Shown: positions 1-64,000, counted from the stretch's first letter. The stretch is 64,000 nucleotides of DNA from Halobacteroides halobius DSM 5150 (GCF_000328625.1 NC_019978.1:1-64000); one strand, 5' to 3'. Numbers and translations: made by a program. The notes: generated by a model not told the origin, from the letters alone.

Positions 1-83
1 TTCAATTATAGGTGATAAAGTAAAGTGCTGTCAAGATATATATATCATTTCAATATAAATTCAAACTAATTATCTGCAAAAAC

Positions 84-283
84 TGTTGATAAAACAAGTT
101 TAATTTGTTAATATTATTTTGTAGTACTTAAATAAAATAATTTAAATAATAAAATAATTAAGGATTAGTTATTCACAATCTATCTTTAAATAGCTACCAA
201 AGCTGTGGATAACTAATCTTTTTTTAGCTTTATCCCAAAGAATCACTAGTTATCCACAAAGTTATTCACAATTTTGTGGATAA
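84..283. other. oriC part 1: DnaA-box cluster upstream of dnaA
   Basis: DnaA boxes are visible at 84-92 (TGTTGATAA), 169-177 (TTATTCACA), 204-212 (TGTGGATAA), 250-258 (TTATCCACA), 262-270 (TTATTCACA) and 275-283 (TGTGGATAA). Three match the consensus perfectly and three deviate by one base. The stretch between is very AT-rich. This corresponds to the upstream half of a bipartite Firmicutes origin, where boxes flank dnaA on both sides. No other gene is seen in 1-307. Confidence 0.85.
86..114 (+). promoter_or_regulatory. Probable dnaA promoter (sigma-A type)
   Basis: TTGATA at 86-91 and TAATAT at 109-114 are separated by exactly 17 bp. The -35 hexamer lies inside a degenerate DnaA box (TGTTGATAA, 84-92), which would allow DnaA to repress its own gene. 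The spacer end and -10 closely match the rRNA promoters of this window. Confidence 0.6.
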
Positions 284-307
284 CTTTGTCTAATAGGAGG
301 TATTGTA

Positions 308-1684
308 GTGCATACGGAGAATATTCAAGAAATTTGGGACACTGCTTTAGATAAAATTAAAACCCAACTTAGCACGCCTAGTTTTGAAACTTGGTTTAAA
401 TCAACTCAAGCTTTAGGAATTAAAAATAATAGTCTTCTTATAGAAGTTCCTAATGAATTTGCTAAAGATTGGCTCGAAACAAGATATTCAAAATTAATTC
501 AAGAAGTTATCTCAGATATAACTAACAATTCTTATAAAATTGAATTTATAATTCCTGAAATGAAAGAAGAAGAAATCTTAACGGAAAAAAAATCAACTAC
601 CAAATCTAAAACAAAAGCGTCGCAACAAGAGGAGGTAGAAATAGAACCTCCTGCTTTAAACTCTAAATATACTTTTGATAGTTTTGTAATTGGTAGTAGT
701 AACCGTTTTGCTCATGCTGCTTCTTTAGCAGTAGCAGAAGCGCCTGCTAAAGCGTATAATCCACTCTTTATCTATGGAGATGTTGGGTTAGGTAAAACTC
801 ATTTAATGCATGCTATAGGACATTATATACTTGAACACAATTCAGATATGAAGGTGATGTATTTAACATCAGAAAAATTCACCAATAAATTAATTAACTC
901 CATTAGAGATGATGAAACTACGGCTTTTAGGAATCAATATCGCAATATTGATATTTTATTAATAGATGACATTCAGTTTTTAGCAGGAAAAGAAAGGACC
1001 CAAGAAGAATTCTTTCATACTTTTAATGCTTTGCATGATGCTAACAAACAAATTATTATTTCAAGTGATCGGCCACCAAAAGAAATACCTACTTTAGAAG
1101 AAAGGTTAAGGTCTCGTTTTGAGTGGGGCTTAATTACTGATATTCAGGAACCAGATTTAGAAACCAGAATAGCTATTTTAAAGAAAAAAGCTGCTTTAGA
1201 AGGATTAGAATTACCAAACAATGTAATAGTGCATATTGCAAATAAAATAAAATCTAATATTAGGGAACTAGAAGGAGCATTAATTCGAATAATTGCTTAC
1301 TCTTCATTCTCTAACAAGAGCGTTTCTGTAGAGTTGGCCCAACAGGTACTTGCAAATATAGCTCAAGAGAATCCAGCCAATAGACCGGAAGGAAAAGAAA
1401 TAACACCTGGATTTATAAAAGAAATAGTAGCTGATCATTATGATATTAGTTTGGAAAAAATGAATTCTAAAAAGAGAACCAGAGCTATTGCATTTCCGCG
1501 ACAGATAGCTATGTATCTTACTAGAGAATTAACAGATCTTTCTTTACCACAAATTGGAGATAAATTTGGCGGGCGAGACCACAGTACAGTTTTACATGCT
1601 TACGATAAAATAAAAAATAAAATTTCCAATGAAGCAGAATTTGAAAAAAATATAGAGGAAATATTGGAAAAAATAACATATTAA
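308..1684 (+). CDS. dnaA: Chromosomal replication initiator protein DnaA
   Basis: DnaA is the AAA+ ATPase that binds DnaA boxes, opens oriC and recruits the helicase. The 458-aa product has the N-terminal domain I (about 1-85), a charged linker, the AAA+ core with Walker A GDVGLGKT (157-164) and Walker B around LLIDDIQFL (about 219-227), and the C-terminal helix-turn-helix with the DnaA signature [10 protein letters not shown] near residue 433. Translation starts at GTG 308 behind a perfect AGGAGG at 295-300. DnaA boxes lie on both sides of the gene, so autoregulation is expected. Length and domains are standard for the family (B. subtilis is slightly shorter). Confidence 0.98.
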
Positions 1685-1687
1685 CCC

Positions 1688-1872
1688 TGTGGATAACCCT
1701 GTGGATAACCCTGTGGATAACATGTGGACAACTTTTAAATGTCTTTTTTGCTTAATTTTATCCACAGGCCTGTGGATAACTTAAAGACTTATCCACAACT
1801 TATCCACAACTTATCCACAAGCTTGTTTACTTTGATATCAAGGGTTGACCGGACTTATCCACATTATCCACA
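1688..1872. other. oriC part 2: DnaA-box array between dnaA and dnaN
   Basis: Eleven boxes: TGTGGATAA at 1688-1696, 1700-1708 and 1712-1720 (strict 12-bp direct repeat), TGTGGACAA at 1723-1731, TTATCCACA at 1758-1766, TGTGGATAA at 1771-1779, then TTATCCACA at 1789-1797, 1800-1808, 1811-1819, 1855-1863 and 1864-1872. The boxes come as two oppositely oriented groups and the last two abut without a gap. By position and content this is the functional origin half where DnaA assembles. Confidence 0.95.
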
Positions 1873-1950
1873 ACCCCTACTACTATTACTACTATGTTTT
1901 TGTATATATTATATGTTTACTAATAGTACTAATTATATATATAAATTAAG
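1855..1950 (+). other. Basal unwinding system: two DnaA boxes, GC step, six DnaA-trios, AT-rich DUE
   Basis: Two abutting DnaA boxes (1855-1872) are followed by a short C-rich step (1873-1877), six uninterrupted trinucleotides TAC TAC TAT TAC TAC TAT (1878-1895), and then an AT-rich tract to about 1950. This is the arrangement known from B. subtilis, where the DnaA filament moves from double-stranded boxes onto single-stranded trios to melt the origin. The first strand opening is therefore expected immediately right of 1878. Confidence 0.9.
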
Positions 1951-1969
1951 CGTAAAAAGGAGGATTTAT

Positions 1970-3076
1970 ATGAAAGTTGAAGTCAATCAAAAAGAATTTT
2001 ATCAAGCTATTCAAACTGTTAAAAAAGCTGTCTCAACTAAAACAACTTTACCAATTCTTTCGGGAATTTTATTGCGCACCCAAGGGAATACTTTAAAATT
2101 AGTGGGGACAGATTTAGAAATTGGTATTGAATGTTTTGTTGATGCAACAGTTACTACAGAAGGAGATATTGTATTACCAGCTAAATACTTAGCAAGTATT
2201 ATCCGAGAATTACCAAATGAAAAAGTTATTTTAGCTACTGAACCATCTAATAATACATCTCAAATAAAATGTGATAACTCTCAGTTTAACATTCATGGTT
2301 CTGCAGCAGATGAATTCCCTTTATTACCTGAAATAGAATCAAATACTAAGTTTTCTATCTCACAGCAAAAGTTAAAAAAGATTATTAATCAAATAGAGTT
2401 TGCTGTATCAGAAGATGAAAACAAACCATTTTTAACTGGAGGATTATTGATTCTTAATGATCAGAAGGTAGAGTTAGTGGCGACAGATACATATCGTTTA
2501 GCTTATAGAGAAGATGAAATCAGTCAAGAAACCTCTGCTACAGAAAAAGCTATTATTCCAAATAAGACTTTAACTGAGTTAAGTAAACTATTAGACAAAT
2601 CAGCAGATGAAGTTGAAATTGTAATTACTGAAAACCAAATTTTATTTACTTTTGCTGGGATTTCAATTGTATCTCGTTTAATTGAGGGCCAATTTCCAAA
2701 CTACCAACAAGTTATTCCAAACCAAACTAAAACACAAGTTGAGGTAGATAAAAACACCTTATTGCAAGCAACTAAAAGAGCAGCTTTATTAGCTAAAAAA
2801 GAATCAAATATAATAAAAATTAACTTTGAATCTAATAGGTTAATTATCACATCTAATGCTCCAGAGATTGGACAGGCATATGAAGAAGTGCCCGTTTCAT
2901 TAACTGGTCCAGAATCTGAAATTGCTTTTAATGCTAGTTATCTGATGGATTGCTTAAAGGAGATAGATAAAGAAAAAGTAATTATAGAATTATCTGGAGC
3001 CTTGGCCCCAGGTGTTATTAAGACTAATTCAGAACAAAAATATATTTATGTTATAATGCCAGTAAGAAGTGCTTAA
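1970..3076 (+). CDS. dnaN: DNA polymerase III beta subunit (sliding clamp)
   Basis: The sliding clamp encircles DNA as a dimer and tethers polymerase III. The 368-aa protein begins MKVEVNQKEFYQAIQ and has the three repeated clamp folds; the C-terminus ends in the usual YVIMPVR-type strand. I chose ATG 1970 because it has a good AAGGAGG ribosome-binding site at 1957-1963 and matches the family N-terminus. The same frame stays open upstream to 1739, but that stretch lies across the DnaA boxes and the unwinding element and encodes nothing clamp-like. It is followed 11 bp later by the S4-domain gene with its own AGGAGG, so dnaN-rlbA-recF are probably cotranscribed. Confidence 0.97.
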   Translation: MKVEVNQKEFYQAIQTVKKAVSTKTTLPILSGILLRTQGNTLKLVGTDLEIGIECFVDATVTTEGDIVLPAKYLASIIRELPNEKVILATEPSNNTSQIKCDNSQFNIHGSAADEFPLLPEIESNTKFSISQQKLKKIINQIEFAVSEDENKPFLTGGLLILNDQKVELVATDTYRLAYREDEISQETSATEKAIIPNKTLTELSKLLDKSADEVEIVITENQILFTFAGISIVSRLIEGQFPNYQQVIPNQTKTQVEVDKNTLLQATKRAALLAKKESNIIKINFESNRLIITSNAPEIGQAYEEVPVSLTGPESEIAFNASYLMDCLKEIDKEKVIIELSGALAPGVIKTNSEQKYIYVIMPVRSA

Positions 3077-3087
3077 GGAGGTATATT

Positions 3088-3300
3088 ATGAAAAAAATAG
3101 AAATCAAGACGGATACTATCAACCTAGATCAATTTTTAAAATGGGCCAATTTAGTTTCTACTGGAGGAGAAGCCAAAGTAATTATTCAAGCAGGAAAAGT
3201 AAAGGTAAATGGAGAAATAGAAACACAACGATCAAAAACCTTAACTAGTGGTGATAAAATAGAATACGGAGGAACTAATTATCAAATAACTTCTTCTTGA
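3088..3300 (+). CDS. yaaA: S4-domain RNA-binding protein YaaA/RlbA
   Basis: A 70-aa protein consisting almost entirely of one S4 RNA-binding domain: the LDQFLKWANLVSTGGEAK helix and the IQAGKVKVNGEIETQRSKTL turn. The small S4 protein between dnaN and recF is a hallmark of Firmicutes origins; B. subtilis YaaA has been linked to ribosome assembly, but its exact role is not established. It starts at ATG 3088 behind AGGAGG and its stop codon sits just before recF. Family assignment is secure; the precise function is inferred from synteny. Confidence 0.92.
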   Translation: MKKIEIKTDTINLDQFLKWANLVSTGGEAKVIIQAGKVKVNGEIETQRSKTLTSGDKIEYGGTNYQITSS

Positions 3301-3314
3301 GAGGAGTTAAAAAG

Positions 3315-4433
3315 GTGAAATTATCCCAGCTATATCTAAATAAATTTAGGAATTATAAACAACAGCACTTAGAGTTTAACTCACATTTAAATTTATTTAT
3401 TGGAGATAATGCTCAGGGAAAAACTAATTTGTTAGAGGCAATTTATCTATTAGGAACTGGTTCTTCTCATCGGACTAATGTAACTTCTGAATTAGCAAAT
3501 TGGGAAGATAAGAAATTCTATGCCAAAGGAGAAGTTCTTACAGCAAGTCAAGATTATCAATTAACAGTTAGTTTAAAGGGGCGACAAAAAGAAGTTAAGG
3601 TTAATTCTAATAAATTAGACCGGATTACTGATTTAATAGGATATCTTAATGTGGTTATTTTTTCTCCTGAAGATTTGAAATTAATTAAAGGGAGTCCATC
3701 TTTAAGAAGAAAGTTTATCAATTTGGAGTTAGCTCAGGTTAATAGCTATTATAATCATTTGCTTAAAGACTACAGGAAGGTTTTAAAACAGAGAAATAAT
3801 TTACTAAAGGAGATTAGAGATAATGGAGCTCCGGCAGCAATGTTAGAAGTTTGGAATCAACAGTTAATTGATTTAGGGGCCAAAGTTATCAAACGTAGGT
3901 TGGAAGCGTTAAAGAAATTAATTCCTTTGGCTAGACTAAAACAACGTAAACTAACTGGTGGAGCAGAAACCTTAGAGTTAAAATATGACACTAAATTAAA
4001 AATAGGTCATGAAAGTTCTGTAGACGTAATAAAAAAAGAATTTGAATCCTATTTAATACAGCAACAGCAAAAGGAGATTGCTAGAGGGGTTACAACTATT
4101 GGCCCGCATAGAGATGATATTTCTTTAATAGTGAATAATATCGATATTAGAAAGTTTGGTTCTCAAGGTCAACAAAGAACAACAGCTTTAGCTTTAAAGT
4201 TATCAGAATTAGAATTTATGAAATCGGAGACTGGGGAATATCCCGTTTTATTACTAGATGATGTTTTTTCTGAATTGGATAATAAGCGTTGTGCACAATT
4301 GCTAAATACAGTCAGGGACAAGATTCAGACCTTTATTACAAGTACTAATCAAAGAGAGCTAAATTCAGAAAAAGTAGGAATAAATGATTATAATTTATAT
4401 AAAATTAACAACGGTAAAGCAATAGAGGTGTGA
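3315..4433 (+). CDS. recF: DNA replication and repair protein RecF
   Basis: RecF is an SMC-like ABC ATPase that helps load RecA at gapped DNA. The 372-aa product has Walker A GDNAQGKTN (residues 30-38), the ABC signature around SQGQQRTTALALK (about 288-300) and Walker B with D-loop VLLLDDVFSELD near 315. I prefer GTG 3315, which gives the family-typical start MKLSQLYLNKFRNY and has GAGGAG at 3301-3306; a TTG at 3297 would overlap the preceding stop. The 3' end overlaps the ribosome-binding region of the next gene, indicating translational coupling. Confidence 0.95.
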   Translation: MKLSQLYLNKFRNYKQQHLEFNSHLNLFIGDNAQGKTNLLEAIYLLGTGSSHRTNVTSELANWEDKKFYAKGEVLTASQDYQLTVSLKGRQKEVKVNSNKLDRITDLIGYLNVVIFSPEDLKLIKGSPSLRRKFINLELAQVNSYYNHLLKDYRKVLKQRNNLLKEIRDNGAPAAMLEVWNQQLIDLGAKVIKRRLEALKKLIPLARLKQRKLTGGAETLELKYDTKLKIGHESSVDVIKKEFESYLIQQQQKEIARGVTTIGPHRDDISLIVNNIDIRKFGSQGQQRTTALALKLSELEFMKSETGEYPVLLLDDVFSELDNKRCAQLLNTVRDKIQTFITSTNQRELNSEKVGINDYNLYKINNGKAIEV

Positions 4434-4435
4434 TT

Positions 4436-5302
4436 ATGGCTGAATCAATAAAAAAATTGCTAGATGATACTTTGAATAAATTAGGATTATCTCGTAGATT
4501 AAAAGAAGAAAAAGTTTTAAATTTATGGTCACAGCTAATAGGCGATAAGATCGGTGCTCATACTCAGGCTAAGTATATTAATTGCGGGGTATTATTTGTA
4601 ACAGTAGATAATTCTACCTGGGCCCACCAATTATTATTTATGAAAAAGAACCTAATCCAGAAAATCAATCAAAAAATGGGCCAACAGATTGTAAAAGAAA
4701 TTAGATTTCAGGTAGGAAAATTAAATAAAGAAGCAGTTCAAGATTTTTCTGATTCAGATCCATTAGAAGATATAGAGTTAACCTCTAATGAATTAAATAA
4801 ATTACAAGAAATAACTAATCAAGTTGAGGATAGTGAAATTCGCGATAAATTCTTTAATTTATTGATTAATGATCAAAAGAGAAAAAAATGGCAGAAGATA
4901 AATGATTGGCATCCTTGTCCAGATTGTTCAGTTTTGATCTCTCCTGAGGAAGATAAATGTTATATTTGTCAGACTAAAGAAAAAAGGGTAAATACTAAAG
5001 AAGTAAAAGAGTTATTAGTTAGCAGCCCTTGGTTAAGTTATCAGGAGATAATTGACTATTTTCCTCAATTAAGCAAGGATGATTTTCAACTTGTAAAACA
5101 GGAAATGATTGAAGAATTAGAAGTTAAGATTGATAATTTAACTATTCAAGTATTAAAGAGTGAAATAAACCAACAAAAATTAAGAGTAATATTTCAAAAA
5201 TATGTAATGCTAGAAACAGGAGTTACCCCGGATAATTTAACTGATAGATTAATAAAAAAAATTATTGGGGGCAATAAGATGAAAATTTATCGTAGTTTAT
5301 AG
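4436..5302 (+). CDS. DciA-like (DUF721) protein with a C-terminal zinc ribbon
   Basis: Residues 1-95 form a DUF721/DciA domain (conserved LNLWSQLIGDKIGAHT and VTVDNSTWAHQL), the fold that in many bacteria assists loading of replicative helicase DnaB. After an acidic linker there is a four-cysteine zinc ribbon (CPDC at 161-164, CYIC at 175-178) and then about 110 residues of predicted alpha-helical sequence that I do not recognise. At 288 aa it is well over the length of a bare DUF721 domain. ATG 4436 is chosen because the upstream GAGGTG (4425-4430) serves as ribosome-binding site; the gene is translationally coupled to recF (stop at 4431-4433). Location beside oriC supports a replication role; that role is inference. 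Confidence 0.8.
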   Translation: MAESIKKLLDDTLNKLGLSRRLKEEKVLNLWSQLIGDKIGAHTQAKYINCGVLFVTVDNSTWAHQLLFMKKNLIQKINQKMGQQIVKEIRFQVGKLNKEAVQDFSDSDPLEDIELTSNELNKLQEITNQVEDSEIRDKFFNLLINDQKRKKWQKINDWHPCPDCSVLISPEEDKCYICQTKEKRVNTKEVKELLVSSPWLSYQEIIDYFPQLSKDDFQLVKQEMIEELEVKIDNLTIQVLKSEINQQKLRVIFQKYVMLETGVTPDNLTDRLIKKIIGGNKMKIYRSL

Positions 5303-5339
5303 TAATTATTTGATTAAGCTATTCAGGGAGGGGATACCT

Positions 5340-5597
5340 TTGTTACACTTAGGGGGTGGCTATACCATACCTGCTAAAGATGTAGTTATGATAGCTGATT
5401 GGGAATCAACAACTGATTCACCAGAAACACGTTATTTTCTAAAGGTAGCAGAAGAGGAAGGATTTATAATTGATTATTCAGATGGTGAACCAAGTTCTTT
5501 TGTGATTACTGAAGAAAAGATTTATTATTCTATGATTTCTTCTGATACTTTGCAAAAGAGAGTTAATTTTATTTATAACCTTGGTTCTAATGAATAA
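5340..5597 (+). CDS. remB: RemB/YaaB-type DUF370 regulator
   Basis: An 85-aa protein beginning LHLGGGYTIPAKDVVMIADWE, matching the start of the extracellular-matrix regulator RemB/YaaB family (DUF370) that sits between recF and gyrB in Bacillus. The start is TTG 5340, preceded by AGGGAGGGG at 5325-5333; the frame extends upstream to 5310 but without a ribosome-binding site or family similarity. RemA/RemB proteins are DNA-binding regulators of biofilm genes in B. subtilis; whether this one acts the same way here is unknown. Confidence 0.8.
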   Translation: MLHLGGGYTIPAKDVVMIADWESTTDSPETRYFLKVAEEEGFIIDYSDGEPSSFVITEEKIYYSMISSDTLQKRVNFIYNLGSNE

Positions 5598-5619
5598 CTT
5601 ACAATGGAGGTTTATATGA

Positions 5620-7524
<1,905 letters not shown>

Positions 7525-7534
7525 GAGGAGAGTT

Positions 7535-9961
7535 ATGACTGAAATAAATTCTCAACAAGTAAGACAAGTAGGTATTGAAGATGAAATGCAAGAAGCTTAT
7601 CTTGACTATGCTATGAGTGTAATAGTAGGCCGGGCATTACCAGATGTAAAAGATGGTTTAAAACCTGTTCATAGACGTATTTTATATGCAATGTATGATT
7701 TAGGGCTTAAGCCTAATAAACCACATAAAAAATCAGCTAGAATTGTAGGAGAAGTATTAGGGAAATACCATCCTCACGGTGACACTGCTGTTTATGATGC
7801 TATGGTTAGGATGGCTCAGGACTTTTCTTATCGTTATGAATTAGTTGATGGACATGGTAATTTTGGATCGATTGATGGTGATTCCGCAGCTGCTATGAGA
7901 TATACAGAGGCTAAGATGGCTCAGATCACTAATAAATTATTAGCTGATATTAAAAAGAATACTGTAGATTTTATTGATAATTTTGATGGAACATTACAAG
8001 AGCCAGAGGTATTACCTGCTAAGATTCCTAATTTATTAGTTAATGGAGCTTCAGGAATTGCCGTTGGAATGAGTACTAATATTCCACCTCATAATTTAAG
8101 TGAAGTTATAGATGGAGTTATTAAATTAATAGAAAACCCAGATTTAGAGATAAAAGAGTTGATGAAAACCATAAAGGGCCCTGATTTCCCTACTGGTGGA
8201 ATTATTATGGGGCGGAAACCAATTAAAGATTATTTTGAAACTGGTAGAGGAAAAGTTAAGCTTAGAGCTAAAACTATGATAGAAGAACTAGATAATAATA
8301 AATGTCAGATAATAGTTAATGAACTTCCTTATCAAGTAAACAAAGCTAAATTAGTTGAAAAGATTGCTAAATTAGTACGTGACGATAAGGTAGAAGGTAT
8401 TACTAATTTACGTGATGAATCAGACAGAAGAGGTATGAGAATAGTCATTGAACTAAAGAGAGGAGTAAATCCTCAAGTAACTTTAAATAAGTTATATAAA
8501 CATACTAGATTACAGACTACTTTTGGAATTATCATGTTAGCTTTAGTGGATGGTGAGCCACAAGTACTAAATATTAAAGAAACATTAAATCATTATATTA
8601 ATCATCAAAAAGAAGTTATAACGCGAAGAACTAAATATGATTTAGATAAAGCAGAAGCTAGAGCTCATATTCTAGAAGGATTTAGAGTAGCTTTAGATAA
8701 TATTGAAGAAGTAATTAAAATAATTCGAGGTTCCAAAAATTCTTCAATCGCCCAAGAAAGACTAATAAATAGATTTGAGTTTTCTAAAAAGCAAGCAAAA
8801 GCAATTTTAGATATGAGATTACACAGATTAACTAATCTAGAACGTGGAAAAATAGAAGATGAATATTCGGAACTTCAAGAAGAAATAAGTTATTATAAAT
8901 CTATTTTAGCTGATGAATCTAAATTATTAGGAATTATCAAAGAAGAATTAACTAAAACAAAAGAAAAATACAAAGATGAGAGAAGAACAGAGATCCAAGA
9001 CCAAGGTATTGACCTTGAGCTAGAGGATTTAATTGAGGAAGAAGAAATTGTAGTTCTTTCTACTGAAGAGGGTTATATTAAAAGAATGACATTAGACACC
9101 TATCGTAAGCAACATCGTAATGGTAAAGGGATCATTGGAACCAAACCAAAAGAAGATGATTTAGTGCAAGATGTTCAGATTGGTTCTACCCATGATTACT
9201 TCTTATTCTTTACTAATCAAGGTTATGTACACAAGTTAAAAGGTTATCAGATTCCAGAAAGTAGTCGACAAGCTAGAGGAATCCCAATGATTAATTTATT
9301 AGATCTTGATTTAAATGAAAAGGTTGCAACTATTTTTCCTATGTCTGAATTTAATGATGAAGAATACTTATTTATGGCTACCAAAGATGGAATCGTTAAA
9401 AAGACTAGTATAGAGGACTTTAATACTAGCTATGCTAAACTAATTGCTTTATCTGTAGATGAGGATGATAGATTAGTTGATGTAGAATTAACTAGTGGAG
9501 CAGAAGAAATTATATTAGCTACTAAAGATGGTTTAGCAATTAGGTTTTCAGAAAATGATGTTAGAAGTATGGGAAGAACTGCTCGAGGAGTTAAAGGGAT
9601 TGAATTGGATGCTAATGATGAATTAATCGGTATGGAAGTTATTAGAGATACAGGTGATTTACTAGTTATCACAGAAAAAGGATATACGAAAAGAACTTCT
9701 ATTGATGAATATAGTCTTCAAGGCAGGGGTGGTAAAGGATTAATTACTTTAAAGCAAACTGAGACTAATGGAAAAATAATAGATATTAAAATGGTAGATG
9801 GTTTAGAAGATATTGTCTTAGTTAGTGCACAAGGAATTTTACTACGAACTTTAGTTAATGAGATCTCTGTTACAGGTAGAAATACCCAAGGGGTAAGATG
9901 TATGAGATTAAATGAAAATGATCAAGTTGTAGGAGTAGATACTGTAAATTTTATTGAATAA
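7535..9961 (+). CDS. gyrA: DNA gyrase subunit A
   Basis: GyrA carries the DNA-cleaving tyrosine and the DNA-wrapping C-terminal domain. The 808-aa product has the quinolone-region sequence [19 protein letters not shown], catalytic Tyr123 in [10 protein letters not shown], and a C-terminal pinwheel domain with the GyrA box QGRGGKG (about 729-735); that box marks it as gyrase rather than topoisomerase IV. ATG 7535 has an ideal AGGAGG at 7523-7528; an in-frame ATG at 7517 overlaps the end of gyrB and is less likely. A strong terminator follows. Confidence 0.98.
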
Positions 9962-9974
9962 TATAATAGAGAGT

Positions 9975-10012
9975 AAAACAGGGAACTAGATTCAGATCTA
10001 GTTCCCTGTTTT
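9975..10012. terminator. Bidirectional intrinsic terminator after gyrA
   Basis: A 16-bp stem (9975-9990 with 9997-10012) encloses a 6-nt loop; the arm begins with A4 and ends in a T-rich tract, so it can terminate gyrA on the plus strand and the convergent lipoprotein gene on the minus strand. Confidence 0.9.
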
Positions 10013-10017
10013 TATTT

Positions 10018-11022
10018 TTAAAGATCTTGCCAACGTTTTTTTAACCTCTTAACATTATATTTATTAATTAATTTTATAGGTGTAGTTATTAATTTAATAT
10101 TATATTTACCATTTTTAATTATGCCATCCCAATTCCATTTTTCTTTTCTAGCGATAAAAGTAGCTACTTTAAGAGCATTTAATCCTCTTATATAGGGCAT
10201 TTGATCAACTGTAGAGCTCATATCCCCCTTTATTAGTGCAATTGTTCCTTTCTTACTAGCATTTGCTCCAATCACTATAATTTCTTTATTAATTTTTTCT
10301 TTTTGTAAAACTTTAATGGCCTCTAAAGCTAATTGGTCACTATTAGCTAAAATTGCTTTAATTTTTTTATTTTCTTTAATAGTCTGCCTTACTGTTAGGT
10401 TAGCTAATTGTTCTGACCAGTTATTATGCCACTTTTCCTTAATAATCTTTATTTTTTTATGCTTTTTTAGTATGGTTTTATTTCCTGCGGTTATATCTTG
10501 AGCTTTTTTATCATCTTTATCCCCTTTTAAAATTAAAATATTCCCTTTTTTATTAATTTGATCTATAAGATATTGAGCTTGGGATTTTCCAACTTTAAAA
10601 TTATTTGCGCTTACATAAGCAGCTACCTTAGTATTAGGGGGGAGTTTATCAAGAGCTACCACAGGAATACTATTTTCATTAATAAGTTTAATGATTTCTT
10701 TGCTTTGTTGATTTATTTTTAAGAGTTTAATAATAATAATGTCTACTTCTTGTTTAATTAAGCTGATAACATCTTCTTTTTGTTTTTTTATACTATCACT
10801 ATTTTTTTGCCATAGTATATTTATATTTTGTTTGTTTCTATCTTTTATAAAGGCCTTTTTTATTATTTCAGTTATATTTGGTCGAGTGCTTGCTATACTG
10901 ACCCCAATTGTTATTTCTTTTTTAGGGGAAGAAGAAGTTAAAGGATTTATTCTTTCTATATTTAGATTACACCCTATAGTAACCACTGTAAATAATATTA
11001 GTATAACATATAGTCTCTTCAT
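10018..11022 (-). CDS. Periplasmic-type sugar-binding lipoprotein (ribose/xylose-binding family)
   Basis: A 334-aa lipoprotein. Residues 1-18 are a signal peptide ending in lipobox TIGC, so Cys would be lipidated and the protein anchored outside the membrane. The mature part follows the type 1 periplasmic-binding fold (Peripla_BP_4): ITIGVSIASTRPNITEII, IIIIKLLKINQQSKEIIKL, IPVVALDKLPPN, ILILKGDKDD, KAILANSDQLALEAIKVL, IIVIGANASKKG. Such proteins deliver sugars to ABC importers or sensors. No permease or ATPase gene is nearby, so it is an orphan or acts with a sensor. Start ATG 11022 (minus) has AAGGTG 7 bp upstream; GTG 11031 is less likely. Substrate cannot be told from sequence. Confidence 0.8.
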   Translation of the reverse strand: MKRLYVILILFTVVTIGCNLNIERINPLTSSSPKKEITIGVSIASTRPNITEIIKKAFIKDRNKQNINILWQKNSDSIKKQKEDVISLIKQEVDIIIIKLLKINQQSKEIIKLINENSIPVVALDKLPPNTKVAAYVSANNFKVGKSQAQYLIDQINKKGNILILKGDKDDKKAQDITAGNKTILKKHKKIKIIKEKWHNNWSEQLANLTVRQTIKENKKIKAILANSDQLALEAIKVLQKEKINKEIIVIGANASKKGTIALIKGDMSSTVDQMPYIRGLNALKVATFIARKEKWNWDGIIKNGKYNIKLITTPIKLINKYNVKRLKKRWQDL

Positions 11023-11097
11023 AATTATCACCTTAATTATATTTTAAGCTAAGCTAAAAAAAGTATACTAGCTATTTTTAGCTTTTAATGATGATTA

Positions 11098-11127
11098 TTT
11101 ATAAAAAAAATATTTTAGTACATAATA
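11098..11127 (+). promoter_or_regulatory. Possible sigma-G-like promoter of the ger operon
   Basis: CATAATA at 11121-11127 fits the forespore sigma-G -10 pattern; 17 bp upstream is TTTATA (11098-11103), a 4/6 match to TGAATA. Germination-receptor operons are sigma-G dependent in B. subtilis. The -35 match is weak, so this is a suggestion only. Confidence 0.35.
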
Positions 11128-11147
11128 AACTACCAAGGAGGTAAGAG

Positions 11148-12728
11148 ATGGTTTGGGATAAACTAAAAGAGAGAATTGAAGGAGTAGTTGGTTTTGATGG
11201 GCAGCAGTTAGAACTAGGATTAGAAGTTGAAAATCTAAAAAAAGATCTACAGCAGAATAAAAAAATATTAAAAGGTATCCTTGGTGAAAGTAATGATGTT
11301 ATTATTAAAAATTTTAATTTAACTGGTGATAAAAACAAACCAGCTTTATTAGTTTATATAGATGGTTTAGTAAATACAGGTTTATTAGAGACAGCTGTGA
11401 TTGATCCACTATTACATAAACTAAAATTAAAAGATTTAAAGAATAAATCAAATCAAGAAAAAATTGATATGATTCAAGAATCCATTCTTACTAGTAGTAG
11501 TACTGAGCAACAAGGGAAGTTATCTAAGATTATTAAATTAATCTTATCAGGGGAATCATTATTATTAATTGATAGGATTGATAAAGGCTTGATTATTAGT
11601 AGTAAAGGGTGGGAAGCTAGAGCTGTTTCAGAACCAACTACTGAATCGGTTGTTCGAGGGCCAAGAGATGGATTTACTGAGAATTTAAGGACCAATACGG
11701 CTCATGTTCGACGGCGATTAAGAGATCCTGGATTAAGAATTGAGAATCATACTCTAGGGAGAAGAAGTCAAACTGATGTAGCAATTCTCTATATTGATGA
11801 TTTAACTAACGAACATATTTTAGATGAAGCAGTTAAAAGGGTAACTAATATAGAGATAGATGGTGTATTAGAGTCAGGTTATGTCGAACAATTTATTGAG
11901 GATAGTTCTTTTTCTCCTTTTCCTCAAATTCAAAGTACTGAGCGACCTGATAAAGCAGTAGCAAATCTATTAGAAGGCAGGGTAGTTATCATAGTTGATG
12001 GGACACCTTTTGCTTTGATCATTCCAGCTGTACTTGATCAATTTTATCAATCTCCTGAAGACTATTATCAACGATTTATTGTGGCGAGTCTAACTAGGAT
12101 AATAAGAGTTGTAGGCGGGTTAATTTCATTAGCTTTACCAGCCTTTTATATAGCTATAACCTCTTTTCATCCTGAAATGTTACCTACTGTTTTTATGTTA
12201 TCGATTGCAGGAGGTAGAGCTCAAGTACCTCTACCTGCTTATATGGAAGCTTTTTTAATGGAAGTAATTATAGAAATATTACGAGAAGCTAGTGTTCGTT
12301 TACCTAATCTAATTGGTTCAACTCTTGGGATAGTAGGAGCATTAGTTATTGGAAATGCAGCTGTTAATGCTGGATTGGTTAGTCCATCGATGGTTATCGT
12401 TGTTGCTTTAACTACTTTAGGTTCTTTCACAACTCCTAATTATAATGCAGCTATTGCTCTTAGAATCTTAAGGTATATTTTAATGGTTTTAGCTTCTAGT
12501 TTTGGACTTTATGGGTTGATGTTAGGTCTAATAGGTATTACAGTTCATTTAGCTTCTTTAAAATCTTTTGGTATTCCATATTTAACGCCATTTGCTCCGT
12601 CAAGAATTTCTGATTTAAAGGATAGTATAGTTAGATTTCCTTTATGGAAGATGGTTAAAAGGCCAGTTTTAATGAGAACAGAAGACCCAGATAAAAAGGA
12701 AAGTTCACAAGAAGGTGATACAGATTAA
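11148..12728 (+). CDS. gerA: Spore germination receptor A-subunit (GerA family)
   Basis: The A subunit of a Ger nutrient receptor in the inner spore membrane. The 526-aa protein has a soluble N-terminal region (about 1-310) with the family sequence VRGPRDGFTENLRTNTAHVRRRLRDP near 175-200 and VAILYIDDLTN, followed by a membrane half (roughly 320-490) with several hydrophobic helices, including TSFHPEMLPT and the glycine-rich segment around AGGRAQVPLPA. ATG 11148 lies behind CAAGGAGG. The last 14 bases overlap gerB. Together with gerB and gerC it forms a complete three-gene receptor operon; the germinant is unknown. Confidence 0.93.
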   Translation: MVWDKLKERIEGVVGFDGQQLELGLEVENLKKDLQQNKKILKGILGESNDVIIKNFNLTGDKNKPALLVYIDGLVNTGLLETAVIDPLLHKLKLKDLKNKSNQEKIDMIQESILTSSSTEQQGKLSKIIKLILSGESLLLIDRIDKGLIISSKGWEARAVSEPTTESVVRGPRDGFTENLRTNTAHVRRRLRDPGLRIENHTLGRRSQTDVAILYIDDLTNEHILDEAVKRVTNIEIDGVLESGYVEQFIEDSSFSPFPQIQSTERPDKAVANLLEGRVVIIVDGTPFALIIPAVLDQFYQSPEDYYQRFIVASLTRIIRVVGGLISLALPAFYIAITSFHPEMLPTVFMLSIAGGRAQVPLPAYMEAFLMEVIIEILREASVRLPNLIGSTLGIVGALVIGNAAVNAGLVSPSMVIVVALTTLGSFTTPNYNAAIALRILRYILMVLASSFGLYGLMLGLIGITVHLASLKSFGIPYLTPFAPSRISDLKDSIVRFPLWKMVKRPVLMRTEDPDKKESSQEGDTD

Positions 12729-13836
12729 AGTACCAGGTAGAGTAACAGAAAGACAATTTAGTGCAATTATGATTAATACAATTATTGGGGTAGGAATTTT
12801 AATTTTACCTCGGGCAGCTGTTAAGTTTGCTCATACAGGTGGAACTATTTCATTTTTGTTAGCAGCCATTTTCTCCTTTATTAATTTATTAATAGTTATT
12901 AAATTGGGCTTAAGATTCCCTGAGAGAAATATTTTCCAATACATGAATCAAATTGTAGGAAGGGTACTTAGCAAATTTATAAGTGCAATGATTCTCTTAT
13001 ATTGGATATTATTTATTGCAATAGGAATTAGAGCTTTTAGTGAGTTAATAGTGACAGCTATTTTACCGACTACCCCATTAGAAGTAATTATGATAAGTAT
13101 AATATTATTAATTGCTTACTTGGCCCGTAAGGATATTCAAATTATAGGGAGAGTTAATGAAGTATATGCTCTCTTTTTAGTAATTCCGTTATTAATTTTA
13201 ATTATTATGTCTTTAAAAGGTGGCAAAATGGTTCATTTATTTCCAGTTTTTAGAGGGCATAGTATTGCTAATCTCTTAAAAGGTAGTATTTCTTCTTATT
13301 TTAGTTTACTAGGGTTTGAAGTAATATTTATTTTTATTCCTCATATTACAACAAAAGATTTAACTTCAAAGTATGCCTTTAGAGCTTGGGGAATAACAAC
13401 ATTTTTAATGTTTATAATTGTAATAGTTTCTATCGCTGTATTTGGGGCATTTGAATTGAAGAATTTAACTTGGCCCGTTTTTGAGCTAGTTAAATCGATG
13501 CAATTCTCTAGTTTATTATTTGAAAGATTAGAGGTTGCCTTTGTTGCGATTTGGGTAATTGCTATCTTTACAACTGCTGCTAATATATTATATGGGGTGT
13601 CAATTGGAACTGCTCAAACATTAGACTTAGGTGATAATAAAACATTAGTATTTCCATTATTGCCGATATTATATTTAATAGCTTTAGCTCCAAGAAATGC
13701 TTATGAATTATTTAACATAATAGATATAATTTCTATGGTAGGAATTATAATTACATTTGTAATTCCAAGTATACTATTAGTAGTAGCAATAATTAGAGGT
13801 AAAGAAGGTAGGATTAATAATGAAAAGGATAGTTAA
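12715..13836 (+). CDS. gerB: Spore germination receptor B-subunit (GerB/GRKB permease family)
   Basis: A 373-aa integral membrane protein with about ten hydrophobic helices, related to amino-acid/polyamine transporters; in Ger receptors the B subunit carries the nutrient-binding site. The N-terminus RVTERQFSAIMINTIIGVGILILPR is typical of the family. The start is GTG 12715, overlapping the end of gerA by 14 bases, which implies translational coupling and explains the lack of a strong ribosome-binding site. It overlaps gerC by 17 bases. Confidence 0.92.
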   Translation: MIQIKVPGRVTERQFSAIMINTIIGVGILILPRAAVKFAHTGGTISFLLAAIFSFINLLIVIKLGLRFPERNIFQYMNQIVGRVLSKFISAMILLYWILFIAIGIRAFSELIVTAILPTTPLEVIMISIILLIAYLARKDIQIIGRVNEVYALFLVIPLLILIIMSLKGGKMVHLFPVFRGHSIANLLKGSISSYFSLLGFEVIFIFIPHITTKDLTSKYAFRAWGITTFLMFIIVIVSIAVFGAFELKNLTWPVFELVKSMQFSSLLFERLEVAFVAIWVIAIFTTAANILYGVSIGTAQTLDLGDNKTLVFPLLPILYLIALAPRNAYELFNIIDIISMVGIIITFVIPSILLVVAIIRGKEGRINNEKDS

Positions 13837-14959
13837 AATATTAATTATTATTTTAGTTTTGAATTTGTTAACTGGATGTTGGGATAGAAGAGACTTAGAG
13901 GATAGAGTTCCTATTTTAGCAATTGGTATAGATTTTGCAGAAGATAAAAACAATCAAGTAGCAAAAAAAAATAAAATTAAGATTACTATTCAAGCTCCAA
14001 TCCCTGCTAAAATGGCAGAAAAAGGAGGAGATAATGTTACTTGGGTAGTAACTGCAACAGGCAATACCATAGCTGAAGCAATTAATGAAATGCAAACTAA
14101 AATGAATCAAAAACTATTTTTTGGACATCTGAGGATAATTGTATTTAGTCAAGAATTAGCTAAAACAGGAATTAGACAACACTTAAACTTCTTCCGTAAT
14201 TTACCTGAAATCAGAAGATTGAGTTGGTTGTTAGTAGCAAAGAAAAGCGCAGAAGATGTAATAAAGGCTAAACCCAAATTAGAGAGTATTTCTGCGGTTT
14301 ATTTAATGCATATGCTTAATAATGGAGTAAATATGGGGCAAATACCTAACTTAAGATTAGGTGACTTTTATGTAAAGCTAGCTGATCCAGGTGCTCAACC
14401 TTCAGCTGTTTTGGTGAAGGCTAATAAAGATGTAATTGATTATATAGGGCTTGGAGTTTTTGAAGGTGATGAACTTGTAGGTACCTTAAGTGAATCAGAA
14501 GCTATATATTATCAACGAATTCTGGGGGTTAATGATAAAGGTAGTTTAGTAATTTCAGATCCCACAACAGAAATTGATAGATTGACAATTAAAATTGAAG
14601 GAGTTTCTACATATTTAAGACCTAAGTTTGAAAATAAAGAATTAGTTATGCATATTAATACTGAGGTAGAAGGAAAAGTAATAGAACAACTTAATCAATC
14701 GAATTTGAGTAAAGAAAAAGTAGTCCGAAGGATAGAAAAAAGAATAGAAATTAAGCTAAAAAAAGAAATAAAGAAACTTATCCGAAAAACTCAAGATAAG
14801 TTTCAAGCAGATATTTTTGGGGTCGGAGAGTATGTTAGAGCTTATTATCCAAATTATTGGAATAGCATAGAGTGGCACAATAAATACCCAAAGCTAAAGA
14901 TTGATGTTGAAACTCAAGCTTATATTAGACAAGTAGGGATGATTAAATATCGAGACTAA
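13820..14959 (+). CDS. gerC: Spore germination receptor C-subunit lipoprotein (Ger(x)C family)
   Basis: A 379-aa lipoprotein: signal peptide 1-19 with lipobox LTGC, followed by the diagnostic GCWDRRDLEDR of Ger(x)C proteins. The first domain (RVPILAIGIDFAED; VVTATGNTIAEAINEM; FFGHLRIIVFSQELA) and the C-terminal three-strand layer domain are both recognisable. It sits on the outer face of the inner spore membrane and is needed for receptor assembly. The gene overlaps gerB by 17 bases. Its 3' end overlaps the end of a small gene on the opposite strand. Confidence 0.93.
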   Translation: MKRIVKILIIILVLNLLTGCWDRRDLEDRVPILAIGIDFAEDKNNQVAKKNKIKITIQAPIPAKMAEKGGDNVTWVVTATGNTIAEAINEMQTKMNQKLFFGHLRIIVFSQELAKTGIRQHLNFFRNLPEIRRLSWLLVAKKSAEDVIKAKPKLESISAVYLMHMLNNGVNMGQIPNLRLGDFYVKLADPGAQPSAVLVKANKDVIDYIGLGVFEGDELVGTLSESEAIYYQRILGVNDKGSLVISDPTTEIDRLTIKIEGVSTYLRPKFENKELVMHINTEVEGKVIEQLNQSNLSKEKVVRRIEKRIEIKLKKEIKKLIRKTQDKFQADIFGVGEYVRAYYPNYWNSIEWHNKYPKLKIDVETQAYIRQVGMIKYRD

Positions 14960-15167
14960 TAATTATTTTATTAAATAAGAAAAAACCCCCTCCTAATATA
15001 ATATAAGAAAGTCCAATAGTGCGGGAAATCAAAAAACCTTTTGATTGTTTCTGTTGCTGATGGTAATAGAGATCTAATGTTAGAATAAGTCCACCTGTGA
15101 TCAACATCAATATTACAAAATATAGAGAATAAATAAAGTTAAAGGTTGTTATTATTAATTCTAGCAT
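14943..15167 (-). CDS. Small two-helix membrane protein, unknown function
   Basis: A 74-aa protein with two hydrophobic helices (about 8-30 and 48-68) separated by a polar stretch rich in Gln and Lys (HQQQKQSKG). It has a perfect AGGAGG 9 bp upstream of ATG 15167 on the minus strand, which argues that it is real. Its 3' end overlaps the convergent gerC by 17 bp. It resembles the short uncharacterised membrane proteins found near ger operons in clostridia, but I cannot name the family with certainty. Confidence 0.65.
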   Translation of the reverse strand: MLELIITTFNFIYSLYFVILMLITGGLILTLDLYYHQQQKQSKGFLISRTIGLSYIILGGGFFLFNKIIISLDI

Positions 15168-15250
15168 TAAGATACCTCCTGTTTAATAAGTAATATACAT
15201 TCTTTGCGACTAAACTATGTAAAGACATTCTTTATTATTCAGAAAAATTA

Positions 15251-15279
15251 TTGACAGTGATAAAATAATTTGTTAATAT
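15251..15279 (+). promoter_or_regulatory. rRNA operon promoter P1
   Basis: TTGACA (15251-15256), 17-bp spacer, TAATAT (15274-15279), followed at 15281 by GTAGACGTCGCTTGAGAAG, a start-site motif shared with P2, P3 and a tRNA promoter at 39011. Confidence 0.9.
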
Positions 15280-15331
15280 AGTAGACGTCGCTTGAGAAGA
15301 AGATTTATTTTGAGATAAGAAATTAATTTTC

Positions 15332-15360
15332 TTGACAACAGACATTAAATTTGTTAATAT
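15332..15360 (+). promoter_or_regulatory. rRNA operon promoter P2
   Basis: TTGACA (15332-15337), 17-bp spacer, TAATAT (15355-15360), followed by GTAGATGTCGCTTGAAAAG at 15362. It lies 81 bp downstream of P1. Confidence 0.9.
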
Positions 15361-15424
15361 AGTAGATGTCGCTTGAAAAGAGAAATCACTTTCTTGGGAC
15401 AAGCAAGAAAAAACAGAAAAGGTC

Positions 15425-15453
15425 TTGACAGTGATAAACTAATTTGTTAATAT
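15425..15453 (+). promoter_or_regulatory. rRNA operon promoter P3
   Basis: TTGACA (15425-15430), 17-bp spacer, TAATAT (15448-15453), followed by GTAAATGTCGCTTAAAAAG at 15455. Its spacer is almost identical to that of P1. Confidence 0.9.
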
Positions 15454-15487
15454 AGTAAATGTCGCTTAAAAAGACAAGAGACATTTG

Positions 15488-15525
15488 GTCTTTGAAAACT
15501 AAACAATGTAGAGTTTTGACTATCT
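15488..15525 (+). other. rRNA leader: boxA-like element and 5' arm of the 16S processing stem
   Basis: GTCTTTGAAAACTAAA resembles the boxA-like antitermination element of Firmicutes rRNA leaders. Positions 15495-15511 are the perfect 17-bp reverse complement of 17117-17133 downstream of 16S, and 15518-15525 pairs with 17105-17112. These arms would form the double-stranded stalk cut by RNase III-type enzymes. Confidence 0.85.
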
Positions 15526-15550
15526 AAGTCAGTTTCAAACTCTTATCCTT

Positions 15551-20147
<4,597 letters not shown>

Positions 20148-20185
20148 GAATGACTATTGTGCAGTTTGAAAGTGTAATAAAATAT

Positions 20186-20359
20186 TCTGGTGGTGATTGC
20201 GGAGGGGTAACACCTGTTCCCGACGAACACGGATGTTCTAGTGTCCTAAGTGGCACAGGATGTGCCGGTTCGAAGGACCATCTCGAACACAGCAGTTAAG
20301 TCCTCCAGCGCCGATGGTACTATAGGGGCAGCCTTATGGGAGAGTAGGTCGCTGCCAGA
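20186..20359 (+). rRNA. 5S ribosomal RNA with an insertion of about 58 nt in loop C
   Basis: Both halves of a normal 5S rRNA are present: TCTGGTGGTGATTGCGGAGG at the 5' end and GTCGCTGCCAGA closing helix I, with CCTCCAGCGCCGATGGTAC conserved between. Between the 5' strand ending GTTCCC (20221) and ATCTCGAACACAGCAGTTAAG (20280) there are about 58 extra bases, giving 174 nt instead of about 116. The extra segment starts with a second helix III-like strand (GAACACGGATGTT, 20225-20237) and contains a perfect hairpin GGCACA/TGTGCC (20252-20257 with 20261-20266). The gene directly follows 23S in a standard rrn operon. Confidence 0.9.
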
Positions 20360-20376
20360 ATCAATTGAATTATTTC

Positions 20377-20405
20377 TTGACAGTTAGTAATTAATAGTAT
20401 ATAAT
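20377..20405 (+). promoter_or_regulatory. tRNA-cluster promoter
   Basis: Perfect consensus TTGACA (20377-20382), 17-bp spacer, TATAAT (20400-20405), 32 bp before the first tRNA. The eight-tRNA cluster can therefore be transcribed independently of the rRNA operon. Confidence 0.9.
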
Positions 20406-20436
20406 ACTCCTTGTGTTAATAAGGATAGACTATTAA

Positions 20437-20511
20437 TGGGGTGTCGCCAAGTGGTAAGGCACAGGACTTTGACTCCTGCACTCGTTGGTTCAAATCCAGC
20501 CACCCCAGCCA
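20437..20511 (+). tRNA. tRNA-Gln (TTG)
   Basis: Acceptor TGGGGTG pairs with CACCCCA; the anticodon loop CTTTGAC gives TTG; TGGTTCAAATCC forms the T arm. The CCA end is encoded. Confidence 0.95.
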
Positions 20512-20533
20512 ATAAAACTAACAATTTAACTAG

Positions 20534-20609
20534 GCCCCCATCGTCTAGTGGCCTAGGATACCAGGTTTTCATCCTGGCGGCAGGGGTTCGAATCCCCTTG
20601 GGGGTACCA
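20534..20609 (+). tRNA. tRNA-Glu (TTC)
   Basis: Acceptor GCCCCCA pairs with TGGGGGT; anticodon stem CCAGG/CCTGG encloses TTTTCAT, giving TTC. T arm GGGGTTCGAATCCCC. The CCA end is encoded. Confidence 0.95.
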
Positions 20610-20663
20610 AGTTTACTATTTGAAATAGATTAAGTTCTTTTTAAACTATTCAGTTAATATTGT

Positions 20664-20739
20664 GGGCGAATAGCTCAGTTGGGAGAGCACCTGCCTTACA
20701 AGCAGGGGGTCACAGGTTCAAGTCCTGTTTCGCCCACCA
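20664..20739 (+). tRNA. tRNA-Val (TAC)
   Basis: Acceptor GGGCGAA pairs with TTCGCCC; the anticodon loop gives TAC between CTGCT-type stem halves; T arm CAGGTTCAAGTCCTG. The CCA end is encoded. Confidence 0.95.
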
Positions 20740-20747
20740 TTGAAATA

Positions 20748-20855
20748 ATTGACAATGTACAATTGAGAATTGACAATTAAAGACGATAATCATAGGTAAT
20801 GATTTGATTTTGAAGTTAGAAATTAATTGTAAATTGTTTATTATCAATTGTCAAT
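20748..20855. repeat. AT-rich inverted-repeat element, copy A
   Basis: About 108 bp between tRNA-Val and tRNA-Asp. The left arm (20748-20780) and right arm (20823-20855) are imperfect inverted repeats of about 33 bp built from ACAATTGA/TCAATTGT motifs. The core shares GATTTTGAAGTT with copy D near 57640. It has no coding capacity and resembles a MITE-type element. Confidence 0.6.
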
Positions 20856-20867
20856 TTGTTTTATTGT

Positions 20868-20944
20868 GGGGATGTGGTGTAGTTGGTTAACACGCCGGCC
20901 TGTCACGCCGGAGATCGCGAGTTCGAATCTCGTCGTCCCCGCCA
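20868..20944 (+). tRNA. tRNA-Asp (GTC)
   Basis: Acceptor GGGGATG pairs with CGTCCCC; anticodon loop TGTCACG gives GTC; T arm CGAGTTCGAATCTCG. The CCA end is encoded. Confidence 0.95.
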
Positions 20945-20948
20945 TAAT

Positions 20949-21024
20949 GCTGACGTAGCTCAATTGGCAGAGCAGCTGACTTGTAATCAGCAGGTTACCG
21001 GTTCAACTCCGGTCGTCAGCTCCA
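20949..21024 (+). tRNA. tRNA-Thr (TGT)
   Basis: Acceptor GCTGACG pairs with CGTCAGC; anticodon stem GCTGA/TCAGC encloses CTTGTAA, giving TGT; T arm CCGGTTCAACTCCGG. The CCA end is encoded. Confidence 0.95.
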
Positions 21025-21030
21025 TTAGAT

Positions 21031-21106
21031 GGGCCATTAGCTCAGCTGGAAGAGCACCAGACTTTTAATCTGGGTGTCGGAGGTTCGAGTCCTCCATGGC
21101 TCACCA
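21031..21106 (+). tRNA. tRNA-Lys (TTT)
   Basis: Acceptor GGGCCAT pairs with ATGGCTC (one G-U pair); anticodon stem CCAGA/TCTGG encloses CTTTTAA, giving TTT; T arm GAGGTTCGAGTCCTC. The CCA end is encoded. Confidence 0.95.
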
Positions 21107-21124
21107 TATAAATATATTGAATGA

Positions 21125-21201
21125 GCGGGAGTAGCTCAGTTGGCTAGAGCACCAGCCTTCCAAGCTGGGTGTCGCCGGTTCGAGTCCGGTTTCCCGCTCC
21201 A
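21125..21201 (+). tRNA. tRNA-Gly (TCC)
   Basis: Acceptor GCGGGAG pairs with TTCCCGC; anticodon stem CCAGC/GCTGG encloses CTTCCAA, giving TCC; T arm CCGGTTCGAGTCCGG. The CCA end is encoded. Confidence 0.95.
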
Positions 21202-21205
21202 TTAT

Positions 21206-21282
21206 CGGAGCATGGCTCAGTTTGGCAGAGCACCTGGTTTGGGACCAGGGGGTCGCAGGTTCAAATCCTGCTGCTCCGACCA
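21206..21282 (+). tRNA. tRNA-Pro (TGG)
   Basis: Acceptor CGGAGCA pairs with TGCTCCG; anticodon stem CCTGG/CCAGG encloses TTTGGGA, giving TGG; T arm CAGGTTCAAATCCTG. The CCA end is encoded. It is the last of the eight-tRNA cluster. Confidence 0.95.
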
Positions 21283-21293
21283 AATTGTTTTTT

Positions 21294-21323
21294 GAGAGTC
21301 CCTTTTAGAGGGGGCTCTTTTGT
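21294..21323 (+). terminator. Terminator of the tRNA cluster
   Basis: AGAGTCCC pairs with GGGGGCTCT across a 7-nt loop and is followed by TTTT; it ends the rRNA/tRNA transcription unit. Confidence 0.8.
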
Positions 21324-21432
21324 ATTTTAAAGGAATGATAATTTTTTTATTTAATTATAAGTAATAGCTTTATTTATAAATTTGTATTAGTAAGGTTAAG
21401 ATAATTATTGTATAATTAAAGGAGGAGTCAAG

Positions 21433-22431
21433 ATGAAGGTTGATATTAAGTACTTAGCTTTATTTTTTCTTATCGTTATTCTTCTTGGAGGTTTATTTTT
21501 AGGTGGAATTATTTATGCTATAGCTAATAATTTTAGAGAAAATGAGCTTTTTAAAGAAAGCATTGCTGTTATTAATATTAGCGGGCCAATTGCAGCAGGC
21601 AGTAGTGGTGGTGTTTTAAGTGATGCTCAAGCTAATTCTTATCGAATTATGCAGTATATTAATCAGGCTAAAAATAATGAAATGGTAAAGGGAATATTAT
21701 TAAGAGTAAATACTCCCGGTGGTAGTTCAGCGGCATCTGATGCTATATATAAGGAATTAAAGAAGTTTAAGGCTACAGGAAGGCCCATAGTAGTTTCTAT
21801 GGGGGATATAGCAGCTTCGGGAGGATATTATGTTTCAACTGCTGCGGACCAGATTTATGCAAATGGTAATACTATTACTGGAAGCATCGGGGTTATAATG
21901 AAATTTACTAATTTAAAAGAATTGTATAATAAAGTAGGGATTAAACCTGTAACTTTCACTAGTGGTCCTTATAAAGATATAGGCAGTCCAAGTCGAGAGT
22001 TAAGTAAAAAAGAAAGAAATATTATACAAAAAATGATTAATGATGTTTATCAACGCTTTGTTGATGTAGTAGTAGAGGGGAGAAACCTTTCTAGAGATGA
22101 AGTAAAGGATTTAGCAGATGGTAGAATTTATACTGGAGCCCAGGCAAGAAGGTTAGGTTTAGTTGATAAATTGGGGACTTATTATGATGCTATAAATGCT
22201 ACTGCTAGATTAGCAAATATTGAGGGCCAACCAAACTTAATTCATTACGGCCAAACGTCTCCACTAAAGCGACTAATAGGTTCTTTTCAAGAAGTAATTA
22301 GTTATACTTTATTTAAGGGAATGATTAAAGAAAATATAAACTTGGAACATGATAATTTTAATTTTTTTTATAACTACTTTTTACAGCAAGGAAGTAGGGA
22401 TAATTTCAAGCGGGTACAATTAAATTATTAG
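21433..22431 (+). CDS. sppA: Signal peptide peptidase SppA
   Basis: SppA is a membrane serine protease with a Ser/Lys dyad that degrades leftover signal peptides. The 332-aa protein has one N-terminal membrane helix (about 8-30) and an S49 protease domain. The nucleophile is Ser129 in GDIAASGGYYVS and the general base Lys181 in GPYKDIG; the 52-residue spacing equals that of B. subtilis SppA. The tail after about residue 275 is polar and poorly conserved. ATG 21433 has GGAGGAG upstream. It stands alone between the tRNA terminator and the T-box leader. Confidence 0.93.
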   Translation: MKVDIKYLALFFLIVILLGGLFLGGIIYAIANNFRENELFKESIAVINISGPIAAGSSGGVLSDAQANSYRIMQYINQAKNNEMVKGILLRVNTPGGSSAASDAIYKELKKFKATGRPIVVSMGDIAASGGYYVSTAADQIYANGNTITGSIGVIMKFTNLKELYNKVGIKPVTFTSGPYKDIGSPSRELSKKERNIIQKMINDVYQRFVDVVVEGRNLSRDEVKDLADGRIYTGAQARRLGLVDKLGTYYDAINATARLANIEGQPNLIHYGQTSPLKRLIGSFQEVISYTLFKGMIKENINLEHDNFNFFYNYFLQQGSRDNFKRVQLNY

Positions 22432-22519
22432 AATAAACTTGAATTTATGTTAATAGTATTGTATAATAAATTTTAAAATAAGCTTAAGATAAAATTAAAA
22501 ATCAATTAAACACTATGAA

Positions 22520-22750
22520 TTGGAATAGTAGATTTGCCTTTCATTTAGAGAGAGTCGACGGTGCTGGGAGTCGATATGAAAGAAAATCAAATCCGCCTAG
22601 GAGTGGCTAGTGAGTTAAGCTAGATCGGTGATGCCGTTATCATCATTAGAGTGGATCATCTTGGTCAATTAGGGTGGTATCGCGAGAATTAATCTCTCGT
22701 CCCTAGCAATCTAATTTTAGTTTAGATTGTTATGGAGGGGATTTTTTACT
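22520..22750 (+). promoter_or_regulatory. T-box leader, serine-responsive by context
   Basis: The 14-nt T-box AGGGTGGTATCGCG lies at 22671-22684, followed by CTCTCGTCCCT and a terminator formed by CCCTAGCAATCTAA (22701 on) pairing with TTTAGATTGTTATGGAGGGG before T6. Upstream, Stem I runs from AGTA (22527) through AGAGAG to the arm GATATGAAAG. Specifier candidates on the 3' side are UCC (22592-22594) and UCA (22587-22589); both are serine codons, matching the downstream genes. Uncharged tRNA-Ser would favour the antiterminator. The variable T-box base is U, which must wobble-pair with the G discriminator of tRNA-Ser. Confidence 0.92.
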
Positions 22751-22801
22751 TTAAATGAGTAAAAATATTAATATTTGAGTATTGAGAAGGAGGATAAGAG
22801 T

Positions 22802-23968
22802 ATGAAGGAGAAGAGAACTTTAATGTTGCCTGGGCCAACACCAATTCCAGAGCATGCACGTCAAGCTGGAGCACAAAAGATAATAGGTCATCGTGAAAAG
22901 GAATGTGAAGATTTATTAAGAGAAGTAACAGAGGGGTTAAAATATGTGTTTCAGACTGAAAATGATGTTCTAGCTTTAACCTGTTCTGGAACTGGAGGTC
23001 TAGAAGCTTCTATTGCTAATACCCTATCTAAAGGTGATAAAGTATTAGTTTTATGTACAGGAGCCTTTGGTGAGCGATATGCTACGATTGCAGAACGGTA
23101 TGGAATAGATGTTGAACGCATGAACTTTCCTTGGGGAGAAGCAGTGGATGTAACAAGAGTAGAGAAGAGATTAGAAGAGGATACAACAGATGAAATTAAG
23201 GCCATTTTGATGACTCATAATGAAACTTCTACAGGTGTAATTAATCATCCGCAACCGCTAGGCGAATTAGCTGAGCAATATAATTGCTTATTATTAGTTG
23301 ATGCAGTCAGTTCTTTAGGTGGGATTGAACTAAAGACAGATGAGTGGGGAGTAGATGTAGTAGTAACTTCTTCTCAAAAAGCACTAATGACTCCACCAGG
23401 ATTATGTTTAGTCAGTGTTAGCCCAAAAGCCTTAAAGGCTGGAGAAGATTCAGATTTACCTAAATTTTATTGGAGTTTTAAACGGGCCAAAGATCGTTAT
23501 GATAGAGATACACAGACCCCATCTACTCCAGCACTTTCAACTTTATATGTATTACGTGAAGTATTAGCTGAAATAAGAGAAGAAGGATTAGAGAATGTAT
23601 TCAGACGGCATAAAGTAGTTGCTAAAGCTATTCGTCAAGCAGTTCAAGCTTTAGGCTTAGATGTATTAGTAAAGGATGAAAAAATTGCTTCTAAAACAGT
23701 AACTGCTATTAAGTTACCAACTGAAATAGAGTTTACTATTTTACGGCAACGACTAAAAGATGAACATAACGTTTATGTAACTGGTAGTAAAGGTAAACTA
23801 AAGGGAGATTATTTTAGAATTGGTCATTTAGGGAATGTTAGTCGAACTGACGTATTAGCTACTATTTCAGCTTTAGAGTTAGTTTTACAAAAGGAAGGAT
23901 TAGAAGTTGAATTAGGCACAGGTTTACAGGCAGCCCAAAAAGTATTTTTAGAGGAGGAGAGAAGATAA
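22802..23968 (+). CDS. Class V aminotransferase (serine-pyruvate/alanine-glyoxylate type), probable serine pathway transaminase
   Basis: A 388-aa PLP enzyme with the family start LMLPGPTPIPEHARQAG and the PLP-lysine in VVVTSSQKALMTPPGL. The same gene pair, a class V aminotransferase directly followed by serA, is common in clostridia and probably supplies phosphoserine (or serine) from the SerA product in place of a canonical SerC. That exact substrate is inference; glyoxylate transamination is the alternative. ATG 22802 is chosen because AAGGAGG (22788-22794) precedes it; the frame extends upstream without similarity. It overlaps serA by one base and is controlled by the T-box leader. Confidence 0.85.
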   Translation: MKEKRTLMLPGPTPIPEHARQAGAQKIIGHREKECEDLLREVTEGLKYVFQTENDVLALTCSGTGGLEASIANTLSKGDKVLVLCTGAFGERYATIAERYGIDVERMNFPWGEAVDVTRVEKRLEEDTTDEIKAILMTHNETSTGVINHPQPLGELAEQYNCLLLVDAVSSLGGIELKTDEWGVDVVVTSSQKALMTPPGLCLVSVSPKALKAGEDSDLPKFYWSFKRAKDRYDRDTQTPSTPALSTLYVLREVLAEIREEGLENVFRRHKVVAKAIRQAVQALGLDVLVKDEKIASKTVTAIKLPTEIEFTILRQRLKDEHNVYVTGSKGKLKGDYFRIGHLGNVSRTDVLATISALELVLQKEGLEVELGTGLQAAQKVFLEEERR

Positions 23969-25554
23969 TGAGAATATTAGTTAGTGATCCACTTTCTCAA
24001 GCAGGTATGGATTTATTAGAAGAGAATGGGGTTGATGTTACTTATAATACAGAGTTATCTTATGATCAGTTATTAGAGGAAATCGGTAACTATGACGGAA
24101 TTTTATTACGTAGTATGACCCCATTAAACGAAGAGGTATTAAGTCAAGCCGATAATCTAAAGGTAATTGCTAGGGCAGGATCTGGTTATGATAATATTGA
24201 TTTAGATGCTGCATCAAAAGAAGGAATTGTTGTTTTAAATACTCCTGGAGAGAATACTATTTCTGCAGCTGAACAGACAATGGCTTTAATGTTAGCTATA
24301 TCCCGTAATACTGTTCAGGCTAACCAAGCTCTTCACAAAGGAGTTTGGGATCGAAATAAGTATATGGGAGTAGAAGTTAATGATAAGACCTTAGGAATTA
24401 TTGGTTTAGGTAGAGTAGGAGGAGAAGTAGCTAAGAGAGCAAAAGCTTTTAATATGGAAGTTATAGCTAATGATCCATATATTCCTGAAGAGAGAGGAGA
24501 AAAGCTAGGAGTAGAACTAGTTAGTAAAGATGAGCTATATCAACGCTCTGATTATGTTACTATCCATACTCCATTAACTGACGAGACAGATCATATCTTT
24601 AATAAAGAGACATTTGCCAAGATGAAAGACGGAGTTAGAATAATAAACGCAGCTCGAGGTGGATGTATTGATCGGTTTGATTTATATGATGCAGTTGAAA
24701 GTGGTAAAGTTGCAGCTGCTGGTTTAGATGTTCATGAAGAAGAGCCACCAGGTAAGGATTATAATTTATTAGAATTAGAAGATAAAGTGATTTTAGCCCC
24801 CCACTTAGGTGGTACTACTGTAGCGGCTATGGATAACGTAGCTATTGAGGCTGCTAAGCAGGCTCTAATGGTATTAAATGGTGAGCCACCAAGAACGCCT
24901 TTGAATATTCCTCGTTTACAACCTGAAGAGATGGTTAAACTAAAACCATATATTGATTTAGCAGATAATTTAGGACAATTTTATGCTGGCTGGAATGAGG
25001 AAAGAATTGAAGAAATTGAGATGATCTATGAGGGGCAAATAGCTGAATATGATTTAACACCGGTTACTAAAGGGGTATTACAAGGACTATTAAATCCTAT
25101 TTTAGATGAAGAGGTTAATAGTGTAAATGCTGAAATGGTTGCTGAAGAAAGAGGAATTAAGGTTTCTCAAACTACAAGTAATACAAGTGATGACTATTCT
25201 AGTTTAATTACGCTTAAAGTAAAGAGTGAATCTCAAAAGAAAGAACTTTCTGGCACAATATTCCATGACACACCTAGAATTGTAGCTATTAATGGTTATG
25301 ATGTTGATATTGTACCTCAAGGAACAATGCTAGTTACTGATCACCAAGATCAGCCTGGGATAGTAGGGCAAGTAGGAACTATCTTAGGAGAGAATGAAGT
25401 TAATATTGCTAGTATGCAAGTGGGGCGAGACAATGCTGGTGGTAAAGCAATTATGATTTTAAATATTGACCAGGAAATTGATGCTCAATTAAAAGAGAAA
25501 TTATTAAATATAAATGGGATGTTGGATATCAGTATACTAACCGTAGCTGACTAA
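23968..25554 (+). CDS. serA: D-3-phosphoglycerate dehydrogenase
   Basis: SerA oxidises 3-phosphoglycerate to 3-phosphohydroxypyruvate, the first step of serine synthesis. The 528-aa long form has the substrate domain split around the NAD-binding Rossmann fold ([13 protein letters not shown] near 150), catalytic Arg in [11 protein letters not shown] and His in APHLGGTT, then an intervening ASB domain (about 320-450) and a C-terminal ACT domain ([15 protein letters not shown]), which usually binds serine for feedback inhibition. The ATG overlaps the preceding stop codon, with GAGGAGAG upstream. Confidence 0.96.
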
Positions 25555-25574
25555 GGTTTAAAAGGAGGACAAAA

Positions 25575-26858
25575 ATGTTAGATTTAGGATTTGTTAGAGA
25601 AAATATTGATTTAGTTAAGGAAGTATTAGATCAGCGAGGAACTGAAGCACCAATTAATGAATTTACTGAAGTTGATAATAAAAGAAGAGAATTAATTCAA
25701 GAGGTAGAAAAATTACAACAAAAAAGAAATAAGGAATCCACTAAAATTGGTCAATTAAAAAGGGAAGGTAAAGATAAGGAAGCAGAAGAGATAATTCAAA
25801 AGATGGGCCAAGTTGCTGATGAAATTAAAGAATTAGAAGGGCAAGTAAAAGAGTATAATCAGCGATTAGATGAAATTATGCTTAGAGTTCCTAATATTCC
25901 CCATGAATCTGTTCCTGTTGGAAAAGATGAATCAGATAATGTTTGTAACCGTAAGTGGGGTAAACCAACAGAGTTTGATTTTGAAGCTCAAGCTCATTGG
26001 GATTTAGGAACAGCACTTGGTATTTTAGATTTTGAACGAGGGGCCAAGGTTTCTGGTGCTAGATTTACATTTTTAAAAGGAGCTGCAGCTAAGTTAGAGC
26101 GAGCTTTAATCTCTTTTATGCTTGACATTCATACTCAAGAACATGATTATAATGAAGTTTTTCCACCATTTATGGTGCATAAAGATAGTATGTTAGGCAC
26201 AGGACAGTTACCTAAATTTAAAGAAGATGCCTTTAAGGTTGAAGGGACAGATTATTATTTAATCCCTACTGCTGAAGTACCTGTTACAAATATGTATCGT
26301 GGTCAGATATTAAATAAAGAGGAATTACCAATTTATCATGTAGCTCATAGTGCTTGTTTTAGAGCAGAAGCAGGAGCTCATGGTCGAGATACACGAGGGA
26401 TTATTAGACAACATCAGTTTAATAAAGTTGAGATGGTTAAATTTGTTGAACCAGAAGATTCCTATGATGAGTTAGAAAAATTAGTTAAAAATGCAGAAAC
26501 TATTCTTCAGAGATTAGAATTGCCATATAGAGTAATGGATATGTGTACTGGTGATTTAGGATTTACTGCTGCTAAAAAGTATGACCTTGAGGTTTGGATG
26601 CCAAGTTATGATACTTATCGTGAAATCTCTTCTTGTAGTAACTTTGAAGACTTTCAAGCAAGAAGAGCCGGAATTAAGTATCGACCAAAAGCAGGGGCCA
26701 ATACTCGCTATGTTCATACTTTAAATGGATCTGGTTTAGCAATAGGTAGAACAGTAGCAGCACTTATGGAAAATTATCAAAATGCAGATGGTAGTATTAC
26801 TATTCCTGAAGCTTTACAGCCTTATATGGGTGGACAAAAAAGAATTAATAAAGAATAA
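25575..26858 (+). CDS. serS: Seryl-tRNA synthetase
   Basis: SerS charges tRNA-Ser with serine. The 427-aa class II enzyme has the long N-terminal antiparallel coiled coil that grips the tRNA-Ser variable arm (about 27-105, [16 protein letters not shown] onward), then motif 2 ([21 protein letters not shown]) and motif 3 ([18 protein letters not shown]). AAGGAGG precedes ATG 25575. As the third gene behind the serine T-box it responds to uncharged tRNA-Ser. Two tRNA-Ser genes follow about 1.6 kb downstream. Confidence 0.97.
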
Positions 26859-26944
26859 CAACTAAATTAATGCACAATAAGTAATATTATTTAAATACTA
26901 AATTTAAACTGACTAAGGGAATAGAGAGGGAAGGCTCTTTATAG

Positions 26945-28390
<1,446 letters not shown>

Positions 28391-28409
28391 CTTTAAAGTA
28401 AATTTTTTC

Positions 28410-28438
28410 TTGACATCTTAGTTTGAAACTAGTATAAT
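28410..28438 (+). promoter_or_regulatory. Promoter of the first tRNA-Ser cassette
   Basis: Perfect TTGACA (28410-28415), 17-bp spacer, TATAAT (28433-28438), 19 bp before tRNA-Ser(TGA). Confidence 0.9.
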
Positions 28439-28456
28439 GGTGATTGTTGAAAATAT

Positions 28457-28548
28457 GGAGGGGTGTCCGAGTTCGGTTTATGGTGGCAGACTTGAAATCT
28501 GCTGTGCGTTTATGCGCACCGTGGGTTCGAATCCCACCCCCTCCGCCA
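28457..28548 (+). tRNA. tRNA-Ser (TGA), copy 1
   Basis: Acceptor GGAGGGG pairs with CCCCTCC; anticodon stem GCAGA/TCTGC encloses CTTGAAA, giving TGA. It has the long serine variable arm GTGCGTTTATGCGCAC. The CCA end is encoded. A near-identical copy lies at 39140-39231. Confidence 0.95.
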
Positions 28549-28780
28549 TTATCAATTTACAATTAACAATTGTTAATTGTAAATTGTAAACCAAAGAATA
28601 AATTCAGTTTGAAATTAAGTTTAAGATTAAATTCACCATAAAATTACTAGTAATAATTTATGGTTTAACAGTTACTCAAGCTTAGTCCCTATTATTTTAT
28701 TTATTCTTTATTAATTGTGATTTATTATTTGAACTTAATTGTAATAAATTGTTCATTGTCAATTCTCAATTGAATAACGT
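28549..28780. repeat. AT-rich inverted-repeat element, copy B
   Basis: About 230 bp between two tRNA-Ser genes. The outer arms (28551-28590 and 28736-28775) are imperfect inverted repeats of the same ACAATTGA/TTGTAAATTG type as copies A, C and D. The core holds a palindrome at 28635-28664 (ACCATAAA...TTTATGGT) and is clearly homologous to the core of copy C. No coding capacity is seen. Confidence 0.65.
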
Positions 28781-28874
28781 GGAGAGATACCCAAGTGGCT
28801 GAAGGGGCGGGTTTGCTAAACCTGTAGTAGGGCATCAAGCTCTAGCGAGGGTTCAAATCCCTCTCTCTCCGCCA
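28781..28874 (+). tRNA. tRNA-Ser (GCT), copy 1
   Basis: Acceptor GGAGAGA pairs with TCTCTCC; anticodon loop TTGCTAA gives GCT; long variable arm typical of serine. The CCA end is encoded. A second copy lies at 39482-39575. Confidence 0.95.
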
Positions 28875-28886
28875 ATACTTAAGATT

Positions 28887-28910
28887 ACATCCCTAGCGGG
28901 ATGTTTTTTA
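28887..28910 (+). terminator. Terminator after tRNA-Ser (GCT) copy 1
   Basis: ACATCCC pairs with GGGATGT around TAGC, followed by T6 (28905 on). Confidence 0.9.
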
Positions 28911-29001
28911 TTTTTTGGTTAAGTAATATTTAGAAGATTTTCTATTTTAATTCTCAGCTTGTAGATAGCTATAAACTATGGTAATATAATAATGAAATTA
29001 T

Positions 29002-29019
29002 TTGTTAAAAAAATAACAA
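29002..29019. promoter_or_regulatory. Rex operator in front of the hydrogenase operon
   Basis: TTGTTAAAAAAATAACAA is an 18-bp inverted repeat one base from the clostridial Rex consensus TTGTTAA-N4-TTAACAA. The identical 18-mer occurs at 34692-34709 before adhE, and the rex gene is the last gene of this operon. It lies just downstream of a possible -10 TATAAT (28985-28990), where bound Rex would block transcription. Confidence 0.85.
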
Positions 29020-29032
29020 AAGGGATGGTAGC

Positions 29033-29278
29033 ATGAACGAAATTACAGTTTGTGTTGGCAGTAGTTGTCACTTAAAAGGAGCACCGCAGATAATAAAGAA
29101 ACTCAAGAAACTAGTCAGAAGATATGATTTAGAGACTGAGGTTAACTTGAGTGCTTCTTTTTGTTTAGGGTGTTGTACAGAAGGAGTAATTGTAAAATTT
29201 GATGAAGAAATTATAACTAATGTAAGTCCAGATAATATAGTGGATATCTTTTACTCCCAACTTGAAGGAGAGATATAA
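29033..29278 (+). CDS. Thioredoxin-like [2Fe-2S] ferredoxin
   Basis: An 81-aa protein with CVGSSC near the N-terminus and CLGCC near residue 44, the four-cysteine pattern of thioredoxin-like [2Fe-2S] proteins (the fold of HydC/NuoE C-terminal domains). It would pass electrons to or from the adjacent hydrogenase-like protein. It is the first gene behind the Rex operator; ATG 29033 has GGGATGG upstream. The next gene starts directly after its stop. A related protein is encoded at 32133. Confidence 0.85.
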   Translation: MNEITVCVGSSCHLKGAPQIIKKLKKLVRRYDLETEVNLSASFCLGCCTEGVIVKFDEEIITNVSPDNIVDIFYSQLEGEI

Positions 29279-30967
29279 ATGGGGATTATTACACTGACTG
29301 AATCTGATTGTAAGGATTGTCATCGTTGTATTAGAAATTGTTCTCTAAAGGCAATTGGAAATAAAGGAGGACAATCAGAGGTAGTAGAGGATAAATGTAT
29401 TTATTGTGGAGAATGTATAGAAGTTTGTCCGCAAAATGCTAAAGAAGTTAGTAATCAATTAACTGAGTTAAAAAAAATATTAGAGGGTGAAGAATTGATA
29501 GCTAGCTTGGCCCCTTCTTTTGTAGCTGCATTTGATTGTCAACCTAATCAGTTAGTGGCAGCTTTAAAAGAACTGGGATTTAGTGCAGTAGAGGAGACTG
29601 CTAAGGGAGCAGAAGTAATTACTAAACATTATAATCAACTATTAACTAAACGAAATAAACCACTTATATCAGCTTGTTGTCCTGCAGTAGTGAATTTGAT
29701 AGAAAGACATTATCCAGAATTAATTCCTTATTTAGCTCCTAGTATTTCTCCTATGGTTGCTCATGGGAAGATGATTAAAGAGAAGTATACCGATGCTAAA
29801 GTTGTTTTTATTGGCCCTTGTATTGCCAAATTAGATGAGGTGAGTTGGGATAGTTCTAAAGAAGCTATTGATTTAGCTATTACTTTTGATCAATTACAAG
29901 AATTACTAATCCAATCGCAAATAGATTATAAGAATTTAGAACCAGTAAAAAGAAATAATTCTATATCATCCTGGGCTACTGCTTTTCCAGTAGAAGGTGG
30001 AGTTTTAAAGAGTGCTGAATTAAACACAGATTTTAATAGTGATATATTATCTGTATCAGGGTTAGATGAATGTATTAATACTTTTCAGGATTTGTTAGCT
30101 ACAGAAATAAGTCCTAGATTTATTGAAGCTATGGTCTGTAATGGAGGATGTATTAATGGGCCAGGTTTATCATCTGAATTAGGTGTTAATGCTAGAAGAG
30201 AAAAAATAGTTAATTATACACAAAATATAGTTAAACAGAAAAAAAACCAACACCGGTTAGATAGCAATTTAAAGCGTAGTTATACAAACAAAAAAGCTGA
30301 AATAGATCTACCAACTGAGAATCAAATTAAATTAATCTTATCCCAAATAGGCAAATTTAGCCCAGAAGATGAATTAGATTGTGGAGGGTGTGGTTATAAT
30401 TCTTGTCGAGAAAAGGCAATAGCAGTCTATCAAGGGTTAGCTGAAAATAGAATGTGTATCCCTTATATGAAAGGTAAATTAGAGTCATTAGCGGATATAA
30501 TAGTGGAAACTTCTCCTAATGCAATTATTGTAGTTGATAAGGATATGGTTATTCAAAAGTTTAATCCTCAAGCAAATAAGCTTTTTAATCGAAGAGATGA
30601 ACTAGCAATTGGTAATAAACTGCATCGCTATCTTGATCCCCAGGATTTTATTAATGTAGCAGATAGTAAAAAATGTATTTCTAGAAAAAAGGTTGAGTAT
30701 AAGCAGTATGATGTGATTGTAGAAGAAGCAATCTTTCCCTTACCAGAGTATGATTTGATAGTAGGGATTTTAACCGATGTTACAGAACAAGAAAAGCATA
30801 AAGAGAAGGTAGCTAAGATGAAAGAGACGACTTTAGAAAAGGCTAATGCTGTGATTAATAAACAGATGAAAGTAGCTCAAGAGATTGCTGGATTATTAGG
30901 GGAATCAACTTCTGAAACTAAAGCTATTTTGCATGAAGTTAGAGAATTAATGAGGGAGGAGCGGTAG
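29279..30967 (+). CDS. Sensory [FeFe]-hydrogenase-like protein with PAS domain (group C type)
   Basis: The 562-aa protein has, in order: two [4Fe-4S] ferredoxin motifs (Cys 11, 14, 17, 21 and 40, 43, 46, 50); an [FeFe]-hydrogenase catalytic domain with diverged H-cluster motifs SACCPAV (L1), FIGPCIAKLDE (L2) and VCNGGCINGPG (L3); a further cysteine cluster CGGCGYNSC plus a distal Cys (about 370-392); a PAS domain (about 405-510, VETSPNAIIVVDKDM); and a helical tail. Hydrogenases of this architecture are classed as putatively sensory (group C) because the catalytic domain is joined to signalling modules. H2 or redox sensing is therefore inferred, not shown. It is followed by a SpoIIE-type phosphatase. 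Confidence 0.85.
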   Translation: MGIITLTESDCKDCHRCIRNCSLKAIGNKGGQSEVVEDKCIYCGECIEVCPQNAKEVSNQLTELKKILEGEELIASLAPSFVAAFDCQPNQLVAALKELGFSAVEETAKGAEVITKHYNQLLTKRNKPLISACCPAVVNLIERHYPELIPYLAPSISPMVAHGKMIKEKYTDAKVVFIGPCIAKLDEVSWDSSKEAIDLAITFDQLQELLIQSQIDYKNLEPVKRNNSISSWATAFPVEGGVLKSAELNTDFNSDILSVSGLDECINTFQDLLATEISPRFIEAMVCNGGCINGPGLSSELGVNARREKIVNYTQNIVKQKKNQHRLDSNLKRSYTNKKAEIDLPTENQIKLILSQIGKFSPEDELDCGGCGYNSCREKAIAVYQGLAENRMCIPYMKGKLESLADIIVETSPNAIIVVDKDMVIQKFNPQANKLFNRRDELAIGNKLHRYLDPQDFINVADSKKCISRKKVEYKQYDVIVEEAIFPLPEYDLIVGILTDVTEQEKHKEKVAKMKETTLEKANAVINKQMKVAQEIAGLLGESTSETKAILHEVRELMREER

Positions 30968-30969
30968 TG

Positions 30970-32118
30970 ATGCACGTAGAAACTAGTGCTGCTCATGTTT
31001 CTAAGCATGGTGAAGAGTTGTGTGGAGATAATGTTCAGGTAGTAGGTAATGAAGATGCTAAGATTATAGTCTTATCTGATGGATTAGGTAGTGGAGTTAA
31101 GGCTAATATTTTATCTACTTTAACAACTAAGATAGCAAGTGGCTTATTAGAAAAAGGAATTCCTATTGAAGAAGTTGTTGAAACTATAACCCAGACATTA
31201 CCTGTTTGCCAAGAACGACAGTTAGCTTATTCAACGTTATCTGTATTAAAGGTCTTTAATGATGGTAGATGTTATTTAGTTGAGATAGATAATCCATCTT
31301 CTTTTTTAATTAACAAACAAGGTCAAATTACTAAGTTAGAGATGAATGAAAGACAGGTTGGTGACAAGGAGATTAAGGAGGCTCACTTTAAACTTAAAGA
31401 AGATGAGATGATAATGTTAGTTAGTGATGGAGTAGTACATGCTGGAATTGGAGGTTTGCTTAATTTTGGTTTGGGTTGGGATGGGGTAGCTAAGCATTTA
31501 GAAGATTATATAAAAAAGTATGAAAGTAGTAATAAGATTGCTCAAAAATTAGTAGAACTTTGTGAAGCTTATTATTGTATGGAACCAGGGGATGATACAA
31601 CAGCAGTAGTTGTAAAGTTTAGATCACAAAGGAAGATTACCCTTTTTACCGGTCCACCTAAAGAGAAAGAAACGGATAAAGAAGTAGTAGACAAATTAGT
31701 TTCTAGTGATAGTAAGAAGGTGATTTGTGGAGGCACAACAGCACAAATTGTTGCTCGAGAATTAGATCGAGAATTAGAGGTTGAGTTAAGTTATCATGAT
31801 CAAGAGGTACCTCCTATTTCCAAGATGGAGGGGATGGATTTAGTAACTGAAGGATTGCTGACTTTAAGTAAATGTTTAGAACGACTTAAGGAGGCTGATT
31901 GCCAAGAAGATTTACCTGTTAAAGAAGATGGAGCAACTAAATTAGCTAGATTATTATTAAAAAGTGATCAAGTAAAACTACTTGTAGGTCAAGCGGTTAA
32001 TTCTGCCCACCAAAGTTTAAAGTTACCGCAGGAAATGGCGATCAGAAAACAAATTATTGAAAAGTTAGTTAAATCTTTAGAGAGACAAGGAAAAGAAATT
32101 CAAATAAATTGGTTTTAA
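30970..32118 (+). CDS. SpoIIE-type PP2C serine phosphatase
   Basis: A 382-aa protein. Residues 1-220 are a SpoIIE/PP2C-like phosphatase domain with metal-binding aspartates in LSDGLGSG, VSDGVVHAG and PGDDTTAVVVKF. The remaining 160 residues include KVICGGTTAQIVARELDRELEVEL, a segment common in such hydrogenase-linked phosphatases, whose role I do not know. These phosphatases typically dephosphorylate STAS-type anti-anti-sigma factors; no partner gene is visible here. ATG 30970 is preferred (GGGAGGAG at 30954-30961); GTG 30967 is the alternative. Its position behind the PAS-hydrogenase suggests it is the output of that sensor. Confidence 0.82.
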   Translation: MHVETSAAHVSKHGEELCGDNVQVVGNEDAKIIVLSDGLGSGVKANILSTLTTKIASGLLEKGIPIEEVVETITQTLPVCQERQLAYSTLSVLKVFNDGRCYLVEIDNPSSFLINKQGQITKLEMNERQVGDKEIKEAHFKLKEDEMIMLVSDGVVHAGIGGLLNFGLGWDGVAKHLEDYIKKYESSNKIAQKLVELCEAYYCMEPGDDTTAVVVKFRSQRKITLFTGPPKEKETDKEVVDKLVSSDSKKVICGGTTAQIVARELDRELEVELSYHDQEVPPISKMEGMDLVTEGLLTLSKCLERLKEADCQEDLPVKEDGATKLARLLLKSDQVKLLVGQAVNSAHQSLKLPQEMAIRKQIIEKLVKSLERQGKEIQINWF

Positions 32119-32132
32119 AAGGAGGGCCGAAG

Positions 32133-32357
32133 ATGAAATTAAAGGTTTGTATTGGGACACCTTGTCATTTAATGGGAGCACAAAATTTGATTTCGGCGGT
32201 GAAAGAATTTAGTCACAAGAAAACTATTAAGCTTGATATAGAAGCAGTAAATTGTTTAGATAACTGTAAACAAGCACCAGCAGTAGAGTTAGATGGGAAA
32301 GTCTATGCTCCTTCTACTCCCCAAGAATTAATTGAGTTGATTGAAAACAGGTTATAA
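32133..32357 (+). CDS. Thioredoxin-like [2Fe-2S] ferredoxin (second copy)
   Basis: A 74-aa protein with CIGTPC at the N-terminus and CLDNC near residue 41, the same [2Fe-2S] thioredoxin-like pattern as the gene at 29033. ATG 32133 follows AAAGGAGG. It lies 30 bp before the catalytic-type hydrogenase and probably serves as its electron partner; this mirrors the ferredoxin/hydrogenase pairing at the start of the operon. Confidence 0.83.
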   Translation: MKLKVCIGTPCHLMGAQNLISAVKEFSHKKTIKLDIEAVNCLDNCKQAPAVELDGKVYAPSTPQELIELIENRL

Positions 32358-32386
32358 ATTGAATAAGTTTATAAGGAGGCTAAATA

Positions 32387-33898
32387 ATGACTAATGATGT
32401 ATCAGGAATCACTAAATTAAGACGCAAACTGTTTAGTAAAGTGGCTGAATTGGCTTTAAATAATAATTTGAGAGCTGAAGTTAATAATCTAGCGCAGACA
32501 GTAATTCCTGAGGAAGGATTAGGATATAGATGTTGTGTGCATAAAGAGCGAGCAATTGTTAAGGATAGAATTAAGTCAGCCTTAGGTTTAGAACCTAATG
32601 GAGAAGTATCAGATTTAAGTGCAGCAGTTGACCAGGCGTTAGAACTAGATGATTTAACAGGGCCAACTGTCAATGTATTAGATATTGCTTGTGATAGGTG
32701 CCCCTTAGATAAATATAGAGTTAGTGATGCTTGTCGAAACTGTGTGGATCATAGTTGTATGAATGCTTGTCCCCAAGATGCAATAGTAACCGTACAAAAT
32801 AGGGCTTATATTGACCAGGAGAAGTGTATTGAATGTGGTTTATGTAAACAGTCATGTCCTTATAATGCTATTTTAGAGATGACTCGTCCTTGTGAATCTG
32901 CATGTGGAGTTGATGCTATTGAAGCCAATAATGATCGACAGGCTAATATTGACCCAAAACATTGTGTTTCGTGTGGAGCCTGTATTGAATCTTGTCCTTT
33001 TGGAGCTATCACTTATAAATCACAGATTTTACAGGTTGCTAAAATGTTAAAGAAAGAGAAAACGATAGCTGTTTTAGCCCCTTCTTTTGTAGGACAATTT
33101 GGGCCACAAGTAACCCCCAACCAAATTAAACAAGGGTTAACTAAATTAGGTTTTGATAAGGTTCATGAAGTAGCTTTAGGGGCAGATATTGTAGCTATTG
33201 AAGAGACAAAAGAGTTATTAGCTAAGGTACCAAAAGAGCAAGAATTTTTAACAACATCTTGTTGTCCTTCATTTTTTACCTTACTTAAGCAGGAGTTTCC
33301 ACAGTTAATTGAGAAATCATCTAGTACAGTCTCTCCAATGGTAGCTATAGCTAAAGTATTGAAAAAAGAGTCTTCAGATGCTAAGATAGTATTTGTTGGC
33401 CCATGTATTGCTAAAAAAGATGAAGGATTAGCTTATAATGAAGTTGATGCTGTATTAACTTTTGAAGAATTAGGAGCTATGTTTGTTGGGGCAGGAATTA
33501 ATTTAGTTCAATTAGCAGGGGATAATAAATTTAAAGAAGCATCAGATGCTGGAAGGACTTTTGGTAGAGCTGGAGGATTAGTAAAGGCAGTTACTGGTTC
33601 AGCTACAGAACTTGAACCTAAGATAGAATTTGAAGCTATTCAGGCTGAAGGGTTAGAAGAATGTACTAAAACTTTAAGATTAGCTCAAGCAGGACAATAC
33701 CAAAACTACTTTATTGAAGGGATGGGTTGTACTGGAGGTTGTGTTGGTGGTCCAGCTGCTTTAATGAATAGTAAATTCACGACTAAACAAGTTAATGATT
33801 TTGGTTCTAAGGCACAGATTAACGAAGCTATAGAAAATAAGCAAGCCCAAGAGATGATAGATAAGTTAGGAAGTGAAGAATTTCATCGTCAAAAGTAG
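32387..33898 (+). CDS. [FeFe]-hydrogenase (group B-like, monomeric)
   Basis: The 503-aa protein has an N-terminal region with conserved cysteines (GYRCCVHKERA; ACDRCPLDK), ferredoxin motifs (CRNCVDHSCMNACP; CIECGLCKQSCP; CVSCGACIESCP) and an [FeFe]-hydrogenase H-cluster domain with TTSCCPSF (L1), FVGPCIAKKDE (L2) and GCTGGCVGGPA (L3). The motif set and size resemble group B hydrogenases of clostridia, which are probably ferredoxin-linked; direction (H2 production in fermentation) is inferred. ATG 32387 has AAGGAGG upstream. It lies directly before rex, under the Rex operator at 29002. Confidence 0.87.
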   Translation: MTNDVSGITKLRRKLFSKVAELALNNNLRAEVNNLAQTVIPEEGLGYRCCVHKERAIVKDRIKSALGLEPNGEVSDLSAAVDQALELDDLTGPTVNVLDIACDRCPLDKYRVSDACRNCVDHSCMNACPQDAIVTVQNRAYIDQEKCIECGLCKQSCPYNAILEMTRPCESACGVDAIEANNDRQANIDPKHCVSCGACIESCPFGAITYKSQILQVAKMLKKEKTIAVLAPSFVGQFGPQVTPNQIKQGLTKLGFDKVHEVALGADIVAIEETKELLAKVPKEQEFLTTSCCPSFFTLLKQEFPQLIEKSSSTVSPMVAIAKVLKKESSDAKIVFVGPCIAKKDEGLAYNEVDAVLTFEELGAMFVGAGINLVQLAGDNKFKEASDAGRTFGRAGGLVKAVTGSATELEPKIEFEAIQAEGLEECTKTLRLAQAGQYQNYFIEGMGCTGGCVGGPAALMNSKFTTKQVNDFGSKAQINEAIENKQAQEMIDKLGSEEFHRQK

Positions 33899-33909
33899 GA
33901 GGAGTATAA

Positions 33910-34548
33910 ATGGTTGAAAAGAATGGAGAGTCAATTGTCATCCCTAGTGCTGTAATTAAAAGATTACCTAAATATCATCGGAATTTAGAAAGTTTACTTG
34001 ATAAGGGAGTAGAAAGAATTTCTTCACGAGAATTTGGCAAAATTGCTGGTGTTTCTGCTCCACAGTTACGTCAAGATTTGAATCACTTTGGTAATTTTGG
34101 ACAACAAGGATACGGATATAATGTTGAGAATTTATATAATGCTCTTTCTAAGATTATGGGGATTGAAAAAAAGAGTAATATGGTTTTAGTAGGAGTTGGG
34201 AATATAGGTCAAGCATTAGTCAACTCCACTGATTTTACAAAGCGTGGTTTTTATTTATCAGCTATTTTTGATATTAATCCACGGTTAGTAGGAATTAAAA
34301 TTAATGGTTTAGAAGTTAAAGATGTCAGTCAATTAGAGAATTATATTACAGAACATAAAATTAAAATTGGAGTTATTGCAGTACCAGAAAAGGCTGCTCA
34401 AGAAATAGCTAACAAAATGGTTAGAGCGGGAATACAAGGAATCTGGAATTTTGCTCCTGTTGATTTAAAATGTCCCCAAGAAATAAAAATAGAGAATGAA
34501 CATCTAACTGAAGGTTTGTTGAGACTTTCTTTTAAGATCGATGAATGA
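33910..34548 (+). CDS. rex: Redox-sensing transcriptional repressor Rex
   Basis: Rex represses fermentative genes when NADH/NAD+ is low and is released by NADH. The 212-aa protein has an N-terminal winged helix (about 8-80, ISSREFGKIAGVSAPQLRQDLNHFG) and a Rossmann domain with GVGNIGQALV near residue 96, followed by the C-terminal domain-swapped helix. ATG 33910 follows AGGAGGAG, 11 bp after the hydrogenase stop. As last gene of an operon that begins with a Rex-type operator it should be autoregulated; adhE downstream carries the same operator. Confidence 0.95.
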   Translation: MVEKNGESIVIPSAVIKRLPKYHRNLESLLDKGVERISSREFGKIAGVSAPQLRQDLNHFGNFGQQGYGYNVENLYNALSKIMGIEKKSNMVLVGVGNIGQALVNSTDFTKRGFYLSAIFDINPRLVGIKINGLEVKDVSQLENYITEHKIKIGVIAVPEKAAQEIANKMVRAGIQGIWNFAPVDLKCPQEIKIENEHLTEGLLRLSFKIDE

Positions 34549-34568
34549 TATTTTTTTCACAATAAGTC

Positions 34569-34597
34569 TTGACAACTAAAAGGAGCTATGCTATTAT
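34569..34597 (+). promoter_or_regulatory. Sigma-A-type promoter in the rex-adhE gap
   Basis: TTGACA (34569-34574), 17-bp spacer, TATTAT (34592-34597). A terminator-like hairpin follows within 25 bp and the Rex-type operators lie further downstream, so this may be the adhE promoter with an attenuating leader. Confidence 0.7.
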
Positions 34598-34620
34598 TTA
34601 AGTGAAGATAAGGGTGAGTA

Positions 34621-34643
34621 TCAGTCTTGAGGGCTGTTTTTTT
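34621..34643 (+). terminator. Intrinsic terminator or attenuator between rex and adhE
   Basis: CAGTC (34622-34626) pairs with GGCTG (34632-34636) around TTGAG and is followed by T7. It could end the hydrogenase-rex transcript, or attenuate the transcript from the promoter at 34569. Confidence 0.7.
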
Positions 34644-34651
34644 ACAAGATA

Positions 34652-34669
34652 ATGTGAATTAAAACACAA
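34652..34669. promoter_or_regulatory. Second, weaker Rex-type operator before adhE
   Basis: ATGTGAATTAAAACACAA matches 11 of 14 defined positions of TTGTGAA-N4-TTCACAA. It lies 40 bp (about four helical turns) upstream of the stronger site at 34692. Confidence 0.45.
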
Positions 34670-34691
34670 ACTTATTTATTTTTTCTTTTGC

Positions 34692-34709
34692 TTGTTAAAA
34701 AAATAACAA
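34692..34709. promoter_or_regulatory. Rex operator before adhE
   Basis: TTGTTAAAAAAATAACAA, identical over all 18 bases to the site at 29002-29019. It lies 28 bp before the adhE start codon. Confidence 0.85.
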
Positions 34710-34736
34710 TAATAAGGTTATAAGGAGGAGTTAGAA

Positions 34737-37337
34737 ATGGCTGTTCAAGAGAAAGAGGTTCAACATAGGTCAGAGGCTCAAGAGATGGTTGATGGTTTAA
34801 TTTCTAAGGCGCAAAAGGCACAAAAAGAATTAGCTCAGATGAATCAAGAAGAGATTGATCAAATTGTCGAAGAAATGGTTTTAGCTGGTGTAGATAAGCA
34901 TATTGAGCTAGCTAAGTTAGCAGTAGAGGATACTGGTATGGGGGTTTATGAAGATAAGATAGCTAAGAATATTTTTTCTACTGAATATATTTATAATGAT
35001 ATTAAAGATAAAAAGACAGTTGGAGTATTAGAAGAAAATAAAGTAGAAGGTACTGTTAAGATTGCTGAACCTGTTGGTGTAATTGCTGGTATCACTCCAA
35101 CAACCAATCCAACTTCAACTACCATGTTTAAGGCTTTAACTGCCTTAAAGGCTGGAAACTCAATTGTATTTAGTTTTCACCCAAGTGCTTTAGAATGTAG
35201 TGCTAAATCAGCTCAGATTTTACATGATGCTGCAGTTAAAGCAGGTGCTCCTGAAGGTTGTATTAGTTGGATTAGTGAACCTTCTTTAGAAGCTACAAAT
35301 GCATTAATGAAACATGATGGTGTAGATATGATTTTAGCAACTGGTGGAGCCGGGATGGTTAAGGCAGCTTATAGTTCTGGTACTCCTGCATTAGGTGTTG
35401 GCCCAGGTAATGTGCCAGCTTATGTAGAGAAATCTGTTAATTTAAAGCAAGCAATTAATGATATAGTAATGAGTAAATCTTTTGATAATGGTACTATTTG
35501 TGCTTCTGAACAAGCGATCATTCTTGATAAAGAGATTGCTGAAGAGGCTAAAGGATTATTAGTCCAAAATCATTGTTATATGTTAGATGAGAAAGAAATT
35601 AAAAAGGTAGAAGAAGTTGCTATAGATAAAGAAAGAAATGCTATGAGTCCTGAGGTTGTAGGACAGTCAGCTACTAAGATTGCCCAGTTAGCTGGAATTG
35701 ATGTTCCTAAAGATACAGTTGTGTTAGTTGCTCCTATTAATGGGGTTGGCCCAGATTATCCTTTATCTAGAGAGAAGTTAAGTCCTATCTTAGCTTTAAT
35801 TGAAGTTGAAGATTCTGATGAAGGAATTCAAAAAGCTATTGAAATGACTGAATTTGGTGGATTAGGACACTCTGCTGTAATTCATTCTAATGATGATAAA
35901 GTGATTGAAGAGTTTGGTAACAAACTGCAAGTTGGTAGAGTTATTGTTAATGCTCCAAGTGCTTTAGGTGGTATTGGAGATATTTACAATAATTTTGCGC
36001 CATCATTAACTCTAGGCTGTGGAACATTTGGTGGTAATGCAGTAAGTGAAAATGTAACTGTAGATCACCTATACAATGTAAAGACAGTTGCTAAACGGAA
36101 GACTGAAAGATTATGGGTTAAAGTACCACCTGAGATTTATACAGAAGCAGGATCATTAGCTAAATTAGCTGATGAAGAAGGAAAAAAGGCTGCAATTATT
36201 ACTGATCAAGTAATGGTTGATTTAGGCTATGTAGATCAAGTGACTGAATATTTAGAGGAAGCTGGAGTAGATTATAGAGTCTTTGATGAAGTTGAACCTG
36301 ATCCTTCTGTTGAAACAGTAATGAAAGGGAAAGACTTTATTGAAGAGTTTGGAGCAGATACTATTATTGCTCTTGGTGGTGGATCTCCAATGGATGCTGC
36401 TAAGGGAATGTGGTTATTCTATGAACATCCAGAAGCTAAATTTAGAGATTTAAAGCTTAGATTTGCTGATATTAAGAAGAGAACTTATGAATTTCCTAAT
36501 TTAGGAGAAAAAGCAAAGTTTATTGCAGTACCAACAACTAGTGGTACTGGTTCTGAGGTAACTGCTTTTGCTGTAATTACTGATAAGAAGAATGACATTA
36601 AGTATCCACTAGCTTCTTATGAATTGACTCCAGATATGGCAATTATTGATTCTGATTTAACTATGACTGTGCCAGCTAGTGTAACTGCTAATACTGGTAT
36701 TGATGTTTTAACTCATGCTATTGAAGCTTATGTAGCTACTTTATCTTCTGATTATACGGATGCTTTAGCTTTACAAGCTATTAGAATGGTTTTTAAGTAT
36801 TTACCACGTGCTTATAAGAATGGTCAACAGGATAGAGAAGCTAGAGAAAAAATGCATAATGCTTCTTGCATGGCAGGAATTGCCTTTACTAATGCTTTCT
36901 TAGGTATTAATCACAGTTTAGCTCATATTTTAGGTGGAAAATTCCATATTCCACATGGATTAGCTAATGGAGTATTAATGCCCCATGTAATTAGATATAA
37001 TGCTGCGACACCTACAAAGTGGGCTATTTTCCCTAATTATAGATATCATAAAGCAGATGAGGAATATGCTGAAATTGCTAGAAATTTAGGGTTGGAGGCT
37101 AATACGCCAGAAGAGGGTGTAGAAAATTTAGTTGAAGCTATTAAAGATCTGATGAAAGAATTAGATATGCCATTAACAATTGCTGATTGTGATATTGAAT
37201 GGTCAGATTTTGAAGAAAAGATTAGTGAAATGGCAGATGTAGCATTCAATGACCAGTGTACACCTGCTAATCCACGTAAACCAAGAGTAAGTGAGTTAGA
37301 AGAAATTTATAAAAAAGCTTATGGTGATAGAAAGTAG
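34737..37337 (+). CDS. adhE: Bifunctional acetaldehyde-CoA/alcohol dehydrogenase AdhE
   Basis: AdhE reduces acetyl-CoA to acetaldehyde and then ethanol, using two NADH. The 866-aa fusion has an N-terminal aldehyde dehydrogenase domain (about 1-440) with catalytic Cys258 in FDNGTICASEQ, a linker, and a C-terminal iron-containing alcohol dehydrogenase domain with the NAD-binding GGGSPMDAAKGM and metal-binding histidines in HSLAHILGGKFHIPHGLANG. ATG 34737 follows AAGGAGGAG. Rex-type operators upstream fit a classic Rex target. Ethanol is thus a likely fermentation product. A strong terminator follows. Confidence 0.97.
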   Translation: MAVQEKEVQHRSEAQEMVDGLISKAQKAQKELAQMNQEEIDQIVEEMVLAGVDKHIELAKLAVEDTGMGVYEDKIAKNIFSTEYIYNDIKDKKTVGVLEENKVEGTVKIAEPVGVIAGITPTTNPTSTTMFKALTALKAGNSIVFSFHPSALECSAKSAQILHDAAVKAGAPEGCISWISEPSLEATNALMKHDGVDMILATGGAGMVKAAYSSGTPALGVGPGNVPAYVEKSVNLKQAINDIVMSKSFDNGTICASEQAIILDKEIAEEAKGLLVQNHCYMLDEKEIKKVEEVAIDKERNAMSPEVVGQSATKIAQLAGIDVPKDTVVLVAPINGVGPDYPLSREKLSPILALIEVEDSDEGIQKAIEMTEFGGLGHSAVIHSNDDKVIEEFGNKLQVGRVIVNAPSALGGIGDIYNNFAPSLTLGCGTFGGNAVSENVTVDHLYNVKTVAKRKTERLWVKVPPEIYTEAGSLAKLADEEGKKAAIITDQVMVDLGYVDQVTEYLEEAGVDYRVFDEVEPDPSVETVMKGKDFIEEFGADTIIALGGGSPMDAAKGMWLFYEHPEAKFRDLKLRFADIKKRTYEFPNLGEKAKFIAVPTTSGTGSEVTAFAVITDKKNDIKYPLASYELTPDMAIIDSDLTMTVPASVTANTGIDVLTHAIEAYVATLSSDYTDALALQAIRMVFKYLPRAYKNGQQDREAREKMHNASCMAGIAFTNAFLGINHSLAHILGGKFHIPHGLANGVLMPHVIRYNAATPTKWAIFPNYRYHKADEEYAEIARNLGLEANTPEEGVENLVEAIKDLMKELDMPLTIADCDIEWSDFEEKISEMADVAFNDQCTPANPRKPRVSELEEIYKKAYGDRK

Positions 37338-37340
37338 TAT

Positions 37341-37378
37341 AATAAACAGGGCCAACCTTAAGGTTGGCCCTGTTTATT
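37341..37378. terminator. Bidirectional terminator between adhE and parR
   Basis: A perfect 19-bp inverted repeat without spacer (37341-37359 with 37360-37378), GC-rich in the middle and with A/T ends on both sides, serving both convergent genes. Confidence 0.92.
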
Positions 37379-37748
37379 ATAGATTGTTTAATTGGTCAAG
37401 AATTATATCTTGAGTTCTGGCCTGTTCTTTTGAAACATCTTTTATTAACTGATCTTCCTTTTTATCTTCTTTGATTTCAAAATCATCTTCTTTAAGGTTC
37501 TTAATTACATAACCTAAGACTTCTTCTTTTAAGTCTTGCTTTTTCTCATGTTTTATTTCTTGATTTGTATTTTTATTTACTTTTTGTTCAGACTTGTATA
37601 ATGAAATAATTAATTTTCTAATAAACTCAGTTTTGCTTCCAGCATGATTATAATATTTATCTTTAAGCCAGCTTAGAGCTTCATTAGGCATATTTTTATT
37701 AGAGAAGGTGACATCAATTCTTAGTTTGAAGTCATCATTTATATCCAT
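37377..37748 (-). CDS. Putative ParR-like partition adaptor
   Basis: A 123-aa protein. Residues 1-60 (FKLRIDVTFSNKNMPNEALSW, GSKTEFIRKLIISLY) look like a small ribbon-helix-helix DNA-binding domain. The rest is highly charged, with many Lys and Glu, likely disordered or coiled. Six bases separate it from the upstream ParM-like actin gene, the normal parM-parR order, so a role as the DNA-binding adaptor of the filament is likely. The assignment rests on context more than on similarity. ATG 37748 (minus) has AAGGAG upstream. Confidence 0.6.
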   Translation of the reverse strand: MDINDDFKLRIDVTFSNKNMPNEALSWLKDKYYNHAGSKTEFIRKLIISLYKSEQKVNKNTNQEIKHEKKQDLKEEVLGYVIKNLKEDDFEIKEDKKEDQLIKDVSKEQARTQDIILDQLNNL

Positions 37749-37754
37749 AGTACC

Positions 37755-38819
37755 TTACTCCTTTTGTTCTTTATTATAAATTGTTTCAGCCCTTAATAGA
37801 TAACCTAAAACATTTGCGAGCTGAGGATTAGGAATAGCTTGTATACCAATCCTACCAAACTCTTTTTTAAGGAATGGGGCTAGTAGTTTTGCTCCTCCTC
37901 CAACGATTAGAATTTGATTGATTAGACTAATGAAGTCTCTCCATTCATTTCTAGTTGCCTTAAAGATCTCTCTAGCTAACTCTTGATAACATTTATTAAC
38001 AATATCTCTAATCGATTTTTCTTCTTGATTATAAGTGATAGTATCTTGTTGATTTACTACTGCACTTCTAATTAGATTTTCGTCTATATTTAGGTTGTTA
38101 CTCACTGCTCTAAAAACATTAGACATTCCAATATCGGAGCTAAAAGGAGATTCATTAATTATTTCCCCACAGTTGTAAGCTAGTCCATCTGTTGTTCTTC
38201 CTCCTACATCAATGATTGCTATTTTATCTCGCATTATATCTGCATTATTATCTTGATTTAAGTAATATAGTAAAGCTCCAGCAGCTTGAGGAACTACTAC
38301 TATATCATTTATTGTATAGCGAACAGTTACTTCTTTACCATTTCTAGCGGTTATTTTACTTTTAAATTTACCTTCGAACCTTTCTTTCATACCTTTTTTA
38401 TGATTACGGTGATGCTGAATAGGTAACCCGGTTACTAATTTGTCTATATAAATCCTATTAGCATTAGGATAAAGAGTTGATAGCCCAGCTAATAATTTAG
38501 CTAATTCTTCTTCTGATTGATATTTGTTTACTTCATAGTTAGAGCCACCACTCTCTAATTGGTTGACTATATAATCTCCTACCATAAAATCGTACCACTC
38601 ATCATTTTTATCTTGGACTTCAATTAACATTTTTTCTTTAGAAAAGCTTTGGCCCAGACCTAACTCCTTTTTATCGATTAGACTAGTTGTTCTTTCTTTA
38701 GCTAAACTAGGAAAAGTTAAAGGCTTTTGATTAGAGTCTTTCATTTGATTTGTAATCAGCTTACATGTATCATAGCCAGAATCCCATCCGCAATAAGAAA
38801 CATTTACACCAATACCCAT
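37755..38819 (-). CDS. ParM/StbA-like actin-family ATPase
   Basis: A 354-aa actin-like protein of the plasmid-segregation group. Phosphate-1-type motif GIGVNVSYCGWDSGYDTCKL at the N-terminus, phosphate-2 IDVGGRTTDGLAYNCGE near residue 198, and the adenosine motif IGGGAKLLAP-like ILIVGGGAKLLAPFLKKEFG near 310 are visible. ParM polymers push plasmid copies apart when bound to ParR on parC. ATG 38819 (minus) is preferred because GAGGTG lies 7 bp upstream; GTG 38828 is the alternative. Finding it in the chromosome beside oriC-proximal genes suggests an integrated plasmid or phage remnant, or a recruited cytoskeletal role. Confidence 0.82.
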   Translation of the reverse strand: MGIGVNVSYCGWDSGYDTCKLITNQMKDSNQKPLTFPSLAKERTTSLIDKKELGLGQSFSKEKMLIEVQDKNDEWYDFMVGDYIVNQLESGGSNYEVNKYQSEEELAKLLAGLSTLYPNANRIYIDKLVTGLPIQHHRNHKKGMKERFEGKFKSKITARNGKEVTVRYTINDIVVVPQAAGALLYYLNQDNNADIMRDKIAIIDVGGRTTDGLAYNCGEIINESPFSSDIGMSNVFRAVSNNLNIDENLIRSAVVNQQDTITYNQEEKSIRDIVNKCYQELAREIFKATRNEWRDFISLINQILIVGGGAKLLAPFLKKEFGRIGIQAIPNPQLANVLGYLLRAETIYNKEQKE

Positions 38820-38899
38820 TATTAACACCTCTTCAATATTTTTACATTACATTTTAATTATAATTAAAAGATTAGCTATTAGTCAATAGAAAATTCGAT

Positions 38900-38980
38900 T
38901 TTTTCGGAATAATGCGTAAAAATTAGATTTAAAAATGAACTTAAACTTTATATATCCTACTTTTTCGTAAAAAGACGTAA
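38900..38980. repeat. Paired direct repeats upstream of the parM-like gene (candidate parC)
   Basis: TTTTTCG followed 15 bp later by CGTAA occurs twice, at 38900-38919 and 38961-38980, 61 bp apart, with similar flanks (AATTAGA and AATTTAGG). The repeats lie just upstream of the parM-parR operon, where ParR-binding centromere/operator repeats are normally found. Confidence 0.4.
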
Positions 38981-39010
38981 TAATTTAGGAAAAATTACAG
39001 AAATAGCAAT

Positions 39011-39039
39011 TTGACTTATCAAAATCATTATGCTAAAAT
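39011..39039 (+). promoter_or_regulatory. Distal tRNA promoter with the rRNA-type start motif
   Basis: TTGACT (39011-39016), 17-bp spacer, TAAAAT (39034-39039), followed at 39041 by GTAAATGTCGCTTGAGAAAG, the motif that follows all three rRNA promoters. Confidence 0.8.
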
Positions 39040-39097
39040 GGTAAATGTCGCTTGAGAAAGGCATTCCCCAATGTCTTACAAAGATTTTTAAAAAATC

Positions 39098-39126
39098 TTG
39101 ACAAGCTCATTAAAGTATTATATACT
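39098..39126 (+). promoter_or_regulatory. Proximal promoter of the second tRNA-Ser cassette
   Basis: TTGACA (39098-39103), 17-bp spacer, TATACT (39121-39126), 14 bp before tRNA-Ser(TGA). Confidence 0.85.
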
Positions 39127-39139
39127 AATTAAGTGTTGT

Positions 39140-39231
39140 GGAGGGGTGTCCGAGTCCGGTTTATGGTGGCAGACTTGAAATCTGCTGTGCGTTTATGCGT
39201 ACCGTGGGTTCGAATCCCACCCCCTCCGCCA
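39140..39231 (+). tRNA. tRNA-Ser (TGA), copy 2
   Basis: Differs from copy 1 (28457) at only two visible positions, one in the D arm (GTCCGG for GTTCGG) and one in the variable arm (GCGTACC for GCGCACC). The CCA end is encoded. Confidence 0.95.
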
Positions 39232-39481
39232 TTATCAATTTACTATTGATAATCGGCAATTGGAGACCAAAGAATAATAATTAAAGAAAGAATAATAAAT
39301 TCAGTTTGAGATTGAGTTTAAGATTAGATTCACCATAAAATCACTAGTAATAATTTATGGTTTAACAGTTACTCAAACTTAGTCTCTATTATTTTATATT
39401 TTATTTATTCTTTATTAATTGTGATTTATTATTTGAACTTAATTGTAAATTGTCCATTGTCCATTTTCAATTGAATAGCGT
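39232..39481. repeat. AT-rich inverted-repeat element, copy C
   Basis: About 250 bp between the two tRNA-Ser genes of the second cassette. It is homologous to copy B over the whole core, including the ACCATAAA...TTTATGGT palindrome, with small insertions (a duplicated AAGAATAATAA segment near 39275 and an extra ATTTTAT near 39395). The right arm ends in TTTTCAATTGAAT. No coding capacity is seen. Confidence 0.65.
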
Positions 39482-39575
39482 GGAGAGATACCCAAGTGGC
39501 TGAAGGGGCGGGTTTGCTAAACCTGTAGTAGGGCATCAAGCTCTAGCGAGGGTTCAAATCCCTCTCTCTCCGCCA
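39482..39575 (+). tRNA. tRNA-Ser (GCT), copy 2
   Basis: Same sequence as copy 1 at 28781 as far as I can see. Anticodon GCT in loop TTGCTAA; the CCA end is encoded. Confidence 0.95.
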
Positions 39576-39585
39576 ATAATATTGT

Positions 39586-39662
39586 GTGCTCGTGGCTCAA
39601 CTGGATAGAGCGTCTGATTACGGATCAGAAGGTTGGGGGTTCAAATCCTCCCGAGCACGCCA
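39586..39662 (+). tRNA. tRNA-Arg (ACG)
   Basis: Acceptor GTGCTCG pairs with CGAGCAC; anticodon stem TCTGA/TCAGA encloses TTACGGA, giving ACG; the CCA end is encoded. Its A34 is the substrate of TadA, whose gene starts 23 bp downstream. Confidence 0.95.
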
Positions 39663-39685
39663 TTTTTATTTAATAAGGTGGTTGA

Positions 39686-40138
39686 ATGAAAAATAATGAT
39701 CGATATTATATGCAATTAGCTTTAAAAGAAGCCCAAAAAGCATTTAATAAAGATGAAGTGCCTATTGGTGCTATTATTACTAAAGAGGATCAGGTTATAG
39801 CTAAAGCTCATAACTTAAGAGAAAGTCTACAAGATCCCACGGCACATGCTGAAGTATTAGTAATTCGTAAAGCTAGTGAAGTTATTAATAGTTGGCGGTT
39901 GATAGATTGTAGTTTATATGTTACAATAGAGCCATGCTCAATGTGTGCTGGAACATTAGTACAATCAAGAATAGATAACTTAATTTATGGTGCTACGGAT
40001 CCTAAAGGAGGAGCTGCTGGAACCATATTTAATATAGTAAATGATAGAAGATTAAATCATCAGTTAAATGTTAAGTCTGGTATATTAGAAGAGCAATGTA
40101 GTCAAATTATGAAAAATTTCTTTAAACAATTAAGATAA
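39686..40138 (+). CDS. tadA: tRNA-specific adenosine deaminase TadA
   Basis: TadA converts A34 of tRNA-Arg(ACG) to inosine so that it can read CGU, CGC and CGA. The 150-aa zinc deaminase has His54 and Glu56 in TAHAEVL and the zinc cysteines 84 and 87 in EPCSMCAG. ATG 39686 follows AAGGTGG. The gene lies between tRNA-Arg(ACG), 23 bp upstream, and tRNA-Ser(GGA), which starts 3 bp after the stop codon, so it is almost certainly on the same transcript as its own substrate and must be freed by tRNA processing. Confidence 0.96.
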   Translation: MKNNDRYYMQLALKEAQKAFNKDEVPIGAIITKEDQVIAKAHNLRESLQDPTAHAEVLVIRKASEVINSWRLIDCSLYVTIEPCSMCAGTLVQSRIDNLIYGATDPKGGAAGTIFNIVNDRRLNHQLNVKSGILEEQCSQIMKNFFKQLR

Positions 40139-40141
40139 TGT

Positions 40142-40230
40142 GGAGAGGTGTCCGAGTCTGGCTTAAGGAGCTCGCCTGGAAAGCGAGTAAGGGTTTACGC
40201 CCTTCGAGGGTTCGAATCCCTCCCTCTCCG
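40142..40230 (+). tRNA. tRNA-Ser (GGA), CCA not encoded
   Basis: Acceptor GGAGAGG pairs with CCTCTCC; anticodon stem CTCGC/GCGAG encloses CTGGAAA, giving GGA; long variable arm. The discriminator G is followed by CCC, so the CCA end must be added by nucleotidyltransferase; all other tRNAs in this window encode CCA. Confidence 0.93.
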
Positions 40231-40273
40231 CCCTTGATGCAATAAATTGGTAGATAGTTGTTATAATTTGGCA

Positions 40274-40302
40274 TTGACTTATTGCTTAAAATCTGATACA
40301 AT
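40274..40302 (+). promoter_or_regulatory. SRP RNA promoter
   Basis: TTGACT (40274-40279), 17-bp spacer, TACAAT (40297-40302), about 55 bp before the RNA start. Confidence 0.75.
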
Positions 40303-40357
40303 TTAAATTGATGAGAATGAAATAGTAATAGAGGCTTATAGCCTTTATATAAATTTG

Positions 40358-40625
40358 GTCGTGCTAGACGGGGGGGTAGCGGTACCCTATAACCTGCAAT
40401 CCGCTTAGCAGGGTTGAAGTCTACTTTAGCCTATTTCTTGTAAGGTCTGGCTTAAGTAAGTGGCGTTGACGATTGGGTCTTACGCAACGAAGCGTTGTGA
40501 ATTCCGTCAGATCCGGAAGGAAGCAGCGGTAAGCAAATGTCTTCGTGTGCCGTAAGGTTGCCTGGTTCGAGCTAACTGCTTAAGTAACGCTTGGAAGAAA
40601 TTGGTGAGGGTAGATGCACGACCTT
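40358..40625 (+). ncRNA. ffs: Signal recognition particle RNA (long Bacillus type, with Alu domain)
   Basis: The ends GGTCGTGC (40358) and GCACGACC (about 40616-40623) pair. The S-domain core GATCCGGAAGGAAGCAGCGG binds Ffh. At about 268 nt it is the long form with an Alu domain, as in Bacillus and clostridia. It lies between tadA/tRNA-Ser and dnaX, exactly as scr does in B. subtilis. It has its own promoter. Ends are estimated by pairing. Confidence 0.93.
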
Positions 40626-40654
40626 TAGTATTTTATAATGGGGGTAATATATAA

Positions 40655-42331
40655 ATGGCCTATGTTTCACTTTATCGTAAATGGCGACCTCAAGACTTTT
40701 CAGATATTGCTGGTCAACGAAGTGTAGTAAAAACATTAAAAAATGCTATAAATATGAATCGGATTGCACATGCATATCTTTTTTGTGGGCCAAGAGGGAC
40801 AGGGAAGACAAGTACAGCTAAAATACTATCTAAAGCATTAAATTGTGAAGAAGGTCCAACAATAAAGCCTTGTAATGAGTGCATAGCTTGTACCAAAATA
40901 AATAATAATAATTCAATTGATGTAATTGAGATTGATGCTGCTTCTAATCGAGGTATTGATGAGATTAGAGAGCTTCGAGAAAAAGTAAAATTTTCTCCAA
41001 CTGAAGGAAATTATAAGGTATACATTATAGATGAAGTACATATGTTAACTACGGAAGCTTTTAATGCTTTATTGAAGACACTAGAGGAACCACCAGATTA
41101 TGTTATTTTTATTCTGGCTACAACAGAACCTCATAAATTATTACCAACCATTCTATCTAGATGCCAGAGATTTGACTTTAGTCGCTTATCGATCACTGAT
41201 ATTAAAGAAAGATTATCTTATATTTGCCAACGAGAAGAAATTGAGGTATCTGAAAATGCTTTAACAACGATTGCTCGTAATGCTGAAGGTGGAATGCGTG
41301 ATGCTATTAGTATTTTGGATCAGACTATTTCTTTTAGTGGTAGTGAAATTAAAATAGATGATGTAGCGGCTGTATTAGGGATGGTTGGACGGGATGTTTT
41401 ATTTAAGTTAATTAAGGTAATGAACGACCAAGATGTAGAAGCTGGTTTAAAGTTGATTACTAAAGTTATTAATGAAGGAAAAGATATAAAACAATTTGTT
41501 AATGATTTAGTTTACCACTTGCGTAATTTATTATTAGTTAAAGAATGTCAAGGTGCTGATAAATTATTTGATTTAACTGATGATACTTGCGAAAGGTTAA
41601 AGAAACAAGCGAAGCAATTAAGAAATTCGCAATTATTACGTTGGGTTGAGATTTTAAATGAATTAGATTATAAATTAAAACAGACTAATCAGCCTAGAAT
41701 TATTTTAGAAATGGGAATAGTAAAGTTAATCAAGCCTGCTACAGATAAATCATTAACTACTATTTTAGATAGAGTTACTAGGTTAGAAGAGATAGTTAAG
41801 AGTGGGCAATTAGTTACTAATAAATCTACTAAAGAAAAAGTTACCGAGGAAAAAGAAATCTCTGCTAATGAAATTACAACAAATGATAACCAAGGGGCAA
41901 CTAAGAAACCAAAAGAGAAAAAACAGGTTGCTGATTCATTTGATGAAGGAGAGGTTACTTTAGAACAAGTAAAAGAACAATGGGACCAAGTTTTAGATTA
42001 CTTAAAATCTCAACAGATAATGACTTTGCATGCAGTTTTAAAACATAATACCCAATTAATTAAACTTGAAGATAAGAAATTATTTATTCGATTAGAGAAA
42101 CCAAGTGATTTTTATAAAGATACCCTAAAAAAAGGTAAGAATACTTTGGTAAAGATTCTAAAGAAATTTTTAGGGGTTCACTTGCAGGTTAAGTATGATT
42201 TTTCTAGAAGTAATAGAAGGAAGCATAAAAAGAACGATGATAAAAACCAGGAAGTTTTGAATCATCCTGTAGTTAAAGAAGCAGTAAAAAAGTTTAATGG
42301 TAAAGTTGTTAAGGTGGAGAAAGTAAACTAA
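40655..42331 (+). CDS. dnaX: DNA polymerase III subunits gamma/tau
   Basis: DnaX is the ATPase of the clamp loader. The 558-aa protein has Walker A GPRGTGKTS (45-53), a zinc module (Cys 64, 73, 76, 79), Walker B with IIDEVHML and the SRC motif LSRCQRF. After about residue 370 comes a charged tau-like linker and a C-terminal domain that contacts the polymerase. I see no obvious slippery site for a separate gamma product. The ATG at 40655 is preceded by GGGGGTAA. It begins the operon dnaX-ybaB-recR. Confidence 0.95.
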   Translation: MAYVSLYRKWRPQDFSDIAGQRSVVKTLKNAINMNRIAHAYLFCGPRGTGKTSTAKILSKALNCEEGPTIKPCNECIACTKINNNNSIDVIEIDAASNRGIDEIRELREKVKFSPTEGNYKVYIIDEVHMLTTEAFNALLKTLEEPPDYVIFILATTEPHKLLPTILSRCQRFDFSRLSITDIKERLSYICQREEIEVSENALTTIARNAEGGMRDAISILDQTISFSGSEIKIDDVAAVLGMVGRDVLFKLIKVMNDQDVEAGLKLITKVINEGKDIKQFVNDLVYHLRNLLLVKECQGADKLFDLTDDTCERLKKQAKQLRNSQLLRWVEILNELDYKLKQTNQPRIILEMGIVKLIKPATDKSLTTILDRVTRLEEIVKSGQLVTNKSTKEKVTEEKEISANEITTNDNQGATKKPKEKKQVADSFDEGEVTLEQVKEQWDQVLDYLKSQQIMTLHAVLKHNTQLIKLEDKKLFIRLEKPSDFYKDTLKKGKNTLVKILKKFLGVHLQVKYDFSRSNRRKHKKNDDKNQEVLNHPVVKEAVKKFNGKVVKVEKVN

Positions 42332-42357
42332 ATTATTTATCCAGGAGGATGATAATT

Positions 42358-42666
42358 ATGGATATGAAGAAAATGATGAAGCAAGCTCAACAGATGCAAA
42401 GTAAGATGAGTAAGATGCAGGAACAATTAGCTGATGAGACAGTAGATGCTTCAGTTGGTGGTGGAGTTGTAACTGTTACAGTTAATGGGAAGCAAGAAGT
42501 TGTAGATATTGATATTGAACCTGATGCTGTAGATCCAGATGATGCAGAGATGTTAGAAGACTTAATTTTAGCAGCTACTAATGAAGCAATGAGAAAGGTA
42601 CAAGATATGGTTGATAAGAAAATGGGGCAGTTAACTGGTGGTATGAATATTCCAGGAATGTTTTAA
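42358..42666 (+). CDS. ybaB: YbaB/EbfC nucleoid-associated protein
   Basis: A 102-aa protein with methionine- and glutamine-rich N-terminal helix (MDMKKMMKQAQQMQSKM), a central strand set (VGGGVVTVTVNGKQEVVDIDIEP) and the C-terminal NEAMRKVQDMVDKKMGQLTGGM. It binds DNA as a dimer. ATG 42358 is preferred because AGGAGG sits at 42343-42348; an ATG at 42349 is too close to it. It always travels with dnaX and recR. Confidence 0.95.
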   Translation: MDMKKMMKQAQQMQSKMSKMQEQLADETVDASVGGGVVTVTVNGKQEVVDIDIEPDAVDPDDAEMLEDLILAATNEAMRKVQDMVDKKMGQLTGGMNIPGMF

Positions 42667-42678
42667 GGAATTTAAGGT

Positions 42679-43284
42679 ATGAAATATTACGCTCAACCAT
42701 TATCTAAACTAATTGGTCAACTAACAAAACTACCAGGGATAGGAACTAAAACAGCCCAAAGGTTAGCATTTTATATTTTAAAGATGGATCAAGAATCAGC
42801 TAATGATTTAGCTGATTCTATTTTGGATGTGCAAAAAAATTTAATTTACTGTTCTGTTTGTCATAACCTAACTCAAGATGATCCCTGTCCTATTTGTAGT
42901 GATCTCAAACGAGACCAAACAACTATTTGTGTGATAGAAAAAGTTGAGGATATTATAGCTATGGAGAAGACAGGAGAGTATAAAGGGTTATATCATGTAT
43001 TACATGGTTCGATTTCCCCAATGGATGGGGTTGGCCCGGATGATATTGAAATAAAAGGGTTATTATCAAGGATTCAATCTAGTGATGAAGATATAGAGGA
43101 GATTATTTTAGCTTCAGACCCTAATGTTGAAGGTGAAGCAACTGCCATGTATATTTCTAAACTCCTTAAGCCTTTTGATGTAAAGGTGACTCGGATAGCT
43201 CATGGACTACCAGTTGGAGGAGACTTAGAGTATGCAGATGAAGTTACTTTATCTAAGGCTTTAGAAGGGAGAAGAGAGATCTAA
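42679..43284 (+). CDS. recR: Recombination protein RecR
   Basis: RecR works with RecF and RecO in RecA loading at gaps. The 201-aa protein has the helix-hairpin-helix ([20 protein letters not shown]), a C4 zinc finger ([16 protein letters not shown]), a Toprim domain ([22 protein letters not shown]) and the C-terminal Walker-like region. It starts 12 bp after ybaB and is followed by a terminator. Confidence 0.96.
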
Positions 43285-43290
43285 TATATT

Positions 43291-43327
43291 AGACCAGAGC
43301 TGGTTTTTCGGTGTCTGGTCTTTTTTT
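43291..43327 (+). terminator. Terminator after recR
   Basis: AGACCAGA (43291-43298) pairs with TCTGGTCT (43314-43321) and is followed by T7. Confidence 0.85.
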
Positions 43328-43370
43328 ATTTAAATCATTTTATTACAGAATTGTTTGAAGATTATGATGT

Positions 43371-43399
43371 TTGACTGGTTATATTAATTGTAGTATACT
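43371..43399 (+). promoter_or_regulatory. Promoter of the single-chain PFOR gene
   Basis: TTGACT (43371-43376), 17-bp spacer, TATACT (43394-43399), 52 bp before the start codon. No Rex-type operator is visible here. Confidence 0.8.
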
Positions 43400-43451
43400 A
43401 ACAATGTGTATGAATTAGAGTGGAATATTTTTAAAACAGGGAGGGGAAATA

Positions 43452-46400
43452 ATGACAAAAAAAATGAAAACTATGGATGGAAACCAAGCTGCTGCATATA
43501 CGTCTTATCCGTTTACTGAAGTAGCTGGTATTTATCCTATCACACCATCATCTCCGATGGCAGAGTATGTTGATTTATGGGCTTCAGAAGGTAAAGAAAA
43601 TTTATTTGGAATGCCTGTTAATGTTGTAGAAATGCAATCAGAAGCAGGAGCTGCCGGTACAGTGCATGGTTCTCTACAAGCTGGTGCATTGACTACTACT
43701 TATACTGCTTCTCAAGGTTTATTATTAAAGGTTCCTAACTTATATAAGATCGCTGGAGAACTATTACCAGGGGTTGCACATGTGGCTTCTAGATCAATAG
43801 CTACACAAGCATTATCAATCTTTGGTGATCACCAAGATGTAATGGCTGCTCGTCAGACTGGTTGTGCTATGTTAGCAAGTGGATCAGTACAAGAAGTTAT
43901 GGATTTAGGTGGAGTTGCTCACTTAGCTGCAATTGAAGGAAGCTTACCTTTTATCCATTACTTTGATGGATTCCGTACTTCTCATGAAATTCAAAAAGTT
44001 GAAGTTATGGATTACGATGTATATGATCGTTTACTAGATAGAGAAGCTGTACAAGACTTTAGAGATAATGCTTTAAGTCCTGAACATCCAGTAACTCGTG
44101 GTTCAGCTCAAAATGATGATGTATACTTCCAAGCACGAGAAGTTCAAAATAAATATTATGATAGATTACCTGATATTGTTGCAGATTATATGGATGAAAT
44201 CTCTGAAGAGACTGGTCGTGACTATGCTCCATTTGTATATTATGGTGCAGAAGATGCAACTGATATTATTGTTGCAATGGGGTCAGTAACTGAAACTATT
44301 GAAGAAACAGTTGATTACTTAGTAGATCAAGGACGTAAAGTAGGTTTAATGACTGTTCACTTGTATCGTCCATTTAGTGCTAAGTACTTCTTTGATCAGT
44401 TACCAGAGACTGTTGAAAGAATCTCTGTATTAGATAGAACAAAAGAATCCGGTTCTGAAGGAGAACCACTATACTTAGATGTTAAATCAATCTTTTATGA
44501 TAAAGAGGATGCTCCAACAATTGTTGGTGGACGTTATGGATTATCTTCTAAAGATACTACTCCAGCGCAAATTATTTCTGTTTATGATAACTTGGCAGGA
44601 GAGGCCAAAGATGACTTTACAATTGGTATTGAAGATGATGTAACTAACTTATCTTTATCAGTTGAAGAAGAGGTTAATGTATTATCTGATGAGGTTACAG
44701 AAGCATTATTCTTTGGTTTAGGTTCAGATGGTACTGTAGGTGCTAATAAGAATACAATCAAGATTATTGGTGATAGTACTGACTTATATGCGCAAGGTTA
44801 TTTTGCTTATGACTCTAAAAAGTCAGGTGGAGTAACTCGTTCTCACTTAAGATTTGGCCCAGACCCAATTCGTTCTACTTACTTAGTGTCTAATCCAGAC
44901 TTTGTAGCTTGCTCTACTGATTCATACTTAGGTAAATATGACATGTTAAGTGGGCTAAGTCAAGGAGGAACATTCTTATTAAATACAGTTTCTGATGCTG
45001 AAGAGATTATAGAAGAGATGCCTAATAGTGTTAAAAAGAAATTAGCTAAAAAAGATGCTAAGTTCTATATCATTGATGCTATTACTTTGGCTGAAGAAAT
45101 TGGATTAGGACATCGGACAAATACTATTATACAATCTGCATTCTTTAAGTTAAATGAGCAGATCATGCCTTATGACAAGGCTCAAAAACTAATGAAGGAA
45201 TATGCTGAAAAAGCCTATGGACGTAAAGGTAAAGAGATTGTAGAAATGAACTGGGAAGCTATTGACAAAGGTGCTGAAGGTTTAGTAGAGATTCCAGTTG
45301 ATTCAGCTTGGGCCAATTTAGAAGCAAAAGAAACTGTTTTAGAAGCAGATAAGGACTGTGAGAGCTGTCCAGACTTTGTTAAGAATATTGCTAAACCAAT
45401 TAATGCAATTGAAGGATATGACTTACCAGTTTCTGTATTTGAAGATTATGCAGATGGTACAATGATCAATGGTACTGCTGCTTATGAAAAACGTGGTATT
45501 GCTAACTCTGTTCCAGAGTGGAAAGAAGATAACTGTATTCAATGTAACCAATGTTCTTTTGTCTGTCCTCATGCAGCAATTAGACCATTTTTAATGGATG
45601 AAGAAGAAAGAGCTAATGCTCCTGAAGGACTTGAAACTATTGACCCACTTGGTAAAGGACCAGAAGGATTAAAGTATCGATTACAAGTTTCACCTCTAGA
45701 CTGTACTGGATGTGGAAATTGTGCTGATGTATGTCCTGCACCAGAAAAAGCATTAGAGATGGTTTCATTTAAAGAATCTATGGATGCTGGTGAAGCAGAG
45801 AATACTGAATATATGTATAATGAAGTAACATATAAAGATGATATATCATCATCAACTAATGTTAAAGCTTCACAGTTTGCTAAGCCATTATTTGAATTCT
45901 CTGGAGCTTGTGCTGGTTGTGGAGAGACTCCATATGTTAAATTAGCATCTCAATTATTTGGAGATAGAATGACAATTGCTAATGCAACTGGATGTTCTTC
46001 TATCTATGGTGGTTCTTATCCAGCAACTCCATTTACTAAAGATGATGATGGTAGAGGTCCAGCTTGGGCTAATTCATTATTTGAAGATAATGCTGAATTT
46101 GGCTTTGGTATGAGAGTTGCTTCTGAAACTATTCGTGATAGAATGGAAAATATTATGGTTAATACAATGGATGAAGTAGAGTCTGAATTAAAAGACTTAT
46201 TTAATCAATGGATTGACAACCGTAATAGCGGAGCTAAGACTAAGCAATTAAAAGCTAAGTTAGTCTCTGCATTAGAAGATAGTTCTTGTGAAAAAGCTAA
46301 AGAGTTATTAAATCTAAAAGATTATATTGTAAAACAGTCTAACTGGATGATCGGTGGAGACGGTTGGGCTTATGATATCGGTTATGGTGGAGTAGATCAT

Positions 46401-47057
46401 GTACTTGCTAGTGGTGAAGATGTTAATATTTTAGTAGTAGATACACAAGTTTATTCTAATACAGGGGGACAATCTTCTAAGGCTGCTCCGTCTGGTTCTA
46501 TTGCTAAATTTACTGCTGCAGGTAAGTCAGGTAAGAAGAAGGATCTAGCTGCTATGGCTATGACTTATGGTGATGTCTATGTAGCTCAAGTTTCTCATGG
46601 TGCGAGCCAATCTCAAGTATTAAAAGCTATGATAGAAGCTGAAGCTCATGATGGTCCATCACTTATAATTGCTTATTCACCATGTATTAACCACAGAGTA
46701 AAAGGTGGATTAAGTAAGGCTCAAAGACAAGCTAAGTTGGCTACAGAATGTGGATACTGGCCAACATTTAGATTTGATCCTTCCTTAGCTGAAGAAGGTG
46801 AGAATCCATTCCAAATCGATTGTAGCGAGCCTAAATGGGATCAGTATTATGACTTCTTAATGAGTGAGAGACGTTACTCTCAATTAGAAAAGATTAATCC
46901 AGAAGAAGCTGATGAATTACTTCAGGCTAATAAAGAGCAAGCCCAAGAGCGATGGAGAATGTATCAGCGTTATGCTGCAATGGATTATTCTTTAGATTCT
47001 GATGTAGATTCTGATACAACAAAAGCTGAAGATGAAGTAGCAGCTACAAAAGAATAA
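43452..47057 (+). CDS. nifJ: Pyruvate:ferredoxin (flavodoxin) oxidoreductase, single-chain
   Basis: PFOR splits pyruvate and CoA into acetyl-CoA, CO2 and reduced ferredoxin. The 1201-aa homodimer-type chain contains all domains: pyrimidine-binding domain I (AAAYTSYPFTEVAGIYPITPSSPMAE), the transketolase C-like domain, the gamma domain, a two-[4Fe-4S] domain (CIQCNQCSFVCP near 695 and CTGCGNCADVCP near 750), the proximal-cluster cysteines (CAGCGETPY) and the TPP domain (GDGWAYDIGYGG near 970). AGGGAGGGG precedes ATG 43452. It is monocistronic between its own promoter and terminator. Confidence 0.97.
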   Translation: MTKKMKTMDGNQAAAYTSYPFTEVAGIYPITPSSPMAEYVDLWASEGKENLFGMPVNVVEMQSEAGAAGTVHGSLQAGALTTTYTASQGLLLKVPNLYKIAGELLPGVAHVASRSIATQALSIFGDHQDVMAARQTGCAMLASGSVQEVMDLGGVAHLAAIEGSLPFIHYFDGFRTSHEIQKVEVMDYDVYDRLLDREAVQDFRDNALSPEHPVTRGSAQNDDVYFQAREVQNKYYDRLPDIVADYMDEISEETGRDYAPFVYYGAEDATDIIVAMGSVTETIEETVDYLVDQGRKVGLMTVHLYRPFSAKYFFDQLPETVERISVLDRTKESGSEGEPLYLDVKSIFYDKEDAPTIVGGRYGLSSKDTTPAQIISVYDNLAGEAKDDFTIGIEDDVTNLSLSVEEEVNVLSDEVTEALFFGLGSDGTVGANKNTIKIIGDSTDLYAQGYFAYDSKKSGGVTRSHLRFGPDPIRSTYLVSNPDFVACSTDSYLGKYDMLSGLSQGGTFLLNTVSDAEEIIEEMPNSVKKKLAKKDAKFYIIDAITLAEEIGLGHRTNTIIQSAFFKLNEQIMPYDKAQKLMKEYAEKAYGRKGKEIVEMNWEAIDKGAEGLVEIPVDSAWANLEAKETVLEADKDCESCPDFVKNIAKPINAIEGYDLPVSVFEDYADGTMINGTAAYEKRGIANSVPEWKEDNCIQCNQCSFVCPHAAIRPFLMDEEERANAPEGLETIDPLGKGPEGLKYRLQVSPLDCTGCGNCADVCPAPEKALEMVSFKESMDAGEAENTEYMYNEVTYKDDISSSTNVKASQFAKPLFEFSGACAGCGETPYVKLASQLFGDRMTIANATGCSSIYGGSYPATPFTKDDDGRGPAWANSLFEDNAEFGFGMRVASETIRDRMENIMVNTMDEVESELKDLFNQWIDNRNSGAKTKQLKAKLVSALEDSSCEKAKELLNLKDYIVKQSNWMIGGDGWAYDIGYGGVDHVLASGEDVNILVVDTQVYSNTGGQSSKAAPSGSIAKFTAAGKSGKKKDLAAMAMTYGDVYVAQVSHGASQSQVLKAMIEAEAHDGPSLIIAYSPCINHRVKGGLSKAQRQAKLATECGYWPTFRFDPSLAEEGENPFQIDCSEPKWDQYYDFLMSERRYSQLEKINPEEADELLQANKEQAQERWRMYQRYAAMDYSLDSDVDSDTTKAEDEVAATKE

Positions 47058-47079
47058 AGTTCAATTTAAATTTATTAAG

Positions 47080-47107
47080 GCAGTGGATATATATCCACTG
47101 CTTTTTT
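47080..47107 (+). terminator. Terminator after nifJ
   Basis: GCAGTGGATA (47080-47089) pairs with TATCCACTGC (47092-47101) and is followed by a T run. Confidence 0.92.
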
Positions 47108-47199
47108 TAATTTTAAAATATTGACTAATATTTTTTATTAGATAAAGCCATGATATTAATAAAGATTGCTTTATTATAAAAAATGGAGGTAATACTATT

Positions 47200-47424
47200 A
47201 TGGCTTTTGAAATCATAGCTAGAGTATTGAATGATTCTAGTTTGTCCACGAGGGTAGATGAGAAATTAGAAGAAGAGATAATAGAAGCACAAGAAGAGTT
47301 TAATAAGGCTCGAAAATATTTCGATTCTGTATCTGACCCAGATTTGATTGACCATGCTATTTATCGACTGAAAGCAGCAGAGAGTAAGTATACATATTTG
47401 TTAAAGAAGAAAAAAGATGTATAG
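47200..47424 (+). CDS. yaaL: YaaL-like DUF2508 protein
   Basis: A 74-aa, mostly helical, charged protein (LEEEIIEAQEEFNKARKYFDSVSDPDLIDHAIYRLKAAESKYTYLL). Pattern and size match the DUF2508 family, whose B. subtilis member YaaL follows recR. Function is unknown. ATG 47200 has TGGAGG 10 bp upstream. Here the 3.6-kb PFOR gene has come to lie between recR and this gene. Confidence 0.8.
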   Translation: MAFEIIARVLNDSSLSTRVDEKLEEEIIEAQEEFNKARKYFDSVSDPDLIDHAIYRLKAAESKYTYLLKKKKDV

Positions 47425-47568
47425 AAATAATTTATGCTTTGTTACTCTATTAATTATCTAAAATTTATTTAGGTTGTATATATTTATATTGAAAAAGGTA
47501 TTATAGAAAAGGAAAGGATATCTATTATTAAGTCGGATTTATTCTTTAATATGAAAGGAGGAACATAG

Positions 47569-48141
47569 ATGGCAAGCTTAACTGAAATTCGTTGGCATGG
47601 TAGAGGTGGACAAGGAGCTAAGACTGCTTCTATTTTATTAGGTAAAGTTGCTGCTAAGACTGGTAAGCATATTCAGGCCTTTCCTGAGTATGGCCCAGAG
47701 AGAATGGGGGCTCCAGTATTAGCCTATAATCGAATTAGTGAAGATGATATTACAGTTCACTGTCAGGTAACAGATCCTGGCATTGTTACTGTATTAGATC
47801 CAACGTTATTAAATGTTGTAGATGTTACAGATGGTGTTCCGGAGGATGGAACACTAGTAGTTAATTCTGAAGAGGATGTAGCAACAATTAAGGAACAATT
47901 AGAATTTGATGGGGATATTTGGGTGCTGGATGCGTATGGCGTTGCTAATAAGGAAATTGGACGTCCATTTCCCAATACTCCAATGTTAGGTGCTTTAATG
48001 CAAGCTACTGATTTATTACCATTCGAAAATTTTGTTAAACAAATTAAGGTTGAATTAGAGAAGAAGTTTGCCCATAAGCCTGAAATGATTGATAAGAATG
48101 TTGCTGCAATTAAACGGGCTTATAAGGAGGTGGCCAAGTAA
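47569..48141 (+). CDS. porG: 2-oxoacid:ferredoxin oxidoreductase, gamma subunit
   Basis: A 190-aa gamma subunit with the signature EIRWHGRGGQGAKTASILLGKVAA at the N-terminus and FPEYGPERMGAPV. It is the first gene of a four-gene set gamma-delta-alpha-beta, the order seen in heterotetrameric pyruvate or 2-ketoisovalerate oxidoreductases of archaea and Thermotoga. AAAGGAGG precedes ATG 47569. Its stop codon overlaps the start of porD. Substrate (pyruvate versus branched-chain or other 2-oxoacid) cannot be decided from the sequence alone. Confidence 0.92.
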   Translation: MASLTEIRWHGRGGQGAKTASILLGKVAAKTGKHIQAFPEYGPERMGAPVLAYNRISEDDITVHCQVTDPGIVTVLDPTLLNVVDVTDGVPEDGTLVVNSEEDVATIKEQLEFDGDIWVLDAYGVANKEIGRPFPNTPMLGALMQATDLLPFENFVKQIKVELEKKFAHKPEMIDKNVAAIKRAYKEVAK

Positions 48142-48422
48142 TGGTTAAATCAGGAGACGGATATAAAGATATTCCCAAAGGTGGTTTAATCTTAGATGCT
48201 GGTAATGCTAATAGTTATAAGACAGGTGGTTGGAGAACCAAACGACCATTATTAGATAATGAAAAGTGTATTAATTGTCATTTGTGTTGGATTTTTTGCC
48301 CAGATTCTGCTGTTGTTTCTGAGAATGAGGAAGTGACAGGATTTGATTATGACCATTGTAAAGGTTGCGGAATTTGTGCTTATGAATGTCCAGTAAATGC
48401 AATAGAAATGGATGATGAGTAA
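48141..48422 (+). CDS. porD: 2-oxoacid:ferredoxin oxidoreductase, delta (ferredoxin) subunit
   Basis: A 93-aa subunit with two [4Fe-4S] motifs, CINCHLCWIFCP and CKGCGICAYECP, preceded by the GGWRTKRPLLDNEKC segment typical of PorD. It relays electrons from the TPP site to free ferredoxin. The start ATG overlaps the porG stop and AAGGAGGTGG lies upstream. Confidence 0.94.
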   Translation: MVKSGDGYKDIPKGGLILDAGNANSYKTGGWRTKRPLLDNEKCINCHLCWIFCPDSAVVSENEEVTGFDYDHCKGCGICAYECPVNAIEMDDE

Positions 48423-48445
48423 AGAATTCGGGAGGAGGAAATAAA

Positions 48446-49627
48446 ATGTCTAACAAAGTTGCCTTAACTGGTAATGAGATTGTGGCTCAAGCTATGCGTC
48501 AGATTAACCCAGATGCTGTTTGTGCTTATCCAATTACCCCCCAGACTGCAATTGTACAGATGTTCTCGCAATTTGTAGCTGATGGGGAAGTAGATACTGA
48601 ATTTGTTACAGTAGAAAGTGAACATAGTGCCATGAGTGCAACAGTAGGAGCTTCAGCAGCGGGTGCTCGTGCAATGACTGCTACTGCTGCTAATGGATTA
48701 GCTTTAATGTGGGAGATTGTTTATATTGCTGCTAGTACTAGATTACCAATTGTAATGCCTGTTGTAAATCGTGCTTTAAGTGGGCCAATTAATATTCATT
48801 GTGATCATAGTGATGCAATGGGAGCTCGTGATTCGGGATGGATTCAGTTCTATGCTGAAAATGCTCAAGAAGCTTATGATAATACTATTCAGGCGATTAG
48901 AGTTTCTGAGACTGAGGATGTTATGTTGCCTGCTATGGTCAATATGGATGGATTTATTATCAGTCATGCTGTAGAGGATACAGAAATATTAGCTGATGAT
49001 GATGTACAGGACTTTATAGGAGATTATAATCCTGAACATACTCTCTTAGATTCTGATAATCCAATTACTGTAGGTCCTCTAGATTTACAAGACTTCTACT
49101 TTGAACATAAGATGCAACAAGTTGATGCAGTTGCTAACGTTAAAGAGGCTGTATTGGATGTTGCTAAGGATTATGCAGAATTAACTGGTAGAGAGTATGG
49201 ATTATTTGAAGAATATAAACTAGAGGATGCTGAAATTGCAGTTGTTGCTTTAGGTTCTACAGCTGGAACTGCTAAAGCTGCAGTAAATAATTTAAGAGAG
49301 CAAGGTGTTAAAGCAGGTTTGTTAAAGATTAGATTATATAGACCATTCCCTGCAGAAGAAATTGCTGAGGTTTTAGAAGGTCTTAAAGCAGTAGCTGTAA
49401 TGGATAGGGCAGAGACATTCTCTACAACTGGTGGCCCAGTATTTGCTGATATTAGATCTGCTTTATATGATGCCAAAGCTGATGTTGAAGCAGTTAACTA
49501 TGTTTATGGTTTAGGTGGACGAGATATTAAAGTTGGAGAGATTGAAACTGTATATAAAAAATTACAAGAAATTGTTAAGACAGGTCAAGTAGAAAGCAGA
49601 ATTAACCATCTTGGTGTACGAGAATAG
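48446..49627 (+). CDS. porA: 2-oxoacid:ferredoxin oxidoreductase, alpha subunit
   Basis: A 393-aa alpha subunit with the pyrimidine-domain start GNEIVAQAMRQINPDAVCAYPITPQT and FVTVESEHSAMSATVGASAAGARAMTATAANGL. The C-terminal half is the transketolase C-like domain (VALGSTAGTAKAAVNNLREQG). It pairs with porB to form the catalytic core. GGGAGGAGG precedes ATG 48446. Confidence 0.94.
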   Translation: MSNKVALTGNEIVAQAMRQINPDAVCAYPITPQTAIVQMFSQFVADGEVDTEFVTVESEHSAMSATVGASAAGARAMTATAANGLALMWEIVYIAASTRLPIVMPVVNRALSGPINIHCDHSDAMGARDSGWIQFYAENAQEAYDNTIQAIRVSETEDVMLPAMVNMDGFIISHAVEDTEILADDDVQDFIGDYNPEHTLLDSDNPITVGPLDLQDFYFEHKMQQVDAVANVKEAVLDVAKDYAELTGREYGLFEEYKLEDAEIAVVALGSTAGTAKAAVNNLREQGVKAGLLKIRLYRPFPAEEIAEVLEGLKAVAVMDRAETFSTTGGPVFADIRSALYDAKADVEAVNYVYGLGGRDIKVGEIETVYKKLQEIVKTGQVESRINHLGVRE

Positions 49628-49639
49628 GAGGTGTAATTA

Positions 49640-50560
49640 ATGGATTTAAAAGAAATTGCAAGTAAAGGTAATAGATTTAGTGGTGGACATAGATTATGTT
49701 CTGGATGTGTTGCTGGACCAGTTACAAGAATGATTATGAATGCTAGTGATAATCCAGCAGTTGTAGGGTGTGCAACAGGTTGTTTAGAGGTTTCTAGTAC
49801 TATTTATCCATATACTGCTTGGGAGGATTCTTTTATCCACAATGCTTTTGAAAATGTAGCTGCTACAATAAGTGGTGTTGAAGCTGCTTATCGTTCTTTT
49901 AAGACCCAAGGTAAGATAAATCAGGACTATGACTTTATTGCTTTTGGTGGAGATGGGGGAACATATGATATTGGATTCCAGTCTTTATCTGGAGCTATGG
50001 AACGTGGGCATGATATGGTCTATGTTTGTTATGATAATGGTGCTTATATGAATACTGGAATTCAGCGTTCTAGTGCTACTCCTAAAGGAGCTAATACTAC
50101 TACGTCTCCGGCAGGTGAAGTGATTCCAGGTAAGCAGCAGTATCGTAAAGAATTAACAGATATTATGGCTGCTCATGGAATTCCATATGTTGCTCAAACA
50201 TCACCATGGCGACCTCAAGATTTAATTAAAAAAGCCAAGAAAGCTTTTGAGGTTAATGGTCCTGCTTTTCTTAATATATTAGCTACTTGTCCACGTGGTT
50301 GGAGAAGTAGAGCCGAACAGGGAATTGAGTTAACTAAAATTGCTTCCGAAACTTGTTTTTGGCCTTTATTTGAGGTTGAGAATGGTGAATGGAATTTAAA
50401 TTATCAACCAAGTGAAAAAAAAGATATTAGAGAATGGTTAAAGCCTCAAGGGCGATTTAAACATTTATTTGAAGAAGGAAATGAAGCTTTAGTTGAAGAT
50501 ATTCAAGAGCATGTTGATCAGCGTTGGGAATCTATTCTTGAACGTTGTGGTGAAAAGTAA
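49640..50560 (+). CDS. porB: 2-oxoacid:ferredoxin oxidoreductase, beta (TPP) subunit
   Basis: A 306-aa TPP-binding subunit with cluster cysteines (HRLCSGCVAGP, GCATGCLEVSST), the TPP motif GGDGGTYDIGFQSLSGAMERGHDMVYVCYDNGAYMNTG and QRSSATPKGA, a region characteristic of pyruvate-type PorB. AGGAGG precedes ATG 49640. It closes the operon and is followed by a terminator into whose 3' side a group II intron has inserted. Confidence 0.94.
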   Translation: MDLKEIASKGNRFSGGHRLCSGCVAGPVTRMIMNASDNPAVVGCATGCLEVSSTIYPYTAWEDSFIHNAFENVAATISGVEAAYRSFKTQGKINQDYDFIAFGGDGGTYDIGFQSLSGAMERGHDMVYVCYDNGAYMNTGIQRSSATPKGANTTTSPAGEVIPGKQQYRKELTDIMAAHGIPYVAQTSPWRPQDLIKKAKKAFEVNGPAFLNILATCPRGWRSRAEQGIELTKIASETCFWPLFEVENGEWNLNYQPSEKKDIREWLKPQGRFKHLFEEGNEALVEDIQEHVDQRWESILERCGEK

Positions 50561-50572
50561 ATTTGATTAGAG

Positions 50573-50603
50573 AAAGGCCAACCTTAGCTAAGGTTGGCCT
50601 TTT
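50573..50603 (+). terminator. Terminator after porB
   Basis: AAAGGCCAACCTTAG pairs with CTAAGGTTGGCCTTT with no spacer and ends in T4. Its GGCCAACCTTA core is the same as in the adhE terminator. The group II intron begins immediately behind it. Confidence 0.9.
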
Positions 50604-52705
50604 GTGTGCTCTGTAGTCTATGATGATAGTAGGTGTAAGTCCTGCCTATTCTGGAAGAATGGATAATATGGTTGAGATATTGTGGCACTCACAGACGAAA
50701 TGGGTGAGCAAACGGAGAAAACAAACGTCAACCTAAGTTAATAAAGAACAGGATATGAAGCCAACAGTAACAGGGTGTTCATTGTGAGATGTAATCTGAA
50801 GAGTTTGAGGCGAAAAATCAGTCCGGAACAATATGTGAACCGAAGGTGGCATTCATTAGTGACGATCTACCAAAAGGATGGAGAAGTCCAAAGCTGACTT
50901 ACAGACCATTGGAGTATGTTAGATTAATGAGTGTGATTATGGTCGGAATGATTGGAATATAGCATAGGTGACCAGAGGATGCTCTAATATGGTCTTTATA
51001 GAAATCTATAAAGATAAGTGATGATATAACCTGAATAGGGAAAGTCAAAGCGATGAAATATTAGAGTTCAGAAGCTATCATAGTAGTGAAAAAAAATCAA
51101 TGAAAGTTGATTACAGTGAAGGATAGCCAGGTTATTGAAGTTTAGAATTGAGTGTTGATGGTATTTAAATCAAAATGGTTTAAACATTGTTAAAGACAAT
51201 AAGTCTTAAAAGAAATAGCGGACAGAAAATCATAACTGGAAGCGTGATGAATTTAAGAAAACCATGACCTAAGTAGTAGTAAACTAAGAGGTGCGATTGG
51301 CGAGAGCTTAGAAGACGTGCTTAGGAATGCTACGAATATAGGGGTTTAGATATTAAGACAGGATAGGAAGAACTGGTAAGTCGTGAGGTAGGATAGGTGA
51401 AAAAAAAATTAGTTCGCTATATAGTATAAAAGATTTAGTGACTAAGAAAAGACATTTACATTGTGCAGCTCAGAAAGTTTTGAATAATGGTGGTTGTGGA
51501 GGGATTGACGGTGTAGAAGTTGAAGAATTTAGAGAAAATTACACTAAGAATATGAGTGCTTTATATCGCCAGTTAACAGAAGATAGATATGAGCCACAAC
51601 CAGTTCTAAGAACGTATATCTCAAAAGGAAATGGAGAACAAAGACCACTAGGTATTCCAGTAATTAAAGACCGAATTGCCCAACAAGCAGTGAAACAGAT
51701 TCTAGAGATACACTTTGAAGAAATATTCTGCGACTGTTCTTATGGTTTTAGACCTAATAGGTCAACCGAAGATGCAATTAAGAAAGTAGAAGAATATAAA
51801 GAACAAGGTTATAATTGGGTATTAGACGCAGATGTCAAATCTTACTTTGATACAATAGATCATGAAATTTTAATGGAGCTGATAGCAGAGGAAGTAAGTG
51901 ATGGTTGGGTATTAGATATTATTAGGTCGTGGCTTACTATAGGTGTCATGACTGAGCAAGGAAGAGAAGAAACAACGGAGGGAACTCCACAAGGAGGCGT
52001 AATTTCTCCACTTTTAGCAAATATCTACCTACATCATTTTGATAAGAAAATGAGGTGTCGAGGATATAAGATAGTTAGATTTGCCGATGACTTTATAATT
52101 ATGGCTAAGAGTAAAGCTAAAGCAGAACGTGCTTTGGAAGTAACTCGCCAGATTATAGAAAATGAATTAAACTTAAGACTACATCCTCGGAAAACAGTAA
52201 TTACGAATTTTAATGATGGATTTAAATTTCTAGAATTTAAATTTTATAATTGTGATTACAAAAAGCCAAAAGAGAGCTCTATTAAAAGTTTCAAGGACAA
52301 AGTAAGAAAGAAAACTAAAAGGAATAGGTCAATAGGAGTAGCTGTAATGATTGATGAGCTTAATTTAATTATTAGAGGTTGGGGTAATAGTTTTCTACTA
52401 GGAAATGTTAAAGGACTATATAAAAAGGTTAGATGGTTGGATAAGAATGAGATTACGTTGTTTTATAGAAGGAAAGAAGGCGAAAGGGCAGAATTATCGC
52501 CTTCCTAATAAAATATTAAGAGATTTAGGACTAGAATCACTGCTTACCGATGTGCTTTAGACAAGAGTAAAATATACATTTGTGGCAACACAAAGACGAT
52601 AACTTACTCTCTGTTAAGGAGCAACAATGACCGAAAGCTGTATACGGGAGAACCGTACGTGCAGTTTGACAAGAGGTCCCAGCCGTGAGGCTGGTCCTAC
52701 TTTAT
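50604..52705 (+). mobile_element. Group II intron with reverse transcriptase, inserted behind a terminator
   Basis: The 5' end GTGTG at 50604 fits the group II consensus GUGYG. Domain V is recognisable around 52630-52668 (AGCTGTATACGG, GAGA tetraloop, ACCGTACGTGCAGT), domain VI as GGTCCCAGCC/GGCTGGTCC at about 52675-52696, and the 3' end at about 52705 (TTTAT). The 50604-51437 stretch is structured RNA (domains I-IV) with no gene. Insertion directly 3' of an intrinsic terminator is the hallmark of class C (IIC) introns. The ends are my best placement by motif and may shift by a few bases. Confidence 0.87.
51438..52508 (+). CDS. Group II intron-encoded reverse transcriptase/maturase, probably damaged at both ends
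   Basis: A 356-aa frame with RT motifs LGIPVIKDRIAQQAV, SYGFRPNRSTEDAI, DADVKSYFDTIDH, GTPQGGVISPLLANIYL and catalytic FADD (RFADDFII, F for the usual Y), then a maturase region (IIRGWGNSFLLGN). There is no endonuclease domain. It is shorter than usual (about 400 or more). Similarity continues upstream of GTG 51438 (KKISSLYSIKDLV) without a start codon; a well-placed GTG at 51397 is out of frame across a run of nine A. After the stop, another frame reads NYRLPNKILRDLGLESLLTD, like a family C-terminus. Both ends thus suggest frameshifts. Confidence 0.8.
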   Translation: MTKKRHLHCAAQKVLNNGGCGGIDGVEVEEFRENYTKNMSALYRQLTEDRYEPQPVLRTYISKGNGEQRPLGIPVIKDRIAQQAVKQILEIHFEEIFCDCSYGFRPNRSTEDAIKKVEEYKEQGYNWVLDADVKSYFDTIDHEILMELIAEEVSDGWVLDIIRSWLTIGVMTEQGREETTEGTPQGGVISPLLANIYLHHFDKKMRCRGYKIVRFADDFIIMAKSKAKAERALEVTRQIIENELNLRLHPRKTVITNFNDGFKFLEFKFYNCDYKKPKESSIKSFKDKVRKKTKRNRSIGVAVMIDELNLIIRGWGNSFLLGNVKGLYKKVRWLDKNEITLFYRRKEGERAELSPS

Positions 52706-52712
52706 TGTATAT

Positions 52713-53870
52713 TTAAGGGCGCAGAAATTTCAAATGACTTTTTAAATCTTTCAACCAAGTAATTATGAAAAAATCAGAGCAGTAAATCCAGCCAGCAAAT
52801 AGAGCAGTAATAGGAGCTACTAATACAAGTCCAATACTACCTGTTAAAGTTCTTAGTATTTCAGCAGAGACCATCTTAAAATTAATTATTCTTCTTAAAC
52901 TTGTATTTTTACTCACAAACAACATTAGTAAAGTTAAGTATCCGCCAGAATAAGCTAAAAGTAAAGTTGTAGTCATAGTTCCAATTACAGCTCTTCCAAC
53001 ATTAAAACCAGATTGGATTAGTTCTTTCATTTCAATATCTGGTTTTTTAAGTTTAATTTCTTCCATGGAAGCAGCAATATCCATTGCAATATCCATAGCA
53101 GCTCCTGAAGCACCAATAATTATAGAAGCATAGAAAATATGCTTCATATTAAGGTCTATATGTCCACTAAATAATAAAGTTTGAGAGAAAGGGGCTGTCA
53201 TTCCACGTAGTCCCATGTTATTACCAAAAACTATTGTAATAACAATTGTTATAAAAAGTCCTGATAATGTTCCAGCTAGAGCTGCTAATCCTTTTCTAGT
53301 AAATCCAGCTATTGAAAAAATAATAATACCTGTTAGTAAAACTAATACAAAAGAGGATAAAAGCAAAGGGTTTTGGCCAGCTAGTAAGCCAGGAATTAAA
53401 ATATTCCAAATAATATATACGCTTGCTACAAAGGAAAATAAAGCTCTTAAACCTGTGTATCCAGCATAAAGTATTAGAATTAATACGAAAAGGCCAAAGA
53501 GTAATAATTCCCAATGCTGTCGATATAAATCCACAGCTTTAACTGCAGTAACTTTTCCTTGTTTCTCTTTAATTGAAATTAATATTTCATCTCCTTCTTG
53601 ATAATAATTATCTATTTCTGCTGTACCAGTAAAGTGATTAGAAGCTTTTAGTTTACTATCGGTATGCCCTCCTTCTAATACTTTAACAGTTAATATTTGA
53701 TGACCTATATTAGTTACGCCAGAACTTATTACGTTACTGTTATTTGTTTTTAATACGATAGCTTTAGAAAGATTATCTGCTTTATTAATTCTAAGATTAT
53801 TAATAAATAAGATCGAGATTATTATAAGACTTAAGATTATAATGGTTGTTTTTAAGTTAATTTTTTTCAT
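52713..53870 (-). CDS. YibE/F family membrane protein
   Basis: A 385-aa membrane protein. An N-terminal helix (7-25) is followed by an extracytoplasmic beta-rich region (about 30-120) and then seven or so membrane helices with the family sequence YAGYTGLRALFSFVASVYIIWNILIPGLLAG and FYASIIIGASGAAMDIAMDIAASMEEI. YibE/F proteins are conserved in Firmicutes; their transport or other function is not established. A GGGGTGA lies before ATG 53870 (minus). The gene lies downstream of the alkaline phosphatase gene on the same strand but is separated from it by a terminator. Confidence 0.85.
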   Translation of the reverse strand: MKKINLKTTIIILSLIIISILFINNLRINKADNLSKAIVLKTNNSNVISSGVTNIGHQILTVKVLEGGHTDSKLKASNHFTGTAEIDNYYQEGDEILISIKEKQGKVTAVKAVDLYRQHWELLLFGLFVLILILYAGYTGLRALFSFVASVYIIWNILIPGLLAGQNPLLLSSFVLVLLTGIIIFSIAGFTRKGLAALAGTLSGLFITIVITIVFGNNMGLRGMTAPFSQTLLFSGHIDLNMKHIFYASIIIGASGAAMDIAMDIAASMEEIKLKKPDIEMKELIQSGFNVGRAVIGTMTTTLLLAYSGGYLTLLMLFVSKNTSLRRIINFKMVSAEILRTLTGSIGLVLVAPITALFAGWIYCSDFFIITWLKDLKSHLKFLRP

Positions 53871-53942
53871 ATAGATTCACCCCATATTTTTTAGAGATAT
53901 TAGTAATCTATTAGGTGAAGATTATTCATCTAATTAGATAAG

Positions 53943-53975
53943 AAAATAGCCGGGAAATTCCCGACTATTTTTAAC
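53943..53975 (-). terminator. Terminator after the alkaline phosphatase gene
   Basis: On the minus strand AATAGTCGGGAA pairs with TTCCCGGCTATT and is followed by TTCT; it lies 6 bp after the phosphatase stop codon. Confidence 0.8.
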
Positions 53976-53980
53976 TTGAA

Positions 53981-55450
53981 TTATTTTAAATTTGTTAATT
54001 TGAGATCTAATAAATTAGCCATTTCTTTAGCAACTTGAGTATTATCTTTGTATCCACTAAAGTTATTAGCACCAACTCCTGCAGCTGTTAATGGAACTGC
54101 AGTTCCTGTATGGGCATAAGTAGTCCAGAATAATCCAGCTCGTGCAGAGACAATTTTAGCTACCATAGCATTAACTGGACTCATCCAACCTGGCATATAA
54201 TTTACTAATTTTTTGCCTGCATCTGCTAAATTCATTGCTTTTTCAATTTTAGCTTTTTCCTTCGCAGTTAAATTAGTCAATCCATAATCTTTTTTAAGAG
54301 AAGTGAAGAATGCTTTTCTATCTCCAGTATAATTAAGTTGATCTAGGGAAGATTTAATTGGAAGTAATTTATCTATATTCAAGAAATAATTGTTTTTAAA
54401 TCCTAATCCTAAACCACCAGTTTCATGATCACCAGTAACTACAATTAAAGTTTCTTTAGGATGTTTTTTATAAAACCTATAAGCTTTTTGAACAGCTTTA
54501 TCAAAAGCTAATACATCATTAGCTACTGTAGCAGGACTGTTAGCATGACCAGCGTAGTCAATTCTTCCTCCTTCAACCATCATAACAAAACCATTATCAT
54601 GTTTAACTAAAGTGTTAATTCCTTTTTGAGTGATTTCTGCTAAGCTTGGAGTAGTATTTGGATTTCTGTCTAGTTCATATGGTAAGTGACTAGCAGTTAA
54701 AGGAGCAAAGACTTTATCTCCTTTTTTAGGTTTATAAGCTCTAAAACCTTGTGGATCACCAACAAAAGTCTTATAGTCTTTATCTTTAAATACCTTAACT
54801 AAGTTTTTATTATCTTTTCTTTCAGATTTTTTAGCCGTTTTAGGAATAAAGTGTCGGTATCCACCACCAGCTAAAAAGTCAACATTACTTTGAGCAATAT
54901 CTTCAGCAATTTGATTTGGGTTATATCTACTTTCATTATGGGCTAAGAAAGAGGCCGGAGTAGCGTGAGTTAATCTCATAGTAGAGATTACTCCAGTGCC
55001 CATTCCTTTAGCTTCTGCTGCTTCTATAATTGTTCGAACAGAAGTACCATTTGGTAATTGTCCAATCATCCCTTTATTTGTCTTATAGCCAGTAGCTAGA
55101 GCAGTTCCAGCTGCAGCTGAATCTGTTACCAATGTATTAGATGCATAAGTAGTATTCATTCCACCCACTGGTAATTTATTCATTGTTAGCTGTGCGTCTT
55201 GATTACCTGTCTTAGCTTTTAAGAAGTAACTTGCTAATTGCCTTTGGGAAGCAGCCATACCATCACCAATAAATAAGAATACATATTTAGGTTGTTTATT
55301 AGTTTGCTTGGTTTTTACTTGTGATTCTTCTTGAGAGTCCTCCCCAAATATCCACCATGCATTAGTCGGAGTAGAAGTAAGACTTGTTATCAATAAAGCT
55401 ACCATTGCTACTACTAAGATACTACTTAAAACTTTTCTTTGTTTGAACAT
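53981..55450 (-). CDS. Secreted alkaline phosphatase
   Basis: A 489-aa enzyme that releases phosphate from organic esters outside the cell. An N-terminal signal peptide (1-31, ending TPTNA) is followed by the catalytic domain: metal-binding Asp63 in FIGDGMAASQ, nucleophile Ser111 in VTDSAAAGTALATG, and metal ligands in MMVEGGRIDYAGHANS and VTGDHETGGLG. GGAGGAG precedes ATG 55450 (minus). I see no Pho box with confidence. It is monocistronic. Confidence 0.93.
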   Translation of the reverse strand: MFKQRKVLSSILVVAMVALLITSLTSTPTNAWWIFGEDSQEESQVKTKQTNKQPKYVFLFIGDGMAASQRQLASYFLKAKTGNQDAQLTMNKLPVGGMNTTYASNTLVTDSAAAGTALATGYKTNKGMIGQLPNGTSVRTIIEAAEAKGMGTGVISTMRLTHATPASFLAHNESRYNPNQIAEDIAQSNVDFLAGGGYRHFIPKTAKKSERKDNKNLVKVFKDKDYKTFVGDPQGFRAYKPKKGDKVFAPLTASHLPYELDRNPNTTPSLAEITQKGINTLVKHDNGFVMMVEGGRIDYAGHANSPATVANDVLAFDKAVQKAYRFYKKHPKETLIVVTGDHETGGLGLGFKNNYFLNIDKLLPIKSSLDQLNYTGDRKAFFTSLKKDYGLTNLTAKEKAKIEKAMNLADAGKKLVNYMPGWMSPVNAMVAKIVSARAGLFWTTYAHTGTAVPLTAAGVGANNFSGYKDNTQVAKEMANLLDLKLTNLK

Positions 55451-55618
55451 TTTTTCTCCTCCTCTTAGATTAGAATAATTAATTTTAAACTTCTTAAGTA
55501 GCTAACTACTTAAATGTTACTTTACTTATATATATCTTATACTAAGTTATTTGTTGTATATATACTTATATTCTTTTAATAACTTAGAGGTTAGATGTCT
55601 GACGATAACAGATAATAA

Positions 55619-55650
55619 AAAAGAACTACGATTCTTTAGTAGTTCCTCTA
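55619..55650 (-). terminator. Orphan minus-strand hairpin with U tract
   Basis: On the minus strand GAACTAC (55645-55639) and GTAGTTC (55629-55623) pair around a 9-nt loop, followed by T6. No gene on the minus strand lies upstream of it; it may end an unrecognised small RNA or antisense transcript. Otherwise 55451-55760 holds nothing I can identify. Confidence 0.4.
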
Positions 55651-55768
55651 CTGTTTATAATTTTTACAGATTAAGCCAAATGATATATTTAATTGAATCT
55701 TTAGTTATATTATAAATAAAGATTTTTCAATTGTCAAACAATTTAAAAAATATTATTTCTAATTTACT

Positions 55769-55797
55769 TTGACATTAGATAATAAACTTGATAAACT
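55769..55797 (+). promoter_or_regulatory. guaB promoter
   Basis: TTGACA (55769-55774), 17-bp spacer, TAAACT (55792-55797), just before the riboswitch. Confidence 0.8.
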
Positions 55798-55811
55798 TAA
55801 AAATAATTAAA

Positions 55812-57479
<1,668 letters not shown>

Positions 57480-57485
57480 GTTATT

Positions 57486-57515
57486 GGCCCTCTAATAGGA
57501 GGGCTTTCTTTTTTG
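57486..57515 (+). terminator. Terminator after guaB
   Basis: GCCCTC (57487-57492) pairs with GAGGGC (57499-57504), followed by TTTCTTTTTT. Confidence 0.88.
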
Positions 57516-57576
57516 TTAGAGAAATTATATTTGTAGTAGTTTAAGTGAAAATTAATTGATATAAAGCTTCACTTTT

Positions 57577-57677
57577 AATTTACAATTAACAATTGACAAT
57601 TAGAACCCTTTAAAACCTTTCTAAATCAAGGGTTTATACGATTTTGAAGTTTAATTGTAAATTGTCCATTGTCAATT
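57577..57677. repeat. AT-rich inverted-repeat element, copy D
   Basis: About 100 bp with inverted arms AATTTACAATTAACAATTG (57577 on) and AATTGTAAATTGTCCATTG (57653 on). The core contains GATTTTGAAGTT as in copy A. It lies between guaB and tmk, so the family is not restricted to tRNA clusters. Confidence 0.6.
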
Positions 57678-57715
57678 GCTTTTAATATCAATACTAAAGC
57701 ACTAGGAGGATTAAA

Positions 57716-58384
57716 ATGTCAGGAAAACTAATTGTAATTGAATCAGGGACAGATGCTAGTGGGAAAGAGACTCAAACTAGAAAACTATATAATAGGTTAT
57801 CCGATATAAAAGGAAAAGTTCGGAAAATTGAGTATCCTAACTATGAAAGTGCTTCTTCAGCCTTAATTAAAATGTATTTAAACGGAGAATTCGGAGAAAA
57901 TCCGGGAGAGGTGAATACTTATGCTGCTTCTACATTTTATGCGGTAGATAGATTTGCATCATTTCAAAAAGAGTGGAAAGACTTTTATAATGATGGAGGA
58001 ATTATTATCGCGGATAGATATACAACTTCGAATATGGTTCATCAGGCTTCTAAATTTGCAAATTTAGAAGAAAAGAGAGCATATTTAAATTGGCTATGGG
58101 AATTTGAGTTTGATAAATTTGGACTTCCTGTACCAGATGCTGTTATATTTCTAGATATGCCTCCTGAAGAAAGTAAAAGATTAATGAAACAAAGAAAAAA
58201 TAATTCACAAGATATTCACGAAGAAAATTATGATTACTTAGTTAAATCATATAATAATGCTTGCTGGGTTGCAGAAGAATATAACTGGCAGATAATAGAT
58301 TGTCTTCATAACGGGAAATTAAGAAGCATTGAAGATATCCATAATCAAATTTATAATCTAGTAATTAATTTATTTGAGAGCTAA
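57716..58384 (+). CDS. tmk: Thymidylate kinase-like deoxynucleotide kinase
   Basis: A 222-aa P-loop kinase with GTDASGKETQ near residue 11 (canonical dTMP kinases have GxDGSGKTTQ), the DR motif in IIADRYTTSNMVHQ and a LID segment MKQRKNNSQDIHEEN. dTMP kinase makes dTDP for DNA synthesis. Position before yaaR-holB matches tmk of B. subtilis, which supports the assignment although the sequence belongs to a divergent subgroup with an unusual acidic P-loop. AGGAGG precedes ATG 57716. Confidence 0.85.
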   Translation: MSGKLIVIESGTDASGKETQTRKLYNRLSDIKGKVRKIEYPNYESASSALIKMYLNGEFGENPGEVNTYAASTFYAVDRFASFQKEWKDFYNDGGIIIADRYTTSNMVHQASKFANLEEKRAYLNWLWEFEFDKFGLPVPDAVIFLDMPPEESKRLMKQRKNNSQDIHEENYDYLVKSYNNACWVAEEYNWQIIDCLHNGKLRSIEDIHNQIYNLVINLFES

Positions 58385-58463
58385 ATTTTCTTTTTTTATT
58401 GATAGGTGATATAATTATAAATAATAGTAAAATGTTTAATCCCTAAGATAGGAAGGGGATAAT

Positions 58464-58904
58464 ATGAAGATTGAAAATAAAACTAAAGGGAATTTTAGGA
58501 ACTCGGTTGCTGCTAGTAAAAGAATAAATCAAGTACAGGATAAGAACACTACCTTTTTAGAAGAATTAAAACAGGTGCATGGTGAACAGGTTAAAGCTAA
58601 ATTAGATGATTTATTAGGCATGATTGATAAGCAAGGTGATAAATTAGCTAATCATCGTACCTTTAAAGAGCTAATTGAGTATAAAAAGATGGTTAAGAAA
58701 TTTATTAAAGAAGCGGTAGAAAAAATGTATAAATTAAAAGAGGATTATAGTCCTCAGCAAGGGAAAGTTCGAACAATAGTTAAGTCTGTTGATAGTTCTT
58801 TAGAGGATTTAACGGAGATGATTGTAGATGAACAATCGGCCCAATTGGATATTTTAGCTCAATTAGATGAGGTACGCGGTTTATTAATTGATTTATATAG
58901 ATAG
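58464..58904 (+). CDS. yaaR: YaaR-like DUF327 protein
   Basis: A 146-aa helical protein (TFLEELKQVHGEQVKAKLDDLLGMIDKQGDKLANHRTFKELIEYKKMVKKF), matching the DUF327/YaaR family found between tmk and holB in Firmicutes. Function is unknown. ATG 58464 follows GGAAGGGG. It is cotranscribed with holB, whose start is 46 bp away. Confidence 0.85.
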   Translation: MKIENKTKGNFRNSVAASKRINQVQDKNTTFLEELKQVHGEQVKAKLDDLLGMIDKQGDKLANHRTFKELIEYKKMVKKFIKEAVEKMYKLKEDYSPQQGKVRTIVKSVDSSLEDLTEMIVDEQSAQLDILAQLDEVRGLLIDLYR

Positions 58905-58950
58905 AGTGGGGTATATTAATAGTTAGATTCTCTTGAAAGGAGAGAATAAG

Positions 58951-59937
58951 ATGTCTTTTAGTGAAGTATTAGGACAGGATTTAGCAGTTTCTATTTTAAA
59001 AAATTCCCTTCAACAAGGTAGATTAAGTCATGCTTATTTATTTACAGGAGTTGAAGGGGTAGGAAAGGATACAACAGCTTTTGAATTTGCTAAAGCAATA
59101 AATTGCAAGGGCCAAGCTAATGATGCATGTGATAGTTGTATTTCTTGTCGCAAGGCGGCAAGTGGCAATCACCCTGATATCAAGGTCTTAAAACCGGATG
59201 GTAGTTCAATTAAAATAGATCAGATGAGATCTTTCCAACAGGAAATTTTATATAAACCATATGAGAGTGAGAAAAAAGTTTATATTATTCATCAAACTGA
59301 AAAGATGACTCCGGAAGCAGCTAATAGTCTTTTAAAAACGTTAGAAGAACCACCTGAACATGGAATTATTATACTATTAACAAATAATATAAATCAGTTA
59401 TTACCAACCGTTATTTCTCGTTGTCAATTAGTGCGTTTTAATAGAGTTTCTAATCATTTAATAAAAAAAAGATTAAGTGAAAATTATAAATTATCGGAGC
59501 AAGAAGAAGAATTAATTACTTCTTTAGCTACTGGAAAGATAAAAGAAGCGATTGCTTTAGTAGAAGAGAAAGAAAAATTAAAGAAGCGGGAGGACATTAT
59601 TAAATTAATCCTTTCTTTTAAAGATTTAGATTGCTTACAAGTATTTAGGATAGTAGAAAAGTTAACTGAATATAAAGACCAAATAGACCAGATTCTACAT
59701 ATGGTTTTAGTTTGGTATCGTGATTTATTATTACTTAAGTTAAAAAAGGAAGAACAGGTTATTAATATTGATTATATGGAAGAATTAAAAGAAGAAGTAG
59801 CTATAACTAGTGTAGAGCAAGCAGAAAAAATAATACAATTGGTCGAAGAAACAAAGAATAAGATTAGGACAGTTAATGTTAATCTACAACTAACTTTAGA
59901 AGTGATGTTACTAAAGTTAAATCGTCTCAGGAGGTGA
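58951..59937 (+). CDS. holB: DNA polymerase III delta' subunit
   Basis: Delta' is the stator of the clamp loader. The 328-aa protein resembles the N-terminal part of DnaX: P-loop-like GVEGVGKDT (33-41), zinc cysteines 52, 60, 63 and 66, and VISRCQLVRF. ATG 58951 follows AAAGGAGAG; an earlier frame start at 58933 lacks similarity. Its stop overlaps the ribosome-binding site of the next gene. Confidence 0.93.
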   Translation: MSFSEVLGQDLAVSILKNSLQQGRLSHAYLFTGVEGVGKDTTAFEFAKAINCKGQANDACDSCISCRKAASGNHPDIKVLKPDGSSIKIDQMRSFQQEILYKPYESEKKVYIIHQTEKMTPEAANSLLKTLEEPPEHGIIILLTNNINQLLPTVISRCQLVRFNRVSNHLIKKRLSENYKLSEQEEELITSLATGKIKEAIALVEEKEKLKKREDIIKLILSFKDLDCLQVFRIVEKLTEYKDQIDQILHMVLVWYRDLLLLKLKKEEQVINIDYMEELKEEVAITSVEQAEKIIQLVEETKNKIRTVNVNLQLTLEVMLLKLNRLRR

Positions 59938-59945
59938 AGTCATTA

Positions 59946-60737
59946 ATGGAAGTAATTGGAGTAGAATTCAAAGAAGCAGGTAAAATATACTATTATAAAA
60001 TGACTAATGATGAATTTAGTGTAGGAGATAAGGTAGTCGCTGAAACTATTCGAGGAATTGAGATTGGGGAAGTTGTTAACCCTTCTAAGATAGTTGATCC
60101 AGATAATTTCGGTCATCCTATAGAGTCAATTAAACGGAAAGCTACTTTAAGAGATTTAAAAAGGGCTGAGGAGAATGAAAAGGAAGCTAAGGAAGCTTTT
60201 GAGATTTGCTTAGATAAAATTGAGGAACATAATTTACCGATGAGGTTAGTTGATTCGGAGTATACCCTAGATCGAGGTAAGCTTTTATTTTATTTCACTG
60301 CTGATGATAGGGTTGATTTTAGGGAACTGGTTAAGGATTTAGCTAGCATTTTTAAGACAAGAATTGAATTAAGACAAATTGGAGTTAGAGATGAAGCTAA
60401 AATGCGGGGTGGACTTGGCCCGTGTGGTAGAGTGCTTTGTTGCTCTAAATTTTTAAGGGATTTTGATCCAATTTCAATTAAAATGGCTAAAGAACAGGAC
60501 TTATCTTTAAACCCCAATAAAATATCTGGAATTTGCGGTCGTTTAATGTGTTGTCTAAAATATGAAACAAATAGTTATAAACAAATTAAAAACGAATTAC
60601 CTAATGTAGGAGAAAAAGTAGAGACTAACTTTGGTACAGGTAATGTAGAAGATATAAATGTTATTAAGAAAACCCTAAAGGTTGATTTAGGTGATGATGA
60701 GAAAATAGAAATAGATTTTGAAGATATAGAATCATGA
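59946..60737 (+). CDS. ricT: PSP1-domain protein RicT/YaaT
   Basis: A 263-aa PSP1 protein. Cysteines in GPCGRVLCCSKFL and GICGRLMCCLKYE are the conserved Fe-S ligands of RicT. In B. subtilis RicT (YaaT) forms the Y-complex with YlbF and YmcA, which directs RNase Y processing and affects sporulation and competence. ATG 59946 is chosen with AGGAGGTG at 59929-59936; the GTG at 59934 lies inside that ribosome-binding site. Order holB-yaaT-yabA is as in Bacillus. Confidence 0.94.
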   Translation: MEVIGVEFKEAGKIYYYKMTNDEFSVGDKVVAETIRGIEIGEVVNPSKIVDPDNFGHPIESIKRKATLRDLKRAEENEKEAKEAFEICLDKIEEHNLPMRLVDSEYTLDRGKLLFYFTADDRVDFRELVKDLASIFKTRIELRQIGVRDEAKMRGGLGPCGRVLCCSKFLRDFDPISIKMAKEQDLSLNPNKISGICGRLMCCLKYETNSYKQIKNELPNVGEKVETNFGTGNVEDINVIKKTLKVDLGDDEKIEIDFEDIES

Positions 60738-60766
60738 TGTCAAGCTGAATATTAGGGGGTGAAAAG

Positions 60767-61114
60767 GTGGAAGAGATCATTGGTTTGTTGGCCCATTTTC
60801 AAGAACAATTACAGGTTTTAAATGATGACTTTCAAAAAGTAAAAAATACAGTTTATGATATGTATAAAGAAAATGAAAGTTTACGAGAAGAAAATGAAAA
60901 TTTAAAAAGATTATTATTTGAAAAAGAAGAGGCACAAGAAGAAGGAGTAGATAAAGAAGAAGGTCAACATAACTTATCTCGTTTATATCAGGAAGGTTTT
61001 CATGTTTGCCATCTTAACTTTGGAGAGCAACGGGAGGGTAGCTGCCTATTTTGTGCTGGAATGTTAGATGATGAAGAAAATCCTAATCAAATAAAGGAGA
61101 ATACTAGTGGCTAA
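60767..61114 (+). CDS. yabA: Replication initiation control protein YabA
   Basis: A 115-aa protein with an N-terminal coiled coil ([40 protein letters not shown]) and a C-terminal zinc domain (CHLNFG...CLFC). YabA binds DnaA and DnaN and limits initiation at oriC, so it links directly to the origin at the start of this window. GTG 60767 follows AGGGGGTG. It overlaps the next gene by 8 bases. Confidence 0.9.
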
Positions 61115-61856
61115 CCAAGATTTAAAACCTGGAGAACGATTAGATAAATTATTAATTGATGATTTAGAGCTAATTCAAGATCCTAAACATTTTTGTTTTT
61201 CATTAGATGCTGTTTTATTAGCTAATTTTGTAAATCCTAAAAAGAAAGACCGAGTTTTGGATTTAGGGACAGGAACTGGAGTAATTCCTCATTTAACTCA
61301 GGCTAAATATGATTTACAAGAAGTTTGGGGGATTGATATTCAACAAGAAGTGATTGATATGGCTCAGCGTAGTGCTAAGTATAATAAATTAGAAGATAAA
61401 TTAAATTTTACTGAAATTGATTTAAAAGAGGCTCTTGAATTTTTTGGTTCAGAAAGTTTTGATTATATTATTAGTAACCCTCCTTATATGAAAGTAGGAA
61501 GTGGAAAGGTTAGCCCTAAAAAGGAAGTTGCAATTGCTCGTTATGAGTTAGAATGTAAATTAGAGGACATAGTTAAGGTTAGTAATCAATTGGTTAAGTA
61601 TGGAGGGAAGGTTGCTTATATTCATAGAGCAAAGAGATTGGCTGAGTTGTTAGCCTTGATGAAAGATTATAATTTAACACCTAAAAGAATGAGACTGATT
61701 CATTCATCTAAAGACAGTAAAGCTAAATTGGTATTAGTAGAAGCAGTCAAAGGTGGAGGAAGTGGATTAGAAATAAAAGATCCAGTAATTGTTTATAATA
61801 AAAAAGGTAATTATACTACAGAAATAGAAAACATGTATCATCCAGAAAGGGATTAA
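61107..61856 (+). CDS. yabB: tRNA1(Val) adenine-N6 methyltransferase family (YabB/TrmN6)
   Basis: A 249-aa SAM-dependent methyltransferase: motif [13 protein letters not shown], catalytic NPPY in [13 protein letters not shown]. Members methylate A37 of tRNA-Val in E. coli; the substrate of Firmicutes YabB is presumed similar. GTG 61107 follows AAAGGAG and overlaps yabA. Confidence 0.9.
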
Positions 61857-61857
61857 A

Positions 61858-62112
61858 ATGGCTCACTATATTTATATATTAGAATGCGCGGATAATACTT
61901 TATATACTGGTTATACTACAAATGTTAAGAGGAGATTAAAGGAACATAATAAAGGTCAAGGAGCTAAATATACTAGAGGTCGAACTCCAGTAAAGTTATG
62001 TTATACTGAAGAATATCTAACTAGAAGTGAAGCCCAAAAAAGAGAGTATGCTATAAAACAATTAAAGCGGCAAGAGAAGTTAGATTTAATTAAGGAGGAC
62101 GGCAATGACTAA
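61858..62112 (+). CDS. yazA: GIY-YIG nuclease-domain protein YazA
   Basis: An 84-aa single-domain GIY-YIG protein (YIYILECADNTLYTGYTTNVKRRLKEHN). It lies between yabB and rsmI as in Bacillus. The domain is related to UvrC and homing nucleases; cellular role unknown. It overlaps rsmI by 8 bases and starts 1 bp after the yabB stop. Confidence 0.93.
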   Translation: MAHYIYILECADNTLYTGYTTNVKRRLKEHNKGQGAKYTRGRTPVKLCYTEEYLTRSEAQKREYAIKQLKRQEKLDLIKEDGND

Positions 62113-62950
62113 AGGGACATTGTATATATGTGGTACACCAATTGGTAATTTAAAAGATATTACTTTAAGAGCATTAGATATATTAAAAGAAGTTGATTTA
62201 ATTGCTGCTGAAGATACTCGTAGGACAAGCAAGTTACTTAATTATTATGAAATTAAAACTAAGCTAACTAGTTATCATGAGCATAATGCTGATGATAAAA
62301 AGAAAGAACTATTAGCTAAATTGGAAACAAATAATGATATAGCTTTGGTTTCAGATGCTGGAATGCCAGGAATTTCAGATCCAGGTTATAAGCTAGTTAA
62401 ATTATTAAGAAATGAAGGGATTGAAATTAGAGTAGTCCCCGGGCCAACGGCTATGACTAGTGCTATAGTTAGTTCAGGGTTGCCTACAAATAAATTTAGT
62501 TTTGAAGGTTTTTTACCTCGGAAGAAGAGTGAACGGCAAAAATATTTACAGCAATTAAAATCAGAAGAACGAACTATGATCTACTATGAAGCTCCTCATC
62601 GTTTAGTTAAAACATTAAAGGATATATTAGATGTTTTAGGTAATCGTAAGATAGCAGTTTGTCGTGAGTTGACAAAGAAATTTGAAGAAGTACTTACAGA
62701 GCGAGTTAGCGATTTATTAGATTACTTTAAAAATAATAAACCTCAAGGAGAAATTGTTTTAGTAGTAGAAGGGGGAAATAACGATAAATCTACAGATGAG
62801 TGGAAAAGTTTATCCATTTTAGAGCATGTTAAGCAAGAAATGAAAACAGGATTAACTAAGAAAGAAGCAATCAAGGAAGTAGCTAAACTAAGGGAGTTGC
62901 CTAAAAGTGAAGTTTATCAAATAGCAACTAAAATTAGAGTTAATAAATAA
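62105..62950 (+). CDS. rsmI: 16S rRNA (cytidine-1402-2'-O)-methyltransferase RsmI
   Basis: RsmI methylates the ribose of C1402 in the decoding centre. The 281-aa protein has LYICGTPIGNLKDITLRALDIL at the N-terminus, AAEDTRRTSKLL, LVSDAGMPGISDPGY and VVPGPTAMTSAIVSSGLP, all family hallmarks. AAGGAGG precedes ATG 62105. A perfect terminator overlaps its stop codon. Confidence 0.96.
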   Translation: MTKGTLYICGTPIGNLKDITLRALDILKEVDLIAAEDTRRTSKLLNYYEIKTKLTSYHEHNADDKKKELLAKLETNNDIALVSDAGMPGISDPGYKLVKLLRNEGIEIRVVPGPTAMTSAIVSSGLPTNKFSFEGFLPRKKSERQKYLQQLKSEERTMIYYEAPHRLVKTLKDILDVLGNRKIAVCRELTKKFEEVLTERVSDLLDYFKNNKPQGEIVLVVEGGNNDKSTDEWKSLSILEHVKQEMKTGLTKKEAIKEVAKLRELPKSEVYQIATKIRVNK

Positions 62951-62977
62951 AAGAGAGTGCATGATGCACTCTCTTTT
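62949..62977. terminator. Bidirectional terminator between rsmI and abrB
   Basis: AAAAGAGAGTGCAT (62949-62962) and ATGCACTCTCTTTT (62964-62977) form a perfect 14-bp stem with a single-base spacer, serving both convergent genes. Confidence 0.92.
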
Positions 62978-62994
62978 ATAACTGATATCTGTTA

Positions 62995-63246
62995 TTAAGC
63001 AGAAACAGAATCAGCCATATCTTCTAAACAGTCCGGACAGATATTCTTCCCTTTAAAGTTTTGAATATTTCCAGCGTTACCACAGAAGATACATGCAGGT
63101 TGATATTTTTTAAGGATAATCTTTTCCTCATCGACATAAATCTCCAAAGAATCCTTATTCTCAATATTTAAAGTCCTTCTTAATTCTACAGGAATAACAA
63201 CTCTACCTAGCTCGTCCACCTTACGTACAATACCAGTTGATTTCAT
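62995..63246 (-). CDS. abrB: Transition-state regulator AbrB
   Basis: AbrB represses post-exponential genes during growth. The 83-aa protein starts MKSTGIVRKVDELGRVVIPVE, the swapped-hairpin AbrB fold, and ends in a four-cysteine module (CIFCGNAG, NICPDCL) instead of the plain B. subtilis tail. AAGGAGG lies before ATG 63246 (minus); the frame is open upstream to 63348 but only across the promoter region. Two promoters with adjacent Spo0A-type boxes lie upstream. Confidence 0.93.
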   Translation of the reverse strand: MKSTGIVRKVDELGRVVIPVELRRTLNIENKDSLEIYVDEEKIILKKYQPACIFCGNAGNIQNFKGKNICPDCLEDMADSVSA

Positions 63247-63305
63247 ATTTATTTCCTCCTTATAAGATTGTAAAATAATATGTTTTTTGGGTTCATATTC
63301 CAGGT

Positions 63306-63312
63306 TTCGACA
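63306..63312 (-). promoter_or_regulatory. Candidate Spo0A box after the proximal abrB promoter
   Basis: TGTCGAA on the minus strand, the 0A-box core, begins 14 bp after the -10 hexamer and so overlaps the start of transcription. Confidence 0.65.
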
Positions 63313-63326
63313 TTTATTACATTTAA

Positions 63327-63355
63327 ATAATAACACGTATTCCAACAAAAGTCAA
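63327..63355 (-). promoter_or_regulatory. abrB promoter, proximal
   Basis: On the minus strand TTGACT (63355-63350), 17-bp spacer, TATTAT (63332-63327). Confidence 0.8.
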
Positions 63356-63386
63356 TAGAATGAATAAATTTTATAAAAATATTTTT

Positions 63387-63395
63387 TTCGACAAA
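63387..63395 (-). promoter_or_regulatory. Candidate Spo0A box after the distal abrB promoter
   Basis: TTTGTCGAA on the minus strand matches the B. subtilis 0A box exactly and begins 11 bp after the -10 hexamer. Confidence 0.7.
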
Positions 63396-63406
63396 TTCCA
63401 TACTAG

Positions 63407-63435
63407 ATTATACCATTATTTTCTTTTTTAGTCAA
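63407..63435 (-). promoter_or_regulatory. abrB promoter, distal
   Basis: On the minus strand TTGACT (63435-63430), 17-bp spacer, TATAAT (63412-63407). Confidence 0.85.
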
Positions 63436-63535
63436 TAATAAATTATCTTTTACATAACAAGGGAAACAATAATTTAAAGCAAAAGATATAAGTAGAGTAT
63501 TGTAAATTGAATTTATCAAATAAGGAGTTGATAAA

Positions 63536-64000
63536 GTGCGTGAATTAAGCTCTGGATTAAAGTCATCATTAGAAAAATTTAATGATAAATTGCAACAAAA
63601 ATATCAAAATAAATCAAATTTAACTGACCAACAATTAAAAAAGTTAATTATTCAGCACCTTGGTGACTTTAAACTGATAGAAGAATTAGCTGGTAAAGAA
63701 CTTAAAGAGTGGACAAAAAACGGGCCAATTGTAGGGGTAGATGGTTCAGTCAATACTACAGGTAAGGTCTATCCTCACTATCTTACTTTATTGCAAGCAT
63801 TAGCTAAAAGTACAACTGAGAAAGAAGTTATTAGACATGAAATTTTTAGTCCGCTAAGTGAAAAAGATAAAGAAAAGATCTTTAGAAAGTTAAGTAAAGA
63901 AGGATTAGATAATGCTCAAGAAGCAGCAGGAAAGATTAAAACATCTTTATTAGCTGCTTTGGAGGTAAAAGTAGCTTACGAGAGTATTAAACAATGTAAT
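63536..64000 (+). CDS. NurA-domain nuclease, N-terminal part (runs off the window)
   Basis: The frame is open from GTG 63536 to the window edge (155 codons seen). A charged helical N-terminus is followed by GPIVGVDGSVNTTGKV near residue 63, the NurA motif with a catalytic Asp. NurA is a 5'-3' nuclease that in archaea works with the HerA helicase in DNA-end resection. TAAGGAG lies 9 bp before the GTG. The missing C-terminal part and any herA neighbour lie outside the window. Confidence 0.75.
   Translation, partial: MRELSSGLKSSLEKFNDKLQQKYQNKSNLTDQQLKKLIIQHLGDFKLIEELAGKELKEWTKNGPIVGVDGSVNTTGKVYPHYLTLLQALAKSTTEKEVIRHEIFSPLSEKDKEKIFRKLSKEGLDNAQEAAGKIKTSLLAALEVKVAYESIKQCN

Follow-up and report, generated by a model that had tools for sequence, protein, structure and literature searches.

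Gene organization of the locus

We analyzed bases 1-64000 of the single-contig, 2.65-Mb genome of Halobacteroides halobius DSM 5150, and we refer to this whole stretch of 64,000 nucleotides as the window. Six ORFs, all on the + strand, lie at 29033-29278, 29279-30967, 30967-32118, 32109-32357, 32387-33898 and 33910-34548. The junctions between them are, in order, 0, -1, -10, +29 and +11 bp, with the third becoming +14 bp if an internal ATG (32133) starts the fourth gene. The original prediction for this DNA had described six tightly packed same-strand genes spanning 29033-34548, and its coordinates match ours (junctions from -10 to +29 bp). It had also placed a PP2C phosphatase between two hydrogenases, as is seen in the SpoIIE PP2C match of the third ORF, and a PAS domain on the H-cluster protein, which we recover as Fe_hyd_lg_C, PF04060 and PAS in one ORF. 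Its two ferredoxin-like/hydrogenase pairs are present as pairs; however, their small members are thioredoxin-like [2Fe-2S] proteins and not classical ferredoxins. Two further elements were absent from that description, namely adhE, which is the next gene after rex, and two identical Rex operators. The features are as follows.

28962..28990, + strand: promoter-like -35/-10 elements of the hfs-rex operon, TAGATA-17-TATAAT (consensus match only)
29002..29019, + strand: perfect Rex operator, TTGTTAAAAAAATAACAA, just 3' of the -10 element and 13 bp ahead of the hfsA ATG
29033..29278, + strand: hfsA, thioredoxin-like [2Fe-2S] protein, C-x4-C...C-x3-C (Pfam/NCBIfam, 2.1e-9)
29279..30967, + strand: hfsB, putative sensory [FeFe]-hydrogenase, with Fer4, Fe_hyd_lg_C (3e-56), PF04060 and PAS
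30857..30934, + strand: core of the hfsB tail, aa 527-552, NKQMKVAQEIAGLLGESTSETKAILH, a predicted helix-turn-helix hairpin and the most conserved HfsB segment
30967..31626, + strand: hfsC, PP2C/SpoIIE phosphatase domain, aa 1-220 (SpoIIE PP2C, 2e-18), with all metal-binding Asp present
31627..32115, + strand: hfsC C-terminal alpha/beta domain, aa 221-383, conserved but without an assigned family (confident structure model)
32109..32357, + strand, start perhaps at ATG 32133: a further thioredoxin-like [2Fe-2S] protein, presumably the partner of hfsD (2e-13)
32387..33898, + strand: hfsD, catalytic monomeric group B [FeFe]-hydrogenase (FeFe_hydrog_B1 TIGR04105, and tree)
33910..34548, + strand: rex, NADH/NAD+-sensing repressor (Rex family, 300 bits, cut-off 233)
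34622..34645, + strand: terminator-like hairpin and T run, 3' of rex
34692..34709, + strand: second Rex operator, identical to the first (TTGTTAAAAAAATAACAA), 5' of adhE
34737..37337, + strand: adhE, bifunctional acetaldehyde/alcohol dehydrogenase (NF010378, 1343 bits); has its own upstream region and is a putative co-target
37338..37381, no strand assigned: 20-bp perfect palindromic hairpin, likely a bidirectional terminator for adhE and the parM-side genes

The genes hfsA, hfsB, hfsC and hfsD follow each other on one strand, as in the hfsABCD operon of Thermoanaerobacterium saccharolyticum (Shaw 2009; PMC5707799; PMC11837493), where a small protein likewise precedes HfsB, HfsC and HfsD. However, H. 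halobius has one additional gene ahead of hfsD, i.e., the second [2Fe-2S] gene between hfsC and hfsD, and its operon ends with rex, followed by adhE with its own identical Rex operator. Because comparison of loci finds the same gene block across the class and beyond, we do not regard the block as a product of chance. HfsD scores 574 bits against TIGR04105 (FeFe_hydrog_B1), whose curated cut-off is 450, and thus belongs to the catalytic group B1. In total, six [FeFe]-hydrogenases are encoded in the genome. The Rex protein has the Rex domains, exceeds the family cut-off (Pfam/NCBIfam) and has a cognate operator in our operator scan. Since a terminator-like hairpin stands between rex and adhE, we consider adhE a neighboring Rex target rather than a seventh gene of the operon. 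A search for a sigma-54 promoter at hfs and adhE found none.

It is important to emphasize that the operon, the sensor idea and the Rex site are all published for Thermoanaerobacterium. The idea that HfsB, with its PAS domain, may sense H2 or redox state has been discussed, as has the homology of HfsC to serine phosphatases (PMC11837493), while a Rex site 5' of hfsABCD was predicted previously (PMC5886521 Table 5). The original prediction thus drew the general picture correctly in broad terms, but this picture was already known.

Rex operators upstream of hfs and adhE

The window contains two perfect Rex boxes, a number that none of 300 shuffles reaches. The third and last perfect TTGTTA-N6-TAACAA in the genome lies about 25 bp ahead of an iron-alcohol dehydrogenase gene. 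When one mismatch is allowed, there are 34 boxes per strand genome-wide (perfect ones included) as against 27 in a reversed control, and because these counts are so close, we restrict any genome-wide claim to perfect sites.

Among hfs loci, a site within one mismatch of the Rex consensus occurs near the hfs start in 34 of 92, compared with 0.8% of windows of equal size taken from other parts of these loci and 1.1% of shuffled sequences; as the loci are related to each other, a nominal P value for this contrast comes out too small. At this threshold, no Rex box was found 5' of hfs in the other 58 of the 92 loci. Within the class, 15 of 20 loci have one. The rex gene itself closes the block in most loci of the organism's own family, and elsewhere it is found upstream, downstream or at another place.

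The operator is the same TTGTTA-N6-TAACAA as in clostridial Rex regulons, whose targets include adhE, rex and hydrogenase genes (PMC5886521, PMC6391272). Rex is known to repress adhE in relatives. Unlike in those regulons, rex in H. halobius sits inside a hydrogenase operon that is apparently under Rex control. The perfect operator and its recurrence across the phylogeny thus support the earlier proposal that Rex adds a layer of control to this operon. While the hfs site had been predicted before, the sharing of identical predicted operators by hfs and adhE appears to be a new detail.

HfsB as a probable sensory hydrogenase

HfsB consists of a region with two [4Fe-4S] motifs (aa 1-58, the motifs at aa 11-21 and 40-50), an H-cluster domain (72-298) with all ligands present, a C-terminal FeS domain (346-404), a PAS domain (405-505) and a tail (506-562). 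The PF04060 match (3e-7) and the PAS match that follows it (2.7e-6) are both above cut-off. This is the architecture of group C, and TmHydS of Thermotoga maritima and HydS of Ruminococcus albus have the same series of N-terminal [4Fe-4S], H-cluster, C-terminal [4Fe-4S] and PAS.

We aligned 59 HfsB sequences that are 36-47% identical to the H. halobius protein. The H-cluster cysteines 134, 181, 287 and 291 and Lys184 are invariant (59/59), whereas the proton-shuttle position, equivalent to Cys299 of CpI, is C, A, S or N in 28, 16, 11 and 2 sequences, respectively. Such variability is in line with published data on sensory hydrogenases (PMC10055695), of which 17% have Cys and about 43% have Ala at this position. 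TmHydS has alanine there; H. halobius HfsB, in contrast, has Cys133, as catalytic enzymes do, and judging from this residue it might be able to turn over H2.

A maximum-likelihood tree built from H-cluster domains places the HfsB sequences in a single clade (96/90), separate from HfsD and trimeric HydA, and joins them with sigma-54 fusions at weak support (85/47). The original prediction had taken the PAS protein to be a group C sensory hydrogenase and had set phylogeny beforehand as the check on this claim; the tree places the protein in no catalytic group. The claim thus stands on the architecture, the tree and the contrast between an unconstrained shuttle position and invariant ligands. We conclude that HfsB is probably a group C (M2f) sensory [FeFe]-hydrogenase by architecture and tree, with H2 sensing as its putative function.

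It is also conceivable that HfsB reads ferredoxin or the general redox state rather than H2, with electrons entering through HfsA and the N-terminal clusters and with the H-cluster as an ancestral by-product. The [2Fe-2S] gene hfsA is an immediate neighbor of hfsB in 77 of 93 loci, the phenotype of an hfsA deletion equals that of an hfsB deletion (PMC5707799), and several HydABC-linked HfsB proteins lack one cluster ligand (CINDGKC), which implies that the electron path varies. However, retention of the four H-cluster cysteines and the lysine in every sequence would be unexpected if no H-cluster were in use, and the group C enzyme TmHydS shows measurable hydrogenase activity (PMC10055695). We therefore think it quite improbable that HfsB is a redox sensor of this kind.

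A conserved hairpin at the C-terminus of HfsB

The HfsB tail carries the motif KQMxVAQEIAxLLGE-[ST]-T-A-E-[TS]-K, with small variations, at the C-terminus of the protein in 100 of 100 loci from several phyla. The genome scan that yielded these loci used patterns for the FeS domain and none for the tail, but only the best full-length HfsB matches were kept, which favors tail-bearing proteins. Over 59 rows, entropy is 0.76 bits in the tail core, as compared with 1.29 in the FeS domain, 2.03 in the H-cluster domain and 2.33 in PAS. Every row has either Thr or Ser at residue 547. A structure model (mean pLDDT 89.6; 67-82 in the tail) predicts two helices, 502-540 and 543-560, connected by a turn at the invariant Gly541-Glu542. 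In the available parts of the published accounts of TmHydS and HydS, we found no mention of an LLGE hairpin tail.

Eight paralogues share the sensor core of HfsB but are fused to a sigma-54 AAA+ domain, and these have neither the tail nor a neighboring HfsC. Ten genomes of the class have this fused sensor type and no HfsC. Given the conservation of the tail, and given that tail and HfsC are both missing from the fused paralogues, we infer that the hairpin is an output segment directed toward HfsC.

We also considered a degenerate histidine-kinase DHp domain as the identity of the tail, and rejected it. No Pfam family matches the HfsB tail at E 10, and L116 has no HisKA. At the position where an H-box histidine was sought, 55 of the 59 rows have Gln and 4 have His.

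HfsC and its association with HfsB

In 90 of the 91 loci with sufficient flanking sequence, HfsC directly follows HfsB. Among 59 genomes of the class, the 26 that encode HfsB are also the 26 that encode the HfsC C-terminal domain (Fisher P 2.5e-17, with genomes treated as independent and linkage ignored). HfsC is present in two copies in two genomes, and both of these have two copies of HfsB as well. The catalytic hydrogenase beside this pair is of the HfsD type in 24 of 59 loci and of the trimeric HydA type in 18, with neither in 17. Because HfsC is constant beside HfsB while the neighboring hydrogenase varies, we view the A-B-C triplet as a conserved module whose enzyme is exchangeable. A partnership between HfsB and HfsC is strongly supported by this pattern of gene content and order.

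The metal-binding residues Asp21, 38, 154, 209 and 210 of HfsC are invariant (62/62). In the structure model, the predicted PP2C fold aligns with 3pu9 over 214 residues (Z 25.7, rmsd 2.8 A), consistent with a SpoIIE-type phosphatase, and it begins at residue 1-2. We sought an N-terminal sensory domain or linker helix of the kind found in RsbU, RsbP and SpoIIE on the modeled HfsC chain, and found neither. The C-terminal domain of 163 residues is confidently modeled as alpha/beta and contains the motifs GPP, CGGTT, DLVTEG and VGxAxN. It has no Pfam/NCBIfam match above cut-off, and its best match among PDB sequences has an E-value of 0.64; our fold searches covered the PP2C part.

RsbU has been demonstrated to be activated by its partner through a coiled-coil linker, and gating through PAS and a coiled coil has been predicted for RsbP (PMC12143880). 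The hfs proteins share with these a SpoIIE-type PP2C with intact active site, and a PAS domain followed by a helical control element. However, sensor and phosphatase are two proteins in the hfs system, and HfsC has no N-terminal linker and an extra C-terminal domain. Since HfsB supplies PAS and a helical hairpin on a separate chain and HfsC comes without a linker, the pair can be read as a split RsbP.

Candidate STAS and sigma-factor partners

A further proposal of the original prediction was that the phosphatase perhaps acts on a STAS/sigma partner encoded elsewhere, and this was not supported. Searches of the H. halobius genome with PF01740 and PF13466 gave two STAS matches. One, the sole stand-alone STAS protein found, is SpoIIAA, encoded in the spoIIA operon beside its usual partners SpoIIAB and SigF. 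The other is a domain of a 543-aa protein, which we assume to be SulP-like by its size, as 543 aa is typical for SulP permeases. The genome-wide search that had been suggested for STAS and anti-sigma partners recovered only the sporulation proteins SpoIIAA and SpoIIAB and an RsbW-like kinase, which is encoded outside the spoIIA operon and adjoins a group D-like [FeFe]-hydrogenase (L060). This genome also encodes a SpoIIE-like protein of 796 aa and, next to a Ser/Thr kinase, a further PP2C.

These results bear on classical partner switching, in which HfsC would dephosphorylate a STAS anti-anti-sigma factor. HfsC does belong to the SpoIIE/RsbU class of PP2C proteins, and 25 of the 26 HfsC genomes of the class encode the RsbW-like kinase (P 3e-4, with genomes treated as independent). 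However, the kinase is also present in 18 genomes without HfsC and is missing from G040, a single-contig genome with two HfsC copies. Given its absence there, the kinase is no obligate companion of HfsC, and it is unlikely to be its obligate opponent. As the genome offers only SpoIIAA and the 543-aa protein, in contrast to the RsbP/RsbU systems, we discarded a dedicated STAS/anti-sigma partner as a candidate. Thus, SpoIIAA aside, the gene inventory contains no clear candidate for a STAS-type partner of HfsC, whose existence we regard as unlikely, and we assign classical partner switching a very low probability.

Published genetics and a proposed mechanism

In T. saccharolyticum, mutants without hfsA or hfsB have a 1.8-fold higher ethanol yield and two to three times as much adhE mRNA, whereas loss of hfsC or hfsD raises neither; the hfsB deletion also increases benzyl-viologen hydrogenase activity, and rex expression along with ethanol (PMC5707799). 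Because rex mRNA climbs together with ethanol, a simple chain of events through Rex is disfavored. In T. thermosaccharolyticum, a full hfs deletion with hfsD alone added again gives high ethanol, a state that needs HydAB and NfnAB (PMC11837493). HfsC is therefore dispensable for the high-ethanol phenotype. By analogy with the homologous operon (PMC5707799), these genetic data lend weight to the earlier suggestion that the H. halobius locus is linked to the balance of H2 and ethanol.

We propose a mechanism that, on balance, we consider probable, in which Rex acts on both outlets and a signal from HfsB directly gates HfsC in trans through the tail, toward a non-STAS target. Rex would repress the hfs-rex operon and adhE through the identical operators that we observe, and rising NADH would release both, such that HfsD, the outlet for H2, and AdhE, the outlet for ethanol, would be induced together. 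The degenerate hydrogenase site of HfsB would read H2 or the redox state of ferredoxin, and the signal would pass from the C-terminal [4Fe-4S] domain via PAS to the C-terminal helical hairpin. By analogy to RsbP and RsbU, this hairpin may contact the PP2C protein HfsC and gate it directly in trans. HfsC might then dephosphorylate a target other than a normal STAS partner, and so shift the H2/ethanol split. To judge from the published knockouts, intact HfsA/B would hold down both adhE expression and hydrogenase activity, and relief of this brake at high H2 may favor ethanol.

A more specific version is offered tentatively, as we consider it rather more apt to be wrong than right. It holds that HfsB and HfsC form a split, H2-gated Ser/Thr phosphatase, with the hairpin MxVAQEIAxLLGE-x-T-x-E-[TS]-K as an output plug and the C-terminal domain of HfsC selecting a target outside the STAS/sigma systems. 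In this version, the invariant hairpin either docks and dimerizes HfsC, or is itself a phospho-Thr/Ser substrate (position 547), and in other proteins this sensor core can be joined to a sigma-54 activator instead.

Alternatively, HfsB and HfsC might act on the hydrogenase and not on transcription. Either HfsC would alter the phosphorylation of HfsD, or HfsA/B would compete with HfsD for electrons, and ethanol would follow from H2 cycling via HfsD, HydAB and Nfn. The increased benzyl-viologen activity after hfsB deletion, the high-ethanol state obtained with hfsD and its requirement for HydAB and NfnAB fit this explanation, and the conserved C-terminal domain of HfsC could recognize the target. 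However, the hfsB deletion lifts adhE mRNA as well, and HfsC is retained where HfsD is swapped for trimeric HydABC or missing. HfsD is therefore no obligate target of HfsC. Action on the hydrogenase is a serious alternative, but we judge it unlikely, and we prefer the mechanism in which Rex and direct gating of HfsC are combined.

Implications

Research on syntrophy and on biofuels has long asked how fermenters choose between H2 and ethanol. Group C hydrogenases are suspected H2 gauges, for which, to our knowledge, an output pathway has not been established. Comparative genomics now points to HfsC as the partner and to a 26-residue segment of HfsB as the output, and an NADH input through Rex appears to be linked by identical operators to both the H2 and the ethanol outlets. 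What these sequence comparisons would add to the published picture is the output segment of HfsB, a phosphatase for which no dedicated STAS partner was found, and the Rex operators common to hfs and adhE. A vague sensor hypothesis thereby becomes testable by point mutations. If HfsC indeed needs no STAS partner, SpoIIE-type phosphatases would have a wider role, and if HfsB and HfsC do form a split phosphatase, hydrogen sensing would have an output route of a new kind.

Sensor hydrogenases fused to sigma-54 activators

In eight loci, a single protein combines an H-cluster-FeS-(PAS) sensor with an entire sigma-54 AAA+ activator, HTH domain included, in which the GAFTGA/GAFSGA motif is intact.

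Sigma-54-fused H-cluster sensors (coordinates within each locus; strand where recorded)
L171 4912-7533 (-)
L172 6578-9211
L173 6002-8671
L174 6300-8945
L175 5285-7939 (-)
L176 5711-8278 (-)
L177 8309-10552
L032 1477-3729

These genes are located upstream of bifurcating-type hydrogenase operons, and a -24/-12-like sigma-54 promoter was found in all of the gaps tested at such loci (7/7; background windows, 8.6%). The fused sensor looks like a one-protein transcription activator responsive to H2, of which we found no description in the literature searched.

A different variation affects the HfsB copies encoded ahead of the trimeric hydrogenase HydABC (L043, L045 and L056). Here one N-terminal cluster Cys is replaced (CINDGKC, CLGDGGC), which suggests that the electron path is tuned differently.

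Surroundings of the hfs-rex-adhE block

The following features lie around the hfs-rex operon and adhE.

Window 28457-28874 and 39140-39575: tRNA-Ser(tga)/tRNA-Ser(gct) pair, two copies
Window 34569-34645: sigma-70 promoter and terminator-like hairpin, between rex and the adhE Rex box
Window 37377-38828 (-): ParM/Alp-type actin (PHROG 691 partition protein, 5.5e-49) and a small ORF

The promoter, directly 3' of rex, is near-perfect (TTGACA-17-TATTAT, TG extended), and is followed by the hairpin and then by the Rex box of adhE, an arrangement that possibly reflects leader attenuation or a short RNA.

The tRNA pairs, 94-97% identical across tRNA genes, flank the hfs-rex-adhE-parM block on both sides. 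Adjoining the duplicated pair, the actin gene and the accompanying small ORF form a plasmid-like segregation pair that is chromosomally placed; around the hfs genes of relatives from the class, no such pair was observed.

Elsewhere in the window, GC content reaches 49% at 16001-20000 (surroundings, 30-38%), and a tRNA array lies thereafter, at 20437. The GC-rich stretch possibly represents rRNA genes ahead of this array.

A second putative H2 sensor

The H. halobius genome also contains, at about 2.017-2.020 Mb, the following locus.

L060 8632-11150 (-): group D-like [FeFe]-hydrogenase with associated genes

The hydrogenase is accompanied by an RsbW-like HATPase kinase, two small flanking proteins and a PHP-type protein, and the set adjoins an Rnf-like cluster. 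This locus is putatively another H2 sensor in the same genome as hfs.
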